Under the pieces are notes generated by a model. The model worked only from the letters and a program-made list of their open reading frames with translations, searched no databases and was not told the origin of the DNA. Positions 1 to 21,186 of a DNA stretch of 21,186 nt are shown here, piece by piece. Source of the stretch: a virus; IMG/VR virus record IMGVR_UViG_3300028610_002473, positions 1 to 21,186 of that record. One strand, 5' to 3'. Every line of letters begins with the position of its first letter. The stretch's first letter is position 1. Position numbers and translations under genes: made by a program.

Positions 1-18
1 TATTGTTTTTTGATTCAT
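1..18 (-). CDS. Possible start of a further minus-strand gene, cut by the window edge
   Basis: An ATG on the minus strand at 18-16 opens a frame (MNQKTI) that stays open to the window edge. The bases before it are A-rich with no Shine-Dalgarno, as for the other starts here, and the preceding gene ends 36 bases upstream. Six codons cannot identify a product. This is only the expected next gene in the row. Confidence 0.3.
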
Positions 19-53
19 ATTTCTATTACTTATAACTTATTTTATAATATCAC

Positions 54-299
54 TTAAACATCAAATGAATAAAAACCGTTTCTATGGTCAAATTCTGTTT
101 CACACCATAAAAGAAAAGATGCACTTGAGTTTGATATAAGAAAATAACCTATTTCATAATCATGACCCAAGGTATATGAATTTTCATCTCTATCATATTC
201 TTCCATAAGATGTTTGGCATCCCTCGGAACCTCTCTCATATCTATAATATCTTGTTCTTCTATAATATCTTCTAACTGGTAAATACTTAATGTTATCAT
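54..299 (-). CDS. Small acidic protein of unknown function
   Basis: This 81-aa protein is not recognised. It is acidic and Asp/Glu-rich in the first half (LEDIIEEQDIID at about 9-20) and ends in an aromatic-rich segment (about 48-81) with several Phe, Tyr and Trp. There is no membrane segment and no cysteine cluster. It starts 11 bases after the stop of the upstream gene, so it is probably cotranscribed with it. The GGAGGA in the upstream gene's last codons is about 14 bases from this ATG, too far to act as a normal ribosome-binding site. It is accepted as real because it fills the space between tightly packed same-strand genes. Function cannot be inferred. Confidence 0.6.
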   Translation of the reverse strand: MITLSIYQLEDIIEEQDIIDMREVPRDAKHLMEEYDRDENSYTLGHDYEIGYFLISNSSASFLLWCETEFDHRNGFYSFDV

Positions 300-310
300 T
301 TACTTATTTT

Positions 311-865
311 TTATCCTCCGACGTAATTGTCTTTAATACATTTATATATTGCTTCTCTTGTCCAAAGCTGATCAGATCTTACATTCTTGATTTTATTATA
401 TGTTATATTTTGATATGTTCTCCCATGTTTCTTTAAACTTGCTCTTAAAAATTCAAGCATTTCTCCATAGGGTTCATCTAATGAAACGAAAAATCCGTAT
501 CCAAGCGTAGGTGAACCACCACATGAAATATCATGTGCATCATTATGTGCAACGAAAATATCAAAATGTCGTGCTTCAACTATCTCTACAAGTTTTTCTT
601 TCTTTTTACTTGCTGGATATGATACTTCACTAAATTCAAAACTTCCTCTCTGTTTAAAACATGACATGAGTGACCAAAATTCTTTTTCATTAATATCTTC
701 AAAGTTTACTTCTTCTAATTTCATATCGTTTTCAGTTGCTATATCACTTAAACGTTCATCTTCTTGTATTAAAGTATAAAGATATTCACGATCATGATAA
801 CTGTATGTTACTAAATGACCATCATCATCCATAACTGCAATTACTTTTAATTTTTTTTCTTTCAT
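311..865 (-). CDS. Unknown protein, full-length member of a tandem paralogue pair
   Basis: This 184-aa protein is of unknown function. Its first 92 residues resemble the whole of the 92-aa protein encoded just upstream (887-1165): both begin with a basic stretch leading into KLKVI and a DD pair, then share YSY, R, EKEFW, F.F and V.Y.A.K.K at matching spacing, roughly 40 percent identity by eye. Residues 93-184 have no counterpart upstream and include an HFD...HND.HD stretch and a Gly-rich GGSPTLGYGF near 116-125. Upstream of the ATG lies a relic of the 3' end of the topoisomerase gene, so the gene arose in, or was shifted by, a local tandem duplication. The histidine/aspartate cluster could bind metal, but this is speculation. 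Confidence 0.72.
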   Translation of the reverse strand: MKEKKLKVIAVMDDDGHLVTYSYHDREYLYTLIQEDERLSDIATENDMKLEEVNFEDINEKEFWSLMSCFKQRGSFEFSEVSYPASKKKEKLVEIVEARHFDIFVAHNDAHDISCGGSPTLGYGFFVSLDEPYGEMLEFLRASLKKHGRTYQNITYNKIKNVRSDQLWTREAIYKCIKDNYVGG

Positions 866-894
866 AATTTTTAAAATAAAGCGTTTTTATTTTC
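863..894 (-). repeat. 32-bp direct repeat, copy at the start of the full-length paralogue
   Basis: The 32 bases at 863-894 match 1163-1194 with two differences, at exactly 300 bases offset. In this copy the bases upstream of the ATG correspond to the last codons and stop of the topoisomerase gene but are now non-coding or the end of the short paralogue. One of the two differences creates the TAA stop used by the short paralogue. Confidence 0.9.
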
Positions 895-1165
895 TTCTTT
901 TTTCCTTTTTAGCTTGATATATTACTTTATCAAATTTAAAATCACTTCGTTCTGTAAGAGGAGATATATATTGCCAAAATTCTTTTTCTGACATTTTTTT
1001 AATATTTCTTTCACCTATTTTTAATTCTTTCTCAGCTATATACGTATTAAGATTTTCTTCATTTATTAAATAATTATAAAATTTTTTACGATTATAATAA
1101 CTGTATGCTGCTAACTGAACTTCATCATCTAAAACTATAATTACTTTTAGTTTCTTTTTAATCAT
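887..1165 (-). CDS. Unknown short protein, truncated paralogue of the next gene downstream
   Basis: This 92-aa protein matches the N-terminal half of the 184-aa protein at 311-865 (KKLKVI.V.DD, YSY, EKEFW, F.F..V.Y.A). It ends in a very basic tail, KKEKRRK, where the paralogue continues for another 92 residues. Its ATG is exactly 300 bases from the paralogue's ATG, and both starts carry nearly the same 32 bases. The gene starts 5 bases after the topoisomerase stop, with no promoter or Shine-Dalgarno between, so it is probably cotranscribed. It may be a free-standing single-domain copy or a decaying duplicate. The frame is intact and substitutions leave the shared hydrophobic positions in place, which favours a maintained protein. 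Confidence 0.68.
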   Translation of the reverse strand: MIKKKLKVIIVLDDEVQLAAYSYYNRKKFYNYLINEENLNTYIAEKELKIGERNIKKMSEKEFWQYISPLTERSDFKFDKVIYQAKKEKRRK

Positions 1166-1194
1166 GATTTTTAAAATAAAGCGTTTTCATTTTC
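1163..1194 (-). repeat. 32-bp direct repeat, copy spanning the topoisomerase stop
   Basis: This is the second copy of the 32-bp repeat. Here it encodes the final residues (NALF) and TAA stop of the topoisomerase large subunit, the 5-base gap and the ATG of the short paralogue. It is the likely ancestral copy because its bases are still coding. Confidence 0.9.
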
Positions 1195-3042
1195 AATTTT
1201 ATGTCCTAAAATTTTTTCTTTTCGCTCTGAAGAATCTCCAGCAAACCAGGATGCTAACGTTGAACTATAATTTTCATCCTTTGTTAACTTAACTAAGTTT
1301 GGGTTGTTTATTATCTTTTCATATTCATCATCTTCTAATGATGCTAAACCTTTCTTGTATTCAATGTCCCATTTCTTTATATCTGATATTGAATTGACCC
1401 ATTGTTCATATTCATCATTTGTATAAAATTCTTTTTTAGATTTTTTGTTTTTAGCAACAACTAATGGAGTCATTACTTTGAATATTCTACCTTCATCAAA
1501 TAATTCTGGCCAATACTTTGCAAAGAAATTTATTAATGAAGCACTGATTGCATCTCCATCTGGATCAGCATCTACATATATGTATATTTTACCATACCTT
1601 AAATTCTTCGGTGCTTCTCCCAACTTCAATCCAATAGAACCCATTAAATTTTTAACTTCATCATTTTGAATAACTTTAGCATTTGTAAGCTCACTTACAT
1701 TTATGAACTTACCTTTTAATGGAAATGCACCCATTAATTGGGTGTTTCTAAATTTCCTTACTGCACTTAATGCTGACATACCTTCATAAATTCCAAGTAT
1801 ACAATATTTTCTATCATATTTCTTTTTGGCATCTATAAGTTTAAGAACCTTTGTTGATGATAAATTTTTATTTAATTTTTTAAGTTCTCTTCTTTCTTCT
1901 TCAAGTTTCTTTCTTCTAACCCATTCAAGTAAATTTTTAGTTATTTCAGATTCAAAAACTTCTTTCATGAACCTATCTGAAACTTTATGTTCAGTTCCAA
2001 AATCTGCTACACTTGATACAAGTTTTGTTTTCGTTTGAGAGTCAAACTCACTGTTTATGATACTTGCATTTATGAATATAAAAATGTGTTGTCTTATATC
2101 AGAAGGTCTTATTTCTAATTTAAATTTTTTCTTTACTTTTTCTCTTAACCAACCGATGATTTGATTCATTATATAATCAACGTGAGTTCCACCATCCTTT
2201 GTTTCAACTGAATTAACGTATGATACATGTTTGAATCCTCTTGTAGAATATCCAATAACTATTTCCCAATCTTTTGTTTTTTCATGGTATACTTTATCCA
2301 AATAAAGTTGGGCATATTCCTTAAACGTTCTAAATCTGTATAATTCACCGTTAAGATATATTTTTAATCTTGGATTTACAGCTGCAATATCAATTATACG
2401 TTTTTTTATAAGATCAATCGAGATTTCATCAATACCTTCATCCTGCATCGAAAACCTATTAAAATCGGGATGGTATGTTATTTCTGTAAAGTTCTTTTGA
2501 GATTTTGTTATCATTGGACGTGTTCTATCTTTCATATTATTAGTATATGTCTGATTGAACATGTTTGAACCATCTGCTGTTTTAACTACGAATTCACTAC
2601 TAAAAATATTTGTTACAGTGGCTCCAACCCCATGAAGTCCTGCAGTTCTTCTTTGTTCTGTATCATCAAAATTACTACCAGCTTTAAGATTTGTAAAAAT
2701 CATTTCAGGAATCCATTCTTTATGTTCAGGATGTTTTTTAACAGGTATACCTCCATTATCCCAAACTGATATTGTTCTTGTTGTTGTATCAACCTTTACT
2801 TTAATAGTATTTAATCTTGTATTTCTCGTGGATTCATCAACAGAATTTGAAATGATTTCATCAAACAATTTTATGAAACCTGGATTAAAAGTTACATTAA
2901 ATAATTTAAATTTCTTATCATCCATTAAATAAATTTCTGACTTATGAAATTTCGTTGAACCAATGTACATCCCAGGTCTTAACAAACAATGTTCAATATC
3001 ATCAAGTTTCTTGTACCTTAATAGCTCTTCTTTTTTTGTCAT
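1171..3042 (-). CDS. 39: DNA topoisomerase II large subunit (T4 gp39/gp60-type, single chain)
   Basis: This is the ATPase-TOPRIM subunit of a T4-type type II topoisomerase, which uses ATP to pass one DNA duplex through another during replication. The 623 aa hold the GHKL ATPase first: DEIISNSVDE at 61-70 (E62 general base, N66 Mg ligand), DNGGIP at 95-100, GLHGVGA at 135-141 and the transducer lysine in QTK (K338). TOPRIM follows: YEGMSA around 419-424 (E420), PLKGK at 441-445 and DADPDGD at 491-497. T4 itself splits this between genes 39 (about 516 aa) and 60 (about 160 aa); here it is one chain, as in several T4 relatives. The DNA-cleaving tyrosine subunit (gp52) is not in the window. Both a TATAAATA box and the TATATTTAY motif lie just upstream. 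The last codons are duplicated downstream as a relic. Confidence 0.95.
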   Translation of the reverse strand: MTKKEELLRYKKLDDIEHCLLRPGMYIGSTKFHKSEIYLMDDKKFKLFNVTFNPGFIKLFDEIISNSVDESTRNTRLNTIKVKVDTTTRTISVWDNGGIPVKKHPEHKEWIPEMIFTNLKAGSNFDDTEQRRTAGLHGVGATVTNIFSSEFVVKTADGSNMFNQTYTNNMKDRTRPMITKSQKNFTEITYHPDFNRFSMQDEGIDEISIDLIKKRIIDIAAVNPRLKIYLNGELYRFRTFKEYAQLYLDKVYHEKTKDWEIVIGYSTRGFKHVSYVNSVETKDGGTHVDYIMNQIIGWLREKVKKKFKLEIRPSDIRQHIFIFINASIINSEFDSQTKTKLVSSVADFGTEHKVSDRFMKEVFESEITKNLLEWVRRKKLEEERRELKKLNKNLSSTKVLKLIDAKKKYDRKYCILGIYEGMSALSAVRKFRNTQLMGAFPLKGKFINVSELTNAKVIQNDEVKNLMGSIGLKLGEAPKNLRYGKIYIYVDADPDGDAISASLINFFAKYWPELFDEGRIFKVMTPLVVAKNKKSKKEFYTNDEYEQWVNSISDIKKWDIEYKKGLASLEDDEYEKIINNPNLVKLTKDENYSSTLASWFAGDSSERKEKILGHKIENENALF

Positions 3043-3051
3043 GTACCTAAC

Positions 3052-3059
3052 TATTTATA
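3052..3059 (-). promoter_or_regulatory. TATAAATA box (T4 late-promoter consensus) before the topoisomerase
   Basis: The minus strand reads TATAAATA followed by G, ending 9 bases before the topoisomerase ATG. TATAAATA is the T4 late-promoter consensus. Initiation at normal spacing would give an almost leaderless transcript. Topoisomerase genes are early in T4, so this could be chance in AT-rich DNA. Confidence 0.4.
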
Positions 3060-3071
3060 TTTTAATAATAT

Positions 3072-3087
3072 ATGTAAATATAATTAA
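3072..3087 (-). promoter_or_regulatory. Promoter-like TTATATTTA motif before the topoisomerase
   Basis: The minus strand holds TTAATTATATTTAC, with its 3' end 31 bases from the ATG. The ATTATATTTAY core recurs at 7056-7073 and 10159-10176, 31-33 bases before two other starts. The core resembles the Bacteroidota -7 element TAnnTTTG. No consistent -33 element is seen. Confidence 0.4.
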
Positions 3088-3120
3088 AAAGTTTCAATTT
3101 TAAAAATATTTAATACCTTT

Positions 3121-3972
3121 TTATATATCTTTTATTTTGTGAATTAATTTAAATCGTTCAATTCTTAGATGTAATGGGGTTGTACTTTTAGTATTTTCTA
3201 AATCTTTTAAAAAATTTCTTATAACTTTTAGTGTAAAGTACGGTTTATTTTCATGTATATATCTATTGACATCCTCTAAGTTAAAAAATACTTCACGTTC
3301 TTTTGATTTAAATTTTTGCATAAAATTATTATCGAATTGAGATAAAGTTCTTGAAGCATATCCCCTTGAATTATGTTGATCTAAATAAAAAATAACATTA
3401 CCTGGAAATAATTCTTTACCGCTTTTAAATTTAAACAGTGGTGGTGGTGGTTCTAATTCATATATTTTAATATTAGATGTTGTTGTACGTAGAAATCGAG
3501 CCATATATACTCCTTTTATTAATCTAAAATGTGTTAAAATTCCCTGTCTGTATTGAACATCTTTACTTAAAATTTCTTTACCCATTTGTAAAGAAGTAAA
3601 ATATATTTTTTTGATATGTTTTGCAATAAAATCATTGTTTACCTGTCCCATGTTTTTTAATTCATCAGGAGAAAATAATCCACTTTTATCGATCTGTTTG
3701 TATCCCTTATCAGAAGCTTTGTATGTTATTTTTTTTACATTGTGCCAACTCTGTGGATTCAATTTGTATTCAAATTCCAACACCTTTATATCACCCTCAC
3801 ATATAGATAATATCTTTGAAGTTAACGGTAAAGAAACAACTGCTCCCCCATCATGTTCAAAATATAACATGTTTTTACTTGAATCAGGACTTTGTACCAA
3901 AAATTCCGACACTTCTGTTCCTTTTTTATGATTAAGAAATTTTTTCTTTAAAAATATTTTTGTATCTTTCAT
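3121..3972 (-). CDS. Unknown 283-aa protein, translationally coupled to the gene before it
   Basis: This soluble, basic 283-aa protein is not recognised. The first 90 residues look beta-rich, with alternating hydrophobics and an HDGGAVVSLPL segment near 40-50. A proline run (EPPPPLF) lies near residues 173-179, and the C-terminal 80 residues are helical and Lys/Arg-rich. There are no cysteine pairs, membrane segments or obvious catalytic motifs. Its ATG overlaps the stop of the 483-aa upstream gene in an ATGA, a standard arrangement for translational coupling, so the two products are probably made together and may act together. A structural or nucleic-acid-binding role would fit the charge pattern but is not demonstrated. 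Confidence 0.75.
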   Translation of the reverse strand: MKDTKIFLKKKFLNHKKGTEVSEFLVQSPDSSKNMLYFEHDGGAVVSLPLTSKILSICEGDIKVLEFEYKLNPQSWHNVKKITYKASDKGYKQIDKSGLFSPDELKNMGQVNNDFIAKHIKKIYFTSLQMGKEILSKDVQYRQGILTHFRLIKGVYMARFLRTTTSNIKIYELEPPPPLFKFKSGKELFPGNVIFYLDQHNSRGYASRTLSQFDNNFMQKFKSKEREVFFNLEDVNRYIHENKPYFTLKVIRNFLKDLENTKSTTPLHLRIERFKLIHKIKDI

Positions 3973-5420
3973 ACCTGTTGTAATTTTAATGATTTATAAA
4001 TTTTACGTAACGTGAGTAGACCATATCTATATTGATCTGTTAATTCATCTATCTGTTCTATTGCAAGATTAATGGGTAAATTCTTTTCAATATAAAGATT
4101 ATATACCCTTTCTAAAAGTTTTCCTGACATCATACACGTATACGTTTCTGTGTATATTTTACCATCTAATGAAATAGTTATTTTATATGGATTAAGTAAA
4201 AATCCAAAAATTTTTCCATTTCTATATGTATGCGTAAGTTTAGGTTTATTATCTAAAACATCATTAATGGCTTTAAACAACCGTTCAAGAGTTTTTACCA
4301 AATCTTCTGCTCTTTTCTTCTCATGACGACATAGTTGTATTTGTATTTTATTATAAATTCTATATGGCCAACTGTCATTAATTTTGGGTTCAAACTCTTC
4401 TATGTATGTTTTTTCTTTTCTTGTATCGAAAAGTTTTGTTTGTCTATATTTGATATAACCCGCTCTGAATTTAATAAAATCTTTTAATAATCTATAAAAT
4501 GTAAATATGGGAAATGAATAGTGTGTATAACTTCTTATACCATCTCGTTTTAAAAGTTGTATTTTTCGTTTGATTCCTAAAACTTCACCCCTGTAATTTG
4601 ATTTGTGTTTTATTTCTACTTTAAATGTGTATTTACCTATCGAAAAATCTTCTGGCATCCATACATTCCTTGTTAGATTTTTACCAGATATATTAACACT
4701 TGATTCTCTACTACCTGAATTAATAGCATCATATATACCATTCAAAAATACTTCATGATCTAAATGATATGAATTATCAGAATAATCATCTTTATTTTCA
4801 TCAATTTTTTTAATACCTCCATAATATTCTCCATAGTCATTCCAACAACAATCATATAATCTTGTCACACATCCGTTTTTTGAACAAATATATTTATCTT
4901 TTAGTGATGGTGTTTCATTTGGATCACATACGTGTTCAGATAACGTTTCTAATCTTTCTTGTCCACTTACAATAAGTTTATTAAAGCATACTGGACATAA
5001 CAAATTTTCTTTTTTATTTAAAGTTAATTCTGTATTTAAAGCTAAAATATCAAATCTCCTTTTTATAATTATAACTTGTTTTCTTTCATATAATGAATAA
5101 TCTCTATGTTGAACATTAAGATAAATTTCTCCTGTTTCTATATTTCTTAATACAACAAAACTATCATCATATCGTTTAATATTTTCTTCTCTATTAAATA
5201 AACTATCTCTATATTTATCAAAATCTTCTTCTTTAGGGTGATAATTATAGTAATAAAATCCTCTTTGTATAACAACACATTTTTTATTTTTAATTTCTTT
5301 TAAATAATTTGAGGTATTTGTATAATTCACTAAATCTCCATAATCTGCTTTTCCAAAAAGATAGATTGATTTTAAATAAATAAAAAATGCAGCAAGTCTA
5401 TCTTCTAAATAACTTAACAT
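3969..5420 (-). CDS. Unknown 483-aa protein with a zinc-ribbon-like cysteine cluster
   Basis: No known family is recognised. Cysteines are concentrated in one region: CPVC at 142-145, C165, C179, C184 and CC at 191-192. The CxxC and C-x4-C pairs suggest one or two zinc sites. Before them is a Tyr-rich segment (about 52-60). After them comes a long Lys/Arg/Tyr-rich region with helical character. The last 50 residues (LAIEQIDELTDQYRYGLLTLRKIYKSL) look like a small helical domain, perhaps helix-turn-helix-like, which is inference. The gene starts just after the strong terminator at 5444-5477, so a promoter must overlap that hairpin or transcription must read through. It ends in an ATGA overlap with the 283-aa gene. 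Confidence 0.78.
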   Translation of the reverse strand: MLSYLEDRLAAFFIYLKSIYLFGKADYGDLVNYTNTSNYLKEIKNKKCVVIQRGFYYYNYHPKEEDFDKYRDSLFNREENIKRYDDSFVVLRNIETGEIYLNVQHRDYSLYERKQVIIIKRRFDILALNTELTLNKKENLLCPVCFNKLIVSGQERLETLSEHVCDPNETPSLKDKYICSKNGCVTRLYDCCWNDYGEYYGGIKKIDENKDDYSDNSYHLDHEVFLNGIYDAINSGSRESSVNISGKNLTRNVWMPEDFSIGKYTFKVEIKHKSNYRGEVLGIKRKIQLLKRDGIRSYTHYSFPIFTFYRLLKDFIKFRAGYIKYRQTKLFDTRKEKTYIEEFEPKINDSWPYRIYNKIQIQLCRHEKKRAEDLVKTLERLFKAINDVLDNKPKLTHTYRNGKIFGFLLNPYKITISLDGKIYTETYTCMMSGKLLERVYNLYIEKNLPINLAIEQIDELTDQYRYGLLTLRKIYKSLKLQQV

Positions 5421-5443
5421 AATATTGATTTTTTAAATTAGTG

Positions 5444-5477
5444 TTAAAAAAAGGGATAGGAAAACTCCTATCCCTTT
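5444..5477 (-). terminator. Strong intrinsic terminator after the SPFH gene
   Basis: On the minus strand an 11-bp perfect stem (AAAGGGATAGG with its complement) encloses a 6-base loop and runs into seven T residues. It lies 30 bases after the SPFH gene stop and before the 483-aa gene. This is the clearest transcription endpoint in the left half of the window. Confidence 0.92.
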
Positions 5478-5507
5478 CATTTGACTTTGGTAAATTAATT
5501 GTTTAAA

Positions 5508-6773
5508 TTAATTTTTCTTAATTGACATATCGAGCGATAAGTCATCTGCATATTTCACCATCATCAAATTTATTAGATTTTGTGTGCCTAAGAATCCTGC
5601 ACCAGCTCCTACATTTTTTGTTCCTGCACCAGCTCCACCATAATTGATTGATGTTTTTGATACCCAATCACCTTTATATTCAGATATTGCTTTCGCATAA
5701 TTTGCATGAACTGTTACATATGTTTCAAGTTTTTGTTTCAGGGCTCCATCGGCAGTTATGATTAACTTTTTGTATTTCGCTTCACCCTCACCACGAAGAA
5801 TTTTTTCTTGTTTATAGAATGTTGCTTCTTCCATTGCAAGTCTAGCAACTTCTTTTTTCTGTTCAGCTAACGTAATTTCTTTAGCTTTAACAGCTTCCTG
5901 TTTCCATTTAGCAGTTGCAGCTGCAGCTTTACCTTCCTGTTCAGCTTTAATTGCATTCTGTTCAGCTTTCTTAGTTTCAGCAATAGATGTTTGTACATCC
6001 ATTATGGCTTTCTGTTGGGTTGCAATTTGATCTTCAACTAATTTATCATAAAGAACTTTATTGATAGAAAAGTTATATAAACCAATCTTATACATTCCTA
6101 TAGGAGATACTTCCTGACGGAAGTACTTTCCAGTAACAGTATCCATTAATGGTTCTACAACGGTAACTGTTTTCTCTTTTCCAGATAATGCATCAATTCC
6201 CTTTACATCTTGTGTTACAGTTTTATAAACACCATATGAAGCTTGATCATCAATAAAAGATATCAAATCATTTCTACGTTCTGCATATGATTCTTTTGAA
6301 CTCATAAGTGGACCCGTCATATATACGGATTTTTCAATAACTGTTCTTATGAGTTGTTGTTCAACTGCAACCTGTGATCCAAATAATGTGTGAATTTTCG
6401 TCATTGAAGGTATGTCCATCGGTAATGTCCAACGAACTGAACCGGAAATTTTTGCATGACCACCATCATTAAAACGAACTTTGATACTTTGATCTGTTTT
6501 ACTACCTTGATCTTCGTGTGCAGAGAACCAATATTGAGATTCTTTCTTGTAATGTGTAGGAGTTCCTAAGTTTTGATAGTATAAACCTGGCTGGAAATAA
6601 AAGTGCAGGTCACCATCAATAGGATCCTGAATTACAACGATTTCATCGGCACCAACCTTTTCCGCTAATCTGCTTGATAAAGCAATAGCAACGATTATAC
6701 CGACAAGTACTACAATTCCAAGAAAGGTCCTTGCGGCTTTTCCCCTCTTGTTTTTTGTTTGTGTTTGTTCCAT
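5508..6773 (-). CDS. Membrane-anchored SPFH/band-7 (prohibitin-like) protein
   Basis: This 421-aa protein has the layout of the SPFH/band-7 family, whose members are anchored at one end and oligomerise into ring-like scaffolds on membranes. A basic N-terminus (about 1-16) leads into one membrane segment at 17-33, followed by the start of the SPFH domain (VGADEIVVIQDPIDGDLHFYFQPG, 40-63, where GLYYQNL follows). A long Ala/Glu/Lys-rich coiled coil covers about 235-330, as in prohibitins and flotillins. The C-terminus carries a Gly/Ala-rich patch (YGGAGAG...VGAGAG, about 378-393). No enzymatic motif is seen. The preceding gene is another small membrane protein, and a strong terminator follows. 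Roles such as membrane remodelling, protease control or exclusion of other phages are possible but unproven. Confidence 0.86.
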   Translation of the reverse strand: MEQTQTKNKRGKAARTFLGIVVLVGIIVAIALSSRLAEKVGADEIVVIQDPIDGDLHFYFQPGLYYQNLGTPTHYKKESQYWFSAHEDQGSKTDQSIKVRFNDGGHAKISGSVRWTLPMDIPSMTKIHTLFGSQVAVEQQLIRTVIEKSVYMTGPLMSSKESYAERRNDLISFIDDQASYGVYKTVTQDVKGIDALSGKEKTVTVVEPLMDTVTGKYFRQEVSPIGMYKIGLYNFSINKVLYDKLVEDQIATQQKAIMDVQTSIAETKKAEQNAIKAEQEGKAAAATAKWKQEAVKAKEITLAEQKKEVARLAMEEATFYKQEKILRGEGEAKYKKLIITADGALKQKLETYVTVHANYAKAISEYKGDWVSKTSINYGGAGAGTKNVGAGAGFLGTQNLINLMMVKYADDLSLDMSIKKN

Positions 6774-6824
6774 AATAAAATGAATTAAATTAAAATTAAA
6801 GTAAACAATTAAAAATAAAAAATA

Positions 6825-7022
6825 CTACTTAGTATTTTTTTTATCTTCGTTTTTTTCTGTTTCTGTTTCTTTGGTTTCTTCGTTTTTTTCTGTTTCTTCA
6901 GATTTTTTTGCAAACATTGTAAAAATTTCTTGTCCCCTTACTAAGGGTAGAAATAAATCCAATATTAAATAAATACCTCCAAGAACTGCACAAAGTATTA
7001 TTAAGAATTGAAATACATACAT
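6825..7022 (-). CDS. Small single-span membrane protein with an acidic/lysine-rich tail
   Basis: This 65-aa protein has a hydrophobic N-terminal segment at residues 3-27 with almost no charge, then RGQEIF and a hydrophilic tail from 39 onward made nearly entirely of Lys, Glu, Thr and Asn. The tail holds two copies of TEKNE, which come from a 21-bp DNA repeat. Length and topology suggest a small inner-membrane peptide with a soluble tail. It lies 51 bases before the SPFH gene and behind its own promoter-like motif, so the two membrane proteins are probably coexpressed. Partnering with the SPFH scaffold is inference. It has none of the usual holin features beyond small size, with only one span. 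Confidence 0.75.
   Translation of the reverse strand: MYVFQFLIILCAVLGGIYLILDLFLPLVRGQEIFTMFAKKSEETEKNEETKETETEKNEDKKNTK
6844..6864 (-). repeat. 21-bp direct repeat, copy 1
   Basis: Identical to 6877-6897, 33 bases away and therefore in frame. It encodes part of the charged tail (TEKNE) of the small membrane protein. It is consistent with slippage or duplication expanding the tail. Confidence 0.9.
6877..6897 (-). repeat. 21-bp direct repeat, copy 2
   Basis: Identical to 6844-6864. The 33-base offset equals eleven codons, so copy number changes here would keep the frame. Confidence 0.9.
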
Positions 7023-7055
7023 GATTTGAATTTTTTTATGGATTAATAATATTAT

Positions 7056-7073
7056 GGATAAATATAATAATAA
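7056..7073 (-). promoter_or_regulatory. Promoter-like motif before the membrane-protein pair
   Basis: The minus strand reads TTATTATTATATTTATCC. It differs at one of 18 positions from 10159-10176, and each copy lies 31-33 bases before a start codon. It sits in the 85-base gap between two transcription units, as expected for a promoter. It has no clear -33 partner. Confidence 0.6.
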
Positions 7074-7107
7074 AGAAATTAATTTAAAATAAAATTTAAA
7101 ATTATTT

Positions 7108-7305
7108 TTACAATAAAGATATTATTCTATCAAATTCTTTTTTATCAATTTTTTGGAATGAACATTCTCCGGAATCATGGTCTTCATAAATTTGAAACCA
7201 TTCTTCATAACTTACTGATTGTAAAATAGTTAAAGTACCCACAGTACGTCCTGCTAACTTATAGGGTATTCTGTAAACAGTTTCATCAAAATCTATTGTA
7301 GGCAT
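7108..7305 (-). CDS. Small unknown protein, last gene of the RNA-repair block
   Basis: This 65-aa protein is not recognised. It looks compact and beta-rich at first (DETVYRIPYKLAGRTVGTLTILQ), followed by an acidic helix containing YEEWFQIYEDHDSG and KEFDRII. It has one cysteine. The start at 7305 lies inside the previous gene, with a 20-base overlap in another frame, which implies translational coupling. It is the last gene before the gap carrying the next promoter-like motif. The composition suits a small fold of its own. Function is unknown. Confidence 0.66.
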   Translation of the reverse strand: MPTIDFDETVYRIPYKLAGRTVGTLTILQSVSYEEWFQIYEDHDSGECSFQKIDKKEFDRIISLL

Positions 7306-7465
7306 AACTTTTTTTTCTTTTACTTACTTTACAACCACCAATATAAAAAAGTATATTTTTAAGTATGTTTTCACATGTTGATTGAGATAGTGTGAATGTT
7401 AGTTCTGTAAATGTACCATCAGAATTATCAATTCTTATCTTACCCTTTGAATCTATAATAGACAT
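7286..7465 (-). CDS. Small unknown protein downstream of the RNA ligase
   Basis: This 59-aa protein is not recognised. The start is placed at the ATG at 7465 (MSIIDSKGK), not the one at 7489, because it lies 11 bases after the ligase stop behind an A-rich tract like those at other starts, whereas 7489 is inside the ligase gene. The product begins with a predicted beta segment (GKIRIDNSDGTFTELTFTL), has two cysteines (in QSTCEN and GGCK) and a very basic C-terminus (KVSKRKKSYAYNRF). The Lys/Arg tail could bind nucleic acid, which is inference. It overlaps the next small gene by 20 bases and is probably in one operon with the ligase. Confidence 0.6.
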   Translation of the reverse strand: MSIIDSKGKIRIDNSDGTFTELTFTLSQSTCENILKNILFYIGGCKVSKRKKSYAYNRF

Positions 7466-7476
7466 AATTTTAATTT

Positions 7477-8688
7477 TTAATAAGTCCAAAATGGACGTTT
7501 AAATTCTGGTTTGATTTTTTCGAATATAGCAGTTTGATAATTTGTTTTATCATATATGGCAAGTATGAGACCCTTTGAAAAACCTTTATATGATTCATTA
7601 ACCCAATTAAAAAAATCGTTTTTTTCTTTTTGTAATCTATTTTTTTCTTGTTCTAATCTATTATAAAAATTTTTGTCTATATTACCAATTTTTTTGAATT
7701 TTGATAATAAACTTTTAACTTCACCTAATGTAAATTGTCTTTCTTTTAAATTTTGGCATCTCTCATATTCTTTTACAATTTTAATATGTAAATTTTCTAT
7801 ATTACTAAATTTAATTTTTAATTCATTATATTCTTTAGAACACCAATCATGAATTTCATCAGGTAATTCTTTTACGTATTGTTCTAATTTTATATCTTCC
7901 TTAAATGCTTTCCAAATAGTTCGACTTGATACATGAAACATCAAAGAATGTAATCTTATATAATCATCAAATTTAATTTTTATTCTATGTCCATCTTCGA
8001 ATAAAATTACGAAACCTTCTTTATTTTCAAGATTTAGTTTTTGTAACTTTGTTATTTTTTCTGTTAAAGAAAGATCATTAAATTCTTGTTTCATTTTGTA
8101 TTCTTTTGAGAGTTCAAATCCAGGATTGTAATGTTCCAGATCCATTTCTTTTCCAGTTTTTGTTTCTATTATTGCTAACAAAACCAATTTTTCTTCTTCA
8201 CCATAATTAACAACTATTCTATTCTCTGGAAATATGATTTCAAAAAGATAAGTATATTTTGGCTTCATTGCAAACAAAGCATCAACATTATCTCTATAAA
8301 GTATCTCATTTGCTTTATCTGCAAAATCAGAATCGAATGAACCTCTAGATGCTATATACCATTTATCATTTAATGTATAAGATATTCCCATTGAACCATC
8401 CATTTTATTGAATAGTTTATATTTCAAGTTAACCCTATCCCGAACTGGTTGTCCATTAAATTCATCATAATTAAAAAACTTTTTAAAGGGTCTTGAAATA
8501 ACATTTAAATTTTCATCAAGAATCAATCCTCGACATTGTAATGTTATATCGTTCCAATGTCTATCATATTGACAATGTTTTGTATAATTATAAATGTATA
8601 GGGAAGTTTCTGGATGTTTATTGATTGATATGTATCTATCCTTTATTAGTTGTTTTAATTCTTCTTCTTTACCTTCAAAGAATTTCAT
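7477..8688 (-). CDS. rnlA: RNA ligase, T4 Rnl1 type
   Basis: This ATP-dependent RNA ligase belongs to the nucleotidyltransferase family and joins RNA 3'-OH and 5'-phosphate ends through an enzyme-AMP intermediate. In T4 it reseals tRNA cut by host anticodon nuclease. Taking M at 8688 gives 403 aa (T4 Rnl1 has 374). CRGL at 52-55 and SRPFKKFFN at 65-73 match T4's CRGIMF and SRPMEKFFN. Motif I is KMDGS with AMP-accepting K95 (T4 K99). The shared ASRGS, FEIIFPENRIVVNY, EGFV and KIKFDDYIRLH segments follow T4 in order. The C-terminal 140 residues are helical and Lys-rich. A start at 8739 is also open, but 8688 has the A-rich leader. It overlaps the CCA-enzyme gene by 14 bases. No polynucleotide kinase-phosphatase is in the window. 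Confidence 0.93.
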   Translation of the reverse strand: MKFFEGKEEELKQLIKDRYISINKHPETSLYIYNYTKHCQYDRHWNDITLQCRGLILDENLNVISRPFKKFFNYDEFNGQPVRDRVNLKYKLFNKMDGSMGISYTLNDKWYIASRGSFDSDFADKANEILYRDNVDALFAMKPKYTYLFEIIFPENRIVVNYGEEEKLVLLAIIETKTGKEMDLEHYNPGFELSKEYKMKQEFNDLSLTEKITKLQKLNLENKEGFVILFEDGHRIKIKFDDYIRLHSLMFHVSSRTIWKAFKEDIKLEQYVKELPDEIHDWCSKEYNELKIKFSNIENLHIKIVKEYERCQNLKERQFTLGEVKSLLSKFKKIGNIDKNFYNRLEQEKNRLQKEKNDFFNWVNESYKGFSKGLILAIYDKTNYQTAIFEKIKPEFKRPFWTY

Positions 8689-9880
8689 TATTTTTTTTGC
8701 TTTTAACATATTCCAATAACTTATTTCTATCATTATCAATCTGTCTTGATAATATCATTCCAACTATTTCATTAAGTATAATTCCAACAATTTCAGATTC
8801 TTCACCAATTATATCAATTACATCTTTACCATCGATTTTTATTTCTGACATCTTTTTTGGAAATTCACCACTTCTAAATTGATTGATTGGACCTTCAAAA
8901 ATAGAATCTATTGAAATATAATCTAAAATATCTTCTACTACAGCTATTGATTGCCATAACAATATTCTATTTTTAAATCTAACTTTTTCAGAGTTTAAAT
9001 TCAATGTTTGAATAAGTTTCAATCTTTTAGCAGTATGTTTGTCTCCCTTTAATTTTTCGATATAAAGTTGAGATATATCTCCTTTTGCATGACTTATTAA
9101 CTGATAGAAAAAATCTACTTTGTTATTTGTTGTCAACGTTCGAGTCTTACTACTACGGCTTCCAAATATAACATTAAACAATCCAGTATTTAACAATATG
9201 TTTATACCCTTAAAATGATCTCCTTTTTCAAAGATTTTTTCCAATTCATCATATATTCGTTCAGACTTTATTTTAGATATCAATCTTACATTATTTACTA
9301 TAAATCTATAAGTTTTTGAATCACATCTAAAATTCAATCTAGCCATAAATTGAACGCATCTTAAAAGACGTAATGGGTCATCCAAAAATGCATCAAAGTT
9401 TGTAGCCTTTATTATTCCACTAATTGTATCATAAACTCCTTTAAAAGGATCAATTACTTTACCTGTAAGATCAACAGCAATTGAATTCATCGTAAAATCT
9501 CTACGTCCAAGATCTTCTTCAATCGTTAAATTTGGATCTGAAAATACATCAAAGTTTGTGTGGTCAATTTCTCCTTCTCCCTTATTTTCTTTTCTAGGTA
9601 ATGATATATCTATACTTTCACTTTCTCCTGTAGGTATAAATTTTAAAACTCCAAATCTATCACCAACATTTGTTCTTTTTACTGAACCGTATTTTTTAAG
9701 GATATTTTCTATTTCAGTAAATGTTTTCTTTCGTACAAGAATATCAATATCCTTAGAATCTTTTTTTATTATTGTATCTCTAACACAACCACCAACAAAA
9801 TAAATATCAGAAGGATTTCCCAATTCTTTTACAAATTCTTTATCGGAAAAACCTTCTGTTAATTTTGAAAAATCCATCAT
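8675..9880 (-). CDS. cca: CCA-adding-type tRNA nucleotidyltransferase
   Basis: This class II polymerase-beta-type nucleotidyltransferase should add or restore CCA at tRNA 3' ends. The 401 aa show, in order, the GGCVRD loop at 30-35, the metal-binding DID at 44-46 with a third carboxylate probably D91 in SIDIS, RRDFTMNSIA at 126-135 (NTP selection in this family) and DDPLRLLRCVQFMARL at 167-182 (head/neck motif). A divergent helical C-terminal half follows. The layout is that of bacterial CCA-adding and related poly(A) polymerase enzymes, which cannot be separated by motif alone. Poly(A) polymerase or an A-only enzyme is therefore the alternative. The 14-base overlap with the RNA ligase gene argues for a joint job in tRNA repair. 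Two adjacent ATGs (9880 and 9877) exist, and the first is used here. Confidence 0.92.
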   Translation of the reverse strand: MMDFSKLTEGFSDKEFVKELGNPSDIYFVGGCVRDTIIKKDSKDIDILVRKKTFTEIENILKKYGSVKRTNVGDRFGVLKFIPTGESESIDISLPRKENKGEGEIDHTNFDVFSDPNLTIEEDLGRRDFTMNSIAVDLTGKVIDPFKGVYDTISGIIKATNFDAFLDDPLRLLRCVQFMARLNFRCDSKTYRFIVNNVRLISKIKSERIYDELEKIFEKGDHFKGINILLNTGLFNVIFGSRSSKTRTLTTNNKVDFFYQLISHAKGDISQLYIEKLKGDKHTAKRLKLIQTLNLNSEKVRFKNRILLWQSIAVVEDILDYISIDSIFEGPINQFRSGEFPKKMSEIKIDGKDVIDIIGEESEIVGIILNEIVGMILSRQIDNDRNKLLEYVKSKKNNEIL

Positions 9881-9887
9881 CTAATTA

Positions 9888-10127
9888 TTAATTTAATTCT
9901 GTTACTTCCTTAAATATTAAGTCATTCATCTTTACAAATTCTCCACTGTATACTGCACTTACAAATTGTGTAGAATCATTGTTTTTATTTTTATCCTTTA
10001 CAAAAACAACATTATCTATAACAATAACAAGATCTCCTATATGTTGCGAAATGGTTTCATTAACTTCTACAGGAGTATTGAAGTCCTGCAAAAATTTAAA
10101 TATTTGAATTTGTTTTGTTTGAATCAT
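9888..10127 (-). CDS. Small unknown protein, first gene of the RNA-repair block
   Basis: This 79-aa protein is not recognised. It begins with a Gln-rich segment (MIQTKQIQIFKFLQDF), continues with the beta-rich stretch GDLVIVIDNVVFVKD near 31-45, and then shows an Asn/Lys turn followed by VSAVYSGEFVKMNDLIF. The pattern suggests a small beta barrel or SH3-like fold, but this is inference from hydrophobic alternation only. It starts 31 bases after the promoter-like motif at 10159-10176 and ends 7 bases before the CCA enzyme, so it leads that operon. It has no cysteines or membrane segment. Confidence 0.66.
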   Translation of the reverse strand: MIQTKQIQIFKFLQDFNTPVEVNETISQHIGDLVIVIDNVVFVKDKNKNNDSTQFVSAVYSGEFVKMNDLIFKEVTELN

Positions 10128-10158
10128 TTTACGCGCGCATTTATTATATTATTATATA

Positions 10159-10176
10159 GGGTAAATATAATAATAA
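10159..10176 (-). promoter_or_regulatory. Promoter-like motif before the RNA-repair block
   Basis: The minus strand reads TTATTATTATATTTACCC, matching 7056-7073 at 17 of 18 positions, and ends 31 bases before the ATG at 10127. It lies in a 74-base gap. A GC-rich GCGCGC patch (10132-10138) sits between the motif and the start codon and could be an operator or part of the transcript leader. Confidence 0.6.
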
Positions 10177-10201
10177 TGATTTATTTTAAAAAATGTTAAA
10201 A

Positions 10202-10666
10202 TTATTCGTCTACTCTTTTTCTTATATTAATAAAACTATCATTACTGGCATCTACTGCATCAAATGAAATAATATCAGTTACTTTAGCAATACCGTTTTC
10301 GTCAACATGACCTATACATCTTGGTCGTATTACTACATAATCTTTATCAATAAGTTCAGAAAGTATTTTACCAGATGGAGTAGCCAGTATTTCTATTTCA
10401 CCCTTTATCTTACTTTTAAAAACTTTTATTTTAGTAATTTTGTGAGAAACATATTTCAAAGCAATTGAACCAAAATCATTTCTTTCTACAAGATTATTTT
10501 TATCTGTATGTAACAATTCACCAAGGGCTGTTTTGTTTTCTATTTTTAATTTGTAATCATTAATTATGTTTTCATCTATACTATCTTCTGTATATGTTCT
10601 ATTATTTAAATTTTTTTTATTGAAATAAAGAAATGTTCTAGTTTTTTTATTCTTTTTATTTTTCAT
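10202..10666 (-). CDS. T4 gp21-like prohead-protease fold, apparently lacking the catalytic serine
   Basis: The 154 aa follow the order of the T4 prohead protease gp21 (peptidase family S77), which trims scaffold and capsid proteins during head maturation. NNRTYTEDSI at 21-30 parallels T4's NKRLYPKRIL. ALGELLHTD at 48-55 parallels ALGELNHP, with H53 at the catalytic histidine position. FDAVDASNDSF at 135-145 parallels the VDAVWGPSAPDA segment. The serine motif SSRGLG, however, is replaced by RPRCIG at 115-119, with proline where the nucleophile should be. It may be an inactive structural relative, or C118 may act instead. The protein is shorter than T4 gp21 (about 212 aa). It follows a TATAAATA box, consistent with late expression. 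Confidence is good for the fold and low for the role. Confidence 0.6.
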   Translation of the reverse strand: MKNKKNKKTRTFLYFNKKNLNNRTYTEDSIDENIINDYKLKIENKTALGELLHTDKNNLVERNDFGSIALKYVSHKITKIKVFKSKIKGEIEILATPSGKILSELIDKDYVVIRPRCIGHVDENGIAKVTDIISFDAVDASNDSFINIRKRVDE

Positions 10667-10697
10667 AATATTAATTTTAATGCCTTTTGAGAAAAGC

Positions 10698-10705
10698 TAT
10701 TTATA
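10698..10705 (-). promoter_or_regulatory. TATAAATA late-type promoter before the gp21-like gene
   Basis: The minus strand reads TATAAATAG, the exact T4 late consensus, ending 31 bases before the ATG at 10666. It lies in a 96-base gap between genes. The following G and the position are comparable to the box at 3052-3059. Confidence 0.6.
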
Positions 10706-10751
10706 TTATATATGGTACTATATAAATTAGTTTCGCGTATACCGTTTGTAA

Positions 10752-10767
10752 CCTAATGTTTATTAGG
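10752..10767 (-). terminator. Short hairpin at the end of the 92-aa gene
   Basis: A perfect 6-bp stem (CCTAAT/ATTAGG) with a 4-base loop overlaps the stop codon of the 92-aa gene. No T-run follows on the minus strand, so it is a weak terminator or an RNA-stability hairpin. Confidence 0.4.
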
Positions 10768-11041
10768 ATTCATAAATATCACTTGGATGTATTATGATTT
10801 GTTCGTCATAAACAGCTTGTTCATAACCAAATTCCGTCTCAAGAATAAAGCCAGTTTTTTTCCATCCTGGTTCTCCTTGAATATGATATGATTTGATATA
10901 TTTTTCTTCAAATTCTTCATCACCTGCAACCCATACTCGTCTACCATTATCAAATTTAGATGGTTTTAACTTATTGTTTTTAATTCCATTCCAAATGTAA
11001 TAGGGAATGCCAATTGTGTTTTTAACTAAAATTGTCTCCAT
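10763..11041 (-). CDS. Unknown 92-aa protein downstream of the tape-measure-like gene
   Basis: This protein is not recognised. From the ATG at 11041 it is 92 aa. It carries a Trp/Gly-rich core (YYIWNGIKNN, GRRVWVAGDEE, GEPGWKKTGF) and an acidic second half. The Trp and Gly pattern suggests a small beta domain, which is inference. The alternative start is a TTG at 11074, which would add MVNGVKLKKIQ. ATG is preferred because every other start here is ATG and an A-rich leader precedes it. The frame is also open without a stop further upstream towards the tape-measure-like gene, past eight T residues. A short TATATAAAAATA sequence lies about 50 bases upstream. As a late tail-cluster neighbour it may be a minor virion or assembly factor. 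Confidence 0.6.
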   Translation of the reverse strand: METILVKNTIGIPYYIWNGIKNNKLKPSKFDNGRRVWVAGDEEFEEKYIKSYHIQGEPGWKKTGFILETEFGYEQAVYDEQIIIHPSDIYES

Positions 11042-11127
11042 TTGAATCTTCTTTAATTTTACTCCATTAACCAAAACAGTCTCTGTATTTTTATATAATG
11101 CCGGCTGTGTTTTGTTTCGAAAAAAAA

Positions 11128-14100
11128 TTAACCAATTTCAAAATTTTCATTGACAATTCTTACGGTCAATTCTGTATCAAGTTTATTGATAACGGCTTGC
11201 ATCTTATCAGCCAATACTTTAGTGTCAGAAGTTATTCCAGAATCTGTTCTTCCAGTTGTATCATTAGCTGCATAAATTTCTTTTCTAACTTCAGGAATAA
11301 TTTCAAGTTTCTTATCTGGATTTTCTTTTTTGATGAATCTTTCAATAAGTTCAAGAGCCATTTCAATTCCAGTTTTAATACCTTCAGCAATCTGTTCCCC
11401 AATATCGGCATCATCACTGAATTTATAAATTTCTGCAAGTGTAGAAAATGTTTGATTCATCTTATCTAATTTCACATCATCTAAAGTATCTACAGCAGCA
11501 GAGAATTTTTGCATCGATACTGCCATATCTGCGAAGTTTTTCGCTATGTTATCTATCTTATTATCTTTTTTAGATAATTTAACGATTGCATTTACAAAAT
11601 TTTCTGGTATTCTACTCAAGAAATTCAATCCAACGTTTGCTGCATCCATTTCTTTGGATAACATAGAACCAGCTTTAACAAAAGCAGAAGGTATTGCTAA
11701 TATGACATCTTCTATTGTTTGTTTTATTCTATTTACATCAGGTATATCTAATATTGTTCTTACAAAATCAGCCAATTCAAACAAACCATCTGTTATATTA
11801 CTAACAACCTTTTTACCTTTATCTATGGCACTTTTACCCAAGAACCATTTTCTTTTTGCATTTGGATCTTGTCCTAATTCTCCAAGTGTACTAGAAAGTG
11901 AACTAACTATCATTTTAATATTAGCACTAACTTTTTCCATATCTGCTGGTGTTAAAGCAACTGAAGTTCCTTTAGAATCTATGAATGTTAAATTAGCAAA
12001 ATCTTTAACACCCATAGCTATCTCAGTAAGTACGTTACCCATACCTTTAACCATTCTGATACCCTTAGATACATCATCAGTTCCTGTAATAGCCATTATT
12101 GCTCCAACCAATCCTGAACCTCCAAACTTTTTACCTATTGCTCCAAATGAATCACTAACTTTACTTAACACAATATCTATCATATATGTTAGATCATTAG
12201 GATCTATAGTTTTCATGATATCTGCAAAACTCTTTATACCCTTTCCTATAAGAACAAGAGCACCTCCTGCCATTATCATTACAGCAGAACCGATCAAAAT
12301 AGCTGGTGATATCAATCCTGCTCCTGCCATTGCCAATCCTACTGCTCCAATAAGTGCAGCAATCTGTCCAATGAATTCCCAAGGTTTATCTACTATAGAG
12401 AATGATTTAGCAAATTTATTTACTCCTACACCTACCAATATGAGAGCCAATCCTGCAACTACCATTGCTGCTGAACCCAATGTAATGAATCCAGGTAATG
12501 GTCCCAATCCAGCTATTGCCATAACAACTCCTAATGTAAGAATTACTGCTCCCATTATCGCAATCATCTGCCATGGTTTATCAATCATAGAAATAGCTTC
12601 TGCAAACTTTTTAACTCCAATTCCTATAAGTACTATTGCTGCACCTGCAAACATCATTGCCAGTGCTCCAGTAATAACTGCTTTTTTACCCAATTTACCA
12701 ATTACCCAAAATGCTATTCCAAATACCATCATCGCTAATGCTGTAGGTAAGATCCATTCTATCGGTATGCTTTTAAACTTACTCGGTAGAAGTGAAAATT
12801 CCCATGCTATAGCAACAACTGCACCTGCTATAAGTGCCAATATACCAGCAGCTTTACCTGCTTTTTTAATATTCAATTGTTGATTGATTTTCATCAATAA
12901 TGCAATAGATAGAGCAAAAAGAACCATCGTTATTCCAGTAGATATAACCCATATAATTGGAGGAGCTTTCATTTTATTTCCAGGTGGTAACAACATGAAT
13001 TCCCATGCTATGATAACTACTGCTGCTGCAAGTATACCCATCATTGCACCTGCTTTAAATATATCTTTCCATTTTCCTTTTATAGCAGTTGACATGAGTT
13101 TAACAGAAAATGCAAACAGTGCCATTGTAATGCCTGCCCTAAGTGTCCATACTAAAGGTGGAGATTTCATCTGATTATCTGGTGGTAAAAATTTAAATAT
13201 CCATGCTGTCGCAACTATACCAGTAGCTAATGCTGCCATAGCTAAACCTGCTAATACAACACCAACAAGAGTCATTTTGTTCTTACCTGCAGTTAATGAT
13301 TTTGCGATAGCTTTTAATGAATATGAAAATAACAACACTGCAATACCTGCTTTAATAGTCCACCAAAGTGGAGGAGCTTTTAAAACATTATCTTCAGGAA
13401 AAGTCTGAAAAATTTCAGCTACTGCTCTAACTGCAAGTGCAGTTAATACCAAAGCAAATGCAGAAAGTACAATATCTTTTGCCGTTACTCTTCCTTTCAT
13501 AGGTACATCCAATATTTTATTACCAGTTTTAACGGCAGATTTTCCACTTAATGCTGATATAATTATAGAAATAGCTTTTGAAAATATAATTAATGTTAAA
13601 CCTGTAAGAATAATCCAACCAAGTGGTGGAGCTTTATATTTACTTTCCTCTGGAAGTTTCTGTAGTATATGTGCTACTCCAACAATAGATAATGCAATCA
13701 ATGGTATAGCAGCAACTGCCATAACTAAAGCAGCAGGTTTAATTTTTACAGGTTTAAAGGTACTTCTTATCGAAATTGCTGATTTTTTACCTTGAAATGA
13801 CGATATTAATGAACCAATTGCAGTTGCATATAAATACATTGCTAAACCTACTCTTATGATCCACCAATACGGTGGAGCTTTAAGTTTATCTTCATTTGGA
13901 AACAACATGAATATCCATGCTGTTGCAACAACTGATGCAGAAAGTGCCATCATCATTCCAAACATTCCAGCAGCTTTTCCCCCAGCAAATTTTTTCTTTT
14001 TAATTTCTTCTCTTGTTGTTATACTAAATACTCCAGTACCAGTTTCTTTACTTAAAACTTCTAAATGTTTTGACATTCTTAAAAATGACATAGAAAAAAA

Positions 14101-15216
14101 CAATAACGATAAACCAACCTTAAATACCCAATCAATTGGAGGCGCTTTAAATTTATTTGGAAGTGCCATGAATATCCAAGCAGTTGCAACTACTGTTATT
14201 GCAAGCACTGGTATAATAAGTAATGATGCACCCAACGATTGCATCATACTCATTGGTTGTACAAGTGAACCGGATACCTTACCTGCTATACTTGAAACAG
14301 TTCTTATTGCAACTGTGAAAGCATCTCCCCTAAGTGCTCTTAATACATTTTTAAATATCATTACTATTGGAATCAATGATGCTGCTACAACTGCTGCAAT
14401 AGCCAATTTCTTAAGATCAATGCTAGGCATCAATTTTAAAACATTTGCAGTTGCTACCAATGAAAGAGCTATCATGGGAAATATCAACAATGCTCCCATA
14501 GAAGATACTGCAATTATTCCAGCATTTATAACATTGCCCAATGCTCCCATTATGCCCTTACCTGTTAACATTGAACTCAACGATTTAATAAAATATGCTG
14601 TTATTGGTACAAAAATTGCTGCAATAGCAATTCCTGTTATCATCTGTTTGGTTGATACATCAGGCATATCTGAAAATATCCTAGATATAGACTGTACAGT
14701 CATTGCCAACATAACCAGAGTCAGTGATAGTATGGCTGATTGTGCAATCGATATATCGTATCCCTTAGAATAGATCATTGCTATTGATCCAAACATTGTT
14801 AACATTACTAGGGACATCGTTATTGCCTGTTCCTTACTTATTTCTGAAAGTTGTCCAAGACCCTTTCCAAATGCAAAGAATGCACCACCAAGTATTACCA
14901 ATATCTTTCCAAAATCTACTATTTTATCACCACCTATATCACCTGATATAATACTTTTAGTAATATCACTATCATCCCTTTTGGCCTTTATTGCTTTTCC
15001 GCCAAGTGATTTAAGAATACCATTAAGAATTTTTGTTTGTGTCTGTAATTCGCTTTTTATAGAAGTAATCCCACTTATAATGTTTTCAGAAATATTCAGC
15101 TGTATAGTTTCTACATTTTTCTCTGATTTAGAAGCTAACTTCTCAATTTTATCCAATACATTAATTATAACTTCTTGGTTCTTAATTATAGTTTTATCAC
15201 CACTACCTCTTGCCAT
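11128..15216 (-). CDS. Tape-measure-like tail protein with hydrophobic tandem repeats
   Basis: This 1362-aa protein is the longest gene of the tail cluster, the position and size expected of a tape-measure protein, which fixes tail length and travels inside the tube. The N-terminal 75 residues are helical and coiled-coil-like. Residues about 100-1000 are a long series of hydrophobic helices with few charges. Two repeat families can be read: seven copies with WxF..LP...K(A/S)PP..W....G (KAPP at 357, 446, 528, 613, 684, 750, 815), and three copies of LIG.GVKKFA...(V/I)DKPW starting near 863, 927 and 989. The last 360 residues are soluble and helical. With 0.15 nm per residue the protein would span about 200 nm. 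A membrane role at DNA injection is also possible. No lytic enzyme motif was seen. Confidence 0.8.
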   Translation of the reverse strand: MARGSGDKTIIKNQEVIINVLDKIEKLASKSEKNVETIQLNISENIISGITSIKSELQTQTKILNGILKSLGGKAIKAKRDDSDITKSIISGDIGGDKIVDFGKILVILGGAFFAFGKGLGQLSEISKEQAITMSLVMLTMFGSIAMIYSKGYDISIAQSAILSLTLVMLAMTVQSISRIFSDMPDVSTKQMITGIAIAAIFVPITAYFIKSLSSMLTGKGIMGALGNVINAGIIAVSSMGALLIFPMIALSLVATANVLKLMPSIDLKKLAIAAVVAASLIPIVMIFKNVLRALRGDAFTVAIRTVSSIAGKVSGSLVQPMSMMQSLGASLLIIPVLAITVVATAWIFMALPNKFKAPPIDWVFKVGLSLLFFSMSFLRMSKHLEVLSKETGTGVFSITTREEIKKKKFAGGKAAGMFGMMMALSASVVATAWIFMLFPNEDKLKAPPYWWIIRVGLAMYLYATAIGSLISSFQGKKSAISIRSTFKPVKIKPAALVMAVAAIPLIALSIVGVAHILQKLPEESKYKAPPLGWIILTGLTLIIFSKAISIIISALSGKSAVKTGNKILDVPMKGRVTAKDIVLSAFALVLTALAVRAVAEIFQTFPEDNVLKAPPLWWTIKAGIAVLLFSYSLKAIAKSLTAGKNKMTLVGVVLAGLAMAALATGIVATAWIFKFLPPDNQMKSPPLVWTLRAGITMALFAFSVKLMSTAIKGKWKDIFKAGAMMGILAAAVVIIAWEFMLLPPGNKMKAPPIIWVISTGITMVLFALSIALLMKINQQLNIKKAGKAAGILALIAGAVVAIAWEFSLLPSKFKSIPIEWILPTALAMMVFGIAFWVIGKLGKKAVITGALAMMFAGAAIVLIGIGVKKFAEAISMIDKPWQMIAIMGAVILTLGVVMAIAGLGPLPGFITLGSAAMVVAGLALILVGVGVNKFAKSFSIVDKPWEFIGQIAALIGAVGLAMAGAGLISPAILIGSAVMIMAGGALVLIGKGIKSFADIMKTIDPNDLTYMIDIVLSKVSDSFGAIGKKFGGSGLVGAIMAITGTDDVSKGIRMVKGMGNVLTEIAMGVKDFANLTFIDSKGTSVALTPADMEKVSANIKMIVSSLSSTLGELGQDPNAKRKWFLGKSAIDKGKKVVSNITDGLFELADFVRTILDIPDVNRIKQTIEDVILAIPSAFVKAGSMLSKEMDAANVGLNFLSRIPENFVNAIVKLSKKDNKIDNIAKNFADMAVSMQKFSAAVDTLDDVKLDKMNQTFSTLAEIYKFSDDADIGEQIAEGIKTGIEMALELIERFIKKENPDKKLEIIPEVRKEIYAANDTTGRTDSGITSDTKVLADKMQAVINKLDTELTVRIVNENFEIG
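12217..12681 (-). repeat. Three protein-level tandem repeats (GxGVKKFA-DKPW family)
   Basis: Residues 846-1000 hold three units spaced about 63 residues apart. The first two share (I/V)GxGV(K/N)KFA followed by (I/V)DKPW; the third is more diverged (GKGIKSFADIMKTIDPND). Each unit is preceded by a Gly/Ala/Met-rich hydrophobic helix. Confidence 0.8.
12712..14199 (-). repeat. Seven protein-level tandem repeats (WxF-LP-KAPP-W family)
   Basis: Residues 340-835 of the tape-measure-like protein contain seven units of 65-89 residues. Each has a hydrophobic helix ending in A(W/H/E)xF, then (L/F)P, a short charged loop, K(A/S)PP or KSIP, W and a second hydrophobic helix with a central Gly. Spacing shrinks from 82-89 to 65-66 residues along the chain. 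Confidence 0.85.
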
Positions 15217-15250
15217 TTAGGATTACAATAATTTTATCTTTGTTGGGATT

Positions 15251-15772
15251 TTATTGATTCTTTTCGAATTCTCTTTCTTTATCCAACCATTCTTTTTCTT
15301 TCTTTTCCCAATCTTTTTGTTTTTCTTCAAATTTGTTTTCGAGATTTTTTACAGTTTCTCCCATTATCTGAGATGCATCTTCAACAAAACTTTTTCCATA
15401 TTTATTTATTCCATCTTTAAACATCTTTGCTACCTTAGGATTTTTCTTTAATATATCACTAACACCCAACATTATACCTCTTCCCAAACGTTTGAATGCT
15501 TTTCCAAATCCCATTTTTCTTATATCAGCTAATATAGATTCATCTATACCTTCTAATGTTTCATAAAATTCATTCTCTAAAACATCATCTTCATTTAATT
15601 CAGATTTTATTTCAAAGTCATTGAATTTTTTAAGATAAGTTTTTTTAAGTATACCTGATTCTCCTGGTTCTCCCTTTTCTCCAACTGGACATCCTTTATT
15701 CTTTTTTTCCTTAATTGATTCTACAACCTTTTCTTTTTCTACAGGTACTTCAAAATTTGCAAATTTTTCCAT
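15251..15772 (-). CDS. Coiled-coil protein with a short collagen-like stretch, before the tape-measure-like gene
   Basis: This 173-aa protein begins MEKFANFEVPVEKEKVVESI. A stretch at about 33-40 reads GEKGEPGES as Gly-X-Y triplets, too short for a stable collagen helix unless it is a relic or linker. An acidic middle (SELNEDDVLENEFYETLEGID) is followed by a basic amphipathic helix (MGFGKAFKRLGRGIMLGVSDILK). The C-terminus from about 135 is a continuous Lys/Glu-rich coiled coil. It starts 16 bases after a TATAAATA box, is the first gene of a late unit and ends 34 bases before the tape-measure-like gene. A tail-assembly factor is plausible from context. The precise family is not recognised. 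Confidence 0.7.
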   Translation of the reverse strand: MEKFANFEVPVEKEKVVESIKEKKNKGCPVGEKGEPGESGILKKTYLKKFNDFEIKSELNEDDVLENEFYETLEGIDESILADIRKMGFGKAFKRLGRGIMLGVSDILKKNPKVAKMFKDGINKYGKSFVEDASQIMGETVKNLENKFEEKQKDWEKKEKEWLDKEREFEKNQ

Positions 15773-15788
15773 GATGATAACTTTTATT

Positions 15789-15796
15789 TATTTATA
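15789..15796 (-). promoter_or_regulatory. TATAAATA late-type promoter before the tape-measure unit
   Basis: The minus strand reads TATAAATA, ending 16 bases before the ATG at 15772. It lies directly after the terminator at 15832-15861, so it would start a new late transcript covering the collagen-like and tape-measure-like genes. Confidence 0.6.
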
Positions 15797-15831
15797 TATT
15801 TATTTCAATAACTTTTTCTATTAATTCATGA

Positions 15832-15861
15832 CAAAAAAAAGGAGCCAATTGGCTCCTTTTT
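15832..15861 (-). terminator. Strong terminator between the baseplate and tape-measure units
   Basis: A GGAGCC/GGCTCC stem with an AATT centre is flanked by A residues on one side and T residues on the other, in both directions. On the minus strand it overlaps the stop of the small chaperone-like gene and ends in eight T residues. It is the cleanest intrinsic terminator in the right half. Confidence 0.93.
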
Positions 15862-16172
15862 TACATCTTTGGTATTTTTATGTTTGGCATCTTTGGTGAT
15901 TTGAATTTACCTGCCATTTTAGAATAATTCGGTATCGAATCTTGTTGGGATTTATTTGCACCTTTCTCTGCATCGTGTTTTTCTTTCAATAACTCTTGTA
16001 AATTTTCAAGTGTCATTTCATATTCATAATATGGCATGTTTTCAATTTCACTCGGTTGCATCCTTAAATGGTAATAAAGAGCCAATTTAGCTTTAAAAAA
16101 ATTCTCCAAATTTATCTTAAACATTGATAATATAGATTTTTTATCTACACTAATACCTGCAACTGCTTTCAT
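15861..16172 (-). CDS. Small tail-assembly chaperone-like protein
   Basis: This 103-aa protein starts 4 bases after the gp26-type gene. Its core reads KLALYYHLRMQPSEIENMPYYEYEMTLENLQELL at about 29-62. The pattern of a helix, a short loop with PSEIE-(N)MP, and a second helix is like that of small proteins that follow tail genes and act as tail-assembly chaperones. The tail is Lys/Met/Pro-rich (KMAGKFKSPKMPNIKIPKM) with repeated KMP/KIP units. The call rests on context and pattern only. A minor baseplate component is the alternative. The gene is closed by the terminator overlapping its stop. Confidence 0.55.
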   Translation of the reverse strand: MKAVAGISVDKKSILSMFKINLENFFKAKLALYYHLRMQPSEIENMPYYEYEMTLENLQELLKEKHDAEKGANKSQQDSIPNYSKMAGKFKSPKMPNIKIPKM

Positions 16173-16176
16173 ATTT

Positions 16177-17214
16177 TTAAATTAATTCTTCTTCAATATT
16201 ACTTCCTACAAATAATGATTTAATTCCACCTGGAAAAGAAACTGGCATCTCAATATTTGATTGACATTTTTCACATGATTGTACGAATTCTGTTTTGACA
16301 CCTATTTTCATCTTCTCAGCTAATCTATAAACAACAGTATATTTAGCAGTACTCCATCCCTGAAATTCCACTTTGTTATCAAATATAGATTTTTCGTTAA
16401 ATCCTCTCCATTCCTGAACCATGTAGGGAAGAACCTGTAAAAATGCTTTATCCCATTTTTCTCTCTTTTCCTCTTTCTTTTTTATATATGATGTAACTTC
16501 TTTCATAACACCTATACTTGGAGGACGCATTGCAAAATTACCTGCAGTTTTAGTTCTTATGTTAAAAACTTTTTCTTCATCATCATAATATTTTCCAAGA
16601 TCAATTTCTTCATCATAATACTGTAAAGAATTTGTTCTTAATTCATAAGAATTTTCATGTTGGCATTGATCACAAATAACTGGTATCATTAATTTATTTT
16701 CACCCTTACTAAATGTTAATTCTCTTACAGATAAAATAACGAATATTCTATCTTCTTCTAATATATCTTTATATGTTCCCTTTCTATCTCCTAATTGAAC
16801 TTTAACGCAAAAAGCTAAAATGTTATTTAATTTATCATCAACATCAAAAAGATTTGTTTCTTCTACTGTTGAAAAATCTCTAACCTCTTGAACACTTGCT
16901 GATCTTATAGATATTACTGTACCATACGGATAAAACTTACCCTTTGACGGTAAATTTTCTGTAACTATATCAATGTATCCCATTTTTTCTTCAAGAGCTT
17001 TTAATTCATCAGTAATACCATCTTCTTTTTTATACTTATGCATTTTAGCTTTTCCCAATGATTTATATTCTCCTTCTGTTTTAGATTCGGGTTCAACCTT
17101 TTCAGATTTAATGTCTTTTACATTTCCTAAAGATTTTTCTTTATCTTCAGTATCTTTTAAGATAGCTCTTTTTGCAGCTTCTTCAAATTTATCTTTCTCT
17201 TCTTTTTTAGCCAT
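16177..17214 (-). CDS. 26: T4 gp26-type baseplate hub protein with a predicted zinc site
   Basis: This 345-aa protein is likely a member of the T4 gp26-type baseplate family, which helps assemble the baseplate hub. The first 75 residues are Lys/Glu-rich and disordered-looking. The conserved part begins with LPSKGKFYPYG at 88-98, then ISIR (101-104), a DVDDKLNNIL segment (124-133) and EEDRIFVILSVREL (153-166). Two CxxC pairs, C181/C184 and C314/C317, could together hold one zinc ion. The C-terminal half has a W-rich piece (MVQEWRGF) and SFPGGIKSLF near the end. It is longer than T4 gp26 (about 208 aa) because of the N-terminal extension. It overlaps the upstream GIY-YIG gene by 8 bases. The family call is by pattern memory and less secure than the sheath or tube. 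Confidence 0.75.
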   Translation of the reverse strand: MAKKEEKDKFEEAAKRAILKDTEDKEKSLGNVKDIKSEKVEPESKTEGEYKSLGKAKMHKYKKEDGITDELKALEEKMGYIDIVTENLPSKGKFYPYGTVISIRSASVQEVRDFSTVEETNLFDVDDKLNNILAFCVKVQLGDRKGTYKDILEEDRIFVILSVRELTFSKGENKLMIPVICDQCQHENSYELRTNSLQYYDEEIDLGKYYDDEEKVFNIRTKTAGNFAMRPPSIGVMKEVTSYIKKKEEKREKWDKAFLQVLPYMVQEWRGFNEKSIFDNKVEFQGWSTAKYTVVYRLAEKMKIGVKTEFVQSCEKCQSNIEMPVSFPGGIKSLFVGSNIEEELI

Positions 17215-17710
17215 TTTTTACTTTTTTTGTTTCTTTAATAATTTTTTTAATGTGATCACCTGCATAACTTTTTTGTTCTTTCGTTTCTTCTTCTATATGC
17301 ATCTTAATTAAATCTCTAATATAAGATGATAGGGGAGGTGGTTTTCCACCTTCAGCAAAAGTCTTTCCTACTATTATATTATACAATTTTTCAATATCCT
17401 CTTTGGTCAATAATACTTGAATTTTTTCTGCTAATTTATATTTTCCTTCGATTTGAGATGGATGATTTCCACTACCTGCATTTTTATTTCTTAATTTTTC
17501 TCCTATATGAGTATAGTGTGCAATAAAATATTGCTCCCATTTTATACGTTGGGATTCAGGTATTTCTTTCAATACTTTAACCTTAATGTCGTTTTCATTA
17601 AATACTTTTTTATGAGCTTCTAATCTATTTTCTTCCTTAAATGCAGAACCTATATATTTATCTCCATTGGAAAAACTAAGCTCATAGATTTTAACTATCT
17701 TTTTTCCCAT
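17207..17710 (-). CDS. GIY-YIG nuclease-like protein with a ribbon-helix-helix-like tail
   Basis: The 167 aa start with a GIY-YIG nuclease pattern: IYEL at 8-11 (Y9), KYIGSA at 18-23 (Y19), NRLEAH at 28-33 (R29) and WEQYFIAHY at 58-66 with E59 at the catalytic glutamate position. Then come KLRNKNAGSGNHP at 72-84. All four key residues seem present although the first motif is IYEL, not GIY. The C-terminal segment KIQVLLTKEDIEKLYNII (97-114) followed by PPLSSYIRDLIKMHIEEE resembles a CopG/Arc ribbon-helix-helix unit. The gene follows a terminator and overlaps the gp26-type gene by 8 bases. It could be a homing-type endonuclease or a regulator. A pure RHH regulator is the alternative. Confidence 0.7.
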   Translation of the reverse strand: MGKKIVKIYELSFSNGDKYIGSAFKEENRLEAHKKVFNENDIKVKVLKEIPESQRIKWEQYFIAHYTHIGEKLRNKNAGSGNHPSQIEGKYKLAEKIQVLLTKEDIEKLYNIIVGKTFAEGGKPPPLSSYIRDLIKMHIEEETKEQKSYAGDHIKKIIKETKKVKNG

Positions 17711-17798
17711 TATATTACAATATTATAGTTTATATTATTATATTATATATCATTGAATATCGAGCAATTGTATTAAATTGACATAAAATTTAAATAAA

Positions 17799-17820
17799 AA
17801 AGCTCCAATTAAGGAGCTTT
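17799..17820 (-). terminator. Terminator after the 128-aa gene
   Basis: An 8-bp stem (AAAGCTCC/GGAGCTTT) with a 6-base loop follows the 128-aa gene stop by 3 bases on the minus strand. A TTTTTTATTT run comes after it. Confidence 0.85.
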
Positions 17821-17823
17821 GTT

Positions 17824-18210
17824 TTATTCGGTTGGTATTTCTTCTTCTGGTGGCATAATGCCAAACATCAGTTCTTTTTGTTTCTTTTTCTCTTTTTTAT
17901 CTTTTTCAATTTCTTTATGATCTTTATCTAGTTCTTTATCAGTATAAAATTCTAGTTTTATACTTTTATTGCCTTCTTTTTTTACAGCTTCTACTCTATA
18001 TTTATCTTTGTTATCAACGATAAAATCAACAAAATCATCTCTCAATTCTATATCTTCAGTTTTGATTAGAACCGATTTATTTTTTACGTCAACTACTTTA
18101 TGTGTAAAATCAGAATCGATATCTTTTAAATCTTTTACCAATTCTTTAAGATTATTCTGTAATTCGTTATCCTTTTTTGTAAACTCTTCGTATTCTAAAA
18201 GATGTTCCAT
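17824..18210 (-). CDS. Charged 128-aa protein with a possible targeting N-terminus
   Basis: This 128-aa protein is not recognised. It is dominated by Lys, Glu and Asp. The N-terminus MEHLLEYEEFTKKDNEL resembles that of the 64-aa protein at 18860-19054 (both have L-x-F/Y-EE-Y/F near residues 5-10). The middle (FTHKVVDVKNKSVLIK...IELRDDFVDFIVDNKDKYRVEAV) looks like alternating strands and helices, and residues 95-120 are a Lys/Glu-rich helix. It lies after the tail-tube gene and has a terminator on each side, so it could be transcribed alone. Function is open: it may be a small virion-associated or scaffold-type protein. Segments such as NLKE fit a loose L-x-E rule, but that is weak evidence. 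Confidence 0.66.
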   Translation of the reverse strand: MEHLLEYEEFTKKDNELQNNLKELVKDLKDIDSDFTHKVVDVKNKSVLIKTEDIELRDDFVDFIVDNKDKYRVEAVKKEGNKSIKLEFYTDKELDKDHKEIEKDKKEKKKQKELMFGIMPPEEEIPTE

Positions 18211-18228
18211 GTTTTAAATATTTTAATC

Positions 18229-18251
18229 TAAAAAGGGAGATAATATCTCCC
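18229..18251 (-). terminator. Terminator after the tail-tube gene
   Basis: A perfect 7-bp stem (GGGAGAT/ATCTCCC) with a 3-base loop lies 9 bases after the tube stop and runs into five T residues on the minus strand. The tube gene is highly expressed in relatives, so a dedicated terminator is reasonable. Confidence 0.88.
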
Positions 18252-18260
18252 TCTGAAAAA

Positions 18261-18809
18261 TTATGTCAACTCTTCTGTCCAGTGATCGGATCTAAATGCT
18301 ATAGTCATCTCCTGTGGATCTGCAGTGTCGTAATCGAGAGCATCAAGTGTTTCCAATGTTCCAGTTGGGAAACAATCTTTAAATGTTACCTTTCTAAAAA
18401 TATCACCCTTTCTGTTGTATTGAACAACTATCATTGTTCCAACATATTCTGTCTTTAATCCCATTTCACCAGTATGAGGATTGTAAATAATCGTGTACCA
18501 ATCTCTAAATTGTTTGTATAAATACATTTCATTTGCAATATTAAGGTTTAACGTAAATACAACACTTAAATCTACAAATGTTTGAGCAGGCATACCTGCA
18601 AAACTTCTATCAGTGAACTTGAACCTTTGACCAACTGGATCTATCGATGGATTAACACCCTGCATACCTGATATACTTTTTACATGTTCTAATATAAGAG
18701 CAGCATCATGGTTTAATGGTGTCAAAAATGTTATTTCGAATAAATTTGAGTGAACTACTTCAGATAAATTTATCGATGCTTTAGATTGGTCATAGTGTGG
18801 TAATGGCAT
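18261..18809 (-). CDS. 19: Tail tube protein (T4 gp19-like)
   Basis: This 182-aa protein forms the inner tail tube of contractile phages; T4 gp19 is of similar length (163 aa). The sequence follows the family pattern: an N-terminal segment ending in a beta strand (SNLFEITFLTP), a central VKSISGMQG segment, DPVGQRFKFTDRSFAG, then VFTLNLNIANEMYLYKQFRDWYTIIYNPHTGEMG at about 85-118, an immunity-type beta fold, and the closing DALDYDTADPQEMTIAFRSDHWTEEL. It lies between the sheath and the baseplate genes, as in T4. It follows the 64-aa gene by 50 bases. An AGATAGAGAAATG leader is the closest thing to a Shine-Dalgarno here. The terminator after it isolates the tube message. Confidence 0.93.
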   Translation of the reverse strand: MPLPHYDQSKASINLSEVVHSNLFEITFLTPLNHDAALILEHVKSISGMQGVNPSIDPVGQRFKFTDRSFAGMPAQTFVDLSVVFTLNLNIANEMYLYKQFRDWYTIIYNPHTGEMGLKTEYVGTMIVVQYNRKGDIFRKVTFKDCFPTGTLETLDALDYDTADPQEMTIAFRSDHWTEELT

Positions 18810-18859
18810 TTCTCTATCTTTTTTTTATTTAATTATATATTCGTTATTGAATACTAATT

Positions 18860-19054
18860 TTATTTTGTAGCATTCGCTTCATCAAATTCTTTCTTAGCAG
18901 CTAATACTTCATCTACTTTAGCCTTAACCTCGTCTTCTTTCAATACTTTAGAAAACAATGCTGTAAGTTCTTCTTCATTTAATTCAAAATCATAATTTTT
19001 AGAATTTATAGATTCTACTAAATTATATTCTTCAAATGTTAATATTTTTTTCAT
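18860..19054 (-). CDS. 64-aa acidic protein with a T4-like capsid-targeting N-terminus
   Basis: The N-terminus MKKILTFEEYNLVE|S (1-15) resembles the targeting sequences of T4 internal proteins such as IPIII (MKTYQEFIAE|A), where the prohead protease cuts after (L/I)-x-E. Here the residues LVE at 12-14 fit that rule. LNE at 25-27 could be a second site. The rest is acidic and helical (EEELTALFSKVLKEDEVKAKVDEVLAAKKEF). It sits between the sheath and tube genes, after the sheath terminator. It may be a packaged internal or scaffold-like protein. A tail-assembly role is equally possible given its place. Targeting is inference by analogy, since the T4 sequence is from memory. Confidence 0.66.
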   Translation of the reverse strand: MKKILTFEEYNLVESINSKNYDFELNEEELTALFSKVLKEDEVKAKVDEVLAAKKEFDEANATK

Positions 19055-19087
19055 TTTATTTTTTATTTTTAGTTTTAATATTTTAAG

Positions 19088-19115
19088 AAAATGCTAGCTT
19101 TTATACTAGCATTTT
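19088..19115 (-). terminator. Terminator after the tail sheath gene
   Basis: A perfect 10-bp stem (AAAATGCTAG/CTAGCATTTT) with an 8-base loop lies 13 bases after the sheath stop. It ends in TTTTCTTAAAAT on the minus strand, with no long pure T-run, so it is probably an efficient but leaky terminator. Confidence 0.85.
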
Positions 19116-19128
19116 CATTAGTTTAATT

Positions 19129-21186
19129 TTAAATAAATTCTCCAGTTGAAATTACACCAGTTTTAAGAATAGTTGTTCTATGAACAAGTATTTCTAAGCC
19201 TTTAACTGGTTCAACATAAGTATCTAAGATACCAATATTTTTATCAATCACTTCAGAAGTATTATTTGTTTCATCCATTATGTTTCTAAAATCATATACT
19301 CCATTATCTGCTTGTATTTGATTCATAAAATTATCTGCAAGAGTTTTAATCTCTAATCTTGTTTGAGGTGTGTTGAATTCAAAGATGAAATTCTTAAGAA
19401 TTGCTTCTATACCATCTTGAAGATATATCAATACTTCTCTTACATGTATACTTGACAATGCAGATTTGATATTTTGTTGTCCTGTTTTATTTGCAAAAAT
19501 AACTATTCCAGTTCCATTTTGGAATATAATTGGATTAATACCAAATGGTTCTAACCAATCTCTATCAATTCTATCGAAATTGTATTCAATTCCAACAACT
19601 CCTCTACCTGCAATTATGCCTCTTCTTGCACCTGCAACAATTGACCATGGAAGAGCTGCTACATATTTATCAATAAAATTATTTGATATGTAACCTGCTG
19701 GTGGAACTGTTACGTTTCTACCTCTATCTCTTACCACTAAGTATGGTGCATAATATCCTGCAAAGTTTGAACCAGATGTGATACCTGGTAGTGTATAAAG
19801 TAAAGTTGGATTTTTTGTTAAATCTCCACCTTCTGAAATCATTTTAGTACTTACCAATCCATTTGCATCCAAGAATAATGGAGTTGTTGAATCAGAAAAG
19901 TTTTTCATAGATGGTGCATTAAGAATAGCAAAAGCATTTTGTCTTTCTTTTGCAAGATTTGCTAAAATAGCTTTTGAACTTGATTCTATACCCAATCCAA
20001 ATGAATCTACAATATATCTAAATGTGATATTATCTTTATCAATTAATGCATTGAATAATTGAGTTCCTGATAATGTATCATAAAGAATATTGTTTTGTTG
20101 ATCCATTGTATTATTTGGTAAATGATATGATGTATGTGTAAATCCATTCATTGAAGTTAATGTATAATAATCTACCCAATTTGTGATAGCATCATAAACT
20201 TCTATAGAATCTACACTTGCAATATCTTTAACAAGAACTGGACCAACAGTTGTAACTGTTAGAACTGTTCCAGTTTTAGATATTGTAACTATTCTAGTTA
20301 ATCTAGATGGTCCAGTTGTTCCACCATCATCACCAACCAAGAACATTCCTGGAGCTAAATCAGCTTCATAATCAGTATGTACTGTTACAACATTTGCTAA
20401 TGTACCTGAAGTAGCCGGTATAGTTTTATTTAAAGCTCCTTTAAGTGTTTGAACATTAAGTGTTCCAAGAGCAAGAGCAACATCACTTGAATCAAAGAAT
20501 ATTTCCAAATAATCATAAGCAATAGCTCCTGTAAAATCTGCAGTTTGATATGCAGTAACATTTACAACAGGAATTGAATAAGTAGTATCTGAAATTAATG
20601 ATTCAGTATAACCTGCGGTATTCATAATTTTTGTACTTGTTGATATATTGAAATCTAAGTATCCAACTTCTCCTACTTGAGCATCTCCACTACTATCAGC
20701 ATCCCATACTATTCTATCTCCATCAGTTAATGTACCCAATGTATATGCAGTATATAAACTGTTAGAATAAGATGACATGAGTGTGCTTGAAGCAGCTCCT
20801 GTAGAACTATCAACATTATAATCTATATCTCCGTAATTAACATATTTTAAAGAATTACCTGCTAATGCACTATCAAATGCTGAATCTGTTACTCCACCAG
20901 TTGCACTGAATTCAATTAATGCAGTAGTTGCAGTAACTTGTTTTGTAATTACTGGAACAAATGTACCAGCATCACTCAAGAAATAAGAACCAAGTACTCT
21001 AGGGCTTAGTGTATTTGCTCTAAAAGTAGATGCAACAATTGCAGCATAAAAATCTGGATTAGTTGCAATATCAATTGTCATCAAAATATTTCCAGAAGTT
21101 GCAGTTGTTGGTGATATACCAATAGTATCTGTTATTGTGTTAGATGTAACATATGTTTGATCATATTCCAAATCTGATTTGATAGT
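19129..21186 (-). CDS. 18: Tail sheath protein (T4 gp18-like), 5' end missing
   Basis: This is the contractile tail sheath, whose subunits ring the tube and contract to drive it into the host. The frame is open to the window edge. The only candidate start near the edge is a TTG at 21171, and the codons before it (TIKSD) read through, so the true start is probably outside. The visible part is about 685 aa. The C-terminal half has the family pattern: RGRNVTVPPAGY, WSIVAGARRGIIAGRGV, DRDWLEPFGINPIIFQNGTGIVIFANKT, then LIYLQDGIEAILKNFIFEFN and TLADNFMNQIQADNGVYDF. The first half is Thr/Ser/Ala-rich and variable, probably surface domains. It is the first gene of the visible tail module and ends at a terminator. 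Confidence 0.93.
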   Translation of the reverse strand, partial: TIKSDLEYDQTYVTSNTITDTIGISPTTATSGNILMTIDIATNPDFYAAIVASTFRANTLSPRVLGSYFLSDAGTFVPVITKQVTATTALIEFSATGGVTDSAFDSALAGNSLKYVNYGDIDYNVDSSTGAASSTLMSSYSNSLYTAYTLGTLTDGDRIVWDADSSGDAQVGEVGYLDFNISTSTKIMNTAGYTESLISDTTYSIPVVNVTAYQTADFTGAIAYDYLEIFFDSSDVALALGTLNVQTLKGALNKTIPATSGTLANVVTVHTDYEADLAPGMFLVGDDGGTTGPSRLTRIVTISKTGTVLTVTTVGPVLVKDIASVDSIEVYDAITNWVDYYTLTSMNGFTHTSYHLPNNTMDQQNNILYDTLSGTQLFNALIDKDNITFRYIVDSFGLGIESSSKAILANLAKERQNAFAILNAPSMKNFSDSTTPLFLDANGLVSTKMISEGGDLTKNPTLLYTLPGITSGSNFAGYYAPYLVVRDRGRNVTVPPAGYISNNFIDKYVAALPWSIVAGARRGIIAGRGVVGIEYNFDRIDRDWLEPFGINPIIFQNGTGIVIFANKTGQQNIKSALSSIHVREVLIYLQDGIEAILKNFIFEFNTPQTRLEIKTLADNFMNQIQADNGVYDFRNIMDETNNTSEVIDKNIGILDTYVEPVKGLEILVHRTTILKTGVISTGEFI

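Follow-up and report, generated by a model that had tools for sequence, protein, structure and literature searches.

In bacteriophage T4, Pnkp and Rnl1 repair tRNA-Lys and so counter PrrC, and the C-terminal third of T4 Rnl1 confers its preference for tRNA. For jumbo phages, the portions of Iyer et al. (2021, PMC7824862) that treat RNA repair describe a repertoire in which ATP-grasp Rnl1 ligases and CCA-adding nucleotidyltransferases occur jointly. On the host side, Cas12a3 is a CRISPR effector, first studied from a Bacteroidetes bacterium, that strips the CCA tails of tRNAs; it was reported in 2026, it cuts 2-4 nucleotides in, up to the discriminator base, and its authors call phage resistance "yet unknown" (PMC12851939). 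Our full-text literature search found no CCA-Rnl1 operon and no phage CCA counter-defence, and an earlier description is still possible; the same search on CCA and Rnl1 returned PMC7824862 alone for the repair idea and PMC12851939 alone for CCA cleavage.

The DNA analysed here (the window, 21,186 nucleotides) carries a gene for a CCA-adding enzyme and a gene for an Rnl1-family ligase side by side (Table 1). From the protein family matches of its ORFs, the window is a piece of a T4-like myovirus, with a base composition of 28.8% G+C. It lies over its whole length, at 100% identity, inside IMG/VR contig 3300009788_005228 (39,693 bases, examined as loci L022 and L023), which is the longest available contig for this phage and represents an incomplete genome; terminase and clamp-loader genes follow on it just past the window. 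Since all annotated genes of the window are on the minus strand, the co-orientation of the CCA gene and the ligase gene carries no information. Among the other ORFs, 11128-15216 (minus strand) adjoins the tail genes and encodes 1362 amino acids, in which hydrophobic segments are repeated many times and KAPP/W units recur; it has no PHROG match and is probably the tape measure protein, one whose repeat structure is unusual. Two adjoining minus-strand ORFs, 311-865 and 887-1165, have like N-terminal halves (KKLKVI..DD....YSY) and are likely a tandem duplication. Downstream of the ligase gene, at a distance of a few genes, 5508-6773 (minus strand) encodes an SPFH/Band-7 (prohibitin-like) membrane protein (phrog_11908), and an SPFH-like ORF (3816-4643) also stands in locus L156, directly before a kinase-Rnl1-CCA cluster.

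Table 1. Positions of the gene pair and of landmark genes in the window.
Feature	Positions	Strand	Remarks
T4 Rnl1-family ATP-dependent RNA ligase	7477-8688	-	403 aa from ATG at 8688; family, motif and fold matches
Class II CCA-adding tRNA nucleotidyltransferase	8675-9880	-	401 aa; domain, motif and fold evidence
Overlap of CCA gene 3' end and ligase gene start	8675-8688	-	14 nt, ATGAAATTCTTTGA
Topoisomerase II large subunit	1171-3042		
Prohead-protease homologue	10202-10666		
Tail tube	18261-18809		
Tail sheath	19129-21171		

The two identities proposed in the earlier note, a CCA enzyme and a T4 Rnl1-type ligase, were borne out by domain, PHROG, PDB and motif evidence. The CCA enzyme has a PolyA_pol head (PF01743, 8e-22, 125 of 126 positions) followed by a PolyA_pol_RNAbd neck (PF12627, 2e-11), and it matches the tRNA nucleotidyltransferase family phrog_2244 at 1e-53. 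Motif A reads GG..RD and KDIDI (DxD), motif B RRDFTMN, motif D DDPLRLLR (DDxxR-type) and motif E SERI. The key positions are the catalytic D44/D46 of the DxD, R126-R127-D128 of motif B and D167-D168-x-x-R171 of the nucleotide-recognition motif, (E/D)DxxR; D44, D46, the RRD triplet, D168 and R171 are invariant in our alignment with relatives (A4). The ligase matches RNA_lig_T4_1 (PF09511) at 2e-20 and 74 bits (cut-off 28.3) and phrog_562 at 5e-62; against TIGR02308, the T4 RnlA family, it scores 93 bits, below the equivalog cut-off of 242. Its best PDB match, by sequence (2e-18) and by fold, is T4 Rnl1, and its KMDGS and motif III, IV and V residues (K95, D97, G98, S99, E150, E224, G225, K237 and K239) are invariant among relatives. 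The catalytic motifs of both enzymes look intact, as far as their sequences tell. The phmmer alignment of the ligase to T4 Rnl1 stops at residue 253, and the C-terminal third diverges. This region is all-helical in the predicted structure, and Foldseek aligns the full length with T4 Rnl1, but with a TM score of 0.48 and an rmsd of 26 on a weak model (pLDDT 71, pTM 0.54), so we make no claim on the C-terminal domain. The closest cellular Rnl1 relatives of the ligase are from Bacteroidota, which is a hint, not proof, as to the phage host.

The 14-base overlap of the two genes is real, given a ligase start at ATG 8688; the in-frame alternatives, ATG 8709 and TTG 8739, would give overlaps of 35 and 65 nucleotides. 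The span that the earlier note gave for the pair covers the CCA gene and leaves out the ligase. Overlaps of 4-20 nucleotides occur in 5 of the 22 adjacent gene pairs in the window, and the ligase gene overlaps its downstream neighbour as well, by 13 nucleotides. With overlaps this common among neighbouring genes, we rejected the overlap as weak evidence of coupling: it is ordinary in this genome, and therefore the pairing was judged from relatives instead.

Seen from the CCA side, the relatives lend the pairing little support. The nearest relatives of the CCA enzyme are 35-40% identical, and no closer one was found save on the contig that holds the window. In the nearest relatives having both genes, the CCA and Rnl1 genes are 70-260 kb apart: LR756504.1 (636 kb), the near-identical G014 (288 kb), G011 (265 kb) and several records of 245-370 kb. 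Seven of nine large genomes, chosen because they carry a related CCA gene, have Rnl1 as well. Flanks of nearly the full 6 kb were at hand for 64 related CCA loci; within them Rnl1 occurs only at the window's own locus and at L111, the same record as L036, and two in 64 is about the level of chance. A concatenated query of the CCA enzyme and the ligase against 50,697 phage records gave, among the matches listed, one clear linked case, Aeromonas phage Ahp1, with the genes about 1 kb apart; with a concatenated query built from the L036 proteins, no linked pair stood among the matches listed. Of additional note, Vibrio phage EniLVp02 (PP209424; L284, 5989-8269) has two tRNA nucleotidyltransferase genes in tandem, possibly a split into CC-adding and A-adding enzymes.

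The view from the ligase side is different. Within 6 kb of 80 related Rnl1 loci there is a P-loop kinase at 56, a cREC cyclic-phosphate domain at 37 and a CCA gene at 11. These 11 loci, with the window and L111 not counted, belong to 3 of 26 ligase clusters (70% identity), in one of which the CCA gene is on the opposite strand. Since a CCA gene is present in 1 of 18 large Rnl1-bearing phage records, and about 12 kb was inspected of roughly 200 kb, rough arithmetic (no test) puts the chance expectation below one such cluster. At L264 (610-3861, plus strand), a HAD phosphatase, a P-loop kinase, the CCA enzyme and Rnl1 follow one another in one direction; the same row, spaced more loosely, is found at L140 (883-7026, plus strand) and L141. 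It looks like a repair operon made of a split Pnkp, a CCA enzyme and a ligase. L264 is catalogued as a Pseudomonas MAG contig and appears to come from the same phage group as L140. In L036 (110 kb, 24 tRNAs) the order is Rnl1, a T4-type kinase-phosphatase (Pnkp) and CCA, and in L156 it is kinase, Rnl1 and CCA. On a 355-kb Anaerolineae contig (L260, 5938-8606, plus strand), Rnl1 is followed, after a gap of 86 bp, by a CCA/HD-domain enzyme, and two further Anaerolineae Rnl1 loci, L254 and L261, have no CCA gene. Because gene orders differ between these lineages, the CCA-Rnl1 association probably arose repeatedly. The earlier note had called the window's genes a tRNA-repair pair and proposed that the pair be sought in relatives: the nearest relatives with both genes, at 35-40% identity, have them unlinked, which goes part of the way towards the refutation that the note allowed for, but such neighbourhoods recur in unrelated lineages, and it is this clustering of CCA, Rnl1 and kinase/phosphatase genes in unrelated phages, rather than the overlap, that supports a tRNA-repair association.

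The earlier note had also taken the missing Pnkp as a clue to the kind of nuclease that the phage faces. Searches with PF25109 and local profiles found no kinase, phosphatase or cREC gene in 39.7 kb of an incomplete genome, and the proposed search for tRNA genes found none in the same 39.7 kb. We rejected the step from an absent Pnkp to a type of nuclease, since just this fragment of the genome has been seen, and a kinase lies near most related Rnl1 loci. End-healing enzymes are present in most of the tight cases, so that the missing Pnkp of the window is a poor sign of special chemistry.

Based on these comparisons, we incline to the view that the CCA enzyme and the ligase are co-expressed and serve as complementary halves of tRNA repair during infection. 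What is directly supported is the two protein families, their complete motifs, the overlapping arrangement and the recurrence of the association; the association of the two known phage tRNA enzymes is real and probably functional, and the best reading is that the pair belongs to the known phage tRNA-repair repertoire. In the mechanism we propose, host defence nucleases would cut or trim tRNAs, and Rnl1 would reseal broken tRNAs with 3'-OH/5'-P ends. Where needed, the ends would be healed by a kinase/phosphatase, either from elsewhere in the phage genome or from the host. Where tRNAs of the host or the phage had lost their 3' CCA, or had it trimmed, the CCA-adding enzyme would regrow it, and the tRNAs could then be charged again. 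In favour of this reading are the family, motif and fold matches of the two enzymes, the close clustering on one strand of CCA, Rnl1 and end-healing genes in unrelated phages, the presence of Rnl1 in most of the large CCA genomes together with the kinase-Rnl1-cREC cassettes of the ligase relatives, and the parts of PMC7824862 that place Rnl1 and CCA-adding nucleotidyltransferases together in RNA repair. The existence of a CCA-removing Cas12a3 of Bacteroidetes source also favours it, the closest cellular Rnl1 relatives of the ligase being Bacteroidota. It is weakened by the unlinked genes in the CCA relatives and the common overlaps, by the lack of a CCA gene in most Rnl1 phages, and by the 39.7 kb, where searches for kinase, phosphatase, cREC and tRNA genes turned up nothing.

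The main rival reading, which is quite possible but which we consider less likely, is that the two enzymes act apart: the CCA enzyme would mature or maintain tRNAs, that is, phage tRNAs without an encoded CCA or host tRNAs undergoing CCA-end turnover, the ligase would repair RNA, and their adjacency would be an accident of gene order in a packed late region. The unlinked genes of the nearest relatives and the frequent overlaps in the window fit this. The CCA-carrying relatives, with 1-55 tRNAs per genome, encode CCA in just 14 of 197 tRNAs, against 48 of 168 in Rnl1 phages without a CCA gene. However, 33 of those 48 tRNAs come from one genome, G005, which drives the pooled gap, and genome by genome the fractions show no significant difference (p = 0.37); the tRNA counts therefore neither support nor exclude maturation. 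Most tRNAs of phages that have no CCA gene are likewise encoded without CCA, so that a missing CCA alone calls for no phage enzyme. The absence of any tRNA gene from the 39.7 kb, and the position of CCA genes beside Rnl1, kinase and phosphatase genes in several unrelated lineages, also argue against separate roles. G005 itself (IMGVR 3300023184_000026, 297 kb) has its own CCA in 33 of 34 tRNAs, unlike the other sampled phages, and carries a tmRNA gene (L015, 7047-7437).

In a more specific version of the repair reading, which we regard as plausible but unlikely, the pair is a counter-defence, directed at nucleases such as Cas12a3 whose trimming or cutting at the acceptor end of tRNAs would produce 3'-OH/5'-P termini. 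Ends of this kind would need no kinase-phosphatase: the CCA enzyme could regrow the tail, or the ligase could rejoin it. A caution is that the Cas12a3 cut, at 2-4 nucleotides in, goes up to the discriminator base, a loss that CCA addition by itself would not make good. More and more defences that act by destroying tRNAs are being recognised, and CCA-clipping Cas12a3 is without a known phage answer (PMC12851939). A phage CCA-adding enzyme is the obvious candidate, all the more so when it is linked to an RNA ligase; if the counter-defence were true, the pair would supply the resistance that the Cas12a3 authors describe as "yet unknown". The window, L036, L156, L140/L264 and L260 offer natural CCA-Rnl1 modules, some accompanied by end-healing enzymes and some not.

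It is improbable that the ligase homologue is mainly a tail-fibre attachment factor, the second activity of T4 gp63, a role that would account for its having head and tail genes as neighbours, with the CCA gene as a passenger. The phrog_562 annotation does read "RNA ligase and tail fiber protein attachment catalyst", and the pair adjoins the prohead-protease homologue, in the same block as the tail tube and sheath genes. Nevertheless, every nucleotidyl-transfer residue is kept in the ligase, and attachment would need none of them; moreover, the ligase relatives are found in kinase-Rnl1-cREC repair cassettes, not among tail genes.

For the nucleotidyltransferase of the pair, PRK13299, the CCA tRNA nucleotidyltransferase family, ranks first of nine NCBIfam families over the full length (3e-46), with a score of 158 bits that lies below the equivalog cut-off of 290. 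The predicted structure (mean pLDDT 78, with body residues 295-328 at low confidence) matches the Bacillus CCA-adding enzyme 1miv with a Z of 29.6 over 368 residues, the whole chain including body and tail, and E. coli poly(A) polymerase (PAP) with a lower Z of 22.0 over 312 residues; Foldseek concurs, with matches to CCA-adding enzymes along the entire model. The bacterial PAP signature [LIV][LIV]G[RK][RK]Fx[LIV]h[HQL][LIV] (Martin and Keller, in the form quoted by PMC8208693) is absent from the enzyme, which has VGDRFGVLKFI at that place, and G[RK][RK]F.[LIV] occurs in none of 100 matches in related loci. The missing signature, the full-length PRK13299 match and the 1miv fold match therefore favour a CCA-adding enzyme, as the earlier note had supposed. 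That it is instead a poly(A) polymerase which works on the 3' ends of mRNA and plays no part in repairing tRNA is very hard to credit against this evidence, even though the two kinds of enzyme share a superfamily, PF01743 takes its name from poly(A) polymerase and there is also a match to TIGR01942 pcnB (3e-25).

Compared with the class II CCA-adding enzymes (1miv, PRK13299, phrog_2244), the CCA enzyme of the window is alike in fold, domain order and motifs; it is 22% identical to 1miv, and its motif D is DDxxR in place of EDxxR. The nearest phage relatives of the ligase (L006, L007 and L008; 38-42% identical) are of the same ligase subfamily and form a kinase-Rnl1-cREC cassette, with the P-loop kinase before the ligase and cREC_REC after it; the window has neither, and the CCA gene stands upstream instead. 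The jumbo-phage repertoire holds the same two enzymes, and cREC is tied to ligases there; the described portions of PMC7824862 report co-presence, with no overlapping CCA-Rnl1 pair, and the ligase-associated nucleotidyltransferase is RlaP. In comparison with T4 Pnkp-Rnl1, the ligase is of the Rnl1 family, has the full set of ligase motifs and has T4 Rnl1 as its top PDB and fold match, whereas the 39.7-kb fragment holds no Pnkp and the partner gene is that of a CCA-adding enzyme. Since the CCA enzyme and Rnl1 are each already known in jumbo phages, what is new here is their coupling at the gene level, a modest novelty. The scheme we propose would thus recall the T4 Pnkp-Rnl1 pathway joined to the CCA-adding nucleotidyltransferase of jumbo phages, as the latter appears in the repair portions of Iyer et al., with both brought together in one overlapping gene pair.
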